Below are positions 1-64,000 of a stretch of DNA of 64,000 nt, piece after piece. The notes beneath the pieces were generated by a model, which saw only the letters and a list, made by a program, of their open reading frames with translations, was not told where the DNA came from and did no database searches. A program made the translations under genes and the position numbers. Within the stretch, counting starts at the first letter, position 1. The number at the start of each line of letters is the position of its first letter. The DNA lies in contig JAJRTS010000020.1 in NCBI GenBank assembly GCA_024278175.1, forward strand, positions 1 to 64,000, given 5' to 3'. The DNA comes from Gemmatimonadales bacterium (GTDB taxonomy: Bacteria; Gemmatimonadota; Glassbacteria; GWA2-58-10).

Positions 1-1
1 G

Positions 2-577
2 AAGAAAGTCAACGACAAGTACGCGGGGCGCTACGGCAGCCTGGCGCTGGGAATATACAACGGCGGCGGTTATCACGCCCTGGAAAACAACAGGAACAAG
101 GTGTTCGAGAGCCGGCTCACGCTACGGCCGTTGCCGGACGTGCTGCCGGGCTTGCAGTGCTCATGGCTGTTCGAACGGGGAAAGGGCAACACGGAGGCCG
201 CGCCTGATTTTTCGGTCAACTCCGCGATGGTCTCGCTGGAGCACCAGTGGTACGTGCTTACCGGCCAGTACTACAGGGGCAAGGGCAACAGCAAGGGCAA
301 GGCCCTGCTTCCCGATGGCCGCGCCGCGCCGCAGGAGGGATATTCCCTGTTCGCCGAATACAAGCTTCCCCACACAAAATGGGGCTGCTTCGGCCGCTAC
401 GACTATTTTAATTTCAACCGCGATGCCACCGGCCGTACCAGCACGCGCGTTATCGGCGGGCTGGTTTACCACGTGGCCGGCAACAACAAGATGTTCCTGG
501 ATGTGGACACTGTGGAGCACGAGGACACGGGCGAGCGGGAAACGATCGGCCAGTTTACGTTCGAGGTCAATTTCTGA
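2..577 (+). CDS. Porin-like outer-membrane beta-barrel protein, 3' part only
   Basis: The frame is open from the window edge to the TGA at 575-577, so the start lies upstream. The visible 191 residues alternate polar and hydrophobic positions with many aromatic residues and Gly/Asn-rich turns (for example LGIYNGGGYHALENN), as in transmembrane beta strands. The chain ends in a C-terminal Phe (FTFEVNF), the usual barrel-assembly signal of outer-membrane proteins. The pattern is like phosphate-selective porin (OprO/P-type) families, which form diffusion channels. The barrel call is well supported; the substrate is not. An in-frame GTG at 101 is unlikely to be the start because barrel-like sequence continues upstream of it. 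Confidence 0.6.
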   Translation, partial: KKVNDKYAGRYGSLALGIYNGGGYHALENNRNKVFESRLTLRPLPDVLPGLQCSWLFERGKGNTEAAPDFSVNSAMVSLEHQWYVLTGQYYRGKGNSKGKALLPDGRAAPQEGYSLFAEYKLPHTKWGCFGRYDYFNFNRDATGRTSTRVIGGLVYHVAGNNKMFLDVDTVEHEDTGERETIGQFTFEVNF

Positions 578-750
578 ACTAGCGCGGGCAGGCGGGGGCG
601 GCGCACCGCCGCGCCCGGCCCGCCAAAAGGCCGGGTACTCTGTGTTCCCCGGCAACCGGGTGACTTGATAATCAGGGAGTTGTCATCTCTCTCCTCCGTC
701 ATGTCATTGTTTTTCGCAGGTTAAGATTATCGCCCAAAAATGGTAAAGTT

Positions 751-1482
751 TTGATTAACAGAACGGTAAATGTAAGAAAAATTGCCGCATTTATTCTGCT
801 GATTATTGCCGCCACTGTACACGTGCTGGCCGGGGCACAGCATACAAAGGCGCTGAGGCTGGAAAACCGCTTAAGCTGGAAAGCCTTGCCGCGCTGGGAT
901 TTTCGGGGCGCCTTCCAGACGCGCTTCCGAGAGAAATTCAGCGAGGTCTACTACCGCAAGCTCGATGTCTGCGCCAGCTACAGCCTTAACGCGCGCGTGC
1001 AACTGCCGGTGTGCCTGCGTTTAGAGGACCGGACCCGTGGAGACGGCTGGTTCCGGAGCACCTATCTGCTTTTCGATCCCACAATCGTGCTGGCCCGCTT
1101 CGGGCAATGGCGGCTGGATGTCCGCACACGTTTACAGTACCTGACCGATGAAAACAGCCTGCAATACATCCGCCTCCAGCCCCGGCTCTGGCGCAGTTTC
1201 AACTGGTGCGGTCTGGGATGGTGGATCTACAACGACTTCTATCTCAGGCTGGCCGACACCGGTGTCGGAGATGTGACCAACTGCCACAGCAACAATTTTT
1301 CCACAGGCTTCAAATTGCCGCTGAGCCCCGCCGCCGATCTGAATCTGTACTACACGGTCTTCAGCATGCTCGCTGAAGAAGATTCGCCCCGCAAGCATAT
1401 CCATCAGGTCTGCCTCGCGTTTGGTTGGCACTTTGGCGTCAACGGCCACGTTCCGTCCACACACAAAACCGTAAACCACTGA
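751..1482 (+). CDS. Secreted DUF2490-like beta-barrel protein
   Basis: A 243-residue protein with an N-terminal signal peptide (hydrophobic stretch AAFILLIIAATVHVLAG, residues about 11-27). Repeated aromatic-rich strands of the type RLENRLSWKAL, RTRLQYLTDEN and RLQPRLWRSF follow, as in DUF2490 outer-membrane proteins. The start is a TTG at 751; no ATG is available upstream in frame and no strong ribosome binding site is seen, so the start is uncertain. It lies about 170 bases after the porin fragment on the same strand and may be expressed with it. Its function is unknown; an outer-membrane location is inferred from the signal peptide and strand pattern. Confidence 0.5.
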   Translation: MINRTVNVRKIAAFILLIIAATVHVLAGAQHTKALRLENRLSWKALPRWDFRGAFQTRFREKFSEVYYRKLDVCASYSLNARVQLPVCLRLEDRTRGDGWFRSTYLLFDPTIVLARFGQWRLDVRTRLQYLTDENSLQYIRLQPRLWRSFNWCGLGWWIYNDFYLRLADTGVGDVTNCHSNNFSTGFKLPLSPAADLNLYYTVFSMLAEEDSPRKHIHQVCLAFGWHFGVNGHVPSTHKTVNH

Positions 1483-1807
1483 TAAGCGGCCGTTCCCGTA
1501 AGCGCCGGGCCTCTTTTTTCCCTGGCGGATTATTAACCCGCTCGAACCGGTAAATAAAATCAATTTCATTCAGTTTTATTCATTCTGCACGGCAAAATAG
1601 CACTTAGCCTGCAACGATATTCCCGTATAGTGCGTTATCTGTATTGCCCGCATGTCATTACGAAAAAATAACATTGCTCTTTCGGGGGAAAGTATATAAT
1701 TATTTTTTTATACTATTTGCGAGAATTTCTTCTCCCGGGTTGATAATCAATCAACAGACGTAATCCATTACAGCCTATTGCTGATTTAGTTAATTCAGGA
1801 TTCGATA
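1483..1807. other. AT-rich intergenic region upstream of the sensor kinase
   Basis: This 325-base gap holds no supported gene. It is much more AT-rich than its surroundings, especially 1675-1805, where runs such as tatataattattttttta occur. A promoter for the kinase is plausible here, but no convincing -35/-10 pair with standard spacing was found. Confidence 0.4.
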
Positions 1808-4510
1808 ATGGTTGACAGAAAAAAAGAAACGATCAGACCGCGGCCAAAGAGTCCGGCGGATTTGCGGATTGATCCGCGTAATGCTCAGGTCGCTTTTACG
1901 ACGCTGTTTAACAGTGTGTCCGACACCGCCCTGATTTACGGTGGCGATGGGATTATCCTTGCTGTCAACCCGGCAGGCGAGGCTCTGCTGGAATGGGATG
2001 TTGATAAGTTGACCGGCAGGCACATCAAGGAAGTCCTTGGGAATAGCGAGGACCATATTCTCTGCTCCGGCCGGGATAAACTGACAAAGGGAGATTTCGA
2101 GGTTGAAAGTTATCTTGTTTCAAGCTCCGGCGGGCGGATCGATGTCGAGGCCAGACTGAAGCTGGTGGAGTTCGGCGGCGGGAGCTGCGTATTGCTTATC
2201 GCCCGCGTTAAAAGAGAGCGGGAAATTATCGCCTGGCAGAGCGACCCGCTGCGCCATACAATCGACTCCCTGGCGTACCCTTTTGCCGTGATAGATGTAA
2301 ACGACTACAGTATAGTGGTCGCCAATAGCGGCGGTAAGGCAATGGGGTTGGATCAGGGGGCTAAATGCTACGGGGCGCTTTACAACCGGGACAAACCATG
2401 CGACACAAAAAAAACAAAATGCCTCGTGGAAACTATCAGGCAGACCGGAAGGCCTTTTGCGTGTGAATACACTCAGCGCGCAGTAAAGCCCGATGGAAAC
2501 AGGTATAAAATTTATGGTTATCCCGTTTTTGATCCCGACGGCAACGTGGCGCAGATTATCAGCTACATTCTGAACGTTACGAGCCAGCGGCGGGCCGAGG
2601 AGAGCCTGCTCGAGAGCGAGGAATGCTTTCGCAATCTGATGGATTATCTTCCGGGAGTTTCTATCCAGGGCTATTCTACCGACGGCACGGTAAGGTATTG
2701 GAATAAGGCAAGCCAGGAAGTATATGGCTACACGGCCGGGGAAGCGATCGGGCGCAATCTGGCGGAGCTGATAATACCCGCATCAATACTGCCTTTGTTC
2801 AAAAAAGGTTTGAAGATCGGCAAAAAAGCCACCGAGAGCGGAGAACTGATGCCGTCCGGGGAGCTGGCACTGAAGCACAAGGACGGTTCCGATGTACCTG
2901 TCTATTCGATCCATACCGTAGTGTGCCTGGAGGGTAAGGAAAACCTGATGTTCTGTATCGATGTGGACCTCTCGGAACGCAAGCGGATCGAGGAGCAACT
3001 GCGGGTCAGCGAGGAGCGTCTGCGCACGCTGTTCGAGAACGCCCCTGTCGGACTCTATCGTTCCACACCGGAGGGCGAGGTATTGATGTCAAACCCGGCG
3101 ATGATCAAGATGCTGGGCTATGAATCTTTCGAGGATTTGAAGAAGATTAACATTATCTCCGATGGCTATGAGGAGGGCAGCAGCAGACGGGAATTTCTTG
3201 ATCTGATTGAAAAACAGGGCGAAGTGGATGGTTTCAGATCGACCTGGTTGAAAAAGAATGGGGATGTGCTGGAGATTGAGGAAATCTCCAGGGCGATCAG
3301 GGGGCCCGACGGCAGGACGAAATATTATGAGGGGATAGTGCGGGACATTACTCTGAAATCGCAGTTGGAGAAGGAGTTGATCAAGGCCTCCAAGCTGGAG
3401 TCGATCGGATTGCTCGCCGGCGGTATCGCCCATGACTTCAACAACCTGCTGGCTGCGCTGGTAATCAATCTCTGGTCGGCAAAGCGTTGCCGGGATGACC
3501 CGGAGGAAGTCAAACGCCTGATCGAGGATTCCGAGAGAATCACGAAGCGCGCCAAGGACCTGACCGGCCAGTTGTTAACCTTTTCCAAGGGCGGGGCGCC
3601 GGTTAAAAAACAGACCTCAATAACTGCAATAGTCACCGATACGATCTCGCTTTCGCTGGGCGGCTCTAACACCAGGTGCGAACTGAGGGTCAGTGAAGAT
3701 TTGTGGACGGTTGAAGCCGACGAGGGCCAGTTGGGCCAGGTGTTCAGCAACCTGTTGATTAACGCCGGCCAGGCAATGCCCGAGGGTGGAATCGTCATGG
3801 TAGAAATCAAAAATCAAAGGGTCGGCCAGGGACGGGCCGTTTCGGTCAGCCCTGGTGATTACGTCCGGGTTTCCGTCCAAGACGCCGGCCATGGGATACC
3901 GGAGAAAAGCCTGTCCAGGATATTCGACCCGTATTTTACCACCAAACAGACAGGCAGCGGTCTGGGTTTGACCACGGCCTATTCGATTGTTAAAAAGCAC
4001 GGTGGGGATATCAGCGTGGAGAATAACGACGTTAAAGGCGCCACTTTCCACGTCCTGCTTCCGGCATCGAAAAAGAAGAACAACCGTGCGGGGCGGAAGG
4101 CTGAGGCCGCAATTGAGCCGCAGAGCGGCATGCTGAAAATCCTGGTCATGGACGATGAGCAATTCTACAGGAACAGCCTGAAACGGATTCTGGCGGAGAT
4201 GGGGCACCTGGTCAGCGCGGTGGCCGAGGGCCGGCAGGCTATCGAGCTCTATGACGAGGCGGTTGACAGCGGCCGGGAGTTCGATATCGTCATCATGGAC
4301 CTGACAATCCCCGGCGGTATGGGCGGCGTGCAGACAATCGCCGCGCTTCGGCAGCGTTACCCGCAGGTCAGGGCCATCGTCTCCAGCGGCTATTACGACG
4401 ATCCGGTGATGGCCGATTACGCGAGCTACGGTTTCAGCGGTGTGCTGGCCAAGCCGTTCAGTATCGAGAACCTGGTCAGGGAGATCAACAGGATTGCGCG
4501 GGAAGAGTAG
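1808..4510 (+). CDS. Hybrid sensor histidine kinase with several PAS domains and a C-terminal receiver
   Basis: This 900-residue, apparently soluble sensor kinase has PAS-like modules at about residues 30-135, 145-265, 275-390 and 400-520. A HisKA domain follows with the phospho-acceptor His542 in GIAHDFNN. An HATPase_c domain comes next (N box NLLINAGQAM, G1 DAGHGIP, G2 GSGLGLTTAYSIV) and then a receiver domain with phospho-acceptor Asp831 (IVIMDLTIPGG). The second PAS carries a cysteine cluster (KCYGALYNRDKPC then KC), a pattern seen in many PAS_4-type sensors. No transmembrane segment is visible, so the signal is probably cytoplasmic. No response regulator or output gene is adjacent. It is followed directly by a strong terminator, so it is transcribed alone. 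Confidence 0.92.
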   Translation: MVDRKKETIRPRPKSPADLRIDPRNAQVAFTTLFNSVSDTALIYGGDGIILAVNPAGEALLEWDVDKLTGRHIKEVLGNSEDHILCSGRDKLTKGDFEVESYLVSSSGGRIDVEARLKLVEFGGGSCVLLIARVKREREIIAWQSDPLRHTIDSLAYPFAVIDVNDYSIVVANSGGKAMGLDQGAKCYGALYNRDKPCDTKKTKCLVETIRQTGRPFACEYTQRAVKPDGNRYKIYGYPVFDPDGNVAQIISYILNVTSQRRAEESLLESEECFRNLMDYLPGVSIQGYSTDGTVRYWNKASQEVYGYTAGEAIGRNLAELIIPASILPLFKKGLKIGKKATESGELMPSGELALKHKDGSDVPVYSIHTVVCLEGKENLMFCIDVDLSERKRIEEQLRVSEERLRTLFENAPVGLYRSTPEGEVLMSNPAMIKMLGYESFEDLKKINIISDGYEEGSSRREFLDLIEKQGEVDGFRSTWLKKNGDVLEIEEISRAIRGPDGRTKYYEGIVRDITLKSQLEKELIKASKLESIGLLAGGIAHDFNNLLAALVINLWSAKRCRDDPEEVKRLIEDSERITKRAKDLTGQLLTFSKGGAPVKKQTSITAIVTDTISLSLGGSNTRCELRVSEDLWTVEADEGQLGQVFSNLLINAGQAMPEGGIVMVEIKNQRVGQGRAVSVSPGDYVRVSVQDAGHGIPEKSLSRIFDPYFTTKQTGSGLGLTTAYSIVKKHGGDISVENNDVKGATFHVLLPASKKKNNRAGRKAEAAIEPQSGMLKILVMDDEQFYRNSLKRILAEMGHLVSAVAEGRQAIELYDEAVDSGREFDIVIMDLTIPGGMGGVQTIAALRQRYPQVRAIVSSGYYDDPVMADYASYGFSGVLAKPFSIENLVREINRIAREE

Positions 4511-4540
4511 GCCGGTATTCTACAGTCGAGAGTTACGAAG

Positions 4541-4578
4541 AAAAGCCCCGGGGCGTGTCCCTGCCGGGGCTTTTTTTT
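4541..4578 (+). terminator. Rho-independent terminator after the sensor kinase
   Basis: The arms aagccccgg (4543-4551) and ccggggctt (4564-4572) form a perfect stem around a 12-base loop, followed by a run of T to 4578. It begins about 30 bases after the kinase stop codon. Confidence 0.9.
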
Positions 4579-4783
4579 CGACAGGAATGTTCCACGCCCT
4601 GCCGCGAGGAAAGAAAAACTGATCCTCGCGGACGAACAAAAGGTTCACCGTTACCACGGAGATTGCACAAATTTTGTTCTTTTTCGCTGCCGGGAGGATG
4701 GGAATCAGCTTTCGGCCCCCGCGGCCATCGGTTATATTAACACCCTCGAAACTTTTTTCTCACTGGGCAGGAGCCTGATCGTA

Positions 4784-5902
4784 GTGAACATCATTCTCGC
4801 GCCAGACTCGTTCAAGGGCACGTTTACCTCCTCGCAGGCTGCCGCCGCCATGGCCGCCGGAGTGCGCGAGCGCCTGCCGGAGGCCCGCACGGTGGAGCTG
4901 CCTCTGGCCGATGGCGGCGACGGTACCCTGGACGTGCTGCTGGCAGGAACCGGCGGAGAACGCTGCATGGCTCGCGTTCTCGATCCACTGGGCCGGGAGA
5001 GGGAGGTGGACTACGCGCTGCTGCCCGGCGATGAGGCGCTGGTGGAGATGGCCCGCAGCTCCGGGCTGAGCCTGCTCGCGCCCGCTGAACGCAATCCCTG
5101 GCTGGCCGATACTTACGGACTGGGCCAGCTTATTCTCTCGGCGCTGGAGCACGATATCCGCGCGCTGGCGGTCACGCTCGGCGGCTCTGCCACGGTCGAT
5201 GGCGGGGTGGGGATGGCCCGCGCCCTGGGCTGGAAGTTTTACGATGCAAGCGGTAAAGAGCTCCAGGAGGAAGGCGGCAAAATTCTCGGTAAAATATCCC
5301 GGATCGACCCTGATGGAGCGGATAGTCGCCTTGGGGCCCTGGACGTGCGCGCTCTGTGTGATGTCACCAATCCGTTGCTTGGCCCGGATGGCGCGGCCCG
5401 GATATTCGGACCGCAGAAGGGTGCGGACGCCGCGATGGTGGAGCGGCTGGAGCATGGGATGGCCAACCTGGCGCTGAGGCTGAAAGAGGACCTGGGGGCC
5501 GACGTGGCTGCCATGCCGGGAGCCGGCGCGGCCGGTGGGCTGGGTGCGGCGGCGGCGGCTTTTCTGGGCGGGCGGCTGGTCAGTGGAATCGACTACGTGC
5601 TCGATACGCTCAAATTCGACGACTGCATCCGCGGCGCCCGGCTCATAATCACCGGCGAGGGTTCGTTCGATTCCCAGAGCATGGGCGGCAAGGCGATCAG
5701 CGGCGTGCTGGAGCGCGCACGCGCCGCCGCTGTGCCCGTGGCGGTTGTCTGCGGTGTTCACAAGGCCGCCGGCAACCCGGAAGTGCCCGTTTTCAGCCGC
5801 GACAACCTTCCCGAGCGGCTCGCCCGTGGCGGCCAGGTCGGCCTGGAGGGCCTGGCCCGGCTGGCCGGGGACGCGGCCACGGCGGAAAAACTGCCGGGCT
5901 GA
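4784..5902 (+). CDS. glxK: Glycerate kinase (glycerate 2-kinase type, PF02595)
   Basis: This 372-residue protein of the GlxK/GarK family phosphorylates D-glycerate with ATP, feeding glyoxylate- or serine-derived glycerate into glycolysis. The N-terminus MNIILAPDSFKGTFTS is the family signature. GGSATVDGGVGMARALG and GEGSFDSQSMGGKA match the glycine-rich and active-site motifs. Its length fits the family (about 370-380). The start is the GTG at 4784, chosen because the conserved N-terminus begins there; the GGAG at about 4769 is rather far. It stands alone between the kinase terminator and priA. The symbol follows family usage and could equally be garK-type. Confidence 0.92.
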   Translation: MNIILAPDSFKGTFTSSQAAAAMAAGVRERLPEARTVELPLADGGDGTLDVLLAGTGGERCMARVLDPLGREREVDYALLPGDEALVEMARSSGLSLLAPAERNPWLADTYGLGQLILSALEHDIRALAVTLGGSATVDGGVGMARALGWKFYDASGKELQEEGGKILGKISRIDPDGADSRLGALDVRALCDVTNPLLGPDGAARIFGPQKGADAAMVERLEHGMANLALRLKEDLGADVAAMPGAGAAGGLGAAAAAFLGGRLVSGIDYVLDTLKFDDCIRGARLIITGEGSFDSQSMGGKAISGVLERARAAAVPVAVVCGVHKAAGNPEVPVFSRDNLPERLARGGQVGLEGLARLAGDAATAEKLPG

Positions 5903-5969
5903 TGACAGACGGACTTTTCATGCGCATTCTGTTTTTCCAGTTATTTTTTGCAGCAGCAGCACACCGGCG

Positions 5970-6020
5970 ATTCCCCTCTACAAAGAGGGGTGCCCGCTGG
6001 TAGCGGGCGGGGTGTGTAAT
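5970..6020 (+). repeat. Double-hairpin interspersed repeat, copy 1 (forward)
   Basis: Hairpin 1 is cccctct (5973-5979) with agagggg (5984-5990). Hairpin 2 is gcccgc (5992-5997) with gcgggc (6003-6008), followed by ggggtgtgt. The same two-hairpin unit recurs at six other intergenic sites in this window in both orientations. Confidence 0.8.
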
Positions 6021-6110
6021 CAGCGATACTTCGATAATGCCTTTTTGCATAGGAACTGCTTCTCTGCATATTCCTGACCGGACATCCATGTTTCACGGTA
6101 TCTCTTGCCG

Positions 6111-8570
6111 ATGAGCCAATATACCGAAAAATACCGCACCGCCAACGTGGTCTACCCGATCCCCGGCGGCGGACCGTACACTTATCTGCTGCCCGACGGC
6201 TTCGACGGCGAACTGCCCGTGGGTTGCCGGGTGGTGGGCAGCCTGGGCCGCAGGGTGCTGACCGGGATCGTCACCGAGGCGGGCGTTGTGCCCCCGGCGG
6301 GGGTCCGGCTCAAAAAGCTGAGCGCTGTTATCGACGAGCGCGCGCTGGTGCCGGCGGAGCTGCTGGAGCTCTCCCGCTGGATTGCGGACTATTACCTCTG
6401 CGAGTTGGGCGAGGCCGTGCGCGCGGTGGTCCCCGGCGTGCTGCTTCGCGTGGGCGACCGCATGGTGCGCATGGTTCCCGTGGAAATCCCCTTGCTCAAT
6501 AATTTTTCCCGCTTTCAGCTTCGGCTTCTGCACCTTCTGGAGCAACGTCCCGGGCGCAACATGCTCGAGAGCGCGCTGGCCAAACGTCTCAAGGTCAGAT
6601 CCCCCGGCCAGCAGCTTACCGAACTGGTTGACGCGGGAGTTGTGGAAGTGGCCGACCATCTGCCGATCCTGCCCCGCGAGCGCTCGCGCACGATGGTCCA
6701 GGCGGCGGAGAATGTAAATCCGGCAGAGGCGGAGAAACTGCTTGCGCGCAGCCCCCGTCAGCGCGAGTGCATGGATTACCTGCGGGGGTTGAACGCACCC
6801 GTGGAGCTGAGCCTGCTCTCCCGGCTCGGTTTCAGCGGCGCGATAGTCAGCTCGCTGGCCGGCAAGGGTCTGGTGGACAAGTACGAGGTTCTCGACCCCC
6901 GCGATCCGTTCCGCTCGGTGGATTTCCCGGACTACGAGCTGCCGGACGCCTCTCCTGCTCAACTGGAAGTGATCGACGAGCTTCTGCGCGCCTCCGACTC
7001 CCACGGCGTCCACATGCTGCACGGTGTTACCGGCAGCGGTAAAACCCTGGTTTACATGGAACTGCTGCGTCCGCTGCTCAAGCAGGGCAAACAGGCGATC
7101 GTGCTGGTGCCGGAGATAGCCCTTACGCCCCAGACCACGGGCCGTTTCCGTGCGGTATTCGGTGAGCAGGTGGCGGTGCTTCACAGCGGACTGAGCGAGG
7201 GCGAGCGCTACGATATCTGGAAGCAGATCCGCGCGGGGCGCTACCAGGTGGCTGTGGGGCCGCGCTCGGCCGTGTTCGCCCCGTTCGACAACCTGGGGCT
7301 GATCGTAATCGACGAGGAGCACGAGCATACCTACAAGCAGGACACGACCCCGCGCTACCACGCCCGCGAGGTGGCTATCGAGCGGATGCGCCGCGCGGGC
7401 GGCACGGTGCTGCTGGGTTCGGCAACGCCCAGCCTGGAGAGTTTCCAGCGGGCCAATGATGGGGTTTATACGCTTCACGAGCTGCCCGAGCGGGTCAATG
7501 GCCTGGCGTTGCCACAGGTGAGCATCTCGGACCTTCGCCGCGGCTACACCAAGGACGGCAGCCATCTGGTGGGCGAGAAGCTGCTGGAGGAAATCGGGTT
7601 CGCCACCGGGGCGGGCGGACAGGTGCTGCTGCTGCTCAACCGCCGGGGGTTCCACTCGTTCGTGCTCTGCGAGGACTGCGGCGAGGTGGTCGGTTGCCCC
7701 CACTGCCGGATTTCGCTGACGGTTCATCGAAGGCTGAACCGGTTGGTCTGCCACTATTGCGACCATCAGGCCCGCATCCCGCGCACCTGCCCCGCCTGCG
7801 GCTCGCAGCAGGTCGCCCCGCTGGGGATGGGCACCGAGCAGGTGGAAAGCCTGCTCAAGCAGCATTTCGACCAACTGACTGTCGACAGGATGGACATGGA
7901 CACCACGGGCGGCAAGTGGTCGCACCACGAAATCCTGGAGCGCCTCCGCGGCGGGGAGACCGACGTCCTGGTGGGCACGCAGATGATCGCCAAGGGGCTG
8001 GATTTCCCCAACGTGCTGCTGGTGGGGGTGATAAACGCCGACACCGCGATGAACCTGCCCGATTTCCGCGCCACGGAGCGCACGTTCTGCCTGCTGGCCC
8101 AGGTGGCGGGACGCACGGGCCGCGGCCAGAAGGGCGGCGAGGTGGTGATCCAGACCTATAACCCGGCTCATCCGGCGGTGCGCTGCGCCGTTGACCACGA
8201 CTATCGCTCGTTCGCCCGTGATGAGCTGGCTCTTCGCAAAGAGGCCGGTTACCCGCCGTTCGTCTGCCTGCTCAACGTAATTTTCTCCGGCGGCGACGAG
8301 GCCACGGTGCGGGATTTTTCCGACCGGACCGCGGCCCGGGTTCTGGGGTACATAACCGAAAAGAAAACAGCTTCATTAATCACAATGCTGGGCCCCGCGC
8401 CCTGCCCACTGGAGAAACTGCGCGGCCGCTACCGTTATCACCTGATCCTCAAGAGCGGGGAAACGGAACAGATCAGAAATATCGGCCTGTGGATCGGTAA
8501 AAATTCACGGCCACCCTCGAAAGGCAACTGCCGGTTGACCCTGGACCGCGACCCGTTGAGCTTGATGTGA
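6111..8570 (+). CDS. priA: Primosomal protein N', replication restart helicase PriA
   Basis: PriA is the 3'-to-5' helicase that recognises stalled forks and reloads the replisome. This 819-residue copy has the N-terminal 3'BD-like region, Walker A (GVTGSGKT, about residue 305), DEEH Walker B, and motif III LGSATPS. A zinc-binding insertion has eight cysteines in four CxxC pairs (CEDC, CPHC, CHYC, CPAC). Helicase motifs V and VI follow (GTQMIAKGLDFPNV, QVAGRTGRG). The ATG at 6111 is preferred to the in-frame TTG at 6105, since conserved sequence begins soon after it; neither has a clear ribosome binding site. A double-hairpin repeat lies just upstream. Confidence 0.96.
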   Translation: MSQYTEKYRTANVVYPIPGGGPYTYLLPDGFDGELPVGCRVVGSLGRRVLTGIVTEAGVVPPAGVRLKKLSAVIDERALVPAELLELSRWIADYYLCELGEAVRAVVPGVLLRVGDRMVRMVPVEIPLLNNFSRFQLRLLHLLEQRPGRNMLESALAKRLKVRSPGQQLTELVDAGVVEVADHLPILPRERSRTMVQAAENVNPAEAEKLLARSPRQRECMDYLRGLNAPVELSLLSRLGFSGAIVSSLAGKGLVDKYEVLDPRDPFRSVDFPDYELPDASPAQLEVIDELLRASDSHGVHMLHGVTGSGKTLVYMELLRPLLKQGKQAIVLVPEIALTPQTTGRFRAVFGEQVAVLHSGLSEGERYDIWKQIRAGRYQVAVGPRSAVFAPFDNLGLIVIDEEHEHTYKQDTTPRYHAREVAIERMRRAGGTVLLGSATPSLESFQRANDGVYTLHELPERVNGLALPQVSISDLRRGYTKDGSHLVGEKLLEEIGFATGAGGQVLLLLNRRGFHSFVLCEDCGEVVGCPHCRISLTVHRRLNRLVCHYCDHQARIPRTCPACGSQQVAPLGMGTEQVESLLKQHFDQLTVDRMDMDTTGGKWSHHEILERLRGGETDVLVGTQMIAKGLDFPNVLLVGVINADTAMNLPDFRATERTFCLLAQVAGRTGRGQKGGEVVIQTYNPAHPAVRCAVDHDYRSFARDELALRKEAGYPPFVCLLNVIFSGGDEATVRDFSDRTAARVLGYITEKKTASLITMLGPAPCPLEKLRGRYRYHLILKSGETEQIRNIGLWIGKNSRPPSKGNCRLTLDRDPLSLM

Positions 8571-8589
8571 TTTTTGCCGATAAAACCCC

Positions 8590-8740
8590 GATGGCTTCGT
8601 AAAAAGTCCATCTACTTCGTTGCGTAAGATTATCTCATCACTGCAGCGTACTTACGGTACGCTGCATTCCTCGAAATCTACGCGCCTCGTATATGAAGCT
8701 TTTTTCTTTACCATCGGCAAAGCTGACTTTTTACGACATC
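8590..8740 (+). mobile_element. MITE-like element, copy A (about 151 bp)
   Basis: The left end gatggcttcgtaaaaagtc (8590-8608) is mirrored by gactttttacgacatc (8725-8740). The perfect inner part of the terminal inverted repeat is tcgtaaaaagtc. No protein is supported inside. A second copy in opposite orientation lies at 53319-53475 and shares internal sequence such as atctacttcgttgcg. A non-autonomous transposable element is the simplest reading. Confidence 0.75.
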
Positions 8741-8779
8741 ACTATCCCTGGCTTCTAACATCTAATAGTAAAAACTCTT

Positions 8780-10240
8780 ATGAAGATTATTGGTTGTGCA
8801 TTTTTGGCGCTGACAGTTCTTGCTTCCTTCGCCCACGCGCTAACTGTTGAGCGGGCACGGGCTTTCGTCCGTGCCGTGGCCGGGGAAAGCGACAGCCTGG
8901 CGGAGTTCCATCACCCCGATGAGCTGGCCCTGTCCCGCAGGCTCGGGATCGAGTACGAGGGTGTCCGGCACAAATTCATGCTGGGCTACGACCTGACCGC
9001 CGCGCAAAAGCACCGGGTGCTGGCCTCCGCTGCGGCCTGGAGCGTGGAGGTTTCGGACGAGCGGGACGGCTGGGCCGTGGCGCGCCTGAGTCTTGGCCCG
9101 GTGGAGCGGGCATTCTATTTCAAGGACGGCTGGTTCGTTACGCCGGTGCGCTATTTCACCCGCGAATTCACTCGTCACCAGAGCCGCTTTTTCACGATCC
9201 TGATCGAGGACCCGGCCACGTTCCACCCCTCGGCCGCCGAGGCGCTCGACATGTTCGTGCTCCAGGCGGCCGCGCGACTGGAGCTGTCCCCGGACAAGCT
9301 GGAACTGCTGGAACGGGAGAAAATAGTCTACGTCCTGTGCAAAAGCCCGGAGTCTATCGAGCGGCTTACAGGCTACGCTATCCGCGGGATGGGCGTGGTC
9401 AGCCACGATTACGTGTTGACCACGTTCAGCGACCACTACCACGAAGTAGCCCACCTGCTGGCCGCACTCAAACTGGAGTCTGCCCTGCCGGTGACCCATC
9501 CCCTGCTGCGCGAGGGCCTGGCAGTGGCCCTGGGCGGGCGTGGCGGCCGCGATACGCCGGTGATGCTCGACGTGGGCTGCTTCCTGTTCCGCTCATCGCT
9601 GGTGGAGCTCGATTCGCTGCTCGGCGAGCGGGCGTATCTGGAGGAGGCGGTCAGTTTTTCCTATCCGGCCTCGGGACTCTATGTCCGCTTCCTGCTGGAG
9701 GAGCTGGGAGTGGAGCGTTTTCTGGCGCTGTATCGCCGCTACAGCCACCCCCAGCGCGATTCGGTTAGCTGCGTGATCGCCCGGGACAGCCTGCCGGATG
9801 AACAGGTATGGCGCGGCTGGCTGGACAACTGGCGGCAGTTCGAGGCGGTGACGCCGCTGGAGGCGATCCCGGCAAACGGCAGCGAGATAGTAACGCTGGA
9901 CGGGGCCAGAGTCTGGGATTGCGGGGACAGGTATTGTTTCAGCCTTTCACGGGAGCTGACTTTTGGCCCACGGGAACCATCGGCGGGCTACGTGAGCAGC
10001 CGGTTCAGGGAGCTGCATCCGGAGCTGAACTATAACGGCTGCCGCTATCTGGTTTCTGTCCGCGATGGCGAGATCGGGATCTACGACCTGTACCTGAACA
10101 CCCTGCTGGCCAACCGGGCGCCCGCGTTCAGCTATCCGCCGTCGGAGCGGGCTGATTCCTCCGGCCCGGTTATCTTCAGCGTGGACAAGGCGCTGTTTGA
10201 CGTAGCTCTGGAGGAGTTGAAACCGGGCCTGCTGGAGTGA
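8780..10240 (+). CDS. Secreted gluzincin-like zinc metallopeptidase candidate
   Basis: This 486-residue protein has a signal peptide (IIGCAFLALTVLASFAHA, cleavage near residue 20). A HEVAH motif (His221, Glu222, His225) is followed 20 residues later by Glu245 in LLREGLAVALGG, the HExxH...E arrangement of gluzincin-type zinc peptidases (MA clan). No specific family is recognised, and the rest of the chain has no obvious domain. If active it would work in the periplasm or outside the cell. The start at 8780 is set by the signal peptide; no clear ribosome binding site precedes it. The gene is monocistronic, between the MITE-like element and a convergent glycosyltransferase gene. Confidence 0.55.
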   Translation: MKIIGCAFLALTVLASFAHALTVERARAFVRAVAGESDSLAEFHHPDELALSRRLGIEYEGVRHKFMLGYDLTAAQKHRVLASAAAWSVEVSDERDGWAVARLSLGPVERAFYFKDGWFVTPVRYFTREFTRHQSRFFTILIEDPATFHPSAAEALDMFVLQAAARLELSPDKLELLEREKIVYVLCKSPESIERLTGYAIRGMGVVSHDYVLTTFSDHYHEVAHLLAALKLESALPVTHPLLREGLAVALGGRGGRDTPVMLDVGCFLFRSSLVELDSLLGERAYLEEAVSFSYPASGLYVRFLLEELGVERFLALYRRYSHPQRDSVSCVIARDSLPDEQVWRGWLDNWRQFEAVTPLEAIPANGSEIVTLDGARVWDCGDRYCFSLSRELTFGPREPSAGYVSSRFRELHPELNYNGCRYLVSVRDGEIGIYDLYLNTLLANRAPAFSYPPSERADSSGPVIFSVDKALFDVALEELKPGLLE

Positions 10241-10283
10241 TTTTTGCCGCCGCCGCCCCACCGGTGTTGAGCCGATCAAAAGA

Positions 10284-10329
10284 AGCGAGAGGGGAAGAAC
10301 CTTTTGAAAAAGGTTCTTCCCCCTCTCGC
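10284..10329. terminator. Long hairpin between convergent genes, probable bidirectional terminator
   Basis: The arms around gcgagaggggaagaacctt (10284 on) and aaggttcttccccctctcgc (10310-10329) pair almost perfectly over about 19 bases with a short A-rich loop. It sits in the 126-base gap between the convergent gluzincin-like and glycosyltransferase genes. The T-rich stretch on the + side is displaced by about 10 bases, so termination efficiency is uncertain. Confidence 0.65.
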
Positions 10330-10366
10330 GCTCTCCCCTTTTCCCAAATTTTTTGCCGGGAAGGCG

Positions 10367-11596
10367 TTAGTGCTGCCTGGCAACATACCCACCGCCCACC
10401 AGTTCGAGGATTATTTTACGGTATTTTCCCGCCACTGTTTCCAGCCGGTACTCTTTTTCGATTTTTTTGCGCGCCCGCCGGCCCAGCAGGCCGCGAAGTT
10501 CCCCGGAGCCCGCCAGGCTGCCGATAGCCGCCGCCAGTACCTCGTGGTTGTCGGGGATAAACAGCAGACCGGCGGTCTCATCGCCATCGAGGCTCAGTAC
10601 GCGGTCGGTGATCCCCTCCAGCCGCGCGGCCACGCAGGCAAGGCCGCAGCTCATCGCTTCCAGCAGCGCGTTGGGCAGGCCCTCGCGCACCGAGGGCATC
10701 ACGAAAATATCCGCCGCACGCAACCAGTCCTGGGGGTTGGCTACCCTGCCGGGCGCGGTCAGCTCTCCGGGACGTTTCGGGTTTTCGGCCGCGGTCCGCA
10801 CGGCGGCCGCCACGCGCTCGTCCACCTCGTATGCTCCCGGACGGTTCTCGCCCACCAGCCACAGATGCACCTGTCCGCCCGCGCTTTCGAGCCTGCTCCA
10901 GACACGGGCCAGCAAGTCCAGCCGTTTGTCGATTGAGAAATGCCCCAGGCTTACCAGCGCCAGCCCGTCGAGCGGCAGGCCGAGTTTTGCGCGCAGCTCG
11001 CGCTTTTTGTCCTCATCGGCCGGGCAAAACCGGACAGTATCGACTCCGTTTGGCAGTTCGCGGAGTTTTTCGGCCCGCAGCGATGAGCTCCGGCAGGCGC
11101 GGGCGAGCGCTGACGAGGGCGCAAGATACAGATCGGCCCCGCGGTAGAACAACCATCGCAAGCCACCGCTTTTTTGCACGCTGGGCGGGTCGTCCTCGCC
11201 CAGGCTGCTCAGCTTGACTATTATCTTTTTCCCCAGCAGAGTGCCCAGCATGACAAAAAGATAGCTTTTGCGGCTTAACCCGTGAAGATGGACAACATCG
11301 GCGCGGGAGATTGCCCGGACCAGCTCCCACAGCCGGGGCAGCCAGCAGGCGAGCACGGTAAAAAACCCGCCGGCGGGCAGACGGGTAACCCTTACCCCGT
11401 CCTCGTCAGAGCGCGGTGGCAGGGAGCGGTACGTGGCGGTGGTTAACACGCTGAACCCGATCTCCCGGCCCGCGGCGGCCCGCAGCAACTCACGGCATTG
11501 CAGGCCCGCCCCGGAAACTTCCGGATAATAGGCCCCGGTAACCATCACCACGCGTATTTTTACGCCGGGGGCGGTTTTGTCTGCCGGCTCGCTCAT
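10367..11596 (-). CDS. Glycosyltransferase, GT4 family (GT-B fold)
   Basis: This 409-residue protein starts with a typical GT-B N-terminus (IRVVMVTGAYYPEVSGAG), where the glycine-rich loop binds substrate. The second Rossmann half carries SLGHFSIDKRLDLL and the EX7E-type motif EGLPNALLEAMSCGLACVAA that contacts the sugar nucleotide. It probably transfers an activated sugar during cell-surface polysaccharide or glycolipid synthesis. It is divergent from the GDP-mannose-forming gene at 11829, which could supply the donor. The start ATG at 11596 has GGAG about six bases upstream. Confidence 0.88.
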   Translation of the reverse strand: MSEPADKTAPGVKIRVVMVTGAYYPEVSGAGLQCRELLRAAAGREIGFSVLTTATYRSLPPRSDEDGVRVTRLPAGGFFTVLACWLPRLWELVRAISRADVVHLHGLSRKSYLFVMLGTLLGKKIIVKLSSLGEDDPPSVQKSGGLRWLFYRGADLYLAPSSALARACRSSSLRAEKLRELPNGVDTVRFCPADEDKKRELRAKLGLPLDGLALVSLGHFSIDKRLDLLARVWSRLESAGGQVHLWLVGENRPGAYEVDERVAAAVRTAAENPKRPGELTAPGRVANPQDWLRAADIFVMPSVREGLPNALLEAMSCGLACVAARLEGITDRVLSLDGDETAGLLFIPDNHEVLAAAIGSLAGSGELRGLLGRRARKKIEKEYRLETVAGKYRKIILELVGGGYVARQH

Positions 11597-11620
11597 TTTA
11601 CTCCAGCTTGCGGTTAAGAG

Positions 11621-11655
11621 GGGCGTTGAAAAATAATTTCAGCGCCCGTTTTTTT
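11621..11655 (+). terminator. Intrinsic terminator-like hairpin upstream of manC (possible attenuator)
   Basis: gggcgttgaaa (11621-11631) pairs with tttcagcgccc (11637-11647), with one G-U wobble, and is followed by a T run at 11649-11655. It lies in the divergent region between the GT4 gene and manC and points towards manC. It cannot therefore terminate an upstream + strand gene. Confidence 0.5.
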
Positions 11656-11828
11656 GAACGCTTTTAGTGGGCTCTGCTTAATTTGTATGCCGCGGCGCAC
11701 TTTGGCAAGGCGGCAGGGCGCTGCCCTTGCCTGCCGGGGCCGTTGTTCCTACAATTATGTATCCGAAATCAATCCGGCCGTGGGGCCGTTAAGCATGTGT
11801 GCAGGTGTAAATCGATGCGGGAGAGGTG

Positions 11829-12917
11829 ATGGCTAACGTTGCAGGTAATCCGGACCTGGTGGTGATGATCATGGCCGGAGGCGCGGGTACGCGGTTCTGG
11901 CCGATGAGTACGGAGCAGCGGCCCAAGCAGTTTCTTAACCTGTTCGGCGGCAGGAGCCTGCTCCAGCAGAGCTATGACAGGGTGGCCTCTCTGGTGGGCG
12001 ATGAGCGGATTCTGGTGATGACCAACGAGTCGCTTGCAGCCCTTGTGCGTCAGCAGTTGCCCTCGCTGCCGGCGGCCAACGTGATCGGTGAGCCGATGCG
12101 CCGCGATACAGCCGCCGCCGTGGCCCTGGCCGCCCTGCTGGTACGCAAGAGATGGGGCAACCCCGTGATGGCGGTGCTGACCGCCGACCATTTGATCCGG
12201 CCGGTGGAGCTGTTCCGCAGCGATCTGGTTTCCGCCGCCAGGGCAGCGGCGAAGCAGAGAGTGATCTATACGTTCGGGATAAAACCGACGTATCCCGCCA
12301 CCGGCTACGGCTATCTGGAAAGCGGGGGTAAGGTGGACGATGACGGCGGGATAGAACATTTTGAGCTGAAACGGTTCGTGGAAAAACCAGACGAGTCCAC
12401 GGCCGGGGACTACCTCTCCAGCGGCCGCTACTACTGGAACAGCGGAATGTTCGTCTGGAGTATCGAGACCATAACCGGTGAGCTGGAGCGCCAGTTGCCG
12501 GGGCACGTGGAATGTTTGAGCCCCGCGGTGGAGGCCGACGGGACCTCGCGCTGGAAACGGGCGCTGGCCGCTGCGTTCGAGCCGCTGGAGGCCACTTCGA
12601 TTGATTTCGGCGTGATGGAGGGCGCCCGGAAAATCAACATGCTGGCCGCGCGGTTCGAGTGGAACGACGTAGGCGGCTGGCTGGCGCTGGAAGGGTTTCT
12701 AGGTACGGATTTAGCTGGCAACGCCCATCGGGGAAAGCTGGAAACCCTGGACGCCACCGGTAACATGGTGTTCTGCGAGGACGAGAACGAGACAGTGGCC
12801 TTGATCGGAGTCGATAACCTGGTGGTGGTGCGTACGGGAGGCCGCACGCTGGTGGTGCCCAAAGAACGCGCCGAGGAGATCAAGCAACTGGTTAAGGGGC
12901 TGAAAAGCGGGAGTTGA
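11829..12917 (+). CDS. manC: Mannose-1-phosphate guanylyltransferase (GDP-mannose pyrophosphorylase)
   Basis: This 362-residue nucleotidyltransferase makes GDP-mannose from mannose-1-phosphate and GTP, the donor for mannosylation and GDP-sugar synthesis. The N-terminal signature MAGGAGTRFWPMS...RPKQFL contains the GTP-binding loop. FVEKPDESTA and WNSGMFVW are further conserved blocks, and FEWNDVGGW is near the C-terminus. Its length fits the short, single-domain enzymes without the isomerase domain seen in longer ManC/AlgA proteins. The ATG at 11829 is chosen over the GTG at 11826 because GGGAG at 11819-11823 is better spaced. Confidence 0.93.
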   Translation: MANVAGNPDLVVMIMAGGAGTRFWPMSTEQRPKQFLNLFGGRSLLQQSYDRVASLVGDERILVMTNESLAALVRQQLPSLPAANVIGEPMRRDTAAAVALAALLVRKRWGNPVMAVLTADHLIRPVELFRSDLVSAARAAAKQRVIYTFGIKPTYPATGYGYLESGGKVDDDGGIEHFELKRFVEKPDESTAGDYLSSGRYYWNSGMFVWSIETITGELERQLPGHVECLSPAVEADGTSRWKRALAAAFEPLEATSIDFGVMEGARKINMLAARFEWNDVGGWLALEGFLGTDLAGNAHRGKLETLDATGNMVFCEDENETVALIGVDNLVVVRTGGRTLVVPKERAEEIKQLVKGLKSGS

Positions 12918-13249
12918 ATTACATGGCCACTCAAAGAGTGTTGAAATAAAGAGATTCAACGCCCTATGTGAAAATTTTTGCTCGGGCAAGTTGTCAAGGG
13001 CAAGACAAGCCGTTTCTTTTGCAAATACTGCTATTTGTGTTATATCAGCAGTTACGTCGCTTCCACCAAATTTTGATCGGCATAACGGGGAACGGCCCTT
13101 GACAACCCTTATTCCCATTCTCCGTATTTTTCAACACGCTTTTAGGCACAAAAGAAGAAGTGAATTACCCCGCCTACAAGGCGGGGCATCTTAAAACAAT
13201 TCCAGCTGCTCCGGAGTTCTCTCTTGTTCTTGGTGATATTTTAGATAAT
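12918..13249. other. Non-coding stretch between manC and the insertion sequence
   Basis: No gene is supported. It contains a MITE-like unit (12990-13106). Outside this lie a wider, weaker pair, gtgttgaaa near 12940 and ttttcaacac near 13125, and a small hairpin ccccgcc-tacaa-ggcgggg at 13168-13186. The composition is more AT-rich than the flanking genes. It looks like a landing zone for mobile DNA. Confidence 0.5.
12990..13106. mobile_element. Small MITE-like element with 12-bp terminal inverted repeats
   Basis: gttgtcaagggc at 12990-13001 is mirrored perfectly by gcccttgacaac at 13095-13106. The intervening 93 bases code for nothing recognisable. A related phrase (ggcaagacaagccgtt) recurs near 56330, so part of the unit is dispersed. 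Confidence 0.5.
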
Positions 13250-13269
13250 TGGGCTATGCACTTGACTCT

Positions 13270-13297
13270 CCCACATACTATATGTAGTATATGTGGG
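13270..13297. promoter_or_regulatory. Palindrome overlapping the transposase translation start region
   Basis: cccacata (13270-13277) is mirrored by tatgtggg (13290-13297), with further partial symmetry inside. It ends directly before the ATG at 13299, so a transcript could hide the start in a hairpin. The same position could be a transposase-binding subterminal site. Confidence 0.35.
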
Positions 13298-13298
13298 T

Positions 13299-14219
13299 AT
13301 GGAAGACTATCCAAAGACAATTTTTGATTTTGAGAAGCGTTTCGCCACCGAGGAAGCCTGCCGACAATATATATTCGACCTGCGCTGGCCAGAAGGTTTT
13401 ATATGTCCCAGGTGCGGTCATCGGGAGGCGTGGGTTACCCAAAGGGGTCTTTACCGGTGTCGATATTGTGATGTTCAGACCTCGGTAACAGCGGGAACTG
13501 TTTTTCAGGATACCCGAAAGCCTTTGAGGGTTTGGTTCCGGGCGATTTGGTACGTTGTTAACCAGAAAAACGGTGTCAGCGCTTTGGGCCTCCAACGGGT
13601 TCTTGGTTTGGGGAGTTACCATACTGCTTGGACCTGGCTGCACAAATTGCGTACTGCAATGGTGCGACCAGATCGTGATCGTCTTTCTGGTACTGTAGAA
13701 ATCGACGAAACTTACATTGGTGGAAAAAGGCCCATATATCGTGGTCGCGGCGCCGCAGGTAAAGCACTGGTACTCGTTGTAGCACAAAAGGACGGCAAAA
13801 GGATCGGACGAATTCGTCTTAAGCGGGTGTTCGATGCCTCTGCGCAGAGTTTGGTAACTGCTGTGCAAGAGTTCATTGAGCCAGGCACTGTTGTCAGAAC
13901 AGACGGCTGGGCTGGATATGCAGGGCTGTCTTCTACTGGATACATCCATAGGGTAATCCGTAAAGATGCTGATATTGGAAACAACCTCTTGCCACTTGCA
14001 AATCGAGTGACCGCTTTGCTCAAGCGCTGGTTGCAGGGAACTCATCAAGGAGCAGTGCATTCATCGCACCTCGACTACTACCTGGACGAATTTACTTTTC
14101 GCTTCAACCGAAGAACATCCAGATCGCGAGGTAAGCTTTTTTACCGTTTGGTTCAGCAGGCAGTTATCATCGCTCCCGTAACCGAACAGAAAATTCATGG
14201 CGGAAAACCAATCTCTTAA
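13299..14219 (+). CDS. IS1595 family transposase (ISXO2-like DDE domain)
   Basis: This 306-residue transposase has an N-terminal zinc ribbon (CPRCGH then CRYC, residues about 36-60) typical of IS1595. The ISXO2-like catalytic domain follows, with EIDETYIGGKRP (first Asp), VRTDGWAGY (second Asp) and a C-terminal stretch SSHLDYYLDEFTFRFNRR near the last acidic residue. The gene is intact, so the element could be active. Start: ATG 13299, or GTG 13293 two codons earlier. It is flanked by perfect terminal inverted repeats. Confidence 0.93.
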   Translation: MEDYPKTIFDFEKRFATEEACRQYIFDLRWPEGFICPRCGHREAWVTQRGLYRCRYCDVQTSVTAGTVFQDTRKPLRVWFRAIWYVVNQKNGVSALGLQRVLGLGSYHTAWTWLHKLRTAMVRPDRDRLSGTVEIDETYIGGKRPIYRGRGAAGKALVLVVAQKDGKRIGRIRLKRVFDASAQSLVTAVQEFIEPGTVVRTDGWAGYAGLSSTGYIHRVIRKDADIGNNLLPLANRVTALLKRWLQGTHQGAVHSSHLDYYLDEFTFRFNRRTSRSRGKLFYRLVQQAVIIAPVTEQKIHGGKPIS

Positions 14220-14283
14220 CCACAACATATTGTGGGTACGGGAGTCAAGTGCATAGCCCATAAAAAGAATTCCGAGTACCGTT

Positions 14284-14332
14284 AGGGGCGATCGGCCGGT
14301 CGCCCACGGGCGGACACAGGGGTCCGCCCCTA
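14284..14332. repeat. Paired-hairpin dispersed repeat next to the insertion sequence
   Basis: A first near-perfect palindrome at 14286-14305 (gggcgatcgg/ccggtcgccc) is followed by gggcggac (14308-14315) and gtccgccc (14322-14329). Short GC-rich paired hairpins of this kind are a familiar dispersed intergenic repeat type in environmental genomes. It lies 24 bases outside the right end of the insertion sequence. Confidence 0.6.
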
Positions 14333-14455
14333 CAAGATATGTGATATGTTTGGGCTTGAAGTCCATTTTATCATTTATGTTTCAATTCGGGGTTGCTAAT
14401 AAATAATTTTCACAACCGGTCCGGGATTAAATCAAAGGTCTCGTATTGTAAAGAT

Positions 14456-14833
14456 TCAAACGCCCCGGCCCAAGGTAAGCCCTATCGCCAGCGAGCAGAG
14501 CCCGATAGCGTTCTGCAGCAGGATATTTGCCCCGGCGTGCAGCCAGGCGTCCTGACGCACAAGGTGGCCGGTTTCCAGGATAAACGTGCTGAACGTGGTG
14601 AACGCGCCCATGAAACCGATGAATAACGCGAGCCGCAGCCCGTGGTCAAGGTGGATTTTTTTATCCAGAACAGCCCAGAGCAGCCCGGCCAGAAAACAGC
14701 CTGCTATATTGACCGCCACGGTCCCCCAGGGAAAAGAGGTCCCAACCAGGCGCTGCACGGCTCCCGCCATGCCGTAACGGGCCAGCGTGCCCAGCGCACC
14801 GGCGAACCCTATCATCAGCACTTTCTGCATCAT
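14456..14833 (-). CDS. crcB: Fluoride channel CrcB/FluC
   Basis: This 125-residue, four-helix membrane protein forms dual-topology dimers that export fluoride. Family landmarks are GALGTLARY near the N-terminus, the central FPWGTVAVNIAGCFLAG, and GFMGAFTTFSTFILE, which contains the conserved pore-lining Phe and the TFSTF motif. A single complete copy is present. Start: ATG 14833 or 14830, with a weak AGG upstream. On the minus strand it is preceded by a terminator hairpin and a fluoride riboswitch, so expression should be induced by fluoride. Confidence 0.95.
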   Translation of the reverse strand: MMQKVLMIGFAGALGTLARYGMAGAVQRLVGTSFPWGTVAVNIAGCFLAGLLWAVLDKKIHLDHGLRLALFIGFMGAFTTFSTFILETGHLVRQDAWLHAGANILLQNAIGLCSLAIGLTLGRGV

Positions 14834-14896
14834 TTTCTTACCTGTCGCCTTTCCGTTTCGTCTGCTTCAACGAGTCATCAATATTCAGCGCTTATG

Positions 14897-14923
14897 AAAA
14901 AACGCCGCGGGGTGCGCGGCGTC
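14897..14923 (-). terminator. Intrinsic terminator of the crcB fluoride riboswitch
   Basis: On the minus strand a perfect stem (+ strand arms acgccgcg 14902-14909 and cgcggcgt 14915-14922) ends in a U tract (+ strand A run 14897-14901). It lies between the aptamer and crcB, the position expected for an expression platform acting by premature termination. Confidence 0.85.
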
Positions 14924-14982
14924 AGGATAGTCGGATTCTATACGACTCCCGGCGCCGGCTGCATTTGCTGCAAGCTGTCTGC

Positions 14983-15045
14983 GTCAGGAGTCATTAGCCC
15001 TTGTAAATATGGGCGGTTCGGCGTAAGGAGAACTCCATCTCCCGT
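14983..15045 (-). promoter_or_regulatory. Fluoride riboswitch aptamer (crcB motif)
   Basis: Read on the minus strand, the segment contains GGAGATGGAGTTCTCC, then CGCCGAACCGCCC, and then GGGCTAATGACTCCTGA. These match the conserved blocks of the crcB RNA: the G-AUGG 5' stem-loop, the CGCC-rich middle and the UAAUGA-CUCC 3' block that forms the pseudoknot. It lies about 150 bases upstream of crcB with an intrinsic terminator between, so fluoride binding should allow read-through. Family assignment is from motif recognition, not a covariance search. Confidence 0.88.
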
Positions 15046-15193
15046 ACGGTACGGCCCAAAACTAATTCAACAAACATGTTATGTCAAGCATTCCCTGCCA
15101 TCCGTCTTGACAGCGGTCTGCGTAAAGGCGATTTTGAATAATCGGTGGAACGCTTTGGAAATAAATCTTCAAGCCAGGCGGGAGGGGTATCGG

Positions 15194-16192
15194 ATGCGTT
15201 ATCGCACGTTCGGACGGATGGGCTGGAAAGTGAGTGAACTGGGATTCGGGGCCTGGGCTGTCGGTGGGGACGCGTGGGGCAGGATGGACGACGAGGTCTC
15301 GGTGCGCACGATGCACCAGGCGCTGGAGCAGGGGATCAACTTTATCGACACGGCCCAGGCCTACGGCAACGGGCACAGTGAGCGGCTGATCGGCAGGGTG
15401 CTCTCCGAGCGTTCCGGCGGCGAGCGGGTCTACGTGGCGACCAAGATTCCGCCCTGCGGCAAGCACTGGTGGGTGGACAGGGATTTCGACGATATCGGGC
15501 AGTTCTACCCCGCCGGCTACCTTCGCCAGCGAGTCGAGTTCAGCCTCAAAAACCTGGGCGTGGAGGCGGTGGACCTGATGCAGCTCCACACCTGGACAGT
15601 AGGGTTCAACAAGCACGACGAGTGGTACGAAACGCTGGAGAAACTGCGCGAGGAGGGAAAAATCCTGGCCTTCGGCATCTCGGCCAGCGAGCAGAACCCC
15701 CAGGACGTGACCCCGCTGGTGGAGCAGGGCAAGCTGGACAGCGTACAGGTGATCTACAACATTTTCGAGCAGCGTACGGCCGCAAGCGTGCTGGAACCCT
15801 GCGGGGCCAACGATGTGGGCGCGATTGTCCGCGTGCCGCTGGACGAGGGCTCGCTGACAGGCAAGTTCAACGAAAACACTCACTTTCCCAAGGGCGATTT
15901 CAGGCGCAAGTATTTCGGCGGCAGCAACATCAAGGTTACTGTCAGGCGGGTGGAGAAAATAAGACAGTGGAAGGATGAGCGCCTGCCGGATTTGAGCATG
16001 GTCGAGCTGGCGCTGCTGTTCGCGCTCAGCCACCGGGATGCCTCCACAGTGATAGTGGGCATGAAGAACCGGCAGCAACTGGAGGCCAACGTGAAGGTGG
16101 GCGGGATGGATCTGCTCGGCCCGGAAATAATCGAGGAAATGAAGCAGTTTAAATGGACCCACGACCCCTGGACTCAGGTCCTGGAGGACTGA
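15194..16192 (+). CDS. Aldo/keto reductase family oxidoreductase
   Basis: This 332-residue NADPH-dependent carbonyl reductase of unknown substrate begins MRYRTFGRMGWKVSELGFG, the usual N-terminus. It has the catalytic Asp and Tyr in FIDTAQAYGNGHSE, Lys in YVATKIPP and His in LMQLHTW, so the tetrad is complete. The start at 15194 is set by GGGAGGGG at 15180-15186. The frame stays open for about 550 bases upstream, but that stretch runs antisense through the fluoride riboswitch and crcB and is not coding. A Gly/Ala-type NADPH site is expected near the C-terminus (STVIVGMKN). Confidence 0.93.
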   Translation: MRYRTFGRMGWKVSELGFGAWAVGGDAWGRMDDEVSVRTMHQALEQGINFIDTAQAYGNGHSERLIGRVLSERSGGERVYVATKIPPCGKHWWVDRDFDDIGQFYPAGYLRQRVEFSLKNLGVEAVDLMQLHTWTVGFNKHDEWYETLEKLREEGKILAFGISASEQNPQDVTPLVEQGKLDSVQVIYNIFEQRTAASVLEPCGANDVGAIVRVPLDEGSLTGKFNENTHFPKGDFRRKYFGGSNIKVTVRRVEKIRQWKDERLPDLSMVELALLFALSHRDASTVIVGMKNRQQLEANVKVGGMDLLGPEIIEEMKQFKWTHDPWTQVLED

Positions 16193-16352
16193 GCTTGCGC
16201 CAACAGAAGCCGCTGTCGGCGCTGTTCGTCCCGCTGGCACCGCTTACCCGCGAGCCCCCGAATCCGCCCGGCTGGCGAGGGACGCTCTGCCGGCGGCTGG
16301 TATCCGCCGGGGATTTTTACAGTGACACAACCAAAGCTGTAGAGGAGTTTCA

Positions 16353-18032
16353 ATGCATTGGGTCTGCCCTTTTCTGCCGATATTTGCTGTTGCCATGCTG
16401 GGCGCCTGCTCCAGCGCTCCCGAGCCCGCCGATCTGGTGCTGACCGGCGGCACGGTATTCACCGCCGACAGCGCCCGCACGCTGGCCGAGGCCGTGGCCG
16501 TGCGCGGCAACCGGATTGTGGCGGTGGGCTCGGGCAAAGAGATCGCGCGTTATATCGGAAACGGCAGGACAAAAGTGATCGAGCTCGGCGGCGCGTTTGT
16601 CACGCCGGGGTTCAACGACGCCCACGCCCACCTTCACGGGGTAGGCGAGGCGCTGGAATCGGTGCGGTTGGCCGGAGTGGAAAGCTGGGATGAAATTGTT
16701 CACCGGGTGGCCGAGAGGGTAAAGCGGACCGGCCCCGGCGAGCTGGTCAAGGGCACGGGCTGGGACCAGACGCTGATCGGCGATGGCGACCAGTGGCCCA
16801 CCAGGGAGCTGATCGACTCCATCTCGCCACGCAACCCGGTGATTCTTCGCCGCGTGGACGGCCACAGTGTGCTGGTCAACAGCTATCTCATTCGCGAGGC
16901 GGGCATCAGCGCCGATACCCCGGTCCCCGACGGTGGCACGGTCGTCCTTGATGAGCAGGGTAACCCCACCGGACTGCTCAAAGAGAACGCCATGGGGTTG
17001 GCCGGAACGGACAGGTACGAGAACCGGGACGACCGGGACGTGCAGGAGCGCCGGGTGTTGCTGGGGCTTAAACAGGCGGCGCGGGTGGGGGTGACCAGCG
17101 TGACAAATATCGGCGGAGATCCCGCGGTGCTGGAAAAACTGGCCCGCGAGGGCCGCCTGAGCGCCCGGATCAATTTTTCGCCCCCGCTTACCGCTGATGT
17201 CCGGGAATTGATCCGGTACGAGGCCCTGCGCGCCGCGTGGAAACAGTATCCAAAACTCAAGTTCGGTTTCCTGAAAGCTTTCATGGACGGCACCCTGGGC
17301 TCGGCCACAGCCGCGCTGTTCAGGCCGTTCAGCGATCAACCGTCCACCTCCGGGTTGCTGGTCCAGTCCGTGGAGGAGATTACGAACAAAGTGCTGGTGG
17401 CCGACAAGCGCGGCTTCCAGATCGGGATTCACGCTATCGGCACGCGGGCCAACCGGATCGTGCTTGATCTCTACCAGCGGGCGATTGTCGAGAACGGCCG
17501 CCGCGACAGCCGTCACCGGGTGGAGCACAGCCAGATTCTGACCGCTATCGACATTCCCCGCTTCAAGGCGCTGGGAGTTATCGCCAGCATGCAGCCCACC
17601 CATTGTATTACCGACAAGAGTTACGCCGAGAGCCGTCTGGGCAAGGCCCGCTGCCGCTATGCCTACGCCTGGCGCAGCCTGCTCGATGTCGGCGCGGTGG
17701 TGGCGTTCGGTAGCGACGCCCCGGTGGAGCCGCTGGACCCGCTGGAGGGACTCTACGCCGCGGTGAGTCGCAAGGACCGCGCCGGTGAGGATGGGCCGGG
17801 GTGGATTCCCGAGGAGAAATTGACGATGGCCGAGGCGATAGAACTTTACACGGCAGCGCCAGCCTACGCCGATTTTCAGGAGCACGAAAAGGGGCGGCTG
17901 GTTGCGGGTATGCTGGCCGACATGGCGGTTTTCGACCGCAACTTGCTGGAGGTGGATGAGCGCGAGATCATGCCCGCCCGCTTGCTCTACACTGTGTTCG
18001 ACGGCGAAGTAATATACGAGAACAAGGATTGA
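16353..18032 (+). CDS. Amidohydrolase-3 family lipoprotein (YtcJ-like)
   Basis: This 559-residue metal-dependent hydrolase has a lipobox signal peptide (IFAVAMLGAC, Cys about residue 19), so it is lipid-anchored outside the cytoplasm. The composite beta domain begins ADLVLTGGTVFTAD. The metal site starts with GFNDAHAHLHG. A conserved central Lys lies in FGFLKAFMDGTLGS, later ligands are GIHAIGTRAN and HRVEHSQIL, and the last Asp lies in VAFGSDAPVEPLDP. Such proteins hydrolyse amide or imide-like bonds; the substrate is not predictable. GAGGAG (16342-16347) supports the start. It is 46 bases ahead of the DUF4832 gene, probably in one operon. Confidence 0.9.
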   Translation: MHWVCPFLPIFAVAMLGACSSAPEPADLVLTGGTVFTADSARTLAEAVAVRGNRIVAVGSGKEIARYIGNGRTKVIELGGAFVTPGFNDAHAHLHGVGEALESVRLAGVESWDEIVHRVAERVKRTGPGELVKGTGWDQTLIGDGDQWPTRELIDSISPRNPVILRRVDGHSVLVNSYLIREAGISADTPVPDGGTVVLDEQGNPTGLLKENAMGLAGTDRYENRDDRDVQERRVLLGLKQAARVGVTSVTNIGGDPAVLEKLAREGRLSARINFSPPLTADVRELIRYEALRAAWKQYPKLKFGFLKAFMDGTLGSATAALFRPFSDQPSTSGLLVQSVEEITNKVLVADKRGFQIGIHAIGTRANRIVLDLYQRAIVENGRRDSRHRVEHSQILTAIDIPRFKALGVIASMQPTHCITDKSYAESRLGKARCRYAYAWRSLLDVGAVVAFGSDAPVEPLDPLEGLYAAVSRKDRAGEDGPGWIPEEKLTMAEAIELYTAAPAYADFQEHEKGRLVAGMLADMAVFDRNLLEVDEREIMPARLLYTVFDGEVIYENKD

Positions 18033-18078
18033 TTTTCTGCCAGGATGTTCCATTGATAATTCCAAACGGAGGTCAACG

Positions 18079-19527
18079 ATGAAGAAACTGCTGATCGCGG
18101 TACTCTGCGCTCTGTGCGCAACGGCGCTTCCGGCCCAGGACCAGTTCCCTGACACCACGGTGGTGCGTCCGGTGGAGACCGACGACGTGCTGAACAACCC
18201 CGGAATCGGGTTCATGACATTCCAGCGGTTCAACGGCGATACGCTCAACGCCGGGATGGGCTGGACCGAGGGCTTCCCGATCCAGTACCAGGAGTTCGAT
18301 GGTGACCTGACCAACCCCGACCACCCGGCCACCACCCTGGCCTATTTTCGGGTCTACTGGAGGTTTCTCGAACCCGATGCCGATGACCACTACAACTGGG
18401 CGATGATCGACAAGGCGCTCAAAACCGCCGCCGAACGCGGCCAGACCCTGATCCTGCGAATCGCCCCCTACGGTACCGGCCCGGAGCGTGACGTGCCCGT
18501 GTGGGTGCGCAAGATTTTCGGCGCGGAGAAGCCGGACTCGCTCAAGGAAGCTCCCCGCTGGCGCGTACCTGCTAACGACAAACGTTACGTTGAACTCTAC
18601 ACCGACATGGTCAGCGACCTGGGACGCCGCTACAACGGCCACCCGGACCTGGAACTGGTCGATCTTTCGATTGTCGGGTTCTGGGGCGAGGGCGCCGGCA
18701 GCTCGGAGATGGAGCAGTGGGTGCGCGAGGCGCTGGTGGATTCCTATATCGACGCGTTCCCCGATACCCACCTCGACATGCTGCTTACCGACGAGAAAAC
18801 CAACAAGTACGGTATCTCGCGCGCTGATGTCGGCTGGCGGGTGGACTGTGTCGGCGACCTGGGGTTCTGGGCCAAAGACCAGGGAGGCTGGACCCACATG
18901 TATGACTATTATCCCCGCGGGATAATCGAGTTCGGCATGGAAGACGCGTGGAAAAAAGCGCCGATCAGTCTGGAAATCTGCGGGACCCTGCTCAACTGGC
19001 GCGACAAGCAGAAATACAACCTTGAGCAGGTGCGCTACATTTTCGACGAGACGCTCAAGTGGCACATCAGCAGTTTCAACGCCAAAAGCTCCCCCGTGCC
19101 GCCCGAGTGGTGGCCCGAGGTCAACCGCTGGCTGAACAAGATGGGCTACCGCTATGTCCTGCGCCGCTTCTCCTACCCCGACAAGGTCCGCCCCCACGGC
19201 AAGCTGGGTTTCCGCTCCTGGTGGGAAAACAAGGGCGTGGCCCCGATCTACCGCCGGTTCACGCCGGCCCTGCGCCTGGTGGGTAAAAAACGCACGGAAG
19301 TGTTCCGCCTGGACGAGGACATGCGCCAGTGGCTCCCGGGCGACATTATCTGGAACGATGCCGTTTTCCTTCCCCACGACATGCCCGAGGGCGACTACGA
19401 CCTTCAGATCGCCGTGCTGAACACCCGCACGCTCAAACCGGCGGTAAAGCTGGCGATCGAGGGTGTCACCGATGACGGCTGGTACCGGCTTGGCAAGATA
19501 ACCGTGGAGGAAGATACGCTGAAGTAG
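18079..19527 (+). CDS. Secreted DUF4874/DUF4832 protein, glycosidase-like barrel
   Basis: This 482-residue protein has a signal peptide (LLIAVLCALCATALPAQ). The N-terminal half has NNPGIGFMTFQRF and TTLAYFRVYWRFLEP, typical of the TIM-barrel-like DUF4874 region. The C-terminal half has WWENKGVAPIYRRFTPALRLVG followed by DMPEGDYDLQIAVLN, the beta-sandwich DUF4832 pattern. These families sit beside glycan-degradation genes and look like inactive or uncharacterised glycoside hydrolases. WGEGAGSSEMEQW and LTDEKTN offer candidate acidic residues. An ideal GGAGG is seven bases before the ATG. The gene follows the amidohydrolase lipoprotein closely. Confidence 0.75.
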   Translation: MKKLLIAVLCALCATALPAQDQFPDTTVVRPVETDDVLNNPGIGFMTFQRFNGDTLNAGMGWTEGFPIQYQEFDGDLTNPDHPATTLAYFRVYWRFLEPDADDHYNWAMIDKALKTAAERGQTLILRIAPYGTGPERDVPVWVRKIFGAEKPDSLKEAPRWRVPANDKRYVELYTDMVSDLGRRYNGHPDLELVDLSIVGFWGEGAGSSEMEQWVREALVDSYIDAFPDTHLDMLLTDEKTNKYGISRADVGWRVDCVGDLGFWAKDQGGWTHMYDYYPRGIIEFGMEDAWKKAPISLEICGTLLNWRDKQKYNLEQVRYIFDETLKWHISSFNAKSSPVPPEWWPEVNRWLNKMGYRYVLRRFSYPDKVRPHGKLGFRSWWENKGVAPIYRRFTPALRLVGKKRTEVFRLDEDMRQWLPGDIIWNDAVFLPHDMPEGDYDLQIAVLNTRTLKPAVKLAIEGVTDDGWYRLGKITVEEDTLK

Positions 19528-19556
19528 CGGCTTGAAAGGCAAAAGATAAGGGCAAA

Positions 19557-19644
19557 GGCGCGCCCGGCACACTCATTGCTTTGCGCCGCGGGCCACTATT
19601 AATCCGGCGGTGGCGGCTTCGGCAATGAGTGTGCCGGGCGCGCC
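19557..19644. repeat. Perfect 23-bp inverted repeat with GC-rich spacer
   Basis: 19557-19579 (beginning ggcgcgcccggcacactc) is the exact reverse complement of 19622-19644. The 42-base spacer has its own partial pairing (gccgc/gcggc, ccac/gtgg), so the unit can fold into one long bulged hairpin. No T tract follows. It lies in the convergent gap after the DUF4832 gene. Confidence 0.75.
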
Positions 19645-19719
19645 TGCGTGGGCTGGTTTTTCCAGATCTTATTATTATCTTTCAGGCAGGGTAAATTTCG
19701 AAGCGAAAGGTACATAAAA

Positions 19720-19754
19720 CGCCGGGGGTGGGTTTCGATAACCCACCCCCGGCG
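19720..19754 (-). terminator. Strong terminator hairpin after the deacetylase-like gene
   Basis: gccgggggtgggtt (from 19721) pairs with aacccacccccggc (19740-19753) around a short loop. On the minus strand the stem is followed by TTTT (+ strand aaaa, 19716-19719). It lies about 25 bases past the stop of the minus-strand gene. Confidence 0.75.
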
Positions 19755-19777
19755 CTGTTTCCGGCCGGTTCCAGGCT

Positions 19778-21619
19778 CTATTTTATCTCAAACGTGTGCT
19801 CTCCCAGCCCCGCCGGGATTTTGACAGTCCGGACTGCTGAATTATCGATGCCGCCAGCGGCTTTACCGTCCACGTAGACGGACTTGCCTTTAAGCTCTTT
19901 GCGCGCCCAGTCGGCCAGTTCCAGGTTCCATTCGGATTCGTTGTCGCGGAAAAACTGGCAGTAGTGCGGATCGAAATTGAATGTAACCTTGCCGCCGGGA
20001 GAAGATTGCTGCTGACGGCCCGCGTGCATGTAGCCGATAAACTCGTTTAATCCGATATAGATCGCATCCGGCCCGCCAAGCTCGAAAGTTTCCGCGAAGC
20101 GCTCGGGATGTTCGGCGATTCCCTTATCGTGCCCGTCGGGCATGGCGGAGATTGTCAGCGGGCTTTCCGCCGTGCCCTCGAAGAGCCAGTTTTGCACGGC
20201 CATGTCGGGGCCAAGGTAGCCGCCGAGCCAGCAGAACCAGCCGAATCCCTCGCGAGCGGCAAGTACCCAGGTGTTGTTGTAGTACTCGTCGCCGGAGACG
20301 CCACCGCCGCCGGAGACGAACGAGAGCACGTCGATCCCGAACAGGTCGGCCAGCCATTGCCTGCCCGTGCGCATCCGGAAAGTCTGGCTTGCTGCCGGGA
20401 TATCGACAAATCCGCGACGGGTATCGCCGAACTCACGGTACCAGCCCACCATCGCTTTCTCCCCATCGAGCGGAGCGCCCCACCACGGTCCGGGAGCGCT
20501 TTCCAGGTCAGGCTGCATGTGGGTCCAGCCGTGGGACTGAATCTCGAATACGCCCTCGGCCACACCGTCTTCCAGGCCGAGTTTCGACGATGGATAATCC
20601 TGCACGCGGCCGAACTTGTCCGTGAATTTGCGCTGGAACGACAGCTCGATCCGGCGGGTGTCCTCGTTAACGAACCCCGGTATCACATTGATCACCATTA
20701 TGGCGTTATGCGCCTTCAGCGGCTCGATCAGCCGTTTGCGGTATTGCTCGCGTGTAAGAGTAGCATACTGCCAGTGTTCCAGCCAGGAGTTCTGCGCGCC
20801 GCCCGGGTCGTCAAATGCGATTATCTTCCGGTTTTCCCAGGTTTTGTACAGGCTGTAGCCGGTTGCACAAGTGATCGCCCTGCGCAGCAAGGTGCGGATG
20901 CTCTGCTGGTCGAACATGATCAGGGCGTCCCCACCGATCCAGATCGCCCGTGAGCCCGATGGCGTCTGCCGCAGTGTGAGGAAAGGATACTCACCCTGGG
21001 TTGCGAGTACTTCCGTATCTTTTCCCGCCTCTGCCTGCACACGGTGCATGTAACCTACCTCGGCCATGCTGAGCAGTACGGGACCCAGGGTGCGGGTCAG
21101 GTAATGGCCTGAGCCCACGGTGGCATCGTCGCTGGAGTGAAAATAACCCTTGTAAGTCACGCCCAGCACCTTTTCTATTTCCGGCTGGTCGATCCGGTTG
21201 GAGAGCGCAACGATATTAACGCCGTGCTGCTCCACGGCCTCGGTCAGCAGGCCGTAGTCCTGCCGTAGAAGGTCAGCGTGCGGATCGGCGGCCCAGATCA
21301 CACAGCCGTGCAGAGGATTGCCGTCCGGGTCCAGTAACATGTTGATATCAAGCGACTGCTGATCCAGCCGGACGATATCGAACGGGATGCCCCACGATTT
21401 GAGCATCACTACCAACTGCATGAAATCGATACCCTTGGGACGGATCGTGTGGTCGTACTCCGGCGCGTCGTTGATGTCGAGATCGATCAGGAACGAAGCC
21501 GGGTCCTCCCACTGGTCGCCGATCACCAGCAGCACCCGCTGGGGATTGATCTGCACGGCGGCAAGCGGGGCGGCAAACATAACCAGGCACGCAAGCAGGA
21601 TCAGCAGTTTGGATTTCAT
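19778..21619 (-). CDS. Secreted polysaccharide-deacetylase-like protein with an N-terminal Rossmann-like domain
   Basis: This 613-residue protein has a signal peptide (LLILLACLVMFAAPLAAV). Residues about 25-235 look like a ThuA/glutamine-amidotransferase-like alpha-beta domain (RVLLVIGDQWEDP, HGCVIWAADPH, WIGGDALIMFD). The remainder resembles the NodB/CE4 deacetylase fold, with IIAFDDPGG in place of the metal-binding FDDG motif and IQSHGWTHMQPDL carrying the HxxxH metal ligands. It could de-acetylate a glycan or be a degenerate binding relative. GGAGG before the ATG at 21619 supports the start. It is followed by its own terminator. Fold assignment is by motif only. Confidence 0.6.
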   Translation of the reverse strand: MKSKLLILLACLVMFAAPLAAVQINPQRVLLVIGDQWEDPASFLIDLDINDAPEYDHTIRPKGIDFMQLVVMLKSWGIPFDIVRLDQQSLDINMLLDPDGNPLHGCVIWAADPHADLLRQDYGLLTEAVEQHGVNIVALSNRIDQPEIEKVLGVTYKGYFHSSDDATVGSGHYLTRTLGPVLLSMAEVGYMHRVQAEAGKDTEVLATQGEYPFLTLRQTPSGSRAIWIGGDALIMFDQQSIRTLLRRAITCATGYSLYKTWENRKIIAFDDPGGAQNSWLEHWQYATLTREQYRKRLIEPLKAHNAIMVINVIPGFVNEDTRRIELSFQRKFTDKFGRVQDYPSSKLGLEDGVAEGVFEIQSHGWTHMQPDLESAPGPWWGAPLDGEKAMVGWYREFGDTRRGFVDIPAASQTFRMRTGRQWLADLFGIDVLSFVSGGGGVSGDEYYNNTWVLAAREGFGWFCWLGGYLGPDMAVQNWLFEGTAESPLTISAMPDGHDKGIAEHPERFAETFELGGPDAIYIGLNEFIGYMHAGRQQQSSPGGKVTFNFDPHYCQFFRDNESEWNLELADWARKELKGKSVYVDGKAAGGIDNSAVRTVKIPAGLGEHTFEIK

Positions 21620-21695
21620 TGGGGCAGCCTCCAGTTAAAGACGATATCGCATGTGGATGAATGGGCGGACCGGTGTGTCAGCCCGCCCGGCACTA

Positions 21696-22856
21696 CTATA
21701 TGTTCAGGTTATGCTCCGCTGTCAATTCTCCCAGCGCCACCACCTGGTTAATATCTCCATTGGGCGGCAGGATGTCACCCACGTTAAGGATTACCCGCCC
21801 GGCCATCGCGTCGATAATCCGTTGACCGAACGCCAGGATTTCATCCGTGGACAGTCCCTGGCAAAACAGGCTCGATGGCACTCCCAGCCAGGCAATCATC
21901 CCATCAGGTAGCGCCCCGGCCAGTTCTTCCACTTCGTAATTATTCATCGGTGCGGGCGTACAGCCGTCCAGGATATCGAACCCGCATTCGGCAAGATGGG
22001 GAAACAGGCCCTTGTGGTTACCGTCCCAGTGGGTGCTGACCAGCTTGCCGGCATCGTGAAGGATCGCCTGGGCTTTATGGTAGTAGGGAATGCAATAATC
22101 CTTGAAATAAGGCGGCGCGATCAGGTTCTCATCGGCGTGGTCCGAGATAATCACCACCCGGCCGGGGCTTTCGGCCGCCAGACGCACCTGCTCCAGGTCT
22201 TTCTGCTCCTGAAAGGTAAGGAAATCGATAATTTCCTGCTGATGGTCGAACAGGGCGAACACGACATTCTGAAACCCCATGTACTCGTGGACAAGCTTGC
22301 CGAACGGCGAGCGCATCACGGGCAGGTCGCCCACGCCCCGGCTCCCGAGGGCCTCAAGCACCGAATTAGCTTCGTCAAACTGCGGGACGAAGGTGGTGTG
22401 CTCGACAACGATCCGCATGATATCGAGGTCTTTTATGTCCTTTACATAATATGAGACCGGTCCCCATGATCCATCCTCCGACAGGTGATCCTCCCGCTCA
22501 AGCTCTCCCCTGGGCGTGACAAACCGCCTGATCCTGGTTTTGCCCTCCACCTTTTCCTCGTAGCGTACCGGGCCGCTGTACTCGTGACGGAACCAGTCGT
22601 AGATGTGGACCGGCAGGCCCCAGTCGTAACGGCGGTGAATATCCAGCAGGCTCAAGTCGCGTAATTCCTCGGGCATATTGCCGGCAAGCTTGTTGATCTG
22701 CGCGTCCTGCGGGATATACTGGCCCGGCTCGAACGGATAGGGCTGACCGGGCTGGATACGATGAGCCATGTACCAGTCCGTCAGGTCGGGGAAAAAGGGG
22801 ACGTAGCTGCCCGCCGCGCCGTCGCACACCTGAAAAAAGCGTTCTCTGTGAGTCAT
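21696..22856 (-). CDS. Uroporphyrinogen decarboxylase (URO-D) family protein, methyltransferase-like
   Basis: This 386-residue protein begins MTHRERFFQVCDG, the usual N-terminus of URO-D-like enzymes. It has VISDHADENLIAPPYFKDYCIPYYHKA and a later THWDGNHKGLFPHLAECGFDILDGCTP block, typical of the MtaA/CmuA-type branch that uses a zinc or corrinoid partner rather than the haem enzyme. The canonical N-terminal substrate-binding arginine cluster of HemE is absent, so haem synthesis is unlikely. The ATG at 22856 is preferred to the in-frame TTG at 22904. It is divergent from the heparinase-like gene, with which it may share a promoter region. The substrate is unknown. Confidence 0.75.
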   Translation of the reverse strand: MTHRERFFQVCDGAAGSYVPFFPDLTDWYMAHRIQPGQPYPFEPGQYIPQDAQINKLAGNMPEELRDLSLLDIHRRYDWGLPVHIYDWFRHEYSGPVRYEEKVEGKTRIRRFVTPRGELEREDHLSEDGSWGPVSYYVKDIKDLDIMRIVVEHTTFVPQFDEANSVLEALGSRGVGDLPVMRSPFGKLVHEYMGFQNVVFALFDHQQEIIDFLTFQEQKDLEQVRLAAESPGRVVIISDHADENLIAPPYFKDYCIPYYHKAQAILHDAGKLVSTHWDGNHKGLFPHLAECGFDILDGCTPAPMNNYEVEELAGALPDGMIAWLGVPSSLFCQGLSTDEILAFGQRIIDAMAGRVILNVGDILPPNGDINQVVALGELTAEHNLNI

Positions 22857-23002
22857 CGGGGTCTCGAAATGGTTTGCTTGTAATTTCCCTCGAGGAAGTG
22901 GCAAACAAGTGATATAGCAGTTATTTTAGCGAGTAATGACAGTGTTCGAAATGTTTGTAAGTTTAACCTCAGATTTAACAGTATATCCGGGGGAATCATA
23001 CA
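22857..23002. promoter_or_regulatory. Divergent intergenic region (URO-D-like and heparinase-like genes)
   Basis: These 146 bases separate two divergent genes and must hold promoters for both. The stretch is AT-richer than the genes (gatatagcagttattttagc). No clear operator palindrome or consensus promoter was identified. Confidence 0.35.
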
Positions 23003-24925
23003 ATGCAAAGAAAAATCCTGTTCTGTTTGACCTTGCTGACTTTCGCGGCCACGCCCGGCTTGTTTGCCCAACGGGGGCCAAAAGTACTGCCGGACCATCC
23101 GCGCCTGATGATCCGTGCCGAAAGCGGCGGAGATGCTCGTCTTGTAACGATGGAAATGCTGCGGGCCAGGGCCGCCGATCCCCGGTTCGAGCGGTTTCAC
23201 ACCCGGTTGAACCGCTCGATGGCCAACTACGCGATGCGGGCGCTGGCTTACGATGACAGCGCTGCGGCCGACAGCGCGATCGCCATGCTGTTGGAGCCCA
23301 ACCTCTGGAGCGGTACCACCTGGGACGGGATCAGGGTGATGTGGGAGGCGTTTGTGTTCGACTGGCTCTACAACCACCCGAATTTCGACCCGTGGGAAAA
23401 GGCGCTGGCGATCCAGCAGATAGTCGAGGACGGGGAGAAACTCTATGAGCGATTGCAAACCAATGGCCACATTTTCCACACCCGGATGTACGCCTGGGCC
23501 ACGGGCGTGGCGGCGGCGGGCTATGCGCTGAGTGGCCACTACGAGGACGCCCCCAAGCTGACCCGGTTCGCCAATAGCTATTTCAACGATAATCTCCTGC
23601 CCGCGCGCAGGCTGCTGGGCGGCTCGGTGCATAACGGGTTCGGCTACGGCCGCCACTATATCATGTGGCTCACCGGCCATTACCTGAGCATGGTTTATTC
23701 GGCCACCGGCCAGGACCTCTGGAGCGAGGTACAAAGCGAGCAGGACAACTGGGCCGCGCGCGAGGCCCAGTTCATCATCTACGGCCGTCAGCCCGACGGC
23801 CTGATGGCCAAGTTCGGTGACTGCTACCGCCGCACATCCGAGCGGTTCAGCTTCCGGGTGATCAGCGAACGCAACTGGTACTATCACAACCCCGTCTATC
23901 AGGGTTATCTCAACCGTCTGCTCTCCGAGCAGAGCAACAGCGTGTTCGAGATCGGCAACGACTATATCGCCTACCTCTTTTTCGACCCGGACCGTCCGGC
24001 AGCAGGTGTGGAATCGCTACCCGCGAAAACTTTGTTCGGCCAATACGGTACCGGAATCGCAATCTGGCGCTCGGGATGGGAGCCGGACGATCTCTGGCTG
24101 TTCTTCAGTTGCGGCGATTATTTTGGCAACCACGGCCACTATGACCAGGGTACGATTGATATTTTTCTCAAAGCTCCGCTGCTGGCCGAGGCCGGCGCCT
24201 ACGCCGGCGGGTACAACAGCGATTTTCGTAAGAATTTTTACCGTCAGAGCGTGGCCCACAATACCCTGCTGATCCAGGACCCGGCCGACCCGGACGATAT
24301 CGGCGGGCAGCGGGTGTATACGAACCAGGAACTGGGCACGATGAAAGAATACCTGCTGGATATCGATGCTGAGAGCGGCCAGATTCTGGCCCACCAGCCC
24401 GGTGACGATTTGAGCTACCTGCTGGCCGACCTCAGCGCGGCATATCCCGGCGACCGGGTGGAGCGGCTCACCCGCGAGCTGGCGCTGGTGGACAACCGCT
24501 GGCTGGTGGTACGCGACCGCGTGCTGCTCTCCGATCCGCGCTACCTGCCCAAGGTGCTCTGGCACTGCATGGCCCGGCCGGATGTCGATAACAAGCGGTT
24601 TGTGGTTGAAAGAAACGGCGGCAGGGCCACGCTGCAACTGCTTCAGCCAGCGGACGCCACGCTGGAGTGGGTGGAGGGCTGGGTGGCCGGAGCACAAAGA
24701 TTCGAGCTGGAGATCGACACGACCTTCAACGATCCCGGCGTGGGCCGGGTGGAGATCACAGGCCGTAGCGGCCAGCGGAAGCACACCTTTCTGCAGGTGA
24801 TTGACATCTCATCCGGAAGCGGCTGGCGGGAGTCATCGTACAGAGAAACCAAACAAGGCACCGAGGTTTCCCTGCCCGGTGGCCGCAAGTTGTTGCTGAG
24901 GGAGAACGGGGCGGAGTTGAGGTGA
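23003..24925 (+). CDS. Secreted heparinase II/III family polysaccharide lyase
   Basis: This 640-residue protein has a signal peptide (ILFCLTLLTFAATPGLFAQ). An alpha/alpha toroid region (residues about 30-340) has NGFGYGRHYIMWLTGHYLS. The heparinase II/III beta-sandwich then carries GNHGHYDQGTIDIFLKAPLL with the conserved His/Asp metal-binding cluster, and VAHNTLLIQDP. Such enzymes cleave uronic acid-containing polysaccharides (heparin, alginate, ulvan-like) by beta-elimination. GGGGG about 10 bases before the ATG supports the start. The specificity cannot be read from the sequence. Confidence 0.88.
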   Translation: MQRKILFCLTLLTFAATPGLFAQRGPKVLPDHPRLMIRAESGGDARLVTMEMLRARAADPRFERFHTRLNRSMANYAMRALAYDDSAAADSAIAMLLEPNLWSGTTWDGIRVMWEAFVFDWLYNHPNFDPWEKALAIQQIVEDGEKLYERLQTNGHIFHTRMYAWATGVAAAGYALSGHYEDAPKLTRFANSYFNDNLLPARRLLGGSVHNGFGYGRHYIMWLTGHYLSMVYSATGQDLWSEVQSEQDNWAAREAQFIIYGRQPDGLMAKFGDCYRRTSERFSFRVISERNWYYHNPVYQGYLNRLLSEQSNSVFEIGNDYIAYLFFDPDRPAAGVESLPAKTLFGQYGTGIAIWRSGWEPDDLWLFFSCGDYFGNHGHYDQGTIDIFLKAPLLAEAGAYAGGYNSDFRKNFYRQSVAHNTLLIQDPADPDDIGGQRVYTNQELGTMKEYLLDIDAESGQILAHQPGDDLSYLLADLSAAYPGDRVERLTRELALVDNRWLVVRDRVLLSDPRYLPKVLWHCMARPDVDNKRFVVERNGGRATLQLLQPADATLEWVEGWVAGAQRFELEIDTTFNDPGVGRVEITGRSGQRKHTFLQVIDISSGSGWRESSYRETKQGTEVSLPGGRKLLLRENGAELR

Positions 24926-24931
24926 ATTGAA

Positions 24932-24983
24932 TAACACACCCCGTCCGCCAGTGGCGGACACCCCTCTTGATAGAGGGGATTAT
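24932..24983 (-). repeat. Double-hairpin interspersed repeat, copy 2 (reverse)
   Basis: Reading on the + strand: acacaccccgtccgcc-agt-ggcggac, then acccctct-tgat-agagggga. This is the inverted orientation of the unit at 5970. It starts seven bases after the heparinase-like stop codon. Confidence 0.8.
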
Positions 24984-25036
24984 TTTGCGAGGACGCCAAC
25001 CGGGGGGAAGGTTCCTCGAAACTCAGGAGTAAAACC

Positions 25037-25116
25037 GGGCGGGCGGCACGCGCATGGAACATGCGCCCGTCCCCTGCCGGGGACGGCGGCGCTTACAGCG
25101 CCGGTGCCGCCCGCCC
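25037..25116. repeat. 80-bp perfect three-arm cloverleaf (four-way junction) palindrome
   Basis: A 13-bp closing stem (gggcgggcggcac 25037-25049 with its exact complement 25104-25116) encloses three adjacent perfect hairpins. These are 25050-25066 (gcgcat/atgcgc, loop ggaac), 25067-25086 (ccgtcccc/ggggacgg, loop tgcc) and 25087-25103 (cggcgc/gcgccg, loop ttaca). Every base from 25037 to 25116 is in a stem or a hairpin loop, with no unpaired base at the junction and no mismatch. It lies in the convergent gap between the heparinase-like and Gfo/Idh genes. No coding potential is supported. Confidence 0.9.
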
Positions 25117-25175
25117 CGCCGCGGTGCTCCAGTACTTTTCCTTCAGCGGCAAAAAGGGAATCATTGGGACATAAA

Positions 25176-25209
25176 CGAAAAAGCCGGGAGCTCGACGCTC
25201 CCGGCTTTC
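25176..25209 (-). terminator. Terminator after the Gfo/Idh gene
   Basis: aaagccgggagc (from 25179) pairs with gctcccggcttt (to 25208). On the minus strand the stem is followed by a T run (+ strand gaaaaa, 25177-25181). It is about 25 bases past the stop of the minus-strand gene. Confidence 0.8.
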
Positions 25210-25234
25210 CGCTATCAGGCTGCAAGGCAAAAGA

Positions 25235-26602
25235 TTACATCTCCACCTTACGGGTCCGCGGGTTCCAGCGCACTATCTTGTTGTTGCGGAAACTGACATT
25301 GACCATGTGGCCCACGTTGACCGCGTTCACTCCGATCTCCATCGGTTCCACGGCCTTGTCTTCGCCGCGGATGGCGTCGTACCAGTTACGCATGTGCGCG
25401 GTGGTACTGCCCTCGGTACCGTCGCCGGGATTGAAAACCGTCGGCTCCTCCGTGGCCGGAGGAGGATTCTTTAGCGGCTGAAGGTCGTCGTTGAGGTCCA
25501 TGATCTTTTTGAACTTATCGACAGTGGCGGTTGGCCAGCTGTGGGTGGGATAGCGGAAGTCCTCGCGGCGAGGCTCGTAGTAGTAGGTCATCGAGCCGCC
25601 GTTGTACTCCAGGGTTCCCTCGGTGCCATAGAAGGTCAGCGCCGGGCCGGGATGGCCGTTGTTGGCCGTGCTGGTCAGCTTGAGCGTGAACCCTTCCGGG
25701 TACTTGGCCAGGGCGGTCATCTGGTCGGGCACGTCACGGTACTCTCTCCAGCGGTAAATATCGCCGAACGAGACCACCTGGTCCGGAGCGGTGACGCCCA
25801 TCAACTGATGGGTGGCGGTGACCAGGTGGACGAACAGGTCGGTGGGCAGGCCACCGGAATAGTCCCAGAACAGTCTCCACTGGAAGAAACGCCTGAGGTC
25901 GAAATCGTACCACTTGGAGTCGCCGATAAAACGCTTCCAGTTCACTGTCCGGGGGCTGGCATCGGGCGGGATCGGATAGTACCACGCGCCGGTGGAGCTG
26001 TTGCGATGAATCTTGCCCTCGACCATCGTGATCTGGCCCAGCTTGCCGCTTTTGATCATCTCCGTGGCTTTCCTGGCGCAGGGCATGCTCATGTACTGGC
26101 TGCCCACCTGGGTTACCAGGCCGCTGGCCTTTGACCACTTGATTAAGTCCTCGCCGTCCTCCCAGCGATGAGTCAACGGCTTTTCGCAGTAAACGTGTTT
26201 GCCGGCGTCCAGCGCGTCCTTGACCAATTGTTTGTGCCAGTGGTCGGGAGCGGCGATCACCACCGCATCGATATCCTTGCGGCTAAGCACCTGCTGGTAG
26301 TCTCCGGTAACTTCCAGCTTGCTGCCCGCGACTTCTTTGGCCCGGTCAAGATGGCCGGTATAGAGGTCGCAGGCCACCACCGGTTCCACGCCGGCCACTT
26401 TCATGCTGGCTTCCAGCAGAAGAGTTCCGCGGATACCGACTCCCAGGAAACCCACGCCCAGTCTCGATGGCGGCGGGACAGTACTGTCGTTGATCTGGCT
26501 GTTGCCTGCCTGGGTTGCTCCCGCGGCCAGCGAGGCGGCTGCTGCCCAGAACGTGGTCCTGCCGATAAAATCTCTGCGGTTGAGCCTGACTTCTTCTTTC
26601 AT
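25235..26602 (-). CDS. Tat-exported Gfo/Idh/MocA family oxidoreductase
   Basis: This 455-residue protein has a twin-arginine signal (LNRRDFIGRTTFWAAAASLAAG). The Rossmann domain follows with VGFLGVGIRG as the dinucleotide-binding loop. DAVVIAAPDHWHKQLVKDALDAGKHVYCEKPLTH contains the conserved EKP Lys near the nicotinamide. The C-terminal alpha/beta domain includes GGLPTDLFVHLVTATHQLMG. Family members oxidise or reduce sugars and polyols; Tat export implies the cofactor is bound before secretion. AGGAGA before the ATG at 26602 supports the start. The neighbouring GH94 gene is upstream on the same strand and may be co-transcribed. Confidence 0.92.
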   Translation of the reverse strand: MKEEVRLNRRDFIGRTTFWAAAASLAAGATQAGNSQINDSTVPPPSRLGVGFLGVGIRGTLLLEASMKVAGVEPVVACDLYTGHLDRAKEVAGSKLEVTGDYQQVLSRKDIDAVVIAAPDHWHKQLVKDALDAGKHVYCEKPLTHRWEDGEDLIKWSKASGLVTQVGSQYMSMPCARKATEMIKSGKLGQITMVEGKIHRNSSTGAWYYPIPPDASPRTVNWKRFIGDSKWYDFDLRRFFQWRLFWDYSGGLPTDLFVHLVTATHQLMGVTAPDQVVSFGDIYRWREYRDVPDQMTALAKYPEGFTLKLTSTANNGHPGPALTFYGTEGTLEYNGGSMTYYYEPRREDFRYPTHSWPTATVDKFKKIMDLNDDLQPLKNPPPATEEPTVFNPGDGTEGSTTAHMRNWYDAIRGEDKAVEPMEIGVNAVNVGHMVNVSFRNNKIVRWNPRTRKVEM

Positions 26603-26714
26603 CTTAAAATCTCCTGCTCAGGTTGAGGTGCCATCTGCAAGGTCGATTCAGGCTTACTGCGACTTACATCTGTGGCGGCGCTGGGCGTCGCCATCATTTA
26701 TGATATTCGTTGAT

Positions 26715-29021
26715 TCACATTATAACATTGACCATGTGCGTTTTCCCGTCGCCATGGACCGGCAGCACGTTGCCCTCTATCGGCTTGCCATCCAACTCTA
26801 TCGACTTCACGCCGGTCTGCCTGCCGTCCGGGTTCTCCACGGTCACATCGTAGGTGGCGCCGCGAAAATCGCGGACCAGCCCGGCTTTTTTCCAGTGGCT
26901 GGGCATGCAGGGATCTATCAGCAGCCCCTCGTAACCGGCCCGCACGCCGATCATGTTGCAGGTCAGGGATTTGAACAGCCACTCCGCCGTGCCGGTGATC
27001 CAGGAGTAGAGTATCCGTCCGGCTCTGGGGTGTTCCGGGCCGTAGTACATGTTGGTCACCATGTAGGGCGGGCAGCCGCTGACTGTACTGGGATGCCCGG
27101 GGTTGTCGGGCAGCACCTTCATCATCGAGCTGTAGGCCCGGTCGCCGCGGCCGGCGTAGGTGTCGGCCATGATCTTGAACGCGGTGCCGTGGCAGTATGG
27201 CGCGCCGTTTTCCCACATGCCCGGCACGAAATAAGTTATCCGTCCGATACCGGGGTTGGGCACGCTGTAAGCGGGCGAGAGCACCATCGAGCCGTAGGGG
27301 CACTCCAACTGCTCGTCGATTGCTTTCAGGATCTGTTCCCTGCGCCCACCGTCGGCGATGCCGGCCATCAGCGCCCACGTTTGCGGGTTGAGATACACCC
27401 GGCCCTGCTGCTCCGTGTGGCTGCCCACTGGCCGGCCCGCGTCGTTGATCGCCTCCAGGTACCACTGGCCGTCCCAACCGTGTTTTTTCACCGCTTCGCT
27501 CAAGCGCGCGGCGCGCTGACCGAGTTCCTGTTCCAGCGCATCATCTTTGAGCACGCTGCGCACTATCCCGATCGCCGTGTTGATCGAGAACACCATCGCG
27601 ATCGTGGTCCACACCGATTCACCCTTGCCGCCGGTACCGATCATGTTCAGCGAGTCGTTCCAGTCGCCGTAGTGCATGAGCACCAGGCCGTGCTCACCGG
27701 TGTCGTCGCTGCTGTGACGGATCGCCTGGAGCGTGTGGCCCCAGATCGTGTCCTCGTCCCTGTCGAAATAGGGTACCTTGACGTCCAGGAACGCGTAATC
27801 GCCCGTTTCCTTGAGATAACTGTCCACGGCCGGGGCGATCCAGACCGGGCCGTCGGAGTAATGGTGCGTATCGACAGGGTTCCAGCCGCGAAGAGTGTGG
27901 CCGGCGGCGTACTGGTGCCCAAGAGAGTCGATAATCTTCTGCCGCGCGCCTTGCGGATCATAGGAACTCACTCCCCAGGCGGCCTGCATCACGTCGCGGA
28001 ATCCCCGGCCGGTGTCCGTGCCGACCTCGGTGTGAAGGTGAATCGAGCGCTTGATCCAGCCGTTGAACAGATAATTGAGCCGCTGTTCGGGAGTGCTCAC
28101 TTTTACCGTGGAGTACTTGGCCGCCAGGTTGTCCCGCACCTGAACGAACATTTTTTCCACCGCTGCCGGCCCAAAAATCTTTCCGGCGATACGGGCGGTG
28201 GTCTCCGGCCCGTCGGTTGCGCCGATCGCCACGTTGAAACTCACTCCGGCCCCTGGAGCCAGCTCGAACTTGTGCTGAAGAGCGCCCACCAGCCGCTGGC
28301 AGACACCATCGCTGTCGCCCATCTTGCCCTCGACCACCGCCCGCGGCAGGGCCACCGTTCCCGGCGTGCCCAGGAACGAGTCGCGGGCCCCGTCGTAGCC
28401 GTCCGGGCAGCGGTCGCTGGCGATAAAAGCGCAGAACCAGGGGTGGGGCGTCTCCGGTGCGCGGTTGAGTGCTGTCAGCGCGTGGGCGGCTTTGTCGTAG
28501 CTGGTGAGCAGGTGCGAGTGGTAATCACAGTATTCGTCGTAACCGGTGAGCAGCAGATCGACAAAGCTGTAGAAGCTCACCCGGCGCTTTCTGTCCGAGC
28601 GGTTGGTAAGGGTGACAGTCCAGATTTCCGCCGGCTCATCCTCCGGGACAAACACGCGCATCACCGTTTCTATCCCCCGTGTCTCCGCCTCCAGAACCGA
28701 GTAGCCCAGCCCGTGGCGGCAGAGAAATTTGTCCGGCTCCACTCCCACCGGGTAGCAGCCCGGGCTCCAGAACTCACCGCTCTCGTCGTCGCGCACGTAA
28801 AAATGCCGGTTTTCCTCGCGCACTATCAGGCTGCGTGTCTCGGGGTGCATGTACTGCATCGGCCTGTCGGTAAAACAGCCGATTCCGGCCATCTGCTGGC
28901 TGACACCGCTGATGAACCGCTCGTTCCAGAAATAGTTAATCAACGGCAGGGGCGTTTTGTAATCGGTCACCGCGAACTCGGCGCCGTCTTTGTCGAAATA
29001 GCCGAAACTTGCCTTGAGCAT
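26715..29021 (-). CDS. GH94 family glycoside phosphorylase (cellobiose/chitobiose phosphorylase-like)
   Basis: This 768-residue cytoplasmic enzyme (no signal peptide) begins with the GH94 N-terminal beta-sandwich: FGYFDKDGAEFAVTDYKTPLPLINYFWN. The catalytic (alpha/alpha)6 barrel has WNPVDTHHYSDGPVWI and HYGDWNDSLN, where Asp456 fits the general acid. GSHTEQQGRVYLNPQTWALM and VSGCPPYMVTNMYYGP are C-terminal signatures. GH94 enzymes split beta-linked disaccharides with phosphate to a sugar-1-phosphate. Cellobiose, laminaribiose, chitobiose and cellobionate branches cannot be told apart here. It lies upstream of the exported Gfo/Idh gene, separated by 112 bases. Confidence 0.9.
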   Translation of the reverse strand: MLKASFGYFDKDGAEFAVTDYKTPLPLINYFWNERFISGVSQQMAGIGCFTDRPMQYMHPETRSLIVREENRHFYVRDDESGEFWSPGCYPVGVEPDKFLCRHGLGYSVLEAETRGIETVMRVFVPEDEPAEIWTVTLTNRSDRKRRVSFYSFVDLLLTGYDEYCDYHSHLLTSYDKAAHALTALNRAPETPHPWFCAFIASDRCPDGYDGARDSFLGTPGTVALPRAVVEGKMGDSDGVCQRLVGALQHKFELAPGAGVSFNVAIGATDGPETTARIAGKIFGPAAVEKMFVQVRDNLAAKYSTVKVSTPEQRLNYLFNGWIKRSIHLHTEVGTDTGRGFRDVMQAAWGVSSYDPQGARQKIIDSLGHQYAAGHTLRGWNPVDTHHYSDGPVWIAPAVDSYLKETGDYAFLDVKVPYFDRDEDTIWGHTLQAIRHSSDDTGEHGLVLMHYGDWNDSLNMIGTGGKGESVWTTIAMVFSINTAIGIVRSVLKDDALEQELGQRAARLSEAVKKHGWDGQWYLEAINDAGRPVGSHTEQQGRVYLNPQTWALMAGIADGGRREQILKAIDEQLECPYGSMVLSPAYSVPNPGIGRITYFVPGMWENGAPYCHGTAFKIMADTYAGRGDRAYSSMMKVLPDNPGHPSTVSGCPPYMVTNMYYGPEHPRAGRILYSWITGTAEWLFKSLTCNMIGVRAGYEGLLIDPCMPSHWKKAGLVRDFRGATYDVTVENPDGRQTGVKSIELDGKPIEGNVLPVHGDGKTHMVNVIM

Positions 29022-29275
29022 GATTTGTCTGACTCCGTAAAAACTTATTCGTCTTAGCTGACTTTAATCGAAAAGAATTCCTCGCGGCTTGCCGCGGGGT
29101 TACCGAACTAGCTTTTCTGTATTTTGAAATTCCGGTGGCACGAAGTGCCAGGAAATTGGCTTAATACCTCGTGGCTTGCCGCGAGGATAGTCAATTTCCT
29201 GGAATTTCTTTATTAAATATAAAAAGCGTTGGAATGCCGGGCGGGCGCAGCAGGGGAAACATACTCCCCCCGCAC
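29022..29275. repeat. Intergenic cluster of short hairpins
   Basis: The gap holds two near-identical hairpins, cctcgcggcttgccgcgggg near 29081 and cctcgtggcttgccgcgagg near 29166. Between them is ttccggtggcacgaagtgccaggaa near 29130. No gene is supported. They may act as terminators of the M24 peptidase gene's upstream neighbour or be small dispersed repeats. Confidence 0.45.
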
Positions 29276-30508
29276 CTACCCTTCGAGTTCCAGTACGCTG
29301 AACTTTGCAAACGGCGCAAGCACTTCCGCCGAGCCGCTCTCGGTAATGTACACCACATCCTCGATCCGCACTCCCTGGCCGCGTTCTGGATAGTACAGCC
29401 CAGGCTCGACAGTGAACACGGAGCCGGGGTTGAGGCGGTTGCGCTCATCGGGGGTGTCCTGGAGGCGGAGGAACGGGGCCTCGTGCACTTCCAGCCCAAT
29501 CCCGTGGCCCAGCGAGTGGACGTAGCCCGACGTCGTTCCGGGGTTGCCGAGCACGGTGGGGTGCCCGCTGCTTTCGAACGTTTCGCAGGCAAGCCTCTGC
29601 AACTCGCTTGCGTGCACTCCGGCGGCGGCGCGCTCGATAGCCCGCTGCTGAACGTCGTAAACCTGACTGTATAATTTTTCGAACCCGGGGTCGGTGCGTC
29701 CGATAGTAAAGCTGCGGGTGATGTCGAAAAAATAGCCTCCGCCACTCCGGCAGGGGAACACGTCGAACACGGTGGCCACGCCGGTTCTCAGCGGCTCGCC
29801 GTCGGCGCCGGAGGCGTGCGGGATTCCGGCCTCACGGCCCTGTCCCAGGATTGTCTCGTGGGTTTCCAGCAGGTTGCGCTCTGCCATCGACGAGCGCAGC
29901 AGGGCTTTGACTCGGCCGACAGTGAGCGGTTCGCCGCCGGAGTTTACAACCACCCCGGCACTGTCATGGCAGGCGCGAATCGTGTCGAATACGCGCTGAA
30001 TACACGCCTGGGAGTCGGACGCCACCGAGCGCATGGCCTTGAGCTCCGCGCTGTCCTTGGTAGCGCGCGAGGTTTCCATCACCGGGGGCATGTCGCGCAC
30101 CACCCGGAGCTGCGGCAGGCGTTGCTTGATTGCCTTGAGCAGATGGTAGGCTTCGCCGGGGTCGGCCAGCCCGTGCATCGCCATCCGTCCGCTGAATCCC
30201 TCGCGCTCGGCCAGGCGGACGAACATTGCCAGACTCACCGCCAGCGGGTCGTTCTCACCGCGGGCGATCTGCTCACGGCCCAGGGCGCTGAAATCGATTG
30301 TGGTGCAGCCGCTGGCCGCGGCCGCCTCGCGCTCCATCTGCCCGTGGACCAGCAGCGGACGTTTGCCGGGGCGAACCAGCAGCCAGGCCGCCGTGAGCGG
30401 GACGCCGCCGGTAAGGTAATAGACCTCCGGGCATTCGTGGCTCGCGCCGGAAATCCACAGCAGGTCCAGTTCCTGCTCTGCCATCAACTTGCTGATCGCC
30501 GCTATCAT
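29276..30508 (-). CDS. M24 family metallopeptidase (Xaa-Pro aminopeptidase-like)
   Basis: This 410-residue pita-bread-fold peptidase has a creatinase-like N-domain (residues 1-165). The catalytic domain has the five metal ligands: Asp in TVFDVFP, Asp in YFFDITRSF, His in SLGHGIGLEVHE, Glu in FTVEPGLYYP and Glu in VRIEDVVYI. It removes N-terminal residues, probably ahead of proline, in the cytoplasm. The ATG at 30508 overlaps the panB stop by four bases (ATGA), so the two are translationally coupled. The pairing with panB has no obvious metabolic meaning. Confidence 0.93.
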   Translation of the reverse strand: MIAAISKLMAEQELDLLWISGASHECPEVYYLTGGVPLTAAWLLVRPGKRPLLVHGQMEREAAAASGCTTIDFSALGREQIARGENDPLAVSLAMFVRLAEREGFSGRMAMHGLADPGEAYHLLKAIKQRLPQLRVVRDMPPVMETSRATKDSAELKAMRSVASDSQACIQRVFDTIRACHDSAGVVVNSGGEPLTVGRVKALLRSSMAERNLLETHETILGQGREAGIPHASGADGEPLRTGVATVFDVFPCRSGGGYFFDITRSFTIGRTDPGFEKLYSQVYDVQQRAIERAAAGVHASELQRLACETFESSGHPTVLGNPGTTSGYVHSLGHGIGLEVHEAPFLRLQDTPDERNRLNPGSVFTVEPGLYYPERGQGVRIEDVVYITESGSAEVLAPFAKFSVLELEG

Positions 30509-31335
30509 AACTTTGCCAGAATGGTTTTATCCATCTTAAAACTGTGCTCGGCGGTGGGAAAAGAGCCACTGCGGACCGCCTCGCGATAGGCGCTCACCGC
30601 CCGTACCATTTCGTCTCCCAGGTCGGCCCAGCGCCCGGCGAACTTTGGCGGGCGGACTGAAAGACCCAGGATGTCGTGCAGCACCAGGATCTGGCCGTCG
30701 CAGCCCGCACCCGCGCCGATCCCGATCGTGGGCACGTCGATCCGGCTCGTTATCAGCTCGGCCAGCGGGGCCGGCACGGCCTCCAGCACGATAGCGAACA
30801 CACCGGCAGCGGCAATCGCCTGGGCGTCCTCGATAATCCGGCGGGCGGCTTCGAGCTCCTTGCCCTGCACTTTCAGCCCGCCCAGCATGGCGCGGTACTG
30901 GGGCATCAGGCCCACGTGCCCCACCACCGGGATGCATGAGCCAACCACCGCTTCCACCACCGGGGCCAGTCCTTTGCCGCCCTCGATCTTCACCGCGTCG
31001 GCGCCCGTGCGCTTGAACACTTTTACCGCGCGGTTCACCGCCCGCCCGGCCCCGTCGTTAACGCTGCCGAACGGCATGTCCACCGCCACCAGCGCCCTGG
31101 GTTTGGCGCGCATCACGGTTTCGCCGTGGTAGATCATCTGGCCCAGGGTCACCGGCACCGTGCTCTCGAGCCCCATCACCGTGTTGGCCACCGAGTCGCC
31201 CACCAGGATCAGGTCCACCCCGGCCTCGTCCACCAACCGCGCCGAGGTGTAGTCGTAGGCGGTGACGGCGCAGATTTTTTTTCCGTCCTGTTTGCGCGCC
31301 TTGAGCTGGTGAATCGTAACCTTGTCTTTTGGCAT
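30505..31335 (-). CDS. panB: 3-methyl-2-oxobutanoate hydroxymethyltransferase PanB
   Basis: This 276-residue enzyme makes ketopantoate from alpha-ketoisovalerate and 5,10-methylene-THF, the first committed step to pantothenate and CoA. Signatures are TAYDYTSARLVDEAGVDLILVGDSVANTVMG with the metal-binding Asp, VAVDMPFGS, KIEGG, and GHVGLMPQ. GIGAGAGCDGQILVLHDILGL is near the end. The ATG at 31335 (MPKDKVTIHQLK) is chosen because conserved sequence starts there; an in-frame GTG at 31374 would add 13 unusual residues. It is followed with overlap by the M24 peptidase gene. Confidence 0.95.
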   Translation of the reverse strand: MPKDKVTIHQLKARKQDGKKICAVTAYDYTSARLVDEAGVDLILVGDSVANTVMGLESTVPVTLGQMIYHGETVMRAKPRALVAVDMPFGSVNDGAGRAVNRAVKVFKRTGADAVKIEGGKGLAPVVEAVVGSCIPVVGHVGLMPQYRAMLGGLKVQGKELEAARRIIEDAQAIAAAGVFAIVLEAVPAPLAELITSRIDVPTIGIGAGAGCDGQILVLHDILGLSVRPPKFAGRWADLGDEMVRAVSAYREAVRSGSFPTAEHSFKMDKTILAKL

Positions 31336-31532
31336 GGCGGGCCGCCGGCTGAAAAAATAAAAAGCAAACTTCACGAAAAATAAATATACGGGAAAACGCT
31401 CCGGCTAACAAGTTATTAAGCCCACGGCAAGTGGCTGGAAGCCTGTTGACAGCCGCGCGATGAGCGGGCTAACTTGGAAGGAGCAACAAGCTTGTCAAAT
31501 GCGATCAACTACAGCCTGAGGATATCCCTGCT

Positions 31533-32339
31533 TTGGACTGGAACGCACTGCCGGATTTATCCACGGCCAAAGGTAAGCTGCTGCGCAAACTCCAGGCGCG
31601 TAAGCACAGGCGGCGCGAGGGCCTGTTCGTGGCCGAGGGCGTCCGGCTGGTGGAGGAGGCGGCAGGTTGCGATGCCGGGATCGAATGGGCCGTGGCGGCG
31701 GAGACCGATGAGCCGCGCTGCACGGCCCTGGTCGAGCGGCTGACCCGGCAAACCGAGGTCTGCCGGGCCGGGGACAGGGAGCTCTCCCGTCTGCTGGACA
31801 CCGCCAGCCCGCAAGGCGTGGCGGCCCTCTGCCGGATTCCCGACCACAAGCTGGAGACTCTCGCCCTGCCCGGCAAGGCGCTGATCGTTATCTGCGACAC
31901 GATCCGCGATCCCGGCAACCTGGGCGCGATTGTACGCACGGCCGCCGCCGCCGGTTGCACGGCGGTTGTGGTGGCCGGGCAAAGCGTGGACCCCTGGAAC
32001 CCGAAAGCCGTGCGGGGCAGCATGGGGGCGGTGTTCCGTCTGCCCGTGATCGTCAGCGACAGCCCGGACCAGTGCGCCGAATATCTGGGGGATAATCATT
32101 TTACTACTTATCTGGCCAATATGAGCGGAACCGATCTGTTTACCCTGCAAGATATCCCGGACAGGTGCGCGCTGATAATCGGTGGAGAGGCCGGGGGGGC
32201 GGGAGCTTTCAGCGCCCGGCTGCACTCCGCCGCCGTTTCGATTCCGATGGCCCGGGGGGCCGAGAGCCTCAACGCGGCGGTGGCCGCAGGGATAATAATC
32301 TACCAGCTTTCCCACGCCCGGCGCGGAGCGGACCGATGA
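31533..32339 (+). CDS. TrmH/SpoU family RNA 2'-O-methyltransferase
   Basis: This 268-residue SPOUT enzyme methylates ribose in rRNA or tRNA using SAM. Its N-terminal substrate-binding domain (RREGLFVAEGVRLVEEA) is as in RlmB/TrmH-like proteins. The catalytic domain has motif 1 DTIRDPGNLGAIVRTA with the active Arg, motif 2 IIGGEAGG, and motif 3 SIPMARGAESLNAAVAAGIIIYQL, which forms the trefoil knot. The start is a TTG at 31533 with GAGG about 12 bases upstream. The stop overlaps the next gene (ATGA). The exact target nucleotide is unknown. Confidence 0.92.
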   Translation: MDWNALPDLSTAKGKLLRKLQARKHRRREGLFVAEGVRLVEEAAGCDAGIEWAVAAETDEPRCTALVERLTRQTEVCRAGDRELSRLLDTASPQGVAALCRIPDHKLETLALPGKALIVICDTIRDPGNLGAIVRTAAAAGCTAVVVAGQSVDPWNPKAVRGSMGAVFRLPVIVSDSPDQCAEYLGDNHFTTYLANMSGTDLFTLQDIPDRCALIIGGEAGGAGAFSARLHSAAVSIPMARGAESLNAAVAAGIIIYQLSHARRGADR

Positions 32340-33109
32340 CTCCTGAACCAATCCTGATAGCGCTCACGGCGTTGCTGGGCGCGATGTTAGGCAGTTTTCT
32401 CAATGTCTGCATAATCCGCCTTCCCGGCGGAAAAAGCATCGTCAGCCCGCGCTCATCGTGCCCGCACTGCGGCCACGTGGTGCGCCCCTGGGATAATATC
32501 CCCGTGCTCTCCTGGCTGATCCTTCGCGGCAGGTGCCGGGACTGCGGCTCAAGAATCTCAGCGCAGTATCCGCTGGTGGAGCTGGCCTCGGCAGGGTTGG
32601 CGGTGGCATCCCTGCTGCACGCCGGAATCGGCTGGCAATGGCCGGTCCAGTTTCTGCTGCTCTACCTTCTGCTGGGTATCCTGGCCACGGACGTGCGCGA
32701 GTATATCATCCCGGACGCTTTCTCGCTGGGCGGGCTGCTGGCCGGACTGGCCGCCGGTTTTCTGCCCGGGGGCCTGGAGCCGTCCGAAGCGCTGATTGGA
32801 GCGCTGGTGGGCGGCGGGACGCTTTACGGCGTGGCGCTGGCCGGACGGTTTGTGCTCAGGAAAGAAGCGATGGGCGGCGGGGACGTGAAGCTGCTGGCGA
32901 TGATCGGGGCGTTCTGCGGCTGGCAGGGGGTATTGTTTACCGTGTTCGCCGGTTCGCTGGCCGGCAGTGTTATCTTCGGGTTTGTCAACTTCGTGCTGAA
33001 GAAAGACAGACTGGTCCCGTTCGGGCTGTTCCTGGCCCTGGGCGCGGCGCTCTACGTGTTCGCCGGCAAGCCGCTGATAGGCTGGTATCTTTCACTGTTC
33101 ACTATCTGA
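32336..33109 (+). CDS. Prepilin peptidase / leader peptidase (A24)
   Basis: This 257-residue polytopic membrane protein cleaves and N-methylates type IV prepilin-like signal peptides. It starts with a hydrophobic helix and GSFLNVCIIRLPGG. The cytoplasmic loop carries the CPHC...CRDC zinc pairs. The catalytic aspartates lie in LATDVREYIIPD and MGGGDVKLLAMIG. The ATG at 32336 overlaps the methyltransferase stop. Open sequence in the same frame upstream is antisense-like and not coding. No pilin genes are in the window, so its substrates lie elsewhere. Confidence 0.93.
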   Translation: MTPEPILIALTALLGAMLGSFLNVCIIRLPGGKSIVSPRSSCPHCGHVVRPWDNIPVLSWLILRGRCRDCGSRISAQYPLVELASAGLAVASLLHAGIGWQWPVQFLLLYLLLGILATDVREYIIPDAFSLGGLLAGLAAGFLPGGLEPSEALIGALVGGGTLYGVALAGRFVLRKEAMGGGDVKLLAMIGAFCGWQGVLFTVFAGSLAGSVIFGFVNFVLKKDRLVPFGLFLALGAALYVFAGKPLIGWYLSLFTI

Positions 33110-33221
33110 GTGTGGAACAATCGCTTGCATCAGAGATGGGACCTGGTTAGTATTTCCGAAAGATTTGACCTGCAATTTCTGGCGATAATACAATCATCAA
33201 TGACCTGGACGAAGACAGCCG

Positions 33222-34937
33222 ATGCCCCCTGTTGAGATCAAAACCGGACCCTACCGCGAGATTACCTGGGAGGCGATCACCCTGGGGCTGATCGTGGGCG
33301 TGATCCTCAACATGGCGATCACTTACGCGGGTTTGCTGATCGGTTTTACGATTGTCGGCAGCGAGATCGCCGCCATTGTCGGGTGGGGTGTGTTGCGCGG
33401 CATCATGCGGCGCAGCACCATCGTAGAGAACAACATCAACCAGACAATCGCCAGCGCGGTCAACAGCACCGGGGCCGGGATCATCTTAACCATTCCAGTG
33501 CTCTACCTTCGCGGGGCCGAGTTCGAATTTCTCCACGTAATCCTGGCCACCATGTGCGGGGCCACGCTGGGAGTGGCGTTCATCATCCCGCTGCGCAAAC
33601 AGATGATCGATATCGATCGCCTTCGTTTCCCCAGCGGCACGGCGGTAGCCGCGATCCTGCGCAGCCCCGGAGCCGGGATAAAAAAAGCCGTGCTGCTTAC
33701 GGTCGGTATCGCGTTCAGCGCGCTGGTGAGCGTGATGGTGCATCTGGGCTGGATAGCCGAATATGTTGATCTCGGCGCCATGCTGGGTATGCCGGCCCAC
33801 GTGGAAAATGTCTGGGCAGTGAGCCTGCTCAGTTTCGGCGCGGGGTTTATCAGCGGCTGGGCCGGCCTGGCAGTGCTGCTGGGCGGAATTCTGGCCTACT
33901 GGATAATCACGCCGGTCGCTTTTGGCCTGGGATGGATTCCACAGGGAATCGTGGGGGTGGACGCCTCCGCCTGGGCCCACGCCGAGATGAACCGTCCGCT
34001 GGGGATCGGGATGCTGATCGGCGGCGCGTTGATGGGGATCGCGCTGGCGCTGCCCTCGATCCGGGAGGCGTTCAGCAGCCTGCGAAGAATCGGTGGAGCG
34101 AACAAGTCCGGCCCCAGCGAGGAACTCCCGCTGAAGCTGCTCTATATCGCCGCTATCGCCAGCGTGGTCCTGCTGGTTGTGACAGGTTTCATCGCGGCAA
34201 GTCCCGTGGGGCTGCCGCGGATAATCGTAATCGCCCTGGCCGGTACGCTCTGGATCTGGCTGGCCGGGATTATCGTGGCCCAGTGCACCGGCATGACCGA
34301 CTGGTCGCCGGTGAGCGGGATGGCGCTGATCGCCGTGACTATTATCCTTTTTTTTTCCTACAGCACAAATCACGAGAGCGGCGTGCTGCTGGCCGTGCTG
34401 ATCGGGGCCACTGTCTGCGTGGCGGTCACCGAGGGCGCGGACATGATGCAGGACCTCAAAACAGGCACTCTGGTGGGCGCGTTGCCCGCGCGTCAGCAGG
34501 CGGTTCAGTTGATGTTCAGTTGGATGGGGCCGATTATCACGGTGCTGGTGATCCACGTGATCTGGAACGCCTACGGGTTCGGCGCGGGTACGAAGATTCC
34601 CGCGCCCCAGGCCCAGGCCCTGGATGCCGCGATCAGCGGCGTGGTGGGCGGTGATGTGCCGCTGGGCAAGTATGCCGCCGGGGCGTTGATCGGCGGTGTG
34701 CTGAGCGCCAGCACGTTCACCGGCCTGGGTGTGATGGTGGGTCTGTCGATGTACCTTCCGCTGGTCTATCTGCTGCCGTTCGGACTGGGCAGCGTGATGA
34801 ACGTTGTCAGCGGCAAGCTCAGGGGCAGGCGCTGGGTTGAGAACACCGGCGTGCCGCTGGCGGCGGGATTGATTGTGGGTGACGCGGTTGTCGGCGTGGT
34901 TTTCGCGATGATCAGCGTACTTGGTGGAATTGGCTGA
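33222..34937 (+). CDS. OPT family oligopeptide (or metal-chelate) transporter
   Basis: This 571-residue polytopic membrane protein with about 13-14 hydrophobic helices begins YREITWEAITLGLIVGVILNMAITYAGL, typical of bacterial OPT proteins. ENNINQTIASAVNSTGAGIILTIP is the conserved N-terminal block, and RFPSGTAVAAILRSPG and TGMTDWSPVSGMALIAV follow. Bacterial OPT members import peptides or siderophore-like iron chelates by proton coupling; the substrate here is unknown. It stands alone, with a weak GAAG upstream of the ATG, and is followed by a large double-hairpin repeat. Confidence 0.9.
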   Translation: MPPVEIKTGPYREITWEAITLGLIVGVILNMAITYAGLLIGFTIVGSEIAAIVGWGVLRGIMRRSTIVENNINQTIASAVNSTGAGIILTIPVLYLRGAEFEFLHVILATMCGATLGVAFIIPLRKQMIDIDRLRFPSGTAVAAILRSPGAGIKKAVLLTVGIAFSALVSVMVHLGWIAEYVDLGAMLGMPAHVENVWAVSLLSFGAGFISGWAGLAVLLGGILAYWIITPVAFGLGWIPQGIVGVDASAWAHAEMNRPLGIGMLIGGALMGIALALPSIREAFSSLRRIGGANKSGPSEELPLKLLYIAAIASVVLLVVTGFIAASPVGLPRIIVIALAGTLWIWLAGIIVAQCTGMTDWSPVSGMALIAVTIILFFSYSTNHESGVLLAVLIGATVCVAVTEGADMMQDLKTGTLVGALPARQQAVQLMFSWMGPIITVLVIHVIWNAYGFGAGTKIPAPQAQALDAAISGVVGGDVPLGKYAAGALIGGVLSASTFTGLGVMVGLSMYLPLVYLLPFGLGSVMNVVSGKLRGRRWVENTGVPLAAGLIVGDAVVGVVFAMISVLGGIG

Positions 34938-34967
34938 ACTTGAATAGATATCGCTGTGATTTATGAA

Positions 34968-35070
34968 ATCCCCTGGCTCCCTTTGGCAAGGGGGGGGGCA
35001 AGTCCCCCTTAATAAGGGGGGTGCCCGCAGGAAGCGGGCGGGGGTTGTTATCCCTTTTTGAAAAGGGGAA
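34968..35070 (+). repeat. Double-hairpin interspersed repeat, copy 3 (extended)
   Basis: The core tcccccttaataagggggg then gcccgc-aggaa-gcgggc and ggggg matches copy 1. Here it is flanked by two further hairpins, one at about 34970-34998 (ccctttggcaaggg) and one at about 35051-35068 (ccctttttgaaaaggg), making a four-hairpin array. Confidence 0.7.
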
Positions 35071-35155
35071 TTTAAGAAGTAGTGGTAAGGTGCAAATTAC
35101 AATATACAAATTTTTATATTTTCCAGCGACGTCCCTGGATGCCGGAGATTAAGAG

Positions 35156-35695
35156 ATGGCCATGTTCAGTTACATCCTGCTTACCCTGTCCACCGTGGCG
35201 GCCTGTCTGTTCGCCGCGCGGATTCCGGTGATGACCGCGCCGCTGGCGGCCAGCGTGCTGGTGATGGCCGTGGCGGTGCTGCTGATGCGCCGCGGCTACA
35301 AGGCCAGGCTGGCCAGGGAGATGGCATCCGAGAGCGGCCGGGGGATTTTCGATTTCGCGGCCTCGGCCAGGGGTGTGCTGCAAACACTGGAACGGCTGGA
35401 AAGTGATGAGCAGGCCGGGTGCGGGCAAATCCATCGGGAGCTGGACAGGCTGGTGGACGGTGCTTTGTTCGATTTCGCCGAGGCGCGCGAGGGGCTGCTC
35501 GCCCTGCACGGGTTCGGCGGGTTCGCCAGGGTGGTTGGCGAATTCAGCAGGGGCGAGCGGGCTGTGAACAGGGGCTGGAGCGCCGCGGTGGATGGTTACC
35601 CCTGCGAAGCCCGTGCCAGCGTGGCGCGGGCCAGGGAAATATTCGCCGGGCTGGTTGATGAGCTGGAAAGGCTCCGGCGGCAGTCCTCCCGCTGA
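35156..35695 (+). CDS. Small membrane protein of unknown function
   Basis: This 179-residue protein is not recognised. Two hydrophobic helices occupy residues about 4-22 and 27-44 (APLAASVLVMAVAVLLM) and are followed by RRGYKAR, placing the rest in the cytoplasm. That part (residues 50-179) is highly helical and charged, with heptad-like Leu spacing near VLQTLERLES and LVDELERLRRQ, suggesting a coiled coil. The start ATG 35156 has GGAG eight bases upstream. No operon partner is evident. Confidence 0.6.
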   Translation: MAMFSYILLTLSTVAACLFAARIPVMTAPLAASVLVMAVAVLLMRRGYKARLAREMASESGRGIFDFAASARGVLQTLERLESDEQAGCGQIHRELDRLVDGALFDFAEAREGLLALHGFGGFARVVGEFSRGERAVNRGWSAAVDGYPCEARASVARAREIFAGLVDELERLRRQSSR

Positions 35696-35871
35696 ATTTT
35701 TCGCAGATCGCTCCCTGGCCCTCCTTTGAAAGAGGGAGAAAGAGATTTTTTTCAGATGCCTCGCAACTCTGCTGCGCAGTAGTTCATTTGTTTCCGGCGG
35801 ATCGACACGCGGCGGCCGGTTGATGAGGACAGGGAATATCCGCCGGGACGAACAAAGCCAGAGGTGCTCTC

Positions 35872-38232
35872 ATGCAATCAAGCCGAAATGTTTTGTTGCC
35901 ATTGTGTTTTGGACTGCTTTCAGTTTCCGTGCTGGCAGTCTCCTTCGCTTGTTGCCCCGCGCCGGAGCAGAACGCCCGGAGTGGTTATAGCTGGAACTAC
36001 GTAGTGGTGGAGCCGGGCACGCACCCGGGGATTATTTTCAGCGAGCAGGAGCTGCCGGCTCTTCGCAGGCGAGCCAGGGGCCAGGGCATGGCCGCCGACT
36101 CGTACGCCAAGATCAAGCAGGCCGCCGGGGTTGACTACGATACGGATATCACTGTCCGGCAGGCGGTGGGCCGCGAGGGCTGGCGGCTGAGCGAGCAGCT
36201 CCAGTGCCTGGCGCTGGTCTATCAGATCGAGGGCGACCGGGACGCCGGCCGCAAGGCCGTGGAAATCCTGGAGGCGATCGCCACCGGGATCGACCCCCGG
36301 GAGTTTTACCGGGAAGTTGACAGTGACTTTTTCGCCACCGAGCACTGGCCCAAGGCGTTCGCGTTTGCCTGGGACTGGCTGTTCGATTTGATGACCGTGG
36401 GGGAGCGGGAAAAAATCCTGGCTGCTCTGGAAGAGTGGAGCGCGGCGCTTTACGACCACACCACCAGCTGGTGGTGGAGCGAGGCGGGCTACAACTGCGG
36501 CGCGATCCCGGTGGGCGCGCAGGGTATGCTGCTCTGTGCGATCCGTGGCGAGAGCAGGCACCCCGATTTGGGCCGCTGGTTCTCCGAGTGCTGGCGCAAA
36601 GTCTCGCAAAACTATTTCCCCGAAACATGGGACAAGAGCGGAATCTGCAACGAAGGTCCCGGCTACGCCCATTACCACAAGAACCCCACCCAGTTCGCCG
36701 AGGCCGTGCGCAGGACCGGCGGGCCCGACATAATCGCCCGGACCGGTGCGGTCAACGCCATGCACTACCTTCGCCACCAGTGGATGCCCGGCGGAGGATG
36801 CGCTCAGATAGCGGATAACACCGAGTACGGCCGCCGCGTGTTCCAGGCGATCTACCTTCACGGTATCCGCGAGCTTGGCGATGCCGCCGGGCTGTGGACG
36901 TTCGAGAAATATGCCGACCGTCGCCGCTACGACAACGTGCTGGTGTTCCTGCTCTATCCGGACGGGCTGGAGCCGGTTTCTCCCGGCACGCTGGACCTTC
37001 CCACCTCGTACTATTTCGAGATCGACCCCAACCGCGCGGGCCACGTGTACGCCCGCAACGAGTGGGACAGTGAGCAGGCCAACTGGTTCGCGTTCACCAC
37101 CCAGTTTTCCAACGCCAACCATAGCCATACCGACATGAACAGCTTCCTGTTCACCGCCTTCGGAGAGCCGTTCGCCACCCACGAGAATATTTTCTCCTAC
37201 GGCCACGAACATCACGGCGCGGATATCGAGCACAACCTGGTGGTTATCGACCAGGGCGGCCTGCCCACCGACGACCGCAGTACGGCGGGCGACGATGGCG
37301 ACCTGAACGGCCTGCTGACCGGGGTTGTAACGGGCCACTTTGCCGACTACGTGCGCGGTGACGCCAGCCGCTGCTACGCCGACCGCTCGATCCCCAGCTC
37401 CCAGGGGGCGGTGCGGGCCGACAGGATGATGATTTTCGCCAAGCAGGGGCCGAACCCCTACGTGGTTATCGCCGACGATATCCAGAAAGACGGCCGTGAG
37501 CACGACTACCACTGGCAATGGTACACCCCCGGCCACCAGATAAGCGGCGAGGGTACGTTGGGCAGCCCGTTTTTGCTCCAGGGCGACAGCGCCACCTGTG
37601 CGATCGCTTTCCTGGAACCCTCGGCTCCCGAGCACGAGTTTTCGGTTGTGCGCGGCGGGCGCAGCCGCAGGCCATACGAACTGGGACTGTTGCGAGTAAA
37701 CCGCCGGGGAGTCCGGGTGCGCTACATGGCTGTTGCCGCCGCCTGGCGCAACGGCGAGCATGAGCCGCTTCTCCGGGTGGGACCGGAGGTGCGGGGCTGC
37801 GACGATGCAACCAGCATGGAGGTAATAAACGATGGTTTCCGCGACCTGATTCTCTGGCAGAGCGAGGAATTCAGCGACGCCCCCGGCAGGCTGCTTGAGT
37901 GCGGGGGAATTGTTACGGACGCGCTGATGGCGATGGTGCGTACCGATAAGGATGGACAGGTGACCGGCTACGTGCTGGGCGAGGGGAGCCGCCTGGAGTA
38001 CGGGGGCCGCACCCTTGTCCGCTCGACCCGCCGGCTGAGTGTCAGCGCCGATTCGCGGCGCACGTTCGCCAGTGGTCAGCGCCGGGCGCGGCAGGGCATC
38101 GAGCCCAGGAGCGCGGCGGGCGCGTTCTGGCTACCCGATCCGCATAGCGAGGTCTGGGTTGACGGCCGGCGAGTACTGCCGTCGATGGGCCCGGGACGGA
38201 TGGCGCTCATCCAACCCGACAAACGCAACTGA
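35872..38232 (+). CDS. Exported heparinase II/III-like polysaccharide lyase (second copy)
   Basis: This 786-residue protein has an N-terminal export signal ending LAVSFACC, a plausible lipobox. An alpha/alpha toroid (about 45-390) contains TTSWWWSEAGYNCGAIPVGAQG and GICNEGPGYAHYHKNPTQF. A beta-sandwich domain contains FSNANHSHTDMNSFLFTAFGEPF and DIEHNLVVIDQGG, where His residues fit the lyase metal site. It is longer and only distantly similar to the enzyme at 23003, so it may attack a different uronate polymer. It starts an apparent operon: the DUF4185-GDPD fusion follows after 20 bases. Confidence 0.82.
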   Translation: MQSSRNVLLPLCFGLLSVSVLAVSFACCPAPEQNARSGYSWNYVVVEPGTHPGIIFSEQELPALRRRARGQGMAADSYAKIKQAAGVDYDTDITVRQAVGREGWRLSEQLQCLALVYQIEGDRDAGRKAVEILEAIATGIDPREFYREVDSDFFATEHWPKAFAFAWDWLFDLMTVGEREKILAALEEWSAALYDHTTSWWWSEAGYNCGAIPVGAQGMLLCAIRGESRHPDLGRWFSECWRKVSQNYFPETWDKSGICNEGPGYAHYHKNPTQFAEAVRRTGGPDIIARTGAVNAMHYLRHQWMPGGGCAQIADNTEYGRRVFQAIYLHGIRELGDAAGLWTFEKYADRRRYDNVLVFLLYPDGLEPVSPGTLDLPTSYYFEIDPNRAGHVYARNEWDSEQANWFAFTTQFSNANHSHTDMNSFLFTAFGEPFATHENIFSYGHEHHGADIEHNLVVIDQGGLPTDDRSTAGDDGDLNGLLTGVVTGHFADYVRGDASRCYADRSIPSSQGAVRADRMMIFAKQGPNPYVVIADDIQKDGREHDYHWQWYTPGHQISGEGTLGSPFLLQGDSATCAIAFLEPSAPEHEFSVVRGGRSRRPYELGLLRVNRRGVRVRYMAVAAAWRNGEHEPLLRVGPEVRGCDDATSMEVINDGFRDLILWQSEEFSDAPGRLLECGGIVTDALMAMVRTDKDGQVTGYVLGEGSRLEYGGRTLVRSTRRLSVSADSRRTFASGQRRARQGIEPRSAAGAFWLPDPHSEVWVDGRRVLPSMGPGRMALIQPDKRN

Positions 38233-38252
38233 TAATCCAATAGAGGCAGACC

Positions 38253-40028
38253 TTGAGAGAAAAACAATTTATGCCGGTGGCGCTGCTGGCTGCCTGGCTG
38301 ATCATGCCGGTGGTCGCTTTGGCTCAGCGGGTCCCGGCTTATCCTCCCAGCCGGCAGATCGGCTCGGTGTGGTTCGAGATGACTACGCTGGACGAGCTGG
38401 CTCCCGGCAGTGACAACTGGCCTCTTACCTGGGCCGCCGACGGCCATCAATACACCTCCTGGGGCGATGGCGGCGGGTTCGGCGGAACCAATGTCGATGG
38501 CCGGGTCAGTTTCGGTGTCGGCCGGATCGAGGGCGGTGCGCGCGATTACCGCTGCCGGAATATCTGGGGCGGAGCGGGTTTGCCGCAACCGCCCTTTGGA
38601 GGCAAGAGCTACGGGATACTGGCCCTGGGGGACACGCTCTGGCTCTGGCGCGGCGGGGACGCCTCTGACGAGACGCTCTACGAGTTCCGTGAGCTTTACC
38701 GCTCGCTGGACAGGGGCGTAAGCTGGCAACCGGCCGGGGTGCGATTCGACAGGCGCGAGTTCAGCGATACGCTGGGGGTTTTCGCGCTCACGTTCCTTCA
38801 GTTCGGCAGGGGTTATGAGGGCGCACGGGACGGCTACGTGTACGTCTACGCCCCGCGCGCGACCAGCCTGGAGTGGGATGTCCACACACCCGGCGATGTG
38901 ATGCTGATCCGGGCGCCTCGTGGAGAAATCGATCAAAAAAACGCCTACCGCTGGTTCGCAGGCGCGGACGGGGCGGGTGTGCCGCGCTGGAGCGAACATT
39001 ACAACAGCGCCGTGCCAGCGTTCAGCGATCCGGCCAATGGGGTGATGAGGACCAGCGTAGCGTTCAACGCGGGCCTGGGCAGGTACATCCTCAGCACACT
39101 CCATGTCAGCCGGTTCCGTGAGCATGACGGCCGCCTGGGTATCTACGACGCCCCCGAGCCGTGGGGGCCGTGGACCACGGTCCTGTTCGCCAACGCGTTC
39201 GAGCTGGGCCTGGTCGATTTCAGCAAGACCGTTTTCTTCAACTTTTCCAACAAGTGGACCTCCCGGGATGGCCGCAAATCCGTACTGGTTTACACCAATC
39301 GCGACAACTGGGCCACTGTGGAAAGCGAGTTCTACATGAGGGGCGAATGCCTTAAAGTGGGCCACCGGGGCGCCAGCGGTATTTTTGCCGGGAATACCCT
39401 GGCGGCGTTCGCCGGGGCTCTGGAGCAGGGCGCTGACATGGTGGAACTCGACGTGCATCTGTCCTTGGACAGCCAGCTGGTGGTGATCCACGACAACACT
39501 GTGGACCGTACCACCGGAGGCACGGGCGAGGTGGGCGCGATGACCCTGGCCGGGTTGCAAAAGCTCGATGCGGGTGGGGGAGAGAAAATCCCCTCGCTGG
39601 GTGAAGTTTTATTGCTGCTCGGTAGCCGCTGTGGCGTCAACGTGGAGCTCAAAGGGCCGGGAACCGCCGCGCCCGTGGCCGGGCTGCTGAGCCGGTTCGT
39701 GCGGGGAAAGGGAATTCCCTGGGATAATTTTCTTGTCAGCTCGTTCGATCACGCCCGGTTGGCCGAACTCAAGGAGATCGAGCCGAGAATTCGCCGCGCC
39801 CCGTTGTTCGGCGAGGACTTGCCGGAGGATTTTATCGCAATCGCCCATGGGCTCGGGGCCTGGTCTGTGAACCTGAACAAGCAGTCAGTAACCGCCGACC
39901 TGGTTGACCGCTGCCATCGCGAGGGCCTGCGCGTACATGTCTATACAGTCAATAATCCTGACGAGATCGCCCGGTTGAAAGAGTTGGGAGTCGACGGGAT
40001 TATCGGCGACTACCCGGACAGGCTTTGA
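38253..40028 (+). CDS. Exported fusion: DUF4185-like beta-propeller plus glycerophosphodiester phosphodiesterase
   Basis: This 591-residue protein has a signal peptide (PVALLAAWLIMPVVALAQ). Residues about 35-365 resemble DUF4185 or sialidase-like propellers, with short-spaced beta strands and motifs such as WPLTWAADGHQYTSWGDGGGF and SLDRGVSWQPAGVRF. Residues about 368-591 form a GDPD domain: HRGAS (His371), the metal and catalytic block MVELDVHLSLDSQLVVIHD, NVELKG and VNNPDEIARLKELGVDGIIGDYP. The GDPD half should hydrolyse glycerophosphodiesters. TTG 38253 has GAGG eight bases upstream. The gene overlaps nothing and is 35 bases ahead of the nucleoside hydrolase. Confidence 0.8.
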   Translation: MREKQFMPVALLAAWLIMPVVALAQRVPAYPPSRQIGSVWFEMTTLDELAPGSDNWPLTWAADGHQYTSWGDGGGFGGTNVDGRVSFGVGRIEGGARDYRCRNIWGGAGLPQPPFGGKSYGILALGDTLWLWRGGDASDETLYEFRELYRSLDRGVSWQPAGVRFDRREFSDTLGVFALTFLQFGRGYEGARDGYVYVYAPRATSLEWDVHTPGDVMLIRAPRGEIDQKNAYRWFAGADGAGVPRWSEHYNSAVPAFSDPANGVMRTSVAFNAGLGRYILSTLHVSRFREHDGRLGIYDAPEPWGPWTTVLFANAFELGLVDFSKTVFFNFSNKWTSRDGRKSVLVYTNRDNWATVESEFYMRGECLKVGHRGASGIFAGNTLAAFAGALEQGADMVELDVHLSLDSQLVVIHDNTVDRTTGGTGEVGAMTLAGLQKLDAGGGEKIPSLGEVLLLLGSRCGVNVELKGPGTAAPVAGLLSRFVRGKGIPWDNFLVSSFDHARLAELKEIEPRIRRAPLFGEDLPEDFIAIAHGLGAWSVNLNKQSVTADLVDRCHREGLRVHVYTVNNPDEIARLKELGVDGIIGDYPDRL

Positions 40029-40063
40029 ATTTTTTATACAAATCTTCAGTCAGGAAGATCACA

Positions 40064-41065
40064 GTGCGCAAACTGTGTCTGTTGGTGATTCTTGCCGCAG
40101 TCATACCGGCTGTTCGCCCGGAGTTTCTGACCGCTGAGAGTAAAATCAAGGTCATTATCGACACTGATATAGCGGAGGACATAGACGATATCCTCTGTAC
40201 GGCGTTCGCGCTCAACAGCCCGGAGTTCGAGGTGCTGGCGATCACCACGGTGGACGGCAACGTGGCGGCGCGCAGCAGGGTGGCCCGCAAGCTGACCCAA
40301 CTCTACGGTATGCCGGAGCTGCCGGTGGCCGAGGGCTATGTGCGCAATATCCCCCTGCCGGATACAACCTATACCGGCTTTTCGGGCGGGGTGCGTTATG
40401 GCGAGATTGCTCCGGACGAGCAAGGTTTACCGCCGGCCAGCGCGCTCAGGGCCGATCAGCTGATAGCGGAGCTGGCCGAGCGTTATCCGGGAGAGGTGAG
40501 CGTGGTCACTATCGGCTCGATGGCCAATATCGGGCAACTGCTTACCCGCTACCCGGCAAGTGCGGCCAAGCTGAAGCAGATAGTCTCCAACGGCGGCAAT
40601 TTCAGCGGCGGCGAGCACAGTATCGGCTGGAACCTTCGCTACGACCCGGTGGCCGCCGTTATCGCCGCCCGCTCTCGCGTACCCTGGGTGCTGCTCTCCG
40701 AGTCCACCAGCCGTTTTTGCAGCCCCCGCACCGAGGATGTGAAGCGGTTGCAGGAGTCTAAGCTGCCCACGGTAAAAATCCTTGTGGAGGCGATTAAATG
40801 GTGGCGCACCAACAAGGTGGACGCCACCACGCTGCCTCATGTTTCCGACCTGAACGTGTTTGCTTATTTGCTGGGCGGCTGGGTGGAAACCACTGCGGGG
40901 AATGTGTTTATCGAGATTGGCCCCCGGGGTTTTTTGCCAGCTTTGCGGGTGGAGGATAATCCTGAGGGACGAATAATGCTGGGCCGCGAGATACCCCGTG
41001 AAAAGGGCGCGAAGTTGCGGGAGCTTTTGATGACCCGGCTGCTGAGCGAACCGCTGCACAAATGA
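40064..41065 (+). CDS. Exported inosine-uridine-type nucleoside hydrolase
   Basis: This 333-residue protein has a signal peptide (KLCLLVILAAVIPAV). The family hallmark is VIIDTDIAEDIDDILCTAFAL, which supplies the calcium-binding Asp cluster; SMANIGQLL and the later SDLNVFAYLLGG block fit the substrate and metal sites. It hydrolyses ribonucleosides to base and ribose. The GTG at 40064, preceded by AGGAAG at 40052-40057, is preferred to the TTG at 40025. It ends the operon with the second lyase and the GDPD fusion, suggesting scavenging from extracellular debris. Confidence 0.88.
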   Translation: MRKLCLLVILAAVIPAVRPEFLTAESKIKVIIDTDIAEDIDDILCTAFALNSPEFEVLAITTVDGNVAARSRVARKLTQLYGMPELPVAEGYVRNIPLPDTTYTGFSGGVRYGEIAPDEQGLPPASALRADQLIAELAERYPGEVSVVTIGSMANIGQLLTRYPASAAKLKQIVSNGGNFSGGEHSIGWNLRYDPVAAVIAARSRVPWVLLSESTSRFCSPRTEDVKRLQESKLPTVKILVEAIKWWRTNKVDATTLPHVSDLNVFAYLLGGWVETTAGNVFIEIGPRGFLPALRVEDNPEGRIMLGREIPREKGAKLRELLMTRLLSEPLHK

Positions 41066-41532
41066 TAATCCAAAAAGCAAGTGCTCCCGGGAAGGGGGAC
41101 GGAAGCAAATCGGAGCCTGGAAATGCGCGCAGGCTCGCCCGATAAGCTTCCGGGACGACATCTTTTTGCGTTGCCGGGGAGGTGTTTCAGCTCCCTGGCG
41201 GGAACGGGTGGAAAAAATATCATTCTCTCTCTTGTCACCTGCCGTCCTTGACATTACCTGAGCTCTGAATTAAGTTTCGCAGTCCAGGGGTCATTTCGCT
41301 TGCGGACGCTTAACCGTTGCGCACAGCATCCACAGCCGCGTCCGTAACTTCCTGTAGTGAAAACATTTCCAGGTACTAACCGCAGGCATGGAGAATCGCA
41401 GCTGAATATTTCCGCTCGGGCGTGAAACCTTCTGGGAATTATTCGTTTAACACCGGTGGGGAGCTACCACCCGGGGACGTGATGCAGCAGCCTTAACGCG
41501 CCATGGAATTCAAGTTCACAGGGAGATTAATG
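41066..41532. other. Long leader region upstream of the PFOR gene
   Basis: These 467 bases contain no supported gene. A possible sigma70-like promoter (TTGACA at 41248-41253, 17-base spacer, taagtt at 41271-41276) would leave a leader of about 250 bases. Partly paired stretches such as ccggtgg...ccacccgg near 41453-41477 occur. No known riboswitch class was recognised. Confidence 0.35.
41248..41276 (+). promoter_or_regulatory. Possible sigma70-like promoter for nifJ
   Basis: A perfect TTGACA (41248-41253) is followed after 17 bases by taagtt (41271-41276), which matches TATAAT at only three of six positions. It is the best candidate in the region; the weak -10 keeps confidence low. Confidence 0.25.
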
Positions 41533-44500
41533 ATGAGTAAAAAAATGATCATGGTCGATGGCAACACGGCCGTGGCGAATGTAGCCCACGCTACCAACGA
41601 AGTCATCGCTATTTACCCGATTACGCCATCCTCCGGCATGGGTGAGATTTCCGACGCCAGGAGCGCGGCGGGGATTGCGAATATCTGGGGCACGATTCCC
41701 AACGTTACCGAGATGCAGTCGGAGGGCGGCGCCAGCGGCGCGGTCCACGGCGCACTGAGCAGCGGCAGCCTGACCACCACGTTCACGGCCAGCCAGGGCC
41801 TGTTGCTGATGATCCCGAACATGTTCAAAATCGCCGGTGAACTGACCCCCACGGTCTTCCACGTTTCCGCCCGCGCGGTTGCCTGTCAGGCTCTTTCGAT
41901 TTTCGGCGACCACTCCGACGTGATGGCAACGCGCAGCACCGGGTTCGGCCTGTTCTGCTCCGGCAATATCCAGGAAGCTCAGGATTTTACCCTGATCTCC
42001 CAGGCCGTCACCCTGAAAAGCCGCGTGCCGTTCGTGCACTTTTTCGACGGGTTCCGGACCAGCCACGAGGTGCAGAAGATTGTCGAGTTGAGCCGCGATG
42101 AGATGGAGCGGATGCTGGACTACGAGCTGATCGCCGCTCACCGCGCCCGCGCGTTGAGCCCGGATACCCCCTCGCTCAAGGGAAGCTCGCAGAACCCGGA
42201 CGTCTTTTTCGCGGCCCGCGAGACTGTCAATCCCTTCTACCTCAAGACCCCGACGATTATGCAGGAGGCGATGCACGAGTTCGCCGCGATCACCGGCCGC
42301 CAGTACAAGCTGTTCGATTATTTCGGACACCCCGAGGCCGAGCGGGTCGTGATCATGATGGGTTCCGGCGCCGAGGCGATGCACGAGATCGTGGACTACC
42401 TGGCCGCCCAGGGCGAGAAAGTCGGCGTGATCAAGGTCCGCCTCTACCGTCCGTTCTCGATGCAGGCGCTGGCCGGGGCTCTGCCCGCCACGGTCCAAAA
42501 AATTGCCGTGCTGGACCGCACCAAGGAGCCCGGCTCCCAGGGTGAGCCGCTCTACATCGATGTGCGCACCGCCATCGGCGAGGCGATGAGCGAGGGCCTG
42601 GTGGATTTTGACAGGTACCCGGTTGTCGTCGGCGGGCGCTACGGCCTGGGTTCGGCCGAGTTCGACGCCAGCATGGCCAAGGCCGTGCTCGACAACCTGT
42701 CCGCCGCCAGGCCGAAGAACCATTTTACGATCGGGATCAACGATGACGTCACTGGCAGCAGCCTCGAGTACGACCTCTCCTACGGTATCCCGCAGGAAGT
42801 GCACAGGTCGATGTTCTACGGGCTGGGCAGCGATGGTACCGTGGGCGCGAACAAGAACTCGATTATGATTATCGGCAACAACACCGATAACTGCGCCCAG
42901 GGTTATTTCGTCTATGATTCCAAAAAAGCAGGCGCGGTCACTGTCAGTCACCTCCGTTTCGGCAAAGACCCGATCCGTAGTACCTACCTGCTTAAGCAGG
43001 CCGATTTTATCGCCTGTCACAACTTCTCGTTTGTCGAGAAGTACGACATGCTGGCCAACGCGGCCGAGGGCGGTACGTTCCTGCTCAACAGCGCCTACGG
43101 TCCCGATGAGGTTTGGGATAATATTCCGGCCGAGGTCCAGCAGCAGATCATCGACAAGAAGCTCAAGTTCTACGTGATTAACGCGCTCAAGCTTGCCGCC
43201 GACCTCGGTCTGGGCGCCCGGATCAACACGATCATGCAGTCCGCCTTCTTCCAGATCAGCGGGATCCTGCCCACGCAGGAGGCCGTGGAGGCGATCCAGG
43301 GTTCGATCAAGAAATCCTACGGGAGCAAAGGCGAGCGCGTGGTGAAGATGAATTTCGACGCCGTGGACGCGGGTCTGAAGAATGCCCACGAAGTAACGGT
43401 CCCCGCCGGTGTTACCAGCAATATCCACATGATCCCGCCGGTGCCCTCGGGCGCTCCGGAGTTCGTGCAGAACGTGACCGCCAAAATGATCGAGGGTAAG
43501 GGCGAGCAGCTCCCGGTCAGCGCCCTGCCCTGTGATGGTACTTTCCCCACGGGCACGACCAGGTACGAGAAGCGCAATATCGCGGTGGAAATCCCGGTCT
43601 GGAACCCCGCGGTCTGTATCCAGTGCGGTCAGTGCAGTTTCGTCTGCCCGCACGCCTCGATCCGGATCAAGGCCTACGACGGCGCCAAGCTGAGTGACGC
43701 GCCCGAAACGTACAAAAGTGTCGACGCCAAAACCAAGGCGTTCGCCGGGTTGAAGTTTACCGTTCAGGTAGCTCCCGAGGACTGCACGGGCTGCGGCGTA
43801 TGCGTGGAAGCCTGCCCGGGCAAGGAAAAAGACGAGAACAAGCAGCCCACCGGTCGCAAGGCGATCAACATGGCCCCGCAGGCGCCGCTGCGTGAGCAGG
43901 AAGCCGAAAACTGGGACTTCTTCCTCTCGCTTTCCGACACCGATCCCTCGCTCTTCAGCCTGGGCAACGTCAAGGGCAGCCAGCTTTCCCGTCCGCTGTT
44001 CGAGTTCAGCGGAGCCTGCGCCGGCTGTGGCGAGACCCCGTATGTCAAGCTGCTGACCCAGCTTTTCGGCGACCGTCTGATGGTCGGTAACGCCACGGGT
44101 TGCAGTTCCATCTACGGCGGTAACCTGCCCACCACGCCCTACACCACGCGCGCCGATGGCCGCGGGCCGGCGTGGAGCAACAGCCTGTTCGAGGATAACG
44201 CCGAGTTCGCGTTCGGGATGCGTCTGACCGCCGATCAGCAGAGCAGGTTCGCGACAGAATTGCTCTCCAAGCTCGCCGAACAGGGCGTGGCCAGCGAGCT
44301 GATTGCGGAGATTCTCGCTGCCGATCAGAGCGACCAGGCCGGTGTGGAGGCCCAGCGTGAGCGGGTCGCCAGGCTGCGCGCCCAACTGGAGGGCAAGGAT
44401 ATGGTCGAGGTCAAGCACCTGCTGCCGGTGATCGACTTTCTGGTCAAGAAGAGCGTCTGGGCGGTGGGCGGCGACGGCTGGGCCTACGATATCGGCTACG

Positions 44501-45147
44501 GCGGCCTGGACCACGTGATCGCCAGCGGCAAGAACATCAACATCCTCGTGCTGGACACGGAAGTTTATTCCAATACCGGCGGCCAGATGTCCAAATCAAC
44601 CCCGATGGGCGCCACCGCTAAGTTCGCCGCGGCGGGCAAGCCGATCGGCAAGAAGGACCTGGGAATGATGGCGATGAACTACGGCACCGTCTACGTGGCC
44701 AGTATCTGCTTTGGCGCCAACATGGCTCAGACTGTCAAGGCGTTCATGGAGGCCGAGAGCTACTCCGGCCCGTCGATCATTATCGCCTACAGCACCTGTA
44801 TCGCCCACGGGATCAACATGACCACCAGCCTGGGTAACCAGAAGCGGGCCGTGGCCAGCGGGCACTGGATCAACTACCGCTACGATCCGAGGAAGGCTGT
44901 GGAGGGTAAGAACCCACTACAGCTCGATTCCAAGCAGCCCTCTATCCCGGTGCGCGAATACACGTTCGCCGAGAACCGTTACCGTACCCTGCTGGCCCAT
45001 GACCCCGAGCGTGCCGAAACCCTGGCGGACCAGGCGCAGAAAGCGGTCGCCAATCGCTGGAACTATTACAGGAAGCTCAGCGAAATCGACTGGAGCGAGG
45101 TCAGTCAGGAAATGGTGTTCGAGGAAGCCGGTAACGGCAAGAAATAG
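41533..45147 (+). CDS. nifJ: Pyruvate:ferredoxin (flavodoxin) oxidoreductase, single-chain
   Basis: This 1204-residue enzyme decarboxylates pyruvate to acetyl-CoA and reduces ferredoxin, central to anaerobic carbon flow. Domain I begins MIMVDGNTAVANVAH with YPITPSSGMGE. Two 4Fe-4S sites are CIQCGQC...C (from Cys695) and CTGCGVC...C (from Cys751). The C-terminal TPP domain has GACAGCGETPY, GNATGCSSIYGG (cluster and TPP loop) and GDGWAYDIGYGG. Its length matches the family (about 1170-1200). The ATG at 41533 with GGGAG at 41521 is preferred to upstream in-frame starts. It is monocistronic with its own terminator. Confidence 0.97.
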   Translation: MSKKMIMVDGNTAVANVAHATNEVIAIYPITPSSGMGEISDARSAAGIANIWGTIPNVTEMQSEGGASGAVHGALSSGSLTTTFTASQGLLLMIPNMFKIAGELTPTVFHVSARAVACQALSIFGDHSDVMATRSTGFGLFCSGNIQEAQDFTLISQAVTLKSRVPFVHFFDGFRTSHEVQKIVELSRDEMERMLDYELIAAHRARALSPDTPSLKGSSQNPDVFFAARETVNPFYLKTPTIMQEAMHEFAAITGRQYKLFDYFGHPEAERVVIMMGSGAEAMHEIVDYLAAQGEKVGVIKVRLYRPFSMQALAGALPATVQKIAVLDRTKEPGSQGEPLYIDVRTAIGEAMSEGLVDFDRYPVVVGGRYGLGSAEFDASMAKAVLDNLSAARPKNHFTIGINDDVTGSSLEYDLSYGIPQEVHRSMFYGLGSDGTVGANKNSIMIIGNNTDNCAQGYFVYDSKKAGAVTVSHLRFGKDPIRSTYLLKQADFIACHNFSFVEKYDMLANAAEGGTFLLNSAYGPDEVWDNIPAEVQQQIIDKKLKFYVINALKLAADLGLGARINTIMQSAFFQISGILPTQEAVEAIQGSIKKSYGSKGERVVKMNFDAVDAGLKNAHEVTVPAGVTSNIHMIPPVPSGAPEFVQNVTAKMIEGKGEQLPVSALPCDGTFPTGTTRYEKRNIAVEIPVWNPAVCIQCGQCSFVCPHASIRIKAYDGAKLSDAPETYKSVDAKTKAFAGLKFTVQVAPEDCTGCGVCVEACPGKEKDENKQPTGRKAINMAPQAPLREQEAENWDFFLSLSDTDPSLFSLGNVKGSQLSRPLFEFSGACAGCGETPYVKLLTQLFGDRLMVGNATGCSSIYGGNLPTTPYTTRADGRGPAWSNSLFEDNAEFAFGMRLTADQQSRFATELLSKLAEQGVASELIAEILAADQSDQAGVEAQRERVARLRAQLEGKDMVEVKHLLPVIDFLVKKSVWAVGGDGWAYDIGYGGLDHVIASGKNINILVLDTEVYSNTGGQMSKSTPMGATAKFAAAGKPIGKKDLGMMAMNYGTVYVASICFGANMAQTVKAFMEAESYSGPSIIIAYSTCIAHGINMTTSLGNQKRAVASGHWINYRYDPRKAVEGKNPLQLDSKQPSIPVREYTFAENRYRTLLAHDPERAETLADQAQKAVANRWNYYRKLSEIDWSEVSQEMVFEEAGNGKK

Positions 45148-45179
45148 CCGGCCTCGGCTACCGATGTTTGCAATTGACG

Positions 45180-45217
45180 AACCGGGAACGTACCTTTGAG
45201 GTGCGTTCCCGGTTTTT
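45180..45217 (+). terminator. Rho-independent terminator after nifJ
   Basis: aaccgggaacgtacc (45180-45194) pairs with ggtgcgttcccggtt (45200-45214), with one mismatch, followed by a T run to 45217. Confidence 0.9.
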
Positions 45218-45299
45218 TGTTACAGCGCATACGGGATTGGGATACGTCCCGTGCGGCGTCCACATAAATTTTTCCGCGATATTTGAGGGAGGACAATAG

Positions 45300-45767
45300 A
45301 TGAGCGAGAAATCCATGTTGCGCCGCCTGATCGCCTACGACCGCTGGGCCAACGCCCAAACCCGCGATTCCCTGGCGGCGGTGGCAGGCAAAGCCCCGAG
45401 AGCCGTAACGTTGCTGGCCCATATCCATCTTGGTTGGAGCGCCTGGATGGACCGGATCGGGCAGATCGAGCGGGAAATAGCATGGTTCCCCGAGTTGGGG
45501 CTGGATCAGTGCGAAGAGATCGGCCGCGCCGCGCAAAAGCGCTGGGATGATTTTATAGCTGGCCTGCCGGACGACTGGCAGGGTATCGAGTACACGGCAA
45601 AACTGCTCGATGGCGGCGTGTCGCGATTTACCTTGAACGAGATCGTGACGCAGCTTGTCACTCACGGTTCTTACCACAGGGGGCAGATCAGCACACTCGT
45701 GCGCGGTGTCGGCGGGGAGCCGGTGAATACCATGTTCATGCGCTATGTGGTAACCGGCAAGGGTTGA
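45300..45767 (+). CDS. DinB family protein
   Basis: This 155-residue four-helix bundle is of the DinB/DfsB-like family, whose members use a three-His metal site and often act as thiol-dependent transferases or damage-inducible proteins. Candidate ligands are His in LLAHIHLGWSAW and the two His of VTHGSYHRGQIS. It begins MSEKSMLRRLIAYDRWAN, typical of the family. GAGGGAGG about eight bases before the ATG at 45300 supports the start. No LexA-like operator was recognised upstream. Confidence 0.88.
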   Translation: MSEKSMLRRLIAYDRWANAQTRDSLAAVAGKAPRAVTLLAHIHLGWSAWMDRIGQIEREIAWFPELGLDQCEEIGRAAQKRWDDFIAGLPDDWQGIEYTAKLLDGGVSRFTLNEIVTQLVTHGSYHRGQISTLVRGVGGEPVNTMFMRYVVTGKG

Positions 45768-45934
45768 GCGAGATGTCTGCGCCGTCTGTCTCTCCTTATT
45801 GTGCCCTGCCCCGTCTGATTTAATGTACGTCGGACGGGCAGGCCGAATTTGTTATCAGAGCCGATAGAAAAGCAGGGAGTGAATATAATTGAGAGTGTTT
45901 GTCAAAGCAAATGGGATGTACGGACGTTCCAAGC

Positions 45935-45972
45935 TTGAAAAGCCCCCATCGCCTCAGTGGCGATGGGGGCTT
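45935..45972 (-). terminator. Terminator after the rubrerythrin-like gene
   Basis: aagcccccatcgcc (45940-45953) is perfectly mirrored at 45959-45972. On the minus strand TTTT follows the stem. It lies about 30 bases past the stop of the minus-strand gene and also faces the DinB gene. Confidence 0.8.
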
Positions 45973-46003
45973 GAACTCAACCGTATCTTTTGCCTGCGGA
46001 AAA

Positions 46004-46486
46004 TCAGAGATGCTCGATGTTCTCGAACTCGGCGTCTTCGATGTACTGATCGGTTCTGGTAACGAACTGGATTACATGCTCCAGGATCAGATAGTGCTGC
46101 TTTTCTTCAATGGCGATCTTGATCAGCAGTTCCTTCTGGGCGTCGCTCTCGACCTCTTCGCTTTTCTCCATGTAAAACTCTTCGCTCTTCTTCTCCAGTT
46201 CCTGAGCTTTTTTATAGAGCTCGATTTGTCCCAGGTTGGAGCTGATGTCCTCTCCGGATTCTTTCATCCGGGCGAAAATGTTTTTCACGTCCGCCGGCGT
46301 GGTCGTCCGGGAGATGCCCGGAGTCCGGCGTCTCATCTCGGCGAATATCTCATAATGCTTAACTTCTTCATCAGCCAGGATGCTCAGGATTTTTTTAATC
46401 CCGGTATTGTCCACCCCGACGGCAACCTTACGGTAGTAATTTTCTCCGTCTTTTTCCATTTGCATGGCAAATTCAATAATATCCAT
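46004..46486 (-). CDS. Rubrerythrin-like ferritin-fold protein without rubredoxin domain
   Basis: This 160-residue four-helix bundle has the diiron pattern of rubrerythrin-type ferritin-like proteins: Glu in MEKDGENYY, ExxH in DEEVKHYEIF, Glu in LEKKSEEFY and ExxH in IEEKQHYLILEH. The C-terminal CxxC rubredoxin domain is absent. It probably reduces peroxide or stores or senses iron in an oxygen-sensitive cell. The ATG at 46486 with GGAGG six bases upstream is preferred to the GTG at 46498. It is divergent from the Tat-exported VOC gene. Confidence 0.85.
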   Translation of the reverse strand: MDIIEFAMQMEKDGENYYRKVAVGVDNTGIKKILSILADEEVKHYEIFAEMRRRTPGISRTTTPADVKNIFARMKESGEDISSNLGQIELYKKAQELEKKSEEFYMEKSEEVESDAQKELLIKIAIEEKQHYLILEHVIQFVTRTDQYIEDAEFENIEHL

Positions 46487-46729
46487 TTTACCCTCCACAC
46501 TGTGGGCGATAACAAAAATCTTCTTTGCCTGAATCTGTTGCTACTAAAAGCTAAGCGTTCAATAACCGTAAGTCAAACATCCCGGCCCTTATCGCTGGCC
46601 GCACGATGACCGGCGGCGACCCGGGACAAAGAGATTGATTTGAAAAGTTAAAGACGATATGATAGATAAATCTTAAGTACCGGAGTGGACAGCCAACGGA
46701 TGCAAATTAAGTGGATGGAGGAGCGGGCG

Positions 46730-47785
46730 ATGCGTAAATCCGGAGAGCAGATTGGACGTCGACGGTTTCTGGCTGCCACCGGTGGGATGCTCGCCGCGGG
46801 CGCCGCGGGATTGCAACCGCTGGTGGCTGGCTCCGTTCCCGAGCTGCCGGAACCGCTGGGCGAAGTGTCCCATCTGGGCTGGGTGGTGAAGGATCTCGAC
46901 AGCACGGTTGGCTACTGGAGCAATATCGGCCTGGGCCATGTATCGATCGACCGGGAGCACACGCTGGAGAATACGGTCTATCGCGGCAAGCCGGTGGACA
47001 TAACAGTGCGCTGGGGCTGGGCGCAACTGGGGCGGGTGGGGATCGAGATTTTTCAGCCGTTGAAAGGCTACAGCGCCTACGACGAGTTCCTGGAAAAACA
47101 TGGCGAGGGAATCCAGCACGTGGCGTTCGCCCAGACCAGTCCGGAGCAGCTCGAATCCCGGGTGGCCGCACTGGAGAAGCTGGGCATAACCGTGCAGGAG
47201 CGCGGTACGTTCAATGGTGGTAAGGGGATTTTTGTCTACATGGACACCGAGCCGGTGGGCGGGGTGACGTTTGAACTGGTCTATGCCCCGAACTATGTCA
47301 GGAGCCTCGGCAGGCCCACTCCGGCTCCACCTGAAGGTCAAAAAGCGCCCTTTGGTAAAATAGTCCAGTACGCCCTCTGCACGTTCGATGTGGACCGGGT
47401 ACTGAATTTTTACAGCCGTCTCGGTTTTGACAACGGTGGAGTTGACCGCGATAACAAGGGATTGATCAGGCGCTACCGTGGCCGGGAATGTGACTTTCGC
47501 ATGCACATGGGCTGGAGCAGGTGGGGAAGCACCAGACTGGAAATTCTTCAGCCCACACGGGAGTACAGCATTTACGACGAGTTCCTGGAGCGCCACGGCG
47601 AGGGATTCCACCATATCGCGTTCGCGGTCGGGGACATGGACGCGGCGGTGGCGATGATGAAAGAGCGTGGTGTTCAGGTCAGCCAGGACGGAGCATGGGG
47701 CCGCAAGGACGTGGAGGGACGGTTTGCCTATCTGGACACCGAGCGCCACGGCGGACTGACAATCGAACTGTTATGGAGTGAGTAA
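46730..47785 (+). CDS. Tat-exported protein with two VOC (glyoxalase/dioxygenase-fold) domains
   Basis: This 351-residue protein has a twin-arginine signal (GRRRFLAATGGMLAAGAA). Two VOC modules follow at about residues 45-185 (EVSHLGWVVKDLDSTVGYW ... GEGIQHVAFA) and 215-350 (KIVQYALCTFDVDRVLNFY ... GEGFHHIAFAV). Each has the paired His/Glu pattern of metal-binding VOC proteins (HVAF, HIAF, then FELV/IELL). The fold hosts glyoxalase I, methylmalonyl-CoA epimerase and extradiol dioxygenases; the reaction is not predictable. GGAGGAG (46717-46723) sets the start. The ubiD gene follows after one base, so they are co-transcribed. Confidence 0.78.
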   Translation: MRKSGEQIGRRRFLAATGGMLAAGAAGLQPLVAGSVPELPEPLGEVSHLGWVVKDLDSTVGYWSNIGLGHVSIDREHTLENTVYRGKPVDITVRWGWAQLGRVGIEIFQPLKGYSAYDEFLEKHGEGIQHVAFAQTSPEQLESRVAALEKLGITVQERGTFNGGKGIFVYMDTEPVGGVTFELVYAPNYVRSLGRPTPAPPEGQKAPFGKIVQYALCTFDVDRVLNFYSRLGFDNGGVDRDNKGLIRRYRGRECDFRMHMGWSRWGSTRLEILQPTREYSIYDEFLERHGEGFHHIAFAVGDMDAAVAMMKERGVQVSQDGAWGRKDVEGRFAYLDTERHGGLTIELLWSE

Positions 47786-47786
47786 A

Positions 47787-49238
47787 ATGGCGTATCGTGA
47801 TCAGCGGGAGTTTATCAGGCTGCTGGAAAAAGAGGGCGAGCTGCGCAGAATAAAGCGGGTGGTCAGCCCGGAGCTGGAGATAACCGAAATCGCAACCAGG
47901 GTGATGCACGCGGGCGGCCCGGCGCTGCTGTTCGAGAACGTAGCGGGCAGCGAGTTGCCCGTGTCGATCAACCTGATGGGCAGCGGGCGGCGGATGGCGC
48001 TGGCGCTGGGCGTTGAGGACGTGAACGAAGTGGCCGCGCGGATCGGCGAGTTGCTGGAGACGAAGGTTCCCGAATCGCTGATGGGCAAGCTGGCGATGTT
48101 GCCCCGGCTGGCCGAGCTGACCAGATATCCGCCTAAAACGGTAAGCGAGGGACCCGTGCAGGAGCTGGTGCTTCAGGGCGAGGATGTCGATCTGGGCAGT
48201 CTGCCCGTGCTCAAGTGCTGGCCCCAGGACGGCGGCCCGTATTTTACCCTGCCGCAGGTGATTACCAAAGACCCGGAAAACGGGATGCGCAACGTGGGCA
48301 TGTACCGGATGCAGGTGTACGACCGCAACACCACCGGCATGCACTGGCATATCCACAAGCACGGGGCGCAGCATTTGGAGAAGGCGCGGCGGCTGGGACA
48401 GAAACTGGACGTAGCTGTGGCCCTGGGGGGCGATCCCGCGCTGACCTACGCCTCCACCGCGCCGCTGCCGGACACGGTGGAGGAATACCTGTTCGCCGGT
48501 TTTCTGCGCCGCGCTCCGGTGGAGCTTGTACCCGCCCGGACTGTAAATCTTCAAGTCCCGGCCCATGCTGATATCGTGCTGGAGGGCTATGTAGACCCGG
48601 CCGAGCCGCTGCGCAACGAGGGTCCGTTCGGCGACCACACCGGCTACTACAGCCTGGAGGACGACTACCCGGTGTTCCATGTCCAGGCAATCACCATGCG
48701 CCGTGATGCGATCTACCCGGCCACCGTGGTGGGGCCCCCGCCGATGGAGGACTTCTGGATGGGGCACGCCACCGAGCGGATTTTCCTGCCCCTGCTCAGG
48801 CTGGTGGTGCCCGAGCTTGTCGATTACCACATGCCCCCCGAGGGCGTGTTCCATAACCTGGTGTTCGTCTCGATCCGCAAGCGCTACCCCGGCCAGGCGT
48901 TCAAGGTGATGCACAGCCTGTGGGGCCAGGGCCTGATGATGCTGGCCAAGGTGCTGGTGGTGCTCGACGAGGACGTGGACGTGTCCGACCCGCAGCAGGC
49001 CTGGTGGGCCGCGCTGAACAATATCGACCCCCGGCGCGACACGATATTCACCCCCGGGCCCGCCGATGCGCTGGATCACGCCTGCCCCCTGCCGCACTAC
49101 GGAACCAAGATGGGTATCGACGGGACGCGCAAGTTGCCACAGGAGGGTTTCCGCCGGCCGTGGCCGGATAAGATCGAGATGAGCCAGGAAGTGCGGCGCA
49201 AGGTGGACGGGATGTGGAAGGAGCTTGGTCTTGACTGA
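47787..49238 (+). CDS. UbiD family decarboxylase (probable futalosine-pathway MqnL-type)
   Basis: This 483-residue prenylated-FMN-dependent aromatic acid decarboxylase has QVITKDPENGMRNVGMYRMQVYD with the cofactor-contacting Arg and TGMHWHIHKHGAQH. LRNEGPFGDHTGYYS is the catalytic Glu block. It requires the cofactor made by UbiX, encoded at 50274. With the adjacent UbiA-type prenyltransferase it matches the late steps of quinone synthesis; in anaerobes this is usually menaquinone via futalosine. It starts at ATG 47787, one base after the VOC stop. Ubiquinone or another substrate cannot be excluded. Confidence 0.88.
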   Translation: MAYRDQREFIRLLEKEGELRRIKRVVSPELEITEIATRVMHAGGPALLFENVAGSELPVSINLMGSGRRMALALGVEDVNEVAARIGELLETKVPESLMGKLAMLPRLAELTRYPPKTVSEGPVQELVLQGEDVDLGSLPVLKCWPQDGGPYFTLPQVITKDPENGMRNVGMYRMQVYDRNTTGMHWHIHKHGAQHLEKARRLGQKLDVAVALGGDPALTYASTAPLPDTVEEYLFAGFLRRAPVELVPARTVNLQVPAHADIVLEGYVDPAEPLRNEGPFGDHTGYYSLEDDYPVFHVQAITMRRDAIYPATVVGPPPMEDFWMGHATERIFLPLLRLVVPELVDYHMPPEGVFHNLVFVSIRKRYPGQAFKVMHSLWGQGLMMLAKVLVVLDEDVDVSDPQQAWWAALNNIDPRRDTIFTPGPADALDHACPLPHYGTKMGIDGTRKLPQEGFRRPWPDKIEMSQEVRRKVDGMWKELGLD

Positions 49239-50106
49239 CACTGGGCAGAGTGCGGTCGGCAGGCTGGGGCTCTACAGCAGGCTGGTGATGTTGCCGCACA
49301 CGGTGTTCGCCCTGCCGTTCGCCCTCACGGCCGTGGTGCTGGCCAGTTACCAGCACAGCGTTACCCCTGCAAAAATCCTGCTGATCGTGGTCGCGTTCAC
49401 CGGGGCGCGCAGCGCGGCGATGGGGTTCAACCGGCTGATCGACCACGGGGTGGATTCCCGCAACCCCCGCACCCGGCGGCGGCCGCTGCCCGCGGGTAAG
49501 CTCTCGCGAGGGCAGGCCTGGTTGTTCGTGGCCGGTTCCGTGGCCGTGTTCGAGCTGGCGGCCTGGCTGCTGGGACGGTTGCCGCTGCTGCTCAGTCCAC
49601 TTGCGCTGGTTGTGGTGCTGCTCTACAGTCTGACCAAATTTTTCACCTCCCTGAGCCACCTGGTGCTGGGCCTGGCGCTCTCGATAGCCCCGGTGGGGGC
49701 CTGGATCGCGGTTACGGGCGGGTTCGGCGCGGGAGTGATCGTGCTGGCGGGGGCGGTGCTGTGCTGGGTGGCCGGGTTCGATGTGATCTACTCGCTGCAG
49801 GACGAGCGGTTCGACCGCGGCGAGGGCCTGCATTCGATCCCCGCCAGGCTGGGCGCCCACGGTGCGCTGTGGGTCAGCCGGGGGTTGCATCTGGCGACAG
49901 TGGCACTGCTGGCCTGGACCGGGACGTTTTTTCCGGTGGGATTTTTTTTCTGGATAGCCTGGGTTGCAGTGACTGCCATGCTGGTTTACGAGCATCGGCT
50001 GGTAAAACCGGACGACATCAGCAGGGTCAACGCGGCGTTTTTTACGGTTAACGGAATAGTCAGCGTGGTGTTTTTCCTGCTGAATCTGGTTGACAGGTTG
50101 GTTTAA
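49231..50106 (+). CDS. UbiA-type prenyltransferase (probable MqnP, 1,4-dihydroxy-6-naphthoate polyprenyltransferase)
   Basis: This 291-residue membrane enzyme with about eight helices has the first Asp-rich motif NRLIDHGVDSRNPRTRRRPLP and the second DVIYSLQDERFD. These bind the magnesium-diphosphate of the isoprenoid donor. The N-terminal LVMLPHTVFALPFALTAVVLA is the pattern of MqnP-like proteins more than of E. coli UbiA. TTG 49231, seven bases after GGAG, lies inside the end of ubiD, so the pair is coupled. The likely product is a prenylated naphthoate precursor of menaquinone. Confidence 0.85.
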   Translation: MTDTGQSAVGRLGLYSRLVMLPHTVFALPFALTAVVLASYQHSVTPAKILLIVVAFTGARSAAMGFNRLIDHGVDSRNPRTRRRPLPAGKLSRGQAWLFVAGSVAVFELAAWLLGRLPLLLSPLALVVVLLYSLTKFFTSLSHLVLGLALSIAPVGAWIAVTGGFGAGVIVLAGAVLCWVAGFDVIYSLQDERFDRGEGLHSIPARLGAHGALWVSRGLHLATVALLAWTGTFFPVGFFFWIAWVAVTAMLVYEHRLVKPDDISRVNAAFFTVNGIVSVVFFLLNLVDRLV

Positions 50107-50157
50107 TTAACACACCCCGCCCGCTTGCAGCGGGCATTCCTCTTGTTAGCGGGGAAT
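50105..50157 (-). repeat. Double-hairpin interspersed repeat, copy 4 (reverse)
   Basis: acacaccccgcccgc-ttgca-gcgggc is followed by a degenerate second hairpin (tcctcttgttagcgggga). It sits at the ubiA stop codon, inside the presumed ubiD-ubiA-ubiX transcription unit. Confidence 0.7.
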
Positions 50158-50273
50158 TGCCGGTCTCTGACTTCGATCCAGCTATCACCGCGGAGGGTAC
50201 TATGCCCAATGGAAATTTTCGATATTTTCGATTGTAATGCCGATATTAAGGCGGGAATTTGGGGGAGAGCGAA

Positions 50274-50885
50274 TTGAGCGAGGACGGTGGGAAAAATCTG
50301 ATCGTGGCGATAACCGGGGCCAGCGGCGCACCCTACGCGGTCCGTCTGCTGGAAGTGCTGGGAACGCTGGGCGTGGGAGTGGAGCTGGTTGTCAGCCGGA
50401 TGGGCCGCGACCTTCTTTTTCGCGAGGCCGGGATTCTCGCCGCGGGCGAACTGAAAGATCATCTTGACGCACGGGGAATCGACGTCTCGCGGCTGACCGC
50501 CTACAGCGAGGACAATCTGAGCGCGCCCCCGGCCAGCGGCAGCCACTCAACGCGCGGGATGGTGGTCTGCCCATGCAGCGTCAAAACGCTCAGCGCCGTG
50601 GCTGCCGGGGCCTGCCGCACGCTGCTGGAGCGCTCGGCGGAGGTAACCCTTAAGGAAGGCCGCCCGTTGGTACTGGTGCTGCGCGAGTCGCCATACAGCC
50701 TGATCCAGATTGAGAACATGCGCGCTGTTACGCTGGCCGGGGGCGTGATCCTGCCGGCCAGCCCGGCGTTTTACCATCAGCCGACAGATATCGGCGGCCT
50801 GCTGGATTTTATCGTGGCGCGTATCCTGGACAGGTTCGGGATCGTCCACGAGCTGGGCGTGCGCTGGGGCGGGGATGAGTTGTAG
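50274..50885 (+). CDS. ubiX: Flavin prenyltransferase UbiX (MqnM-type)
   Basis: This 203-residue enzyme makes prenylated FMN, the cofactor of UbiD. The N-terminal LIVAITGASGAPYAVRLLEVL binds FMN phosphate. VVCPCSVKTLSAVAAG and LVLVLRESPYSLIQIENM contain the conserved Ser and Arg-Glu-Ser-Pro active-site residues, and ILPASPAFYHQPTDIGGLLDFIVARILD ends the fold. The start is TTG 50274 with GGGGGAG six bases upstream; an in-frame TTG at 50259 is less well placed. It is a direct functional partner of the UbiD gene at 47787. Confidence 0.93.
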   Translation: MSEDGGKNLIVAITGASGAPYAVRLLEVLGTLGVGVELVVSRMGRDLLFREAGILAAGELKDHLDARGIDVSRLTAYSEDNLSAPPASGSHSTRGMVVCPCSVKTLSAVAAGACRTLLERSAEVTLKEGRPLVLVLRESPYSLIQIENMRAVTLAGGVILPASPAFYHQPTDIGGLLDFIVARILDRFGIVHELGVRWGGDEL

Positions 50886-50994
50886 TGTGCTCTTGAGGAG
50901 CTGAAGTTTTCGCTGCTATCAGCCGATATACTGTGTTATGTCACGGGCGGGATGTGCGCCCGGTTCAAAGAGTAAGACAAAGAGGATGGTCAGG

Positions 50995-51174
50995 ATGCAC
51001 GTTGCATTGCAAAACCTTGATATCGCGATGAAAGTGCAGGCAAACGTCCAGAATAAGGCGCTGGACCAGCAGGCCAATGTGCTGCAGCTTATCGACGGTG
51101 TTGCCCAGGCAGTCGAGCAGGCTGCTCGTCCCTCCGACGGGGTGCGGGGCAGGTACGTGGACATCAGCGCCTGA
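50995..51174 (+). CDS. Small YjfB-like putative motility protein A
   Basis: This 59-residue protein (MHVALQNLDIAMKVQANVQN) has the helix-loop pattern of the YjfB putative motility family: an amphipathic segment rich in Gln/Ala/Val, a second helix (QQANVLQLIDGVAQAVEQA) and a short hydrophobic C-terminal strand GRYVDISA. GAGG nine bases upstream supports ATG 50995; ATG 50986 is an alternative. It faces a second protein of similar layout at 51348. Function is unknown; similarity is by eye only. Confidence 0.5.
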   Translation: MHVALQNLDIAMKVQANVQNKALDQQANVLQLIDGVAQAVEQAARPSDGVRGRYVDISA

Positions 51175-51250
51175 ACAAAAGCTACTATCAGCCGAGTTTA
51201 GAACCGGCTTCCTGGAAATGGGTTGCCGGTTTTGTATTGTGGCCGGGGGC

Positions 51251-51282
51251 TATAAAAAACCCGCCGGAATTTTCCGGCGGGT
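51251..51282 (-). terminator. Terminator between the two small convergent genes
   Basis: acccgccgga (51259-51268) pairs with tccggcgggt (51273-51282) around a four-base loop. On the minus strand a T run follows (+ strand aaaaaa, 51254-51259), so it ends the minus-strand small gene. Confidence 0.85.
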
Positions 51283-51347
51283 CGGCGCTGTGTCAGGTAC
51301 TCGTGCGATGCGTGGAAGCAGACCATACTATCGCTCTTCCGCACCGT

Positions 51348-51530
51348 TTACGCATACAGGTTTACTCCCACACCATAGTTACTTCCCGGCAGCGGGTAGG
51401 AGAGTCTCGGTTTGGGCGTATCGAGCATCTTGGCGACATTTTCCGCGCCGGCTTGCCTGATATCCCTCATCTTGACCTGCAATTGCATCGCGTTGGGCAT
51501 CGCAGAGGCCATCGATACATTCCCTGCCAT
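51348..51530 (-). CDS. Small YjfB-like putative motility protein B
   Basis: This 60-residue protein (MAGNVSMASAMPNAMQLQVK) has a Met/Ala/Gln-rich N-terminal helix, a second helix (AGAENVAKMLDTP) and a short C-terminal NYGVGVNLYA strand, the same layout as the protein at 50995 and as YjfB-type proteins. AAGGAGG-type sequence (cctcctt at about 51537-51543 on the + strand) gives a strong ribosome binding site about eight bases before the ATG at 51530. A dedicated terminator follows. These two points make it a credible gene despite its size. Confidence 0.55.
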   Translation of the reverse strand: MAGNVSMASAMPNAMQLQVKMRDIRQAGAENVAKMLDTPKPRLSYPLPGSNYGVGVNLYA

Positions 51531-51775
51531 TTGTTACCTCCTTGTAACAAAGATCAGGGCGTGGTCCCTATTGTTTATTTCGATATTTTAGCGTTAAAAC
51601 TTTAGTATTTCTTTACCTGCAGGGGAGATGGGCCGCCAGGCCGTGCTGTGAGGGGAAACGCTTGAGCAGGGCGGCGGATAACTTGGGGGTTGAATTATCT
51701 TCTCAAAATGATAAACTTGGTTGAGTCGCAGGATTATAATTGTTTCGAAAATGATAAAGGAAAATTCGGGAGTGA

Positions 51776-52492
51776 ATGTTGAATAAAGCGGCGCTGGTAA
51801 CGGGCGGCGCCAGGCGGATCGGGCGGGAGATAGCCCTGAGCCTGGCCGAAGGGGGCTGGGACGTGGTCCTGCACTACAACTCCTCGCGCGATGACGCCGA
51901 GGGCACCGCCGAAGAGGTCCGCGGCCGGGGAGTGAGCTGCCAGCTTGTCGGGTGCGATCTGGCCGATAGCCGCCGGATGCTGGAGTTGTTGCCCGCGGCG
52001 GTAGGGCTGGCGCCCGCTCTGGAATTGCTGGTCAACAACGCATCGGTATTCGAGCGCTCGCCGATAGCCGAAACCGAGGTCGGGCTTTTCGACTCTCACA
52101 TGGCGGTCAACCTTAGCGCCCCGTTTTTCCTGCTGCGTGATTTCGCCAGGCTGTGTGGGCGGGGGCAGGTGCTGAACCTGCTCGATACCCGGATCGTGCG
52201 CGATGAGTCGGCGTACGCGGCCTACACGCTGACCAGGAAAGCCCTGGCCGGGCTTACCCGCATGGCCGCCCGCGAGTTCGCCCCCGGGATCAGGGTCAAC
52301 GCCGTGGCTCCGGGACTGATCCTTCCTCCAGAGGGCGGCAACCGCGAGCAGTTCGAGCGCATGGCGGCCCGTATTCCGCTGGAGCGCCACGGCCACCCGC
52401 GGCAGGTGGCTCAGGCTGCGATGTATCTGGTCAACAGCGATTTTGTCACCGGACAGGTCATTCATGTCGACGGAGGAGAACACCTGCTGTGA
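51776..52492 (+). CDS. Short-chain dehydrogenase, pteridine reductase-like, with Arg at the catalytic Lys position
   Basis: This 238-residue SDR begins KAALVTGGARRIGREIALSLA, and its TGxxxxIG cofactor loop with an Arg pair suggests NADPH. NNASVFERSP is the NNAS-type motif. At the active site the usual YxxxK reads Tyr150-Thr-Leu-Thr-Arg154, with Lys155 one place late. VRVNAVAPG-type and GQVIHVDGG segments are present. Context (folB and folK follow in overlapping order) supports a FolM/PTR1-like dihydropterin reductase role. ATG 51776 or TTG 51779 with CGGGAG upstream. Confidence 0.82.
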   Translation: MLNKAALVTGGARRIGREIALSLAEGGWDVVLHYNSSRDDAEGTAEEVRGRGVSCQLVGCDLADSRRMLELLPAAVGLAPALELLVNNASVFERSPIAETEVGLFDSHMAVNLSAPFFLLRDFARLCGRGQVLNLLDTRIVRDESAYAAYTLTRKALAGLTRMAAREFAPGIRVNAVAPGLILPPEGGNREQFERMAARIPLERHGHPRQVAQAAMYLVNSDFVTGQVIHVDGGEHLL

Positions 52493-52845
52493 AACTGGCG
52501 ACTGTTACGATCAAGGACCTGGCTCTTCGCTGCGTTATCGGTCTCAACGACTGGGAGCGCAGGAAAAAGCAGGACGTGATGATTAATATCGAGTTCGAGT
52601 TTGACGCCGCCCGGGCCGTGGCCGGGGACGAGGGCGAACTGACAGTGGATTACAAGACGATCACCAAGCGCGTGATCGAGGGCGTGGAGGGCAGCGGTTT
52701 CAAGCTGCTCGAATCGCTGGCAAGCCATGTGCTGGAGCTTGTGATGGAAAGCCCCGGGGTGCTGCGGGCCACCGTGGAGGTGGACAAGCCCCACAGCCTG
52801 CGGTTCGCCGAATCCGTTTCGGTCCGGTTTTCCGCCGGGAGGTAA
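52489..52845 (+). CDS. folB: Dihydroneopterin aldolase FolB
   Basis: This 118-residue enzyme converts dihydroneopterin to 6-hydroxymethyl-dihydropterin and glycolaldehyde in folate synthesis. VTIKDLALRCVIGLNDWERRKKQDV matches the family N-terminus with the conserved Glu. VDYKTITKRVIEGVEGSGFKLLESLASHVLE carries the substrate-binding Leu-Glu and catalytic Lys-type residues; VDKPHSLRFAESVSV ends it. It starts with GTG overlapping the SDR stop (GTGA), with GGAGGAG upstream, so translation is coupled. Confidence 0.93.
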   Translation: MKLATVTIKDLALRCVIGLNDWERRKKQDVMINIEFEFDAARAVAGDEGELTVDYKTITKRVIEGVEGSGFKLLESLASHVLELVMESPGVLRATVEVDKPHSLRFAESVSVRFSAGR

Positions 52846-52850
52846 GAAAG

Positions 52851-53243
52851 ATGAATACCGTGATCGTCTCTGTGGGATCGAATATTGAACCGGAACGTAA
52901 TGTTCAGGCCGCACGCGAGCTGGTGGCTGAGCTCCACGAGTTGGTCGGCTGCTCGGATTTCGAGCGTACCGAACCGTTGAGTCGGCCCGGGCAGCCGGAA
53001 TTTATCAACGGGGCATTTCTGGTGCGTACGAACCTCGACCGTCCGGCTCTGCGGGCCAGCCTGAAAGAGATCGAAGACCGGCTGGGGCGTGTTCGCCGCT
53101 CCGACAAGTTCTGCCCACGGCGGATCGACCTGGATATCGTGGTCTGGAACGGCCGGGTGGTTGACGAGGATTACCACACCCGCGATTTCGTCCGCCGGGC
53201 CTGCGTCCAGTTGCTTCCGGCTCTGGAAAACGGTGAGAGTTGA
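52851..53243 (+). CDS. folK: 2-amino-4-hydroxy-6-hydroxymethyldihydropteridine pyrophosphokinase FolK
   Basis: This 130-residue HPPK transfers pyrophosphate from ATP to the FolB product. VIVSVGSNIEPERN is the N-terminal loop. QPEFINGAFLVRT places the substrate Asn, and IEDRLGRVRRSDKFCPRRIDLDIVVWNG holds the magnesium-binding DxD pair and ATP-contacting Args. It is shorter than the usual 150-160 residues at its C-terminus but has all core motifs. It follows folB by five bases. The next gene, rsfS, is separated by a MITE-like element. Confidence 0.93.
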   Translation: MNTVIVSVGSNIEPERNVQAARELVAELHELVGCSDFERTEPLSRPGQPEFINGAFLVRTNLDRPALRASLKEIEDRLGRVRRSDKFCPRRIDLDIVVWNGRVVDEDYHTRDFVRRACVQLLPALENGES

Positions 53244-53318
53244 GATAAACGGCCAGGTTGATTATTTTATGCCTTCATGACCCGGATGGATTCAGAAATT
53301 ATATCGTGAGTAAGGGAA

Positions 53319-53475
53319 GATGGTTTCGTAGAAAGTCATATTTTTCGATGGCAAAGTAAAAAGCTCCAGCTGCGAGGCGCGCAAATATCGAGCAATGGGG
53401 GCCTACTCAAAGGTACTCCGCAACGTGCGAGATATGGAAGCGCAACGAGGTAGATGGACTTTTTGCGAAGCCATC
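53319..53475 (-). mobile_element. MITE-like element, copy B (about 157 bp, inverted relative to copy A)
   Basis: gatggtttcgtagaaagtca (from 53319) and gactttttgcgaagccatc (53457-53475) form the terminal inverted repeats. Internal cgcaacgaggtagat (53441-53455) is the reverse complement of the matching segment of copy A at 8610-8624. It is inserted between folK and rsfS and ends 15 bases before the rsfS start. Confidence 0.75.
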
Positions 53476-53490
53476 AGGGAAGGGAGCCTG

Positions 53491-53895
53491 ATGGCCCGGA
53501 GGAAGAAGCTCAAGAACGAGTTGGGTGAGGAAAAGGTCCGCGAGATCGTTTTTGCCGCGGGCGAGTTGTGCCTGGAGAAAAAAGCGACCGATGTGGGCTT
53601 GCTGGATATTCGTAAAATTACCCAGATGACAGATTATTTCCTGATCGCCGGCGGTTTCACCGACATCCACGTGCGCGCGGTCAGCGAATATGTGGAGGAT
53701 CTGCTGCGAGAGAAATACGAGGTCAAACCGTGGCACGTGGAAGGCAGGGAAAGCGGCCGCTGGATGCTGCTGGACTACGTGGATTTCGTGGTGCACGTGT
53801 TCCAGCCGGAGGCCAGGGAGTTCTACCAACTGGAGAAGCTCTGGATCGATGCCGAGCGTCACGAGCTGGGTAGCGGCGATGGGGCGGTGGGGTGA
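53491..53895 (+). CDS. rsfS: Ribosomal silencing factor RsfS (Iojap/YbeB family)
   Basis: This 134-residue protein binds ribosomal protein uL14 and blocks subunit joining during starvation. LDIRKITQMTDYFLIAGGFTDIHVRAVSEYVEDLL and HVEGRESGRWMLLDYVDFVVHVFQPEAREFYQLEKLW are the family signatures. ATG 53491 with GGGAG six bases upstream is the start; the frame is open further upstream only because it runs through the MITE-like element. The element thus forms the immediate 5' region and may carry or disrupt its promoter. Confidence 0.94.
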   Translation: MARRKKLKNELGEEKVREIVFAAGELCLEKKATDVGLLDIRKITQMTDYFLIAGGFTDIHVRAVSEYVEDLLREKYEVKPWHVEGRESGRWMLLDYVDFVVHVFQPEAREFYQLEKLWIDAERHELGSGDGAVG

Positions 53896-54219
53896 GTCCC
53901 TGCCGTTACTGTGTTATGCAGGTATTGTGCTTTAATCCTCCCCATTCATTCCCCCCCCTGTGTCCCCTCTTGTTAGAGGGGAATAAATGCACCGACTATC
54001 TAGTATTATGTATGCTTCTGGTGGTAGTGGCCAGACCCATCTTTTAGTGAAGGAATAGAAGAACAACCTGTCATGCCGGGCGCTGGATTGATGCTCTGGC
54101 GGCAAAATCCCCCCTCTTGAGAGGGGTGCCCGCAGTCCGTGCGGGCGGGGTGTGCCGGGATCCGCCAATAGCAATATTGCGCCACTTAATCTTAGCGGGA
54201 ACTTGGCGTCAAAGTACTG
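53896..54219. repeat. Intergenic region with one truncated and one complete double-hairpin repeat
   Basis: Copy 5 (about 53950-53986) keeps only the cccctct-tgtt-agagggg hairpin. Copy 6 (54105-54156, forward) is complete: cccctct-tg-agagggg then gcccgc-agtccgt-gcgggc and ggggtgtg. No gene is supported between rsfS and the convergent exbD. Confidence 0.7.
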
Positions 54220-54630
54220 CTACTGCTTTTTGTGTTCGGTGGCGATTGTCACCATCTCTATTCCGCTCTGGCGGGCCAGGTCCATCACCTCGATCACCTT
54301 TCCGTGGGTCACTTCCTTATCCGCCTTCACGTTGAGCACCAGCGGCTTGCCCTCGTCGATGGACTTGCGGAATATCCCGGGCAATTCATCGACCCGCACC
54401 ATCTGATCACCGAAATAGAGCTCGCCCTGGCTGGTGATGTAAACGGTCATCGGCTCGGGGGCGTTGCTCTCCGGTGGCTCGGCCCCGGACGCCGGCAGAG
54501 CGATCTTGAGCGCGGGCTCGTCCATGAACGTGGCGCTGACCATGAAGAAGATCAGCAGCAGGAACACCACGTCCACCAGCGAGATGATGTTGATAACCGC
54601 TTTGCGTCTGTGCCGCTGGGAGAACTGCAT
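54220..54630 (-). CDS. exbD: Biopolymer transport protein ExbD/TolR
   Basis: This 136-residue inner-membrane protein has a single N-terminal helix (ISLVDVVFLLLIFFMVSATFM) containing the conserved proton-conducting Asp of the LVDVxFLLL motif. A periplasmic domain follows (LPASGAEPPES to the C-terminus). With ExbB it turns proton flow into work on TonB. The ATG overlaps the exbB stop by the shared ATGA, so it is the last gene of tonB-exbB-exbD. Confidence 0.92.
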   Translation of the reverse strand: MQFSQRHRRKAVINIISLVDVVFLLLIFFMVSATFMDEPALKIALPASGAEPPESNAPEPMTVYITSQGELYFGDQMVRVDELPGIFRKSIDEGKPLVLNVKADKEVTHGKVIEVMDLARQSGIEMVTIATEHKKQ

Positions 54631-55277
54631 CAGCGCCCCGCTCTCTCTCTCCCGGCGTGCGCGGCGGCGTCATGGTTGAACCCGGAAAGCTTGTTAAGCA
54701 GGTAGCCGGCCCAGTATTCAAGGTCCATCGCCAGCCCGTCAACTTTGTTTGTAAAGTAGTTGTACGCCACCAGCGCGGGGATGCCGATACACAGCCCCGT
54801 TGCAGTGGTGATCAGCGCCAGTTGAATGCCGCTGGCCAGCGCGGATGCCTGGCCGATCCCGAACTGGGTGATATCGCGGAAGATCTGGATCATGCCCAGC
54901 ACCGTGCCCAGGATACCCAGCAGCGGCGAGATACCCGCCACCGTGTCGAGCACCACCAGCCCACGCTCCAGGCGGCGGGTCTGTTGGCGGCCGGTGTCGA
55001 GGATCGCTTCCTTGATCTCCTCTTTCGGCAGCTTTTTCATCTCCAGGGCGGTGAGCACCACCGCGCTGAACGGCCCCTTGTTTTTCTCGCAGATAGCATA
55101 GGCCAGCCCCAGGTCCTCGGGGCTCTTGATATTTTCGATCACCTGGGTGATATCGGGCCGGATCACTCTGGCGTGCCGCAGGTTCAGCGCTCTCTCGACT
55201 ATTATCGCCAACGCCACCACGGAACAAAAAGCCAGCGGGTACATCAGCACGCCGCCCTGCTGGAAAAGCTCAATCAT
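54630..55277 (-). CDS. exbB: MotA/TolQ/ExbB proton channel family protein
   Basis: This 215-residue protein has three transmembrane helices: GGVLMYPLAFCSVVALAIIVERAL, LVVLDTVAGISPLLGILGTVLGMIQIF and LALITTATGLCIGIPALVAYNYF. The last two hold the conserved Gly/Thr-rich motifs of the ExbB pentamer. The cytoplasmic loop lies between helices 1 and 2. It follows the TonB-like gene by 35 bases and overlaps exbD. Confidence 0.92.
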   Translation of the reverse strand: MIELFQQGGVLMYPLAFCSVVALAIIVERALNLRHARVIRPDITQVIENIKSPEDLGLAYAICEKNKGPFSAVVLTALEMKKLPKEEIKEAILDTGRQQTRRLERGLVVLDTVAGISPLLGILGTVLGMIQIFRDITQFGIGQASALASGIQLALITTATGLCIGIPALVAYNYFTNKVDGLAMDLEYWAGYLLNKLSGFNHDAAAHAGRERAGR

Positions 55278-55312
55278 CTGCCAACCTGCCTTTGCTTTCT
55301 ATTTAGCCAGCT

Positions 55313-56236
55313 TTACCGGATAAATTCGTTGTAGAAAAATCCCGCCGTGATCTCCAGGTACTCGTCCGGGAAATCGCTGGGCAGGGGGATGAACGGAAAC
55401 GAGGCTTTTATCGAATGCACGCTGGCGTTTTTCAGCGTCTCGTGCCCGGTGTAGGTTATCAGCACGAAATTCGTCATCGATCCGTCTCGCTGGATCCTGA
55501 ACCGCAGGAACGTGCGGCCGTGAACCAGACCCATAAAGAACGCTGGTGGGGGATATATATTACTCTCGATCTTTTTTTTCAACTCTTTAAGGTACGGCGC
55601 CCAGTTCCAGTTGTAGGTTGACAGTTTGAAATCGCTGCCCACGCCGGCCCGGCTCCGGCGGTTGTCGAAACGGGGCGCGTTGGGCATGGGCGGGCGGCCC
55701 TGTCTGCCCTGGGGTTGCTGTTGCTGCAAGGGCTGTGGGGGCTGGGGTTGCTCCTGTTCCTTGGGCGTAAGGCGGCTCAAGGCCTCCAGTTGACGCAGTG
55801 GGTCGACTACGGCGCCGGTTTCCTGCTGCTCCGGTTTAACCTGTTCGCGTTCCTGCTGCTGTTGCCGTGGGTTGTCCGGCATGCCGGGCGTGGCGGTGGA
55901 GGGCTGCCGCTCAGGTGTCATCGCCGCTATCTCCGAGCGGCCTTCCTGGTAAGGCAGTCCCTCTGCCAGCTCCTGCGGGGCTTCGGGGTTGCTGGCGGCC
56001 AGGTTCTTGTCGGAAATGAAGGGAGTCACCTGCTCCACTTCGCTCTCGGTGGCGTCCTCGGGAGTGTCCACGAAAATGAAAGTCATCCTGTCGCGCTGCT
56101 TTTCGGCCCTTTCCTGTTCGGCCCGGGCCTCGTCGGCCGCGGAGTCCATGAACAACCCCATGGGAACCAGCAGCAGCAACAGGTGCAGCAGAATCGAAAT
56201 CAGGAAGGTTTTTTTCAGGCTTATTTCGTCTGACAC
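55313..56236 (-). CDS. TonB-like energy transducer with Pro/Gln-rich linker
   Basis: This 307-residue protein has one N-terminal helix (FLISILLHLLLLLVPMGLFM), a long charged and Pro/Gln-rich periplasmic spacer (residues about 55-215, including EQPQPPQPLQQQQPQG), and a C-terminal domain. The end (YLKELKKKIESNIYPPPAF ... RTFLRFRIQRDGSMTNF) follows the TonB C-terminal pattern in which YP and the GxV-like strand are conserved. It would span the periplasm to energise outer-membrane transporters. Start is GTG 56236. No TonB-dependent receptor is in the window. Confidence 0.82.
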   Translation of the reverse strand: MSDEISLKKTFLISILLHLLLLLVPMGLFMDSAADEARAEQERAEKQRDRMTFIFVDTPEDATESEVEQVTPFISDKNLAASNPEAPQELAEGLPYQEGRSEIAAMTPERQPSTATPGMPDNPRQQQQEREQVKPEQQETGAVVDPLRQLEALSRLTPKEQEQPQPPQPLQQQQPQGRQGRPPMPNAPRFDNRRSRAGVGSDFKLSTYNWNWAPYLKELKKKIESNIYPPPAFFMGLVHGRTFLRFRIQRDGSMTNFVLITYTGHETLKNASVHSIKASFPFIPLPSDFPDEYLEITAGFFYNEFIR

Positions 56237-56574
56237 GGTCTTACCCGGAAATTTTATTCAGGAAGGCGGTGAAAACACTTTTTCACTGCCCGGATAAAAA
56301 TGGATTGCTTGAATCGTCGCCCAGGGGCAAGACAAGCCGTTCGAATTGCATCGTTACGATATAAATCTGATCAGCCTTTCCCGCTTCAGGAACGGCTCAC
56401 CCCGAATATACTCGCAACGGTCCTTGAGAAGCTTGTTGCCCCATCCCCAAAAACAGTGTTCGGCCAGAGACGGAAACAGACGGAATCCCGTCCGCCGGTC
56501 CGACCCCTGAATACCGCCCTTACTTACACCCCGCCGCGCGGATAGTTCTCCGCACGTGCGGCGGAGTGCCAAAG
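56237..56574. other. Intergenic region with GC-rich hairpin
   Basis: No gene is supported. A nested inverted repeat at about 56531-56563 (ccgccgc ... gcggcgg enclosing gcgga-tagttc-tccgc) follows the metallophosphoesterase gene on the minus strand. ggcaagacaagccgtt near 56330 also occurs in the MITE-like unit at 12990. A minus-strand frame runs through the middle but has no recognisable domain. Confidence 0.4.
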
Positions 56575-57528
56575 CTACTCGCCCGCGGGCCCGACTCCGT
56601 GGAGTGTCCAGGTTGAGCGCAGGGCGTAGTTGCTCCCGCTGCCGTCGTCCCGCCACAGCTCCACTTCCGGCACGCCCTCGCCCACGCTTACCCGCATGAA
56701 CGAGCTGGGCGCGCCCATGTCGCCCACACCGCGGCTATGGCCCGCGTCCAGTTGCCAGAGGCCGTTGATATAGCTGACAGAGGCGTTGTGGGTATGCCCG
56801 CAGAGGTAGATGGCGCGGTGTTTGCGTAGCAGGGCCATGAACCGGGCGTTGTTTTGCTCGTGCTCGTTGAGGCTGTCATCGGCGTGACGCACCCGGCCAC
56901 TGCTCTCATCGGGTACGGGCACCACCGGCTCGTGGCCGGCCACTATTTTGTAGGGCTTCGTGGAGGCGGCCAGGTCGGCGGCCAGCCACTGGTAAAGCTC
57001 ATCAACCACGTCACCGTTGGCCCCGATATCGCTGCTGCCGTCGTAGTACTGGTTGATCACCGCAAAGTGGACCGGGCCGTAGTCAAACGAGAAAGTCGTT
57101 TCCACGCTGCCCTCCGGGCCGCTGCGAACGATCCCCGGCAGCTTGTCGCCGCCGGCGTTGTACTCCCGCAGCCAGGCCATGTCCTCGGGTGTTTCCGCTT
57201 CGTGGTTGCCGATCACCGGATACCAGGGGTAACCGGCACCGATCAGCGAATCCAGCACCTCGCGAACATCCTGCGGCGGGTCGATATCGCCGGGGCTGAC
57301 CATGAATTCCCCCGCACCGGCGTCGGCGATCGCCTGGACCGCCTGGGCAAAGTGCCGGCCGTCGCGGTATTCCGGCTTTGCGAACTCGCGCATGTCACAG
57401 GAAATCAGGAAGGTGAAACCGCTGCCTTCTTGCGGACCGGCTTTGATTTTTTCCTGACAGGCAAATAACATCCCCATGCTGACCAGCAAAAACGCGGACT
57501 TCCAGCCCCAGCTCCGGATCTTTTCCAT
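56575..57528 (-). CDS. Metallophosphoesterase lipoprotein
   Basis: This 317-residue calcineurin-like phosphoesterase has a lipobox signal (SAFLLVSMGMLFAC). Metal-site motifs are SPGDIDPP (GDxxD), VIGNHEAET (GNHE), VAGHEPVV and CGHTHN (GHxH). The first motif reads SCDMRE, so the usual DxH pair is altered. It probably cleaves phosphate mono- or diesters at the cell envelope. The ATG at 57528 with GAGGAGA upstream is preferred to the in-frame start at 57603. Confidence 0.85.
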   Translation of the reverse strand: MEKIRSWGWKSAFLLVSMGMLFACQEKIKAGPQEGSGFTFLISCDMREFAKPEYRDGRHFAQAVQAIADAGAGEFMVSPGDIDPPQDVREVLDSLIGAGYPWYPVIGNHEAETPEDMAWLREYNAGGDKLPGIVRSGPEGSVETTFSFDYGPVHFAVINQYYDGSSDIGANGDVVDELYQWLAADLAASTKPYKIVAGHEPVVPVPDESSGRVRHADDSLNEHEQNNARFMALLRKHRAIYLCGHTHNASVSYINGLWQLDAGHSRGVGDMGAPSSFMRVSVGEGVPEVELWRDDGSGSNYALRSTWTLHGVGPAGE

Positions 57529-57753
57529 CGGTTGGTTCTCCTCTGTCAGACAACTTCGATAATCTCGCAGGATACTAATTATTCGTGGGTTTTGTAGATT
57601 CATATTCTATAGCCGCTTACGTTACGTGTCAAGCACTGCGCTGTCACTTGAGGTTGGCAGAGGCGAAAAAACTTGACTTGCCCCACCGGCTCGGGCAATC
57701 ATAACAGTTCCTTAATATTTTGCTGGATTAACACTGTGGATGGGAGGCCCCGG

Positions 57754-60450
57754 TTGGCCGACAGGTTGGTTCTGATCGATGGGTATGCGATACTCTACAG
57801 GGCGTATTTCGCTTTTATCAACAGTCCGCGCCGCACCTCGCGGGGAGAGAACACCAGTGCCGTGTTCGGCATGCTGTTGCAGTTGGGCAAACTGATTGAG
57901 GACTGCCGGCCCACGCACATGGCGTTTGTGATGGATACCTCCAAGCCCACTTTCCGCGATGAACTCTATCCGGCCTACAAGGCTACGCGAGAGAAAATGC
58001 CGGAGGACTTGCGCGAGCAGATCCCGTGGGCCCGTGAGCTGATGCGCGACTGCCTGCGGGTGCCGATCCTGGAACTGGACGGCTACGAGGCGGACGATGT
58101 GATCGGCACACTGTCCCGCCGCGCCGCGGCCGAGGGTGTTGAGTGCGTGATTGTCTCCGGCGACAAGGACTTCCACCAGTTGATCAGCGATAAAGTGCTG
58201 CTCTACAACCGTAAGGGCCGGGGCGAGGAAGCCGAGTGGGTGGGGCCGGAGAACGCCAGCGAACGCCTGGGCGTGCCGCCGGAAAAAACTATCGATTTTC
58301 TGGCCCTGACCGGCGACAGCTCGGACAACATCCCGGGGGTGAAGGGCGTGGGCAAGGTGGCCGCCAACAAGCTGTTGGCCCGGTACGAGTCGCTTGATGA
58401 AATCTACGAGCATCTGGAGGAAATCCCCCAGCCGGGCTTGCGAAAAAAACTTGCCGAGGGCCGCGAGAGCGCCATGCTCAGCCGTAAGCTGGTCACGATC
58501 CGGACTGATCTGGATCTGAAGCTGGACTGGGATGAGCTGAAGATGAGCGAACCGGACAGGGAGAAGCTCTCCGGGATGTTCGAGCGCCTGGAATTCCGCA
58601 CGCTTCGCCCGCGTTTTGGGTTGGAGACGGTGGAACAGAAGAGCGAGAAAGTGGAGAAGGATTACAGCCTGGTGACCAGCCGCAAGGAATTGGAGGCGGT
58701 GGTCTCGGAACTGAAACGGGCAAAAAAATTCGCGGTGGACGTGGAGACAACCAGCCTTGACGCCATCTCGGCCCGACTGGTGGGAATCTCTCTCAGTTGC
58801 CGGGCGCACAGCGGATGGTACGTGCCGGTGGGCCACTCAGTGGGTCGGAATCTGGACCTGGATACTGTCCGTGAGCTGCTGGGGCCGCTGCTGGCCGATG
58901 AGGCAATCGGCTGTGTGGGCCAGAATATCAAGTACGACATGACCGTGCTGGAGTTGGCCGGTATGTCCGTACGCGGAATCGTGGGTGATCCGATGATCGC
59001 CAGCTACCTGCTGGACCCCGGTATGCGCTCACGTAAGCTGGATGCGCTGGCCGAGCATCTGCTGGGTTACCGGATGAAAAGTTTCGAGGACGTGGCGGGC
59101 CGGGGCAAGGAGCAGGTCACGTTCGATCTGGTGGACCTCGATGAGGCCACGTTCTACTCGGCCGAGGACGCGGATGTCACCCTGCTGCTCGATAATCTGC
59201 TGGAGAGGCGGATCGACGAGGAAGACCTGGGGCCGCTCTACCGCAAGGTGGAACTGCCGCTGATCCCGGTGCTGGCCCGGATGGAGATGGCCGGGGTGGC
59301 GCTGGACGTGCCCTACCTGAACAAGATGAGCGGCGAGCTGGAGCAACGCCTGAACGCGCTGGAGTGCAGGGCCTGGGAGCTGGCGGGCCACGAGTTCAAT
59401 GTCAACAGCACCCGGCAACTGGCTACGGTCCTGTTTGATGAGCTGGGCATCAAGCCGGTCAAGAAAACCAAGACCGGGTTCAGCACGGACAGCGCCGTGC
59501 TGGCCCAGTTGTGGGACGAGCACCCGCTGCCGGGGATCATGCTGGAACTTCGCGAGGTGGCCAAGCTCAAGAGCACCTATGTGGACTCGCTGCCCCGGCA
59601 GGTCAACCCGCGCACGGGTCGGGTGCACACCTCGTTCAACCAGATGGTGGCGGCCACGGGCAGGCTGTCGAGTAACAACCCCAATCTACAGAATATCCCG
59701 ATCCGCACCGAGGAGGGCCGGGAGATCCGCAAGGCATTCATCCCCTCGGCCCGGGGCCGTCTGCTGCTGGGCTGCGACTACAGCCAGATAGAGCTGCGGC
59801 TCCTGGCCCACCTCTCGGGCGATCAGTCGATGATCGAGGCGTTCACCCGCGGGGTGGACATCCACACCGAGACCGCCGCGCGGCTGTTCGGGCTGGAACC
59901 CTCGCAGGTGAACCCGCGGCATCGCTCCCGGGCGAAAACCATCAACTTCGGGGTGCTCTACGGCATGGGCGCTCACCGGCTGAGCAACGAGCTCAAGATT
60001 CCCTACAAGGAAGCGAAGCAGTTTATTGACGACTACTTTTCGCGTTTTCCCAAGGTCCGCGAATATCTAGAGCGTCAGGTGGCCCTGGCGCGCGAACAGG
60101 GCTGGGTCTCCACGATCATGGGCCGCAAGCGCAAGCTGCCGGAGATCAACAGTTCCAACCGGGTCCAGCGTCAGGGGGCCGAGCGGATGGCGCTCAACAC
60201 GCCGATCCAGGGCTCGGCCGCCGACCTGATCAAGGCCGCGATGATAGCGGTGGACAGGGAACTGGCGGCCAGCTATCCCGAGGCGGTAATGATCCTGCAG
60301 GTTCACGATGAGCTGATTTTCGATGTGCCGGAGGACCGGGCGCAGGGTGTGGCCGAGCTGGTTGTGGACCTGATGGAGAATACCTGCAAGCTGGACGTGC
60401 CGGTGAAAGTGGACCTGGGCATGGGCCGCAACTGGCTGGAATGCAAGTGA
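57754..60450 (+). CDS. polA: DNA polymerase I
   Basis: This 898-residue repair and Okazaki-fragment polymerase has a 5'-3' exonuclease domain (residues 1-290; DGYAILYRAYFAF, ELDGYEADDVIGTLSR, GDSSDNIPGVKGVG). A 3'-5' exonuclease domain follows (about 305-490) with intact proofreading residues VDVETTSLD, NIKYD and YSAEDAD. The palm/fingers/thumb polymerase has DYSQIELRLLAHLSGD, RAKTINFGVLYGMGAH and QVHDELIFDVP. The TTG at 57754 with GGGAGG at 57742-57747 is preferred to further-upstream starts. coaE follows after 10 bases. Confidence 0.96.
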   Translation: MADRLVLIDGYAILYRAYFAFINSPRRTSRGENTSAVFGMLLQLGKLIEDCRPTHMAFVMDTSKPTFRDELYPAYKATREKMPEDLREQIPWARELMRDCLRVPILELDGYEADDVIGTLSRRAAAEGVECVIVSGDKDFHQLISDKVLLYNRKGRGEEAEWVGPENASERLGVPPEKTIDFLALTGDSSDNIPGVKGVGKVAANKLLARYESLDEIYEHLEEIPQPGLRKKLAEGRESAMLSRKLVTIRTDLDLKLDWDELKMSEPDREKLSGMFERLEFRTLRPRFGLETVEQKSEKVEKDYSLVTSRKELEAVVSELKRAKKFAVDVETTSLDAISARLVGISLSCRAHSGWYVPVGHSVGRNLDLDTVRELLGPLLADEAIGCVGQNIKYDMTVLELAGMSVRGIVGDPMIASYLLDPGMRSRKLDALAEHLLGYRMKSFEDVAGRGKEQVTFDLVDLDEATFYSAEDADVTLLLDNLLERRIDEEDLGPLYRKVELPLIPVLARMEMAGVALDVPYLNKMSGELEQRLNALECRAWELAGHEFNVNSTRQLATVLFDELGIKPVKKTKTGFSTDSAVLAQLWDEHPLPGIMLELREVAKLKSTYVDSLPRQVNPRTGRVHTSFNQMVAATGRLSSNNPNLQNIPIRTEEGREIRKAFIPSARGRLLLGCDYSQIELRLLAHLSGDQSMIEAFTRGVDIHTETAARLFGLEPSQVNPRHRSRAKTINFGVLYGMGAHRLSNELKIPYKEAKQFIDDYFSRFPKVREYLERQVALAREQGWVSTIMGRKRKLPEINSSNRVQRQGAERMALNTPIQGSAADLIKAAMIAVDRELAASYPEAVMILQVHDELIFDVPEDRAQGVAELVVDLMENTCKLDVPVKVDLGMGRNWLECK

Positions 60451-60460
60451 AAGGCGGTGG

Positions 60461-61066
60461 ATGATGCTGGCGATAGGACTGACGGGCAACGTGGGCTCCG
60501 GCAAAAGCACGGTGGCCGCCATCTGGAAGGAGAAACGGGGGGCGATGGTGATCGACGCCGACCGGCTGGGCAGCGAGGCCGTGGCCCCCGGCAGCGAGGC
60601 TCTGGGCAGGCTGGTGGCCCATTTCGGTGAGCAGGTGTTGCTACCCGACGGATCGCTTAACCGCAGGCGCACGGCCGAGTTGGCTTTCCGCACGGACACC
60701 GACCGCCAGGTGCTCAACTCCATCGTCCACCCGGAGATTATCCGCCGGATCGGGCTGGAGATGAGCGAAGCGCGCGAATCTGGTGTGAAAGCGGTGGTGG
60801 TGGACGCCGCGCTGATTTTCGAGTTCGGCTTCGATAACCACATGGACGTGCTGGTGGTGGTGGACGCGCCGCGCGAGGTTAAAATCGAGCGGATGCAGAC
60901 CAGGGGCAAGATGGACCGCGAGACAGTGGAGCGGGTGCTGGAAATCCAGATGACGCCGGAGGAATTCAGGCAAAGGGCGGATTACGTGCTGCTCAACGGG
61001 GGTACTCTGGAAGAACTGGAAAGAGCGGCCCTGGAACTCTACGACCGGCTGGTCCCGGCAACTTAG
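60461..61066 (+). CDS. coaE: Dephospho-CoA kinase CoaE
   Basis: This 201-residue P-loop kinase phosphorylates dephospho-CoA, the last step of CoA synthesis. GLTGNVGSGKST is the Walker A loop. VIDADRLGSEAV positions the catalytic Asp, SIVHPEI is conserved, VDAALIFEFGFD is the LLFE-type motif and VDAPREVKIERMQTRGKMDRE is the lid. ATG 60461 or 60464; downstream of polA in one unit. panB at 30505 is another CoA-pathway gene here but is unlinked. Confidence 0.94.
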   Translation: MMLAIGLTGNVGSGKSTVAAIWKEKRGAMVIDADRLGSEAVAPGSEALGRLVAHFGEQVLLPDGSLNRRRTAELAFRTDTDRQVLNSIVHPEIIRRIGLEMSEARESGVKAVVVDAALIFEFGFDNHMDVLVVVDAPREVKIERMQTRGKMDRETVERVLEIQMTPEEFRQRADYVLLNGGTLEELERAALELYDRLVPAT

Positions 61067-61542
61067 TGGCCGGTGGGTGCGTGGGAGCGGTGCAACACAC
61101 TCATCCCGTTGTTACGCCCCCGTCATCCTGTGGCGGACACCTCCGTCGGCAAAGGGGGGGAGGACGGGGGCGTACGTGACGATTTTAAAACTTTATTACG
61201 GGAGATACCAGAGGAGTTAGCAGGGCTGATTCAGGCGATGGCGGCCTGAGTCTATGGATTTTTTACATCAACAATGTTAATTATGTCTTTGCTAATAATC
61301 GACAAACCGATAGCAACGATAAGCAAGCGACAGCAGCATACATTTGGTTGATTGCATACGCTTTATAACCTGATTAACTGTCAGGCATTTTCCGGCGGAA
61401 TGATAAATTAACGGAGGCAATCCAATGCGCTGCAGTTATACCTGAAACCGATCCGACGTTAAACCAGATTCAAATGAAGCCGTATCCATCTATTAAAAAG
61501 TCTCGTTCTGCTTCACAGGGCAATATGGTTTAGGGTGTAGTT
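61067..61542. other. Intergenic region with GC-rich inverted repeat grading into AT-rich DNA
   Basis: A 12-bp inverted repeat, tacgcccccgtc (61113-61124) with gacgggggcgta (61163-61174), encloses a sequence like part of the double-hairpin repeat. A short frame ending at the TGA at 61247-61249 (LREIPEELAGLIQAMAA) could be the tail of a decayed gene, but too little remains to identify. From about 61250 the DNA becomes strongly AT-rich into the next gene. Confidence 0.4.
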
Positions 61543-62298
61543 ATGGAGTCAAATACAAATAAAGTGATACTAACAATCGCTGATATCAGCGGCTATACTC
61601 GATACATGCTGTCGAACAGGACAGCATTGGTGCATGGTCAGGTGATAATAACTGAATTGACAAAAGCCATAATGAAACAGATCGAAATTCCACTTGAGAT
61701 ATCTAAATTGGAAGGAGATGCAATATTTGCATATGCCGCCAAAGGAGATAGTGAGTCGGCTTGGGAAGAAGTCAGAAGTAGTACAGGCGCAAAATTGATG
61801 AAATTTTTCAGAGTTTTTTCTGAAAAAATCGAAGAGCTAAGTGTCTCTAACATATGTAATTGCAATGCCTGTAACAATGTGAAGATGCTAAAATTAAAAA
61901 TCATTGTTCATTGTGGCTCGGCATTCTTCTACCGAATTGGGAAGTTTAATGAACTGTCGGGAGTGGACGTAATAATTGTTCATAAACTTTTAAAAAATTC
62001 AATTGACGCCAAACAATATATCCTTTTGACTGAGCAGGCTTATGCAGAATTAGAGTTTCCAGAAAAAGAACAAGTGATTATTGGGGAGGAAAAGTATGAA
62101 GATATAGGTTCTATTAAAATATTCACCTATTTGCTGCCAGGTGAAGAAAATGATTCCGGCAAAAGCAAGCAAAACTCCCGGCATGCATTGAATTTAAACA
62201 AAGTAAAAAATGCAGCAATAAAAATGATGAACACATGGCAAATTAACTTTGGTCTCAGAAATTTACCTGAATTTAAAAATTTACCCGACAAGAAATAG
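61543..62298 (+). CDS. DUF2652 protein, nucleotidyl cyclase-like fold, probably acquired
   Basis: This 251-residue protein begins VILTIADISGYTRYMLSNRTALVHGQVIITEL, with later ISKLEGDAIFAYA. These match DUF2652, which resembles class III nucleotidyl cyclases; the Asp of ADISGYT and the GD of LEGDAIFAY are where metal ligands would sit. A CNCNACNN segment at about residues 107-114 could bind metal. Base composition is far more AT-rich than all other genes here, and Lys/Ile/Asn codons dominate, indicating transfer from a low-GC genome. No clear operon partner. Confidence 0.75.
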   Translation: MESNTNKVILTIADISGYTRYMLSNRTALVHGQVIITELTKAIMKQIEIPLEISKLEGDAIFAYAAKGDSESAWEEVRSSTGAKLMKFFRVFSEKIEELSVSNICNCNACNNVKMLKLKIIVHCGSAFFYRIGKFNELSGVDVIIVHKLLKNSIDAKQYILLTEQAYAELEFPEKEQVIIGEEKYEDIGSIKIFTYLLPGEENDSGKSKQNSRHALNLNKVKNAAIKMMNTWQINFGLRNLPEFKNLPDKK

Positions 62299-62637
62299 TC
62301 AGTATTTCAACCGGTATTCTATGCACATCGCCCCCCCTAAAGACTATCAGAGCAGTACAGCACTTTTCCCAACGCGGTATAGCCAAAGCTCGGATCGGCT
62401 TGGTACCGCGAAGATCTGAGGATGCAGTTGCTGGTTATCCGGAGAGGGTCCGGTAAAAACAGCAGGCCCTATTGAAAACAACGTTGTTTTCAATAGGTTG
62501 GGCTTCTATGTTTTAAATCGGTCGGGAAAACAATCCCGTCCGCTTGTGGCGGACGCCCCTCTTAAAGGCACGTTTTTTACCCAGGAGGCGGCGCAGGGGT
62601 TACCGGCTTTGTATTATCCTGCTGACTACTTGAACCC
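62299..62637. other. Intergenic region with three inverted repeats
   Basis: It contains an imperfect hairpin (cgcggta 62373-62379 with taccgcg 62404-62410), a 30-bp perfect palindrome (62468-62497) and a degenerate double-hairpin repeat (copy 7, about 62529-62570, reverse). No gene is supported. Confidence 0.55.
62468..62497. repeat. 30-bp perfect palindrome
   Basis: cctattgaaaacaac is followed directly by its exact reverse complement, with no spacer. No T tract follows immediately. It could be a protein-binding site, a recombination site or a hairpin without loop. Confidence 0.7.
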
Positions 62638-63396
62638 CTACATCGATATCCGTGCTCCCAGCGTCCCGTACGCCTCCCTGCCGCTGCGGCCGATTTCCAG
62701 CCCCAGGTGCAGAATCATCAGGTTCCACTCCAGGCCGCCGTAGTAAACCGACTGGGTCTTGTCTCCGTCCCACGTTACTCCGGAACCAGTGACGTCGATA
62801 CTGCTGATATTTACCCCGAGACCCGCGTAAGGCGTAATCACGAACAGGTTCTTGCTGATATCGGCCCGGAAGGCCCAGGTGGAGATTTTAACCTCCGGAG
62901 TAAACATGTCTATGCCCAGCCTGACGATTTTCAGCCCGCCGGTTTTGTGGTAACCCGCGGTTACGGAGATGGCGGGCGAATTGATCGAGTTGCGCAGGAT
63001 GCCCAGCCGGACTCCGCCACCCACGTGGGCGGCGTTGGTGGGGACTTCACCGTTGAGGAACATCTGGCCGGCCTTGACGTAAAAATCGAGGGAACCGATT
63101 CCATGCAGGCCCGGTCCCAGAGTGGTTCCTTTCAGGATGCCCAGCCGCAGCACCGCGCTGTAACCGCCGGCGTTGAACTCGTCAGTGGCCACGTCCGGCC
63201 TGATGTAGGTCCCGTTGACGCCGAACGAGAAACGGCCCAGTCCGCCCAGGGTGTTCGCGCTGGCGGAGACTACGTTACCTCCGGCCGAGAGAGCGCCGAA
63301 CCAACTGGCGGTATGGCTGTATTCATCCTTCGCGTGTGCGCCCGCCGCAGTGAACAACGCAAGGATAACCACCGCAAATTTAGCAGATTTTTTCAT
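62638..63396 (-). CDS. Secreted outer-membrane beta-barrel-like protein
   Basis: This 252-residue protein has a signal peptide (SAKFAVVILALFTAAGAHA). Many short amphipathic strands follow (for example AVLRLGILKGT, GGGVRLGILRN, VITPYAGLGVNISS), consistent with an 8- to 10-strand barrel of the OMP_b-brl/DUF6588-like type. The C-terminus ends ARISM rather than Phe. An ideal GGGAGG precedes the ATG at 63396. It lies between the palindrome-rich gap and purM on the same strand as purM. Function unknown. Confidence 0.65.
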   Translation of the reverse strand: MKKSAKFAVVILALFTAAGAHAKDEYSHTASWFGALSAGGNVVSASANTLGGLGRFSFGVNGTYIRPDVATDEFNAGGYSAVLRLGILKGTTLGPGLHGIGSLDFYVKAGQMFLNGEVPTNAAHVGGGVRLGILRNSINSPAISVTAGYHKTGGLKIVRLGIDMFTPEVKISTWAFRADISKNLFVITPYAGLGVNISSIDVTGSGVTWDGDKTQSVYYGGLEWNLMILHLGLEIGRSGREAYGTLGARISM

Positions 63397-63419
63397 TTTA
63401 CCTCCCGCTGTTGCTGCCT

Positions 63420-64000
63420 TCAGATATAGGTGACTGCCGCGTCCCCGTTGGCAACGCGGCCGATTATCCGTGCTTCCTCGCCCTGCATCCCGATTACTCC
63501 CGCCACCTCGTCCAGGTTTTCCACGGCCACCAGTACCACCATGCCGATTCCCATGTTGAACACGCGGTAGGCCTCCAGCTCATCCACTCCGCCCTCGCGC
63601 ACAAGAGTCCGGAACAGGGGCGGCACGTCCCAACTGGCGGTTTCGATCTCGGCGTGCATACCCTTGCCATGCACGCGGGGCAGGTTGTCGCTCAAGCCGC
63701 CGCCGGTGATATGCGCCGCCGCGTCGATCAGCTTTCTCTCCAGCAGGACCTCCAGCGGTTTTTTGTAGCTCTTGTGCACCGCCAGCAGGGCTTCGCCCAC
63801 GGTTTCGCCCTTGCCGCCGGGCAGCGGGTCATCTACGTCCAGGCCCATTTGCTCGAACACGATTCCGCGTGCCAGCGAGTAGCCGTTGGTGTGAAGGCCG
63901 CTGGAGGGCATACCCACCAGGATGTGGCCGGGCCGCACGCGCTCACCGGTGAGCAGACTTTTGCGCTCCGCCACGCCCACGATAAACCCGGCCAGGTCGT
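63420..64000 (-). CDS. purM: Phosphoribosylformylglycinamidine cyclo-ligase (AIR synthetase), 3' part
   Basis: The frame stays open to the window edge, so the start lies outside. The visible 193 residues include DLAGFIVGVAERKSLL, then GMPSSGLHTNGYSLARGIVFE, then AAAHITGGGLSDNLPRV and FNMGIGMVV. These are the PurM C-domain motifs (GLPSSGxHSNGYSLVR, HITGGG, FNMGIGM). The enzyme closes the imidazole ring in purine synthesis. The downstream barrel gene is 23 bases away on the same strand. Confidence 0.95.
   Translation of the reverse strand, partial: DLAGFIVGVAERKSLLTGERVRPGHILVGMPSSGLHTNGYSLARGIVFEQMGLDVDDPLPGGKGETVGEALLAVHKSYKKPLEVLLERKLIDAAAHITGGGLSDNLPRVHGKGMHAEIETASWDVPPLFRTLVREGGVDELEAYRVFNMGIGMVVLVAVENLDEVAGVIGMQGEEARIIGRVANGDAAVTYI

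Follow-up and report, generated by a model that had tools for sequence, protein, structure and literature searches.

A lineage-restricted family of dispersed intergenic cloverleaf elements with conserved arms in Gemmatimonadota

The locus at positions 25037-25116 of the window, the whole 64,000-nt stretch of Gemmatimonadales DNA that was analyzed, raises the question of what a perfectly paired cloverleaf is doing between two convergent genes. The element, annotated without a strand, is closed by a 13-bp stem in which 25037-25049 pairs perfectly with 25104-25116. This stem encloses hairpin 1 (25050-25066, GCGCATG-GAA-CATGCGC, 7 bp with a loop of 3), hairpin 2 (25067-25086, CCGTCCCC-TGCC-GGGGACGG, 8 bp with a loop of 4) and hairpin 3 (25087-25103, CGGCGCT-TAC-AGCGCCG, 7 bp with a loop of 3), with no unpaired base at any of the four junctions. 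An earlier note on this DNA had described the same 80-bp, three-hairpin structure with a 13-bp stem and no junction gap, and we confirmed it. Its proposed arms of 6, 8 and 6 bp with loops of 5, 4 and 5 were right for the middle hairpin, but each outer hairpin has one extra pair. The predicted DNA fold of the 80-mer (-47 kcal/mol, z = -8.0) was equaled by none of 200 dinucleotide shuffles. Further, a scan for mismatch-free cloverleaves with three hairpins, arms of at least 5, a closing stem of at least 8 and junction gaps of at most 1 matched this element alone in the 64-kb window and nothing in 15 dinucleotide shuffles of it, in line with the expectation that random DNA would not give such a structure. 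The scan matched 18 times in the related loci examined, each time at a member of the family described below. The 80-bp cloverleaf is real and chance is excluded as its origin.

The surrounding gap is convergent, as had been proposed, with a heparinase II/III-like gene on the forward strand (23003-24925) ending 111 bp before the cloverleaf and a GFO/IDH/MocA oxidoreductase gene on the reverse strand (25235-26602) ending on the other side. The latter has an ordinary intrinsic terminator at 25180-25208 (reverse strand). A dispersed repeat had also been reported next to the cloverleaf, and it does exist but belongs to a different family: a REP-like intergenic repeat of two adjacent hairpins (CCCCGTCCGCCAGTGGCGGACACCCCTCTTGATAGAGGGG) at 24939-24978, which recurs at 50115-50154, 61118-61157 and 62534-62573 and in inverted form near 5963-6017 and 34997-35050. 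Elsewhere the window holds a fluoride riboswitch (RF01734) scoring over the gathering score at 14978-15051 (reverse strand) and a 24-bp perfect inverted repeat with a 42-bp spacer (19556-19579 and 19622-19645). There is also a 39-bp inverted pair (CCCCGATGGCTTCGTAAAAAGTCCATC..., 92% complementary) whose members lie 45 kb apart at 8586-8624 and 53441-53479 and resemble the two termini of a further dispersed element.

Is the cloverleaf a solitary structure? A blastn search of our own genome (G000) with the 80-mer returned the original only, so that a sequence search alone would have wrongly refuted the finding; the same search gave several copies in a same-genus genome. We built a covariance model of sequence plus structure from 4 sequences (R1), later extended by a second model (R2). 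R1 identified 7 further copies in our own genome and many more in relatives, and it matched copies outside its training set with E down to 1e-11. Across the six genomes that make up the entire sample for this family, order and class, and counting each place once, we found 8 copies in G000, 13 in its sister species of the same genus (G004) and, among the other family members, 25 in G001, 14 in G005 and 1 in G003, or about 61 in total. The covariance models found no copy in G002, and a structure-only scan of 302 kb from G002 and G003 revealed no diverged cloverleaves. There were also no matches in 292 other genomes sampled in the phylum, a search run with strict filters and few candidates scored per genome that very diverged relatives could escape. 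Four unrelated GTDB genomes contained exact 20-mer matches, but the structure model did not recognize these and we treated them as chance. Among 54 analyzable copies, 53 fold as a closing stem plus three hairpins and 32 have no unpaired junction bases. Hairpin 1 is the most conserved in sequence across the family and hairpin 2 the most variable, ranging from 4 to 15 bp in other copies with compensated changes. These data show that the 80-mer belongs to a family of dispersed DNA elements that is restricted to one lineage, occupies intergenic sites and has a fixed architecture, usually with gapless junctions.

Pairing within the family is maintained by covariation, with 18 of 32 modeled pairs showing at least two Watson-Crick types in the model alignment (one row per copy), so the variation is compensated rather than disruptive. 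The Watson-Crick share of paired cells was 94.1%, compared with 81.7% (maximum 83.5%) after the 3' letters were shuffled within each genus group, although this alignment was fitted to the structure and so favors pairing. The comparison of arms and loops between orthologs is independent of that alignment. Seven of the 8 copies in our genome occur at the orthologous place in G004, beside orthologous genes and mostly at near-identical distances. For these 7 pairs, with arms defined from the fold of our own copy alone, arm identity was 434/443 (98.0%) and identity of unpaired bases 61/95 (64%), in a test that covers one pair of closely related species and takes its fold from one of the compared sequences; with the consensus fold, the values were 98.4% and 64%. 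By comparison, fourfold-degenerate sites of the flanking genes were 62% identical (1546/2500), or 69% (1430/2069) for G/C fourfold sites, against which the arms differ with P of about 1e-49. Even codon positions 1 and 2 of these genes (88% identical) fall below the arms, and the intergenic sequence flanking the orthologous copies is mostly unalignable. Because the arms are 98% identical while loops stand at 64% and fourfold sites at 62-69%, this sequence comparison shows what appears to be strong purifying selection on both the sequence and the pairing of the arms, with loops free to change at the neutral rate. Base composition cannot explain the arm conservation. The selection on a four-helix structure that the earlier note had proposed thus gains support from the many copies, the compensatory changes and the arm conservation. 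Neither of the two outcomes that the note had named as refuting it, a lone copy or uncompensated variation, was observed.

Part of the arm conservation could nonetheless stem from a local suppression or correction of mutations instead of selection. A separate explanation is that template switching at quasi-palindromes, a documented process (PMC7202029, PMC3820800), keeps the arms paired without any function. Such a mechanism would yield perfect stems as well as matched changes in the two arms, but it predicts that the arm sequence itself drifts, and of 219 pairs only 2 differ at both positions between G000 and G004. Moreover, the arms of the neighboring terminator hairpin have changed in the sister species whereas those of the cloverleaf are unchanged. 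As sequence is conserved beyond pairing, we rejected quasi-palindrome correction alone as largely refuted and consider it very improbable. Two non-orthologous G004 copies (L066 3071-3142 and L070 3087-3158) have a common hairpin-1 mismatch (GCGTAC..GTCCGC) that is absent from their G000 orthologs, L061 and L056, both of which carry the paired form; this suggests exchange between copies within a genome.

If the arms are selected, the constraint could act on RNA or on DNA. A transcribed cloverleaf could block 3'-5' exonucleases or aid termination at the ends of mRNAs, like some REP functions, and either orientation would work, since the reverse complement folds into a cloverleaf as well. The settings of the copies (27 tandem, 10 convergent, 10 divergent and 14 at contig ends or unclear) are nearly all intergenic, as judged with a codon-usage gene caller under which two copies overlap a predicted, possibly spurious frame. 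In tandem gaps, 22 of 27 copies lie nearer the 3' end of the upstream gene (P = 0.0015, with orthologous copies not independent), at a median of 58 nt from 3' ends compared with 157 nt from 5' ends, and the distances to the upstream stop codon are kept between species (19/18, 26/24 and 46/44 nt). Both patterns favor an RNA role. However, a copy with fully conserved arms (C59 in one species, C6 in the other) sits between divergent genes whose start codons are 145/157 and 204/223 bp away, so a 3'-UTR role cannot be general. The window copy has a separate ordinary terminator beside it and shows no T-run directly after its stem on either strand (at 25117 or 25036), and Rfam offered no covariance-model match over the gathering score. 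The transcribed strand also shows no sign of RNA wobble tolerance, as non-Watson-Crick cells away from loops and ends comprise 15 G.T and 17 A.C, a comparison of modest power. The neighboring genes are functionally unrelated (heparinase-like, GFO/IDH/MocA, GH42, aldo/keto reductase, URO-D, ABC and GH28). We rank this RNA-level explanation second and regard it as rather unlikely.

Orientation provides a further line of evidence. Relative to tandem genes, 12 copies point the same way and 15 the opposite way, as expected at random. Between G000 and G004, 2 of the 7 orthologous pairs show the element in opposite orientations with respect to its flanks, with its arms still conserved. One of these pairs is the window copy (C7) and its G004 counterpart C81, for which orthology extends to one flank only, that of the oxidoreductase gene; in the other (C47 and C10), the genes on both sides are orthologous and lie in colinear order. 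C106, another G000 copy whose flanks are related to those of C47, has the C47 orientation, so the C47/C10 flip probably occurred in the G004 lineage. The absence of a G.T excess, the random orientation and the two inverted orthologs all point to a strand-symmetric, DNA-level constraint, which fits these data better than a single functional RNA strand.

A DNA-level element could also be purely selfish, that is, a non-autonomous REP/MITE-like sequence moved by an HUH or other transposase whose structure is conserved only as a transposition substrate. The family has clearly spread, since nearly all loci differ between genera, and both its dispersal and its range from 8 to 25 copies agree with such an origin, as does its amplification in G005. 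There the cloverleaf forms the center of a unit of about 200 bp with terminal inverted repeats (TIRs) CCCGGATTATTCAT(A/G)AA, and the copies share these TIR-bounded flanks. We also identified an abundant MITE family in our own genome, G002 and G005 (L161-L175) with the ends TTAG|CCCGGATTATTCAT...ATGAATAATCCGGG|TTAG, a length of about 80-255 bp, varied interiors and an apparent 4-bp TTAG/TTAA target duplication, which carries a cloverleaf inside only in G005. Given that the same ends occur without a cloverleaf in our own genome and G002, the G005 cloverleaf looks like a hitch-hiker in an unrelated MITE, and we rejected this TIR as the defining end of the cloverleaf family. Around copies in the genus of the window and in G001, external TIRs and target-site duplications are absent or unclear. 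In the one empty-site comparison, a G004 copy (C62a) is absent from G000, but the intergenic flanks have diverged too far for a target duplication to be delimited.

RAYT-like Y1 proteins (RRSLRL..YDY..PGAYFVT motif), which might mobilize such an element and had been suggested as a partner, are present in G001, G004 and G003 (L112, L114, L115 and L116). We rejected RAYT/Y1 as the partner as these genes do not track the copies (G005 has 14 copies and no Y1 match, while G003 has Y1 and one copy) and no cloverleaf lies beside the Y1 loci examined. A suggested phage link likewise found no backing, as the matches in phage records were all short, partial and chance-like and viral_contigs gave nothing for two family patterns. 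Against the selfish explanation, fixed orthologous copies would not be expected to keep such arm identity, so far above the neutral level, if they were inert insertions. We place it third and think it unlikely.

The likeliest explanation, though a tentative one, is that the cloverleaf is dispersed DNA of the REP/MITE kind that acts at the DNA level, its cruciform or hairpin form being a putative protein-recognized site. In agreement with the earlier note, which recognized no described bacterial family, we found none with this architecture in Rfam or in the literature searched, the latter being weak evidence given its incomplete coverage. The closest parallels are REP, REPIN and BIME sequences with RAYT (TnpAREP), which are also short, GC-rich, dispersed intergenic palindromes with a bias toward gene 3' ends, compensatory stem changes and lineage-specific distribution. 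Unlike REPs, which are 20-40 bp single hairpins or hairpin pairs typically present in more than 100 copies (PMC2817692), the cloverleaf is a four-helix unit of about 70-95 bp with 1-25 copies per genome. In the REP super-families, the stem has at its foot an unpaired tag, either GTAG or CGTC (PMC3733652), but among 110 cloverleaf element ends we found 3 GTAG and 1 CGTC. RAYT-linked REPs flank their cognate RAYT gene with two inverted copies (PMC2817692); no RAYT flanked by cloverleaves was found in the loci scanned. Because the element shows neither this tag as a rule nor the RAYT arrangement, we do not class the element as a REP, and infer only that it may resemble REP/BIME DNA in its mode of working. 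Bacterial MITEs are similarly dispersed and non-coding, and the G005 cloverleaf lies within a TIR-bounded unit, but old cloverleaf copies appear to be under selection and those of the window's genus and G001 show no clear external TIRs. Palindromic GC repeats of fungal and algal mitochondria (yeast mtDNA, PMC4478555; Lobosphaera, PMC4524435) are also dispersed, GC-rich and thought mobile, but they are organellar and are likened here by description rather than sequence.

The self-priming terminal hairpins of the parvovirus type consist of a long stem enclosing hairpins and change orientation by flip-flop. The cloverleaf shares the enclosing stem and the flips but lies at internal chromosomal sites, has three inner hairpins and no replication protein, and showed no viral link.

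How might such a site work? We propose that each strand would fold into the cloverleaf in supercoiled or transiently single-stranded (lagging-strand) DNA, and we infer that a protein recognizes this folded form. A putative host protein would bind the four-way junction or else the hairpin arms, whichever way the unit points, in the manner of REP/BIME sites. Such binding might organize intergenic DNA or insulate it, in many cases a short way past stop codons. The first spread of the family was probably that of a non-autonomous mobile DNA of the REP/MITE kind, as the copies that still ride inside a TIR-bounded MITE in G005 may illustrate, and fixed copies would then have been retained for function. 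An occasional flip of a unit in place could result if one arm of the closing stem recombined with the other, or from template switching between them.

It is possible, if doubtful, that these elements represent a novel class of cis-acting sites in chromosomal DNA, putatively recognized not as linear duplex but in folded form, as a four-way junction with three hairpins, selected at dozens of intergenic loci, free of orientation and flippable in place. The family bears on the question of whether cruciform and hairpin structures in bacterial chromosomes have a function or are accidents. Here a complex, all-paired DNA structure has arms whose evolution is many times slower than that of neutral sites and loops that evolve neutrally. 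The family also illustrates that a structure model can uncover repeats invisible to blastn. Finally, its natural inversions provide a built-in test of orientation, and selection on DNA structure becomes directly testable at defined loci.
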